Shown: piece by piece, positions 1-5,917 of the stretch
How the letters are laid out: each line of letters starts with the position of its first letter
Position numbering within the stretch: the first letter of the stretch is position 1
From: Fidelibacterota bacterium
GTDB lineage: Bacteria; Fidelibacterota; UBA8477
DNA length: 5,917 nt
Direction of reading: 5' to 3'
Assembly: GCA_021734045.1 (NCBI GenBank)
Contig: JAIPJR010000119.1
Location: 1-5,917, forward strand
Notes under the pieces: generated by a model
Told to the model about the DNA's origin: nothing
Seen by the model: the letters and a program-made list of their open reading frames with translations, nothing else
Databases searched by the model: none
Program-made: the position numbers and the translations under genes

Positions 1-67
1 AAATATTCATCAGCCGCAGCCGGGTGGGATCACTCAGTGCCTTAAAAAATTCCGCTTTCTCGTCCAT
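1..67 (-). CDS. ArsR-family HTH transcriptional regulator, N-terminal fragment
   Basis: Reading the minus strand from the ATG at 67-65 gives 22 codons, MDEKAEFFKALSDPTRLRLM followed by NI, before the window ends. The pattern F-K-A-L-S-D-P-T-R-L-R-L is the hallmark first helix of the ArsR/SmtB winged-helix repressors, which are typically about 100 residues, so roughly four fifths of the gene lies outside the window. Family members are small dimeric repressors that release DNA on binding a metal(loid) or, in other branches, by redox or protein signals. The sensing residues are not visible, so the inducer cannot be stated. A weak ribosome-binding site, AGAAGG, lies about 9 bases upstream of the ATG. 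The gene is divergent from everything else in the window. A perfect inverted repeat 20 bases upstream of its start suggests autorepression. Family call is confident; the specific role is unknown. Confidence 0.85.
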   Translation of the reverse strand, partial: MDEKAEFFKALSDPTRLRLMNI

Positions 68-86
68 TGAATTTTACCTTCTTGCC

Positions 87-108
87 TATATGCGCAATCA
101 CGCATATA
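87..108. promoter_or_regulatory. Inverted repeat, likely operator of the ArsR-type repressor
   Basis: TATATGCG (87-94) and CGCATATA (101-108) are perfect inverted copies around the 6-base spacer CAATCA. The site lies 20-41 bases upstream of the arsR-like start codon and abuts its candidate -10 box. ArsR/SmtB repressors commonly bind AT-rich imperfect or perfect inverted repeats at their own promoter, so an autoregulatory operator is the natural reading. Binding itself is inferred. Confidence 0.5.
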
Positions 109-135
109 TAATAATGCAGAAAAGGTGCCCCGCAA
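108..135 (-). promoter_or_regulatory. Candidate sigma-70 promoter of the arsR-like gene
   Basis: On the minus strand, TTGCGG (135-130) is followed after 16 bases by TATTAT (113-108). Both boxes are imperfect matches to the sigma-70 consensus. The predicted transcription start would fall inside the inverted repeat at 87-108, which is the geometry expected for repression by steric block. Nearby A/T-rich alternatives for the -10 exist, so the exact box is uncertain. Confidence 0.35.
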
Positions 136-317
136 TTGAAAAATTGGCTTGAACTGCATTTTTTCCATCCGGACAGAGAGCATCAGATTATCGAATCGAA
201 AGGTACTCGCATTACCATTTCCTTCGGCTTTCAACTTTTTCATTCATCCGTTCAACGTAAAATATGCGGAAAGGTTACCGGCCGATAGTTCGGGTACCAG
301 AAGAGGGGAGCGTCAGG

Positions 318-736
318 ATGCGGGATACCAGCAACAGAATTCCACCAGCACGGCTTTACTATTTCGTCAGCCTGGTTTTTCTGCTGATTGGGAGCATTTG
401 GGGGCAAGACAGTTCATTTAATTTTTTCCCGGAAGATTCCTGGTTCAAACCACTTCTGCTGGATCCGGCAGCCGCCCAATCCAGCGCCAGTCTGTTGCAT
501 TTCAAGCTACAGATGACCCTACTCCCAAGGTGTACAGCCCGGTGAATCTGGTGTTTAATAATCTGCAAGGCAAAGTAGTGCTGTAGTTGGTCACTGAGTT
601 AGAGAATAGTGGCCACTATCAGGTAATCTGGGATAGCCGTGATGCGAGTTGTCATCCCGTCGCCGGTGGATTGTACCTGTACCGTCTCACGATTGGTGAT
701 CAAACGCGCCTCAGGAAAATGTTACTCACAAAGTAA
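318..736 (+). pseudogene. Chimeric pseudogene: DUF1207-type N-terminus fused to a T9SS sorting-domain C-terminus
   Basis: The best start is the ATG at 318, preceded by the purine-rich AGAGGGGAG; an in-frame ATG at 264 has no such site. The product starts with a signal peptide (hydrophobic run YYFVSLVFLLIGSIWG) and continues with FFPEDSWFKPLLLDPAAAQ, matching the intact DUF1207 protein encoded at 4029-4907. Compared with that copy, one T is missing near 500, so the frame runs into TGA at 543-545. Following the original frame gives ATDDPTPKVYSPVNL, then VFNNLQGKVVL, a TAG at 584-586, and another 49 codons to TAA at 734-736. This last part (ELENSGHYQVIWDSRD, PVAGGLYLYRL, RKMLLTK) is a typical T9SS type A sorting tail, which DUF1207 proteins lack. 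The gene therefore carries a fusion, a frameshift and a nonsense codon and should not make a working protein. The tail is not a copy of the protease tail next door. Confidence 0.8.
435..551 (+). repeat. Direct repeat copy 1 (DUF1207 N-terminal coding segment)
   Basis: This stretch matches 4143-4260 with four substitutions and one single-base deletion by hand alignment, about 96% identity. Similarity falls away sharply on both sides. It codes for the segment after the signal peptide, from DSWFKP to SPVNL. The two copies have the same orientation, lie about 3.6 kb apart, and bracket the protease gene. Confidence 0.9.
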
Positions 737-767
737 TGGTCGCGTTTCAGACATTCCATAAAAATGT

Positions 768-796
768 TTGACTCGCACAGCAGAACTTATTAATAT
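768..796 (+). promoter_or_regulatory. Sigma-70 promoter of the subtilisin-like protease gene
   Basis: TTGACT (768-773) and TAATAT (791-796) are separated by exactly 17 bases, each box one mismatch from consensus. Transcription would begin near 803, leaving a leader of about 20 bases containing the ribosome-binding site GAGGAG (811-816), five bases before the ATG at 822. This is the best promoter in the window and gives the protease its own transcription unit. Confidence 0.65.
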
Positions 797-803
797 ATTA
801 ATA
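788..803. promoter_or_regulatory. 16-bp perfect palindrome over the -10 box and start site
   Basis: TATTAATATATTAATA reads the same on both strands and covers the -10 box and the predicted transcription start of the protease gene. It could be an operator for a dimeric regulator. It is made only of A and T, so a chance palindrome in a promoter-melting region is also quite possible. Confidence 0.3.
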
Positions 804-821
804 GTTTAGAGAGGAGATAAA

Positions 822-3698
822 ATGAAACGCTTAACCCTTGGTTTGGCCACATTATTTCTATTCATTGGATCGATTTTCTGTACACCATACCCATTTGATC
901 ATTTCATCATTTCTTTTAATCAGGTTCCTGAAGATGTCAGTTTTTGGAGTACAAAAAAAGGTTATTTACAGACGGGGAATCAGGACATCGATGATTTGAA
1001 TGAACAATATAATGTCACAGATTACAAGAGGTTGTTTCAAGATACCTCAAGTCCACTCGGGAGACATTTTATATTTTTACGGGGGAGTAATAATGATGAT
1101 ATGAATGATATCATATACGATTATGAACATTTAACGGATATTGATCAAGTATGGCCAGATTACGAGGGAGATACATTAGCATCTGCAAATGATCCAATTC
1201 AAAATGGTAATTATCTCGGATCTAATGGATGCAACGTCAACGATGCGTGGGAACTGAATACTTCAGGCAATGCAATATTAGTTGGCATCTTGGACATATC
1301 TGCAAATAGAGGCAACAACCAGCTTTCGCCATCTCTATACCTAAATGAAGGTGAAGATATCAATAGTGATGGGCAGATAACCAGTGCAGATTCAAACGGC
1401 TTTGATGATGATGGCAATGGCTATATTGATGATTTTCAAGGGTGGAATTTCCATCTGAATAGTAATGTCATTGATGAAGGAACACATGGCACCGGTGTGG
1501 TGAGTATTTTGTGTGCTCAAACAAATGATAGTACAACTGTTTCAGGTATTGCAGGTGGCTGGGCACCTACAATGCCTGGCACCAAATGGGTTCCCGCTAG
1601 GATTAATAATATATCTGAATGTACCCAAGCAATCGAATATGTCGCTAATCTGGGTGCGCGAGTAATAAATATCAGCATGAGTTTTGGATACCTTCCCATA
1701 GACACTTGGGAGCCTTGGATAGATTTAATGGATACGTTGGTTGTTCCCAATAACATTGTCATAGTTGCTGGTGCAGGGAATGGTAATGATGGGATTAATG
1801 GCGTGGATAATTGCGTGGCACCTGGAAGATCTTCCTATGTAATTTCAGTTGGTGCTACGGAAGGAGGTAACGCACACAATTTTGTGAGAGCTCCCTTTTC
1901 TAATTATGGTGATTTAGTTGATATAGCTGCCCCCGGAGTTGATTGGAAGGTTACATGGCTTGACTCATTTCACGAAGTATCGGGAACTTCGTTCTCCTCA
2001 CCGGTTGTTGCTGCTGCTGCTGCATTAATACTTGGACTAGACAGTTCAAAAACTCGGTCAGAAGTCAGAGATCTACTTCTCGATTGGGCAACCCCAATGG
2101 ACTCATTAGGTGCTGGTCAAGTGAATGTTTACAAGTCACTTGCAGCGGCCAAGGCTCCTAATGCTCCCTCTATAACTATTAGCGGATATTCACAAACTCA
2201 TCCAGTTCTTGGTATCACAAACGCTCAGTATGATGTTGACTATATGGTTATCCAAAGGAAATTAGTTACTAATGATCGATATCATACCGTTTATCAAGAT
2301 TGGACAGCAATTGATACAGTCAGTATTGATACAGCTTATACCGATGAAACTTTTGGTCACAATGAAGATGGACCATACATTGCATATTACCGAACATTAT
2401 TTATTGATATTGCTGATCTTGTCTCAGGGTTATCAAACACTGTATCAACAGAGGGGTATATCGGGATATTCAAAATAACAAGAGATACTTCCATGTATAG
2501 TGTTACGCTCAATACGATTTATCCAGCTATCGGACTGGATTCAAATATCATCTATATTTCTGATTGGGGTCAAGGGCTTTACACTTATGCTATTACGGGA
2601 AATGGCATAGAAAATACTGCCACCATTTCTGATTCGCGGCAACCACCGCAGTTACAGATCCCGATTTCTGGAAATTATTTATTTGCTTTTAATGGAGACC
2701 AGTCATTTTGTGCATACTCCATTGAAAATCCAGATAATCCTTTACCAATCTCAAACTCGTATTTGCCCGAATTGACGGATCCCATGGCATTTGCAGCCAA
2801 CAACCAAATAGTTGCTGCAGCTGGCCATCATCCATATGCGGGTGAGGACTCAGCCAATGTTTTACAGATCGTAGATTTCTCTAATCCATCGTCGCCGCAG
2901 GTATTATTTAATCATAGTCGATTAACCGGCTATGATGGCGTTCAGTTTGCTCCTGTTTTTCCGAGGTATGTTGTCGCTTCGGGTGCATCAAGTTCGGTTT
3001 GGGATGTTAGTGATTTACAAGCTATCCGCACGATCAATCAAAATAGTGTGGGAATGCACCAGGTATCCATATGGGGTAACTGGATAGTCGGAATTACAAA
3101 CCCGGGGTTAGGATTTTGGTCGATTGATTCCAGTGGTGTACTCCAGGCAGCTCCAGATGGATATGAAGCAGTGTTTGAGAATGAGAACCCTCTTAAAATG
3201 GTAGCTCAGCAAGATTATATAGCCTGTAGTGATGATGACTACCTGTATCTATATGCCCGCGACGAGGATACGAATCTACCATTTCTTTTTAGGTCCTGGG
3301 CTCATGAAAATATAAATGCTATTGCGGTCAATGATAATTATCTGGTTGCAACAAATGGTGATAGTCTGTTTGTTTATGATTTGGCTCTCTGGACATCAGG
3401 TATTCACGATCCTGGCTTTGCAGCCCCCGCAGATTTTCGGATAAGTTCTGTATATCCAAATCCGTTTAACGCTGAAACCAGGATAAGATTCACCGTACCG
3501 TCCAGTTCAGTTATAAGTATCGGTGTATATGATCTACTGGGTAGAAACATCTCCACATTAAAAGACCATCATCGATATGCAGCCGGTAGATATACAATTT
3601 CTTGGAATGCTAAGAATAACATAGCGAGTGGTATTTATTTCATTCGACTGACAAGCGGTTCATTTACAGCAATAAAGAAAGTGACCATAATTAAGTAA
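822..3698 (+). CDS. Secreted S8 (subtilisin-like) serine protease with T9SS C-terminal sorting domain
   Basis: The 958-residue product is a multidomain extracellular protease. Residues 1-20 form a signal peptide, and about 21-120 resemble a subtilisin propeptide (TGNQDIDDLNEQYNV). The S8 domain covers about 125-443. Catalytic residues by motif are Asp158 (GILDIS), His222 (GTHGTGV) and Ser390 (SGTSFSSP), with oxyanion Asn320 (AGAGN). Asp158 is followed by Ile-Ser instead of the usual Thr/Ser-Gly, and HGTH is HGTG. Acidic loops DINSDGQI (179-186) and DDDGNGYIDD (195-204) between Asp and His look calcium-binding. An Fn3-like domain (449-545) follows, then about seven repeats of a beta-propeller (about 560-857, e.g. 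ISGNYLFAFNGD, VNDNYLVATNGD), and finally the sorting domain with YPNPFN (878-883), GVYDLLGR and SGIYFIRL. The protein should be exported by Sec, then across the outer membrane by T9SS, and anchored or released. The start has a strong GAGGAG site. Substrate unknown. Confidence 0.92.
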   Translation: MKRLTLGLATLFLFIGSIFCTPYPFDHFIISFNQVPEDVSFWSTKKGYLQTGNQDIDDLNEQYNVTDYKRLFQDTSSPLGRHFIFLRGSNNDDMNDIIYDYEHLTDIDQVWPDYEGDTLASANDPIQNGNYLGSNGCNVNDAWELNTSGNAILVGILDISANRGNNQLSPSLYLNEGEDINSDGQITSADSNGFDDDGNGYIDDFQGWNFHLNSNVIDEGTHGTGVVSILCAQTNDSTTVSGIAGGWAPTMPGTKWVPARINNISECTQAIEYVANLGARVINISMSFGYLPIDTWEPWIDLMDTLVVPNNIVIVAGAGNGNDGINGVDNCVAPGRSSYVISVGATEGGNAHNFVRAPFSNYGDLVDIAAPGVDWKVTWLDSFHEVSGTSFSSPVVAAAAALILGLDSSKTRSEVRDLLLDWATPMDSLGAGQVNVYKSLAAAKAPNAPSITISGYSQTHPVLGITNAQYDVDYMVIQRKLVTNDRYHTVYQDWTAIDTVSIDTAYTDETFGHNEDGPYIAYYRTLFIDIADLVSGLSNTVSTEGYIGIFKITRDTSMYSVTLNTIYPAIGLDSNIIYISDWGQGLYTYAITGNGIENTATISDSRQPPQLQIPISGNYLFAFNGDQSFCAYSIENPDNPLPISNSYLPELTDPMAFAANNQIVAAAGHHPYAGEDSANVLQIVDFSNPSSPQVLFNHSRLTGYDGVQFAPVFPRYVVASGASSSVWDVSDLQAIRTINQNSVGMHQVSIWGNWIVGITNPGLGFWSIDSSGVLQAAPDGYEAVFENENPLKMVAQQDYIACSDDDYLYLYARDEDTNLPFLFRSWAHENINAIAVNDNYLVATNGDSLFVYDLALWTSGIHDPGFAAPADFRISSVYPNPFNAETRIRFTVPSSSVISIGVYDLLGRNISTLKDHHRYAAGRYTISWNAKNNIASGIYFIRLTSGSFTAIKKVTIIK

Positions 3699-3805
3699 GA
3701 TGTTTCCAGATTGTATTCGTAAGTCTTCTTTTCCAGGACATATCGGGGTAAAAAAAGGACATCCCTTGATTCAGACTGGAGCGGCAAGTAAACAGCAATT
3801 AAGTC

Positions 3806-4006
3806 CTAGCCATAGATTTGTATTTGTACAGTCCAACCGCTGACAATCGAACGATTTGCAAGAAGTAGTTCACCAATTATCTGACACAGCAAAAAAGTCC
3901 CCGAAGAGGTTGTAATCATACGCTCCGGATTGGGTTGATCCTTGCCGAGGTATTGATATCTGTTTCCATCTTTCCCTCCGACTGATATACTACCATTTGA
4001 AATCAA
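3806..4006 (-). pseudogene. Possible remnant of an FG-GAP-like (integrin-type) repeat gene
   Basis: On the minus strand, one frame gives KDGNRYQYLGK (around 3973-3941). After a one-base frame change another gives GAYDYNLFGDFFAVSDNW (3926-3873), ending at a TGA at 3872-3870, and in a third frame SAVGLYKYKS appears near 3843-3814. The order fits FG-GAP/integrin-like repeats, where a display strand like 'Y..DG..Y.Y' is followed by 'DY.FG..VAVS.NW..VG' and then the next 'G.VYLYKY'. Such repeat proteins are common among secreted proteins of FCB-group bacteria. With two frame changes and one stop in under 200 bases it would be dead. The similarity is judged by eye from short segments and could be chance. 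The 66-codon open frame from 4006 to 3806 covers this area but makes no recognisable product on its own. Confidence 0.3.
3963..3991 (+). promoter_or_regulatory. Candidate promoter of the DUF1207 gene
   Basis: TTTCCA (3963-3968) lies 17 bases before TATACT (3986-3991), and the -10 is preceded by TG at 3983-3984, giving an extended -10. Transcription would start near 3998, about 31 bases before the GTG at 4029. The -35 matches consensus at only four of six positions, but the extended -10 compensates. Confidence 0.42.
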
Positions 4007-4028
4007 TAAACTGCAGGGGCGGGTAAGC

Positions 4029-4907
4029 GTGAAATTTCACAATAAAATCAGACATCACAACATTTTCAAAATGCTGCTTCTCGGCGTTTTTCTGACCTGC
4101 CAACTGCTGGGAGCGCCAAACCAAATTACATTTTTCCCGCGTGATTCCTGGTTCAAACCACCACTGCTGGATCCGGCAGCAGCCCAATCCAGCGCCAGTC
4201 TGTTGCGTTTTCAAGCTACAGATGACCCTACTCCCAAGGTGTACAGCCCGGTGAATCTGGGTTTTCAGAAAATTTTGATTCGCAAGCAAACAGGATTTCA
4301 TAAGGGCTGGGAAGCGGGTGTAGAATTTGGCATTCACACGCAGTTCAGCATTATTTCCACGCCCACGGCACCCATGGGCGGACTGGACAATACCGATTAC
4401 CTCATCGCCGGAATATGGCATTACAAGCATGGCAGAACTGTTGAGCGGGTCCAACTTTTCCATCAATCCTCCCATCTGGGGGATGATTACCTCATCCGTA
4501 ATCAGATAGTGGAACCCAATAATCGTTCCCAGAATTATGAGCAACTCAGTTATCTGAGAGCTCATACCGGGAAATCCACACGCTGGTACTACGGGCTGGG
4601 TGTAAACATCTCACCCAACACCGTCCGTGAGCGGATTGTGGTGCAGGGCGGGATGGAAATTGTTCAACCAATGGGTGAGAATAATCGGGCGATTCAGCTG
4701 CTGGCGGGTGTAAATGTGAAATTGTATGGGGAGCATGACTATTACCCCAATCTTAAGACGGGTGCGGGTGTGCGATTTTCCCGGGATAAACGCTCCGGAC
4801 TTACATTGCTGGTAGAGTATTACCACGGACATTTGCCGTATAGCACGCTGGCTTACCAAAAAGTGAGTTGGCTGGGGTTGGGTGCTTATTTGCAGCCCAG
4901 GTTTTAA
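4029..4907 (+). CDS. DUF1207 family protein, predicted outer-membrane beta-barrel
   Basis: The 292-residue product begins at GTG 4029, preceded by a purine-rich AGGGGCGGG. The in-frame ATG at 4071 lacks a ribosome-binding site and would cut off the basic start of the signal peptide. Residues 1 to about 28 are a signal peptide (basic IRHHNIFK then a hydrophobic MLLLGVFLTCQLLG). FFPRDSWFKPPLLDPAAAQ follows, then alternating aromatic and polar strands. HQSSHLGDDYL (145-155) is the signature I associate with DUF1207, as are VEYYHGHLPY near the C-terminus and the general layout. The chain ends in Phe, as beta-barrel proteins inserted by the BAM complex usually do. DUF1207 proteins have no established biochemical function; transport or lipid-related roles would be guesses. 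Its 5' part is duplicated in the pseudogene at 318-736. It has its own candidate promoter, and the 71-base gap to the thioesterase gene allows read-through. Confidence 0.82.
   Translation: MKFHNKIRHHNIFKMLLLGVFLTCQLLGAPNQITFFPRDSWFKPPLLDPAAAQSSASLLRFQATDDPTPKVYSPVNLGFQKILIRKQTGFHKGWEAGVEFGIHTQFSIISTPTAPMGGLDNTDYLIAGIWHYKHGRTVERVQLFHQSSHLGDDYLIRNQIVEPNNRSQNYEQLSYLRAHTGKSTRWYYGLGVNISPNTVRERIVVQGGMEIVQPMGENNRAIQLLAGVNVKLYGEHDYYPNLKTGAGVRFSRDKRSGLTLLVEYYHGHLPYSTLAYQKVSWLGLGAYLQPRF
4143..4260 (+). repeat. Direct repeat copy 2 (inside the intact DUF1207 gene)
   Basis: This is the partner of 435-551, with about 96% identity by hand alignment. The copy is in frame and codes for DSWFKP to SPVNLG of the intact protein. 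It retains the T that is missing from copy 1, so this copy is likely the original or less damaged one. Confidence 0.9.
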
Positions 4908-4941
4908 CCATGCGAAATTGTCCCACGAAATCTGAATTGCT

Positions 4942-4958
4942 TACCAAGGCCATTGGTA
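4942..4958. other. Small inverted repeat between the DUF1207 and thioesterase genes
   Basis: TACCAA (4942-4947) and TTGGTA (4953-4958) pair around GGCCA. No T run follows, so it is not an intrinsic terminator. It lies about 20 bases before the thioesterase start and might slightly affect translation or be a weak operator. It may also mean nothing. Confidence 0.25.
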
Positions 4959-4978
4959 TGGAATGAGTGCTCCCACTG

Positions 4979-5728
4979 ATGTCAAAATTTGAAGCCATCC
5001 GCCAGGTCAGAGGATCCCATGTGGATTTTCAGAACCACCTGCGCCTGAATGCGCTTTTCCAATACATGTCAGACGCTGCGCTGAATCATGCCGAACAACT
5101 TCACCTGGGCTTGTTCGATTTGCAGAAGGCCGGTTATTTCTGGGTTTTGGCGTGGGCGCGGGTGGAGATTGAACGTTATCCTATTTTCAACGACAACGTG
5201 CGCATTCAAACCTGGCCTTTGCGCATTTATAAACGTTTCATCCTGCGAGAATTCCTGTTCAAAGACGCGTCAAGTGGCAAGGAATTGGGACGAGGGCGCA
5301 CAGCGTGGCTGATTGTGAGCGTGAATTCAGGTCGTTCGGTGCAGCCGGAAGCATCAGGTCTGGCATTCCGGTTCGGGAATTATGAATCGGTAATGTCTGC
5401 GCTGCCGGAGCGCATTCCGGTTCAGGAAAATGTTGTCCCGGTCTATTCCCGCCAAATCCGGATGCATGATATTGATGTAAATCGGCATGTGAACAATACC
5501 CGCTATGTGGAATTCCTGCTGGATGCCTACACCCCGGCCGATTTTGAAGGGGGACAGATTAACACTTTCACCATCTCCTTCCTGGCGGAAACACGGTTAG
5601 GAACAACATTGGAGATTACGCGAGGCGCTCAGCCCGGGGTGCCACAGGCTGATTATTTGGCGGCTGTTCATCGTGAAACCGGAAAGCCAGCTGTACAGGG
5701 ATTGGTGACTTGGCAGAAACAGAAATGA
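4979..5728 (+). CDS. Acyl-ACP thioesterase (FatA/FatB family)
   Basis: The enzyme hydrolyses acyl-ACP to free fatty acid and holo-ACP in the cytoplasm, ending or diverting fatty acid synthesis. The 249-residue product has the double hot-dog build of acyl-ACP thioesterases and a normal length for bacterial members. The N-terminal half carries LNALFQYMSDAALNHAEQLH and the conserved WVLAWARVEIERYP; the C-terminal half carries DIDVNRHVNNTRYVEFLLDAY. Asp166, Asn168 and His170 match the D-x-N-x-H catalytic motif of plant FatB, and Glu204 lies 34 residues after the His, the same spacing as the catalytic Glu there. The neighbouring Cys of the plant enzymes is Thr205 here, which fits the newer Asp-Asn-His-Glu model over the older Cys one. 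I chose ATG 4979 with GGAATGAG upstream; GTG 4967 would add four residues (MLPL). It shares GC-rich composition with trmO, 22 bases downstream, and probably its transcript. Chain-length preference cannot be read from sequence. Confidence 0.9.
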   Translation: MSKFEAIRQVRGSHVDFQNHLRLNALFQYMSDAALNHAEQLHLGLFDLQKAGYFWVLAWARVEIERYPIFNDNVRIQTWPLRIYKRFILREFLFKDASSGKELGRGRTAWLIVSVNSGRSVQPEASGLAFRFGNYESVMSALPERIPVQENVVPVYSRQIRMHDIDVNRHVNNTRYVEFLLDAYTPADFEGGQINTFTISFLAETRLGTTLEITRGAQPGVPQADYLAAVHRETGKPAVQGLVTWQKQK

Positions 5729-5750
5729 TGAAAAGAGGCACTCAATACTT

Positions 5751-5917
5751 ATGAAATTTGAATGCGAAACCATCGGTATCATTCACACCCCTTTTAATAC
5801 ATTGGAAAATATGCCCATTCAGCCCATCGTGGGTGAGGGGATTGAGGGCGAGGTGATTGTCAATCCTGAATTGGTGGCTGGATTGAAAGACCTGGATAAG
5901 TTCAGCCACATTTATCT
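5751..5917 (+). CDS. trmO: tRNA (N6-threonylcarbamoyladenosine(37)-N6)-methyltransferase TrmO, N-terminal part
   Basis: Only the first 55 codons and two bases of the next are present; the window edge cuts the gene. The start reads IGIIHTPFNTLENMPIQP, then GIEGEVIVNPELVAGLKDLD and FSHIY, which is the N-terminus of the TrmO/TsaA (YaeB) family. TrmO uses S-adenosylmethionine to methylate the t6A nucleotide at position 37 of certain tRNAs, giving m6t6A, in the cytoplasm. The family has a small beta-barrel fold unlike other methyltransferases; the conserved FSHIYL segment is part of it. The ATG at 5751 has a modest AGAGG about 12 bases upstream. ATGs at 5725 and 5728, overlapping the thioesterase stop, are in other frames. 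Short spacing suggests co-transcription with the thioesterase gene. Some archaeal and bacterial family members are annotated only as SAM-dependent methyltransferases, so the symbol rests on family membership. Confidence 0.88.
   Translation, partial: MKFECETIGIIHTPFNTLENMPIQPIVGEGIEGEVIVNPELVAGLKDLDKFSHIY

Follow-up and report, generated by a model that had tools for sequence, protein, structure and literature searches.

The reading frame at positions 318-736 of the DNA analysed here joins the start of a DUF1207 gene to the end of a gene for a protein with a type IX secretion system (T9SS) sorting tail. On balance, it is probably a non-functional recombination scar left by an exchange between sister species, in which the head was incoming and the tail resident. 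The window, that is the whole stretch of DNA analysed, is an entire contig of 5917 bp (C104) from a metagenome-type draft genome of 2.54 Mb in 119 contigs (G000). It was compared with a congener from the same co-assembly (G001), in which the DUF1207 locus is carried by contig L031, and with a second congener (G002). In the following, W1 denotes the chimeric pseudogene and W2, or copy 2, the DUF1207 gene at 4029; heads of the W1 and G001 kind are called type-1, and heads of the W2 and G002 kind type-2. The features of the window are as follows.

1-66, minus strand: 5' part of a divergent gene for an arsR-family regulator, truncated at the edge of the contig; orthologous to a gene for a 136-aa ArsR-like protein in G001 (L031 4134-4544, plus strand)
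1-439, plus strand: block shared with G001, comprising the arsR start, the intergenic region and the DUF1207 head of type-1, which starts at 264 or 318; 97.3% identical to G001 over 1-400
318-551, plus strand: truncated DUF1207 head, a pseudogene, with the same start as the intact 311-aa G001 gene and a 1-bp deletion at about 500
440-470, plus strand: switch zone of W1 from G001-like to copy-2-like sequence, the point of homologous exchange; G001-type sites end at about 439, and copy-2-type sites begin at 471
471-551, plus strand: segment duplicated from the body of the copy-2 DUF1207 gene (= 4179-4260); informative sites all copy-2-like, the remainder private to W1
542-552, plus strand: illegitimate junction, with GTGAATCTGG (542-551) as a possible short homology; W1 matches copy 2 as far as 551/4260
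552-736, plus strand: 3' stub of a lost gene with a T9SS sorting tail, with a TAG at 584-586; assigned from profile matches and tail homology in the same genome
822-3698, plus strand: intact S8 subtilase gene whose product bears a T9SS type A tail of its own (PF00082, PF18962); absent from the congeners
3956-4028, plus strand: region preceding copy 2; 36 bp of it (3956-3991) are shared at 92% with G002, where they lie directly 5' of the DUF1207 gene
4029-4907, plus strand: intact DUF1207 gene with a type-2 head (copy 2); matches PF06727 over most of the protein (E 1.4e-26)
4967-5728, plus strand: acyl-ACP thioesterase-like gene (PF01643), next to DUF1207 in G002 too

A DUF1207 head joined to a sorting tail

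The initial annotation had described this locus as a chimera in which a DUF1207 head is joined to a sorting tail and which has since decayed, and this description holds: the homology of W1 to DUF1207 stops at 551, and homology to sorting tails extends over 552-736. Likewise, the switch at about 551 lies in the original frame, as had been proposed, and the join falls at a VNL that is in register, with SPVNLVFNNLQGKVV aligning to the strand S.V.L.IYN..G..V of other G000 tails. The frame of the tail is the DUF1207 codon frame as it was before the deletion at about 500. Both of the decay marks that had been named, this deletion and the TAG, are present, and disabling changes are thereby found in both halves of the fused frame.

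The open reading frame at 264-545 matched no Pfam family, and no match to the PF06727 profile over most of the protein was obtained. Judging from sequence comparison, the head of W1 is a truncated second DUF1207 allele, because the same head in G001, beside the same arsR gene, runs into an intact DUF1207 gene without a tail. This G001 gene (L031:3002-3937, 311 aa, PF06727) is the only DUF1207 gene of its genome. It shares with W1 the head, the arsR neighbour, the signal peptide and the start (MRKGYRPIVRVPEEGSVRMRDTS...), but it is intact and untailed, whereas W1 is cut at 551 and frame-shifted.

Translated from codon 548, the tail reads LVFNNLQGKVVL, a stop, LVTELENSGHYQVIWDSRDASCHPVAGGLYLYRLTIGDQTRLRKMLLTK and a second stop. 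Its profile matches were below the respective cut-offs, both for FlgD_ig (E 0.001, 19.4 bits, cut-off 27) and for TIGR04183 Por_Secre_tail (E 0.002, 17.8 bits, cut-off 23), and no match to PF18962 was reported; the assignment to T9SS type A tails is therefore not made at the level of profile cut-offs. Its homology to C-terminal tails among the secreted proteins of G000 is nevertheless clear from 58 matches including the tail itself, i.e. 57 other places, the best of which has an E-value of 1.2e-11 and 43% identity. With the T9SS type A sorting domain the tail shares the V.L.IYN..G..V strand, WD.RD, GLYLYRL and the basic end; it differs in consisting only of the C-terminal ~62 codons, in its sub-cut-off score and in its internal stop. 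The search for a donor of the tail, as proposed in the initial annotation, gave no candidate, either by protein in the own genome, where the match at 43% was the best, or by DNA in 21 relatives, where nothing rose above chance. The tail appears to be what remained of the 3' end of a gene that would have stood beside the subtilase gene.

W1 is a mosaic of two DUF1207 alleles

Within the window, 418-502 is 89% identical to 4126-4210, and 500-561 is 94% identical to 4209-4270, with an exact match of 52 bp (500-551 = 4209-4260). The view that the head is nearly identical to the gene at 4029 proved correct for about 418-551, but not for 1-439, where both the signal peptide and the upstream region are unlike those of W2 and match G001. 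Window positions 1-556 aligned to G001 at 94%, after which the alignment ended, and 4131-4906 aligned to the remainder of the same G001 gene at 92%. In G002, the DUF1207 gene begins with a type-2 head, as at 4029.

A three-way comparison of W1, W2 and G001 site by site placed the change more precisely. Up to 439, W1 sides with G001 at nearly all informative sites. From 471 to 551, wherever W1 agrees with only one of W2 and G001, the partner is W2, at every site. Therefore, what was duplicated is sequence of the resident gene itself, and the part preceding it represents a G001-like allele. The duplicated tract is certain over 81 bp and may measure up to 112 bp. The fusion marks one of the breakpoints of a more extensive rearrangement, in which these 81-112 bp of DUF1207 were duplicated as well. 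Changes private to W1 were found at 454-455, 472 and 499 and in the deletion at 500, as expected of decay.

Exchange between the two congeners

Aligned DNA of G000 and G001, 88 kb in all, shows 81% identity. None of 1683 overlapping 400-bp windows elsewhere in the two genomes reached 97% (maximum 94.8%), against the 97.3% of window positions 1-400, which are partly non-coding. This difference between 97.3% and 81% points to a foreign source of DNA, the direction of transfer left aside. The thioesterase gene is a patchwork between the same two genomes (4988-5917 versus L031rc 4717-5643), with 50-bp blocks that show 0 differences and others that show 12-15, i.e. 0% beside 25-30% divergence, and at the level of sequence this suggests repeated short-tract exchange between the species. 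Together, the head block and the thioesterase patchwork indicate recent exchange at the locus. W1 can be read as a reasonably clear relic of DNA exchange between two sister species that share a community, and one in which both the homologous and the illegitimate side of the event can be placed.

Among the other genomes searched, 16 of 59 have a DUF1207 gene, one apiece. These 16 open reading frames encode 291-317 aa and are too short for an extra tail, so that, as the initial annotation had presumed, DUF1207 genes of relatives do not normally carry it.

Origin of the fused reading frame

Whatever the account, W1 requires a homologous switch at 440-470 together with an illegitimate join at 551. 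In the account that we favour, incoming arsR-DUF1207 DNA would have paired by homology with the resident DUF1207 gene, and about 100 bp of the resident DUF1207 sequence would then have been copied. The copied end would have been joined illegitimately, perhaps at GTGAATCTGG, to the tail gene of the resident, which lay about 3.5 kb upstream. This join would have replaced everything 5' of the tail, whereas the resident genes for DUF1207, subtilase and thioesterase would have stayed intact, and the chimera would have decayed afterwards. An incoming head is the simplest single event, and the direction of transfer, i.e. whether the head or the subtilase block came in, is suggested by synteny with the two congeners.

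Homology on one side combined with illegitimate joining on the other is known from competent bacteria and from conjugating Escherichia coli, as outlined in PMC3240628. With homology-facilitated illegitimate recombination as outlined there, the W1 event shares a homologous side, namely the switch at 440-470 inside DUF1207, and another side without long homology (551). The break at 551/552 is clear; such joins typically involve a few bp of identity, for which GTGAATCTGG is a possible candidate. Also shared are the gain of foreign DNA and the rearrangement of local sequence. The W1 event differs from the process outlined in that source in that a short resident tract was apparently copied before the jump, as in a template switch, and in that it was read from a metagenome and not from an experiment.

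A rather unlikely alternative is that the ancestor carried, in a row, a type-1 DUF1207 gene, the tail gene, the subtilase gene and a type-2 DUF1207 gene, and that copy 1 became fused to the tail through a deletion, while in G001 the interval was lost by crossover between the copies. The resulting order of genes would be identical, and the G001 gene could be the crossover product. However, an extra gene conversion would be required, since 471-551 is copy-2-like and not G001-like at every informative site, and two DUF1207 genes in one genome were not found in any relative searched.

It is improbable that, conversely, a block of tail, subtilase gene and type-2 head entered a G001-like locus, with a homologous right side in DUF1207 and an illegitimate left side at 551. 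The uninterrupted state would then be visible in G001, the duplication of 471-551 would follow directly from the event, and the subtilase gene has a patchy distribution within the order and, in one relative (G007), stands next to an IS21 istB-like gene. Against this, copy 2 is flanked on both sides as in G002, by the 36-bp upstream element and by the thioesterase gene, suggesting that this is the native side.

An artefact of assembly or strain mixing at 551, which the initial annotation had raised as an objection, is highly improbable, even though the window is a short contig of a metagenome bin and related species were assembled together. Three pairs of contig ends from G000 and G001 share exactly 139 bp and then diverge, among them the right end of the window (5779-5917); the other ends involved are the starts of L093, L114 and L104 and the end of L116. 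We infer that a single de Bruijn assembly with k=140 left these shared ends. Therefore, the two genomes were apparently sequenced together, and exchange between them is natural. Because the sole exact repeat at the junction measures 52 bp, too short for a mis-join at a word of 140 bp, an assembly error is unlikely, although smaller words of an iterative assembler could still act. Moreover, mis-joining would not produce the disabling changes that are private to W1. As regards the membership of this short contig in the bin, no further DUF1207 gene was found in G000, and the thioesterase region had no second match there. Exactly shared contig ends may serve as a general test for two bins from one assembly.

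Least credible of all is that an outer-membrane protein captured a sorting tail and was once expressed and later lost, for which the join at VNL in frame and in register may speak, but the fusion retains only ~78 residues of the DUF1207 protein, an intact fusion was found in none of the relatives searched, the tail immediately precedes the subtilase block, and the DUF1207 changes private to W1 include a frameshift. The proposal that W1 is a snapshot of a tail moving onto a new protein was not borne out, as the head is shared with the sister species, where it starts an intact untailed gene beside arsR. There is no sign that the fusion was ever retained as a protein, and as evidence for tail capture it is weak at most. 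As a caution, where a sorting tail stands alone on an unrelated head, it may be what is left of an adjacent gene rather than a captured domain. We consider it very doubtful that short, similar V.L strands of unrelated secreted proteins are preferred join points and that failed fusions such as W1 are by-products of a general route of in-frame reshuffling of T9SS tails; a literature search of limited scope on type IX sorting-domain shuffling found nothing.

Neighbouring genes

Full-length homologues of the subtilase were found in only 2 of 21 relatives searched (G007 and G021), and in the congeners searched neither the subtilase nor the tail was present. Among 85,000 species genomes, a search for close relatives of the subtilase returned distant subtilases only (26-32%), so that no intact upstream gene came into view. 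Between the subtilase gene and the upstream region of DUF1207, positions 3699-3955 contain no long open reading frame and have no match in relatives, and may represent decayed sequence. The non-coding 36-bp element at 3956-3991 is possibly a promoter or regulator site. Its interpretation as a piece of a minus-strand gene was dropped, as no open frame is shared with G002 and no Pfam match was obtained. In G000 and G002, the DUF1207 and thioesterase genes are adjacent, unlike in G001, where a redoxin-domain gene and two opposite-strand genes separate them (L031 936-2984). Lastly, in G007 an istB-like ATPase gene of IS21, recognised by eye, lies directly upstream of the full-length subtilase homologue (L087 171-977 and 1057-3996, respectively), and the subtilase protease may therefore travel with mobile elements.
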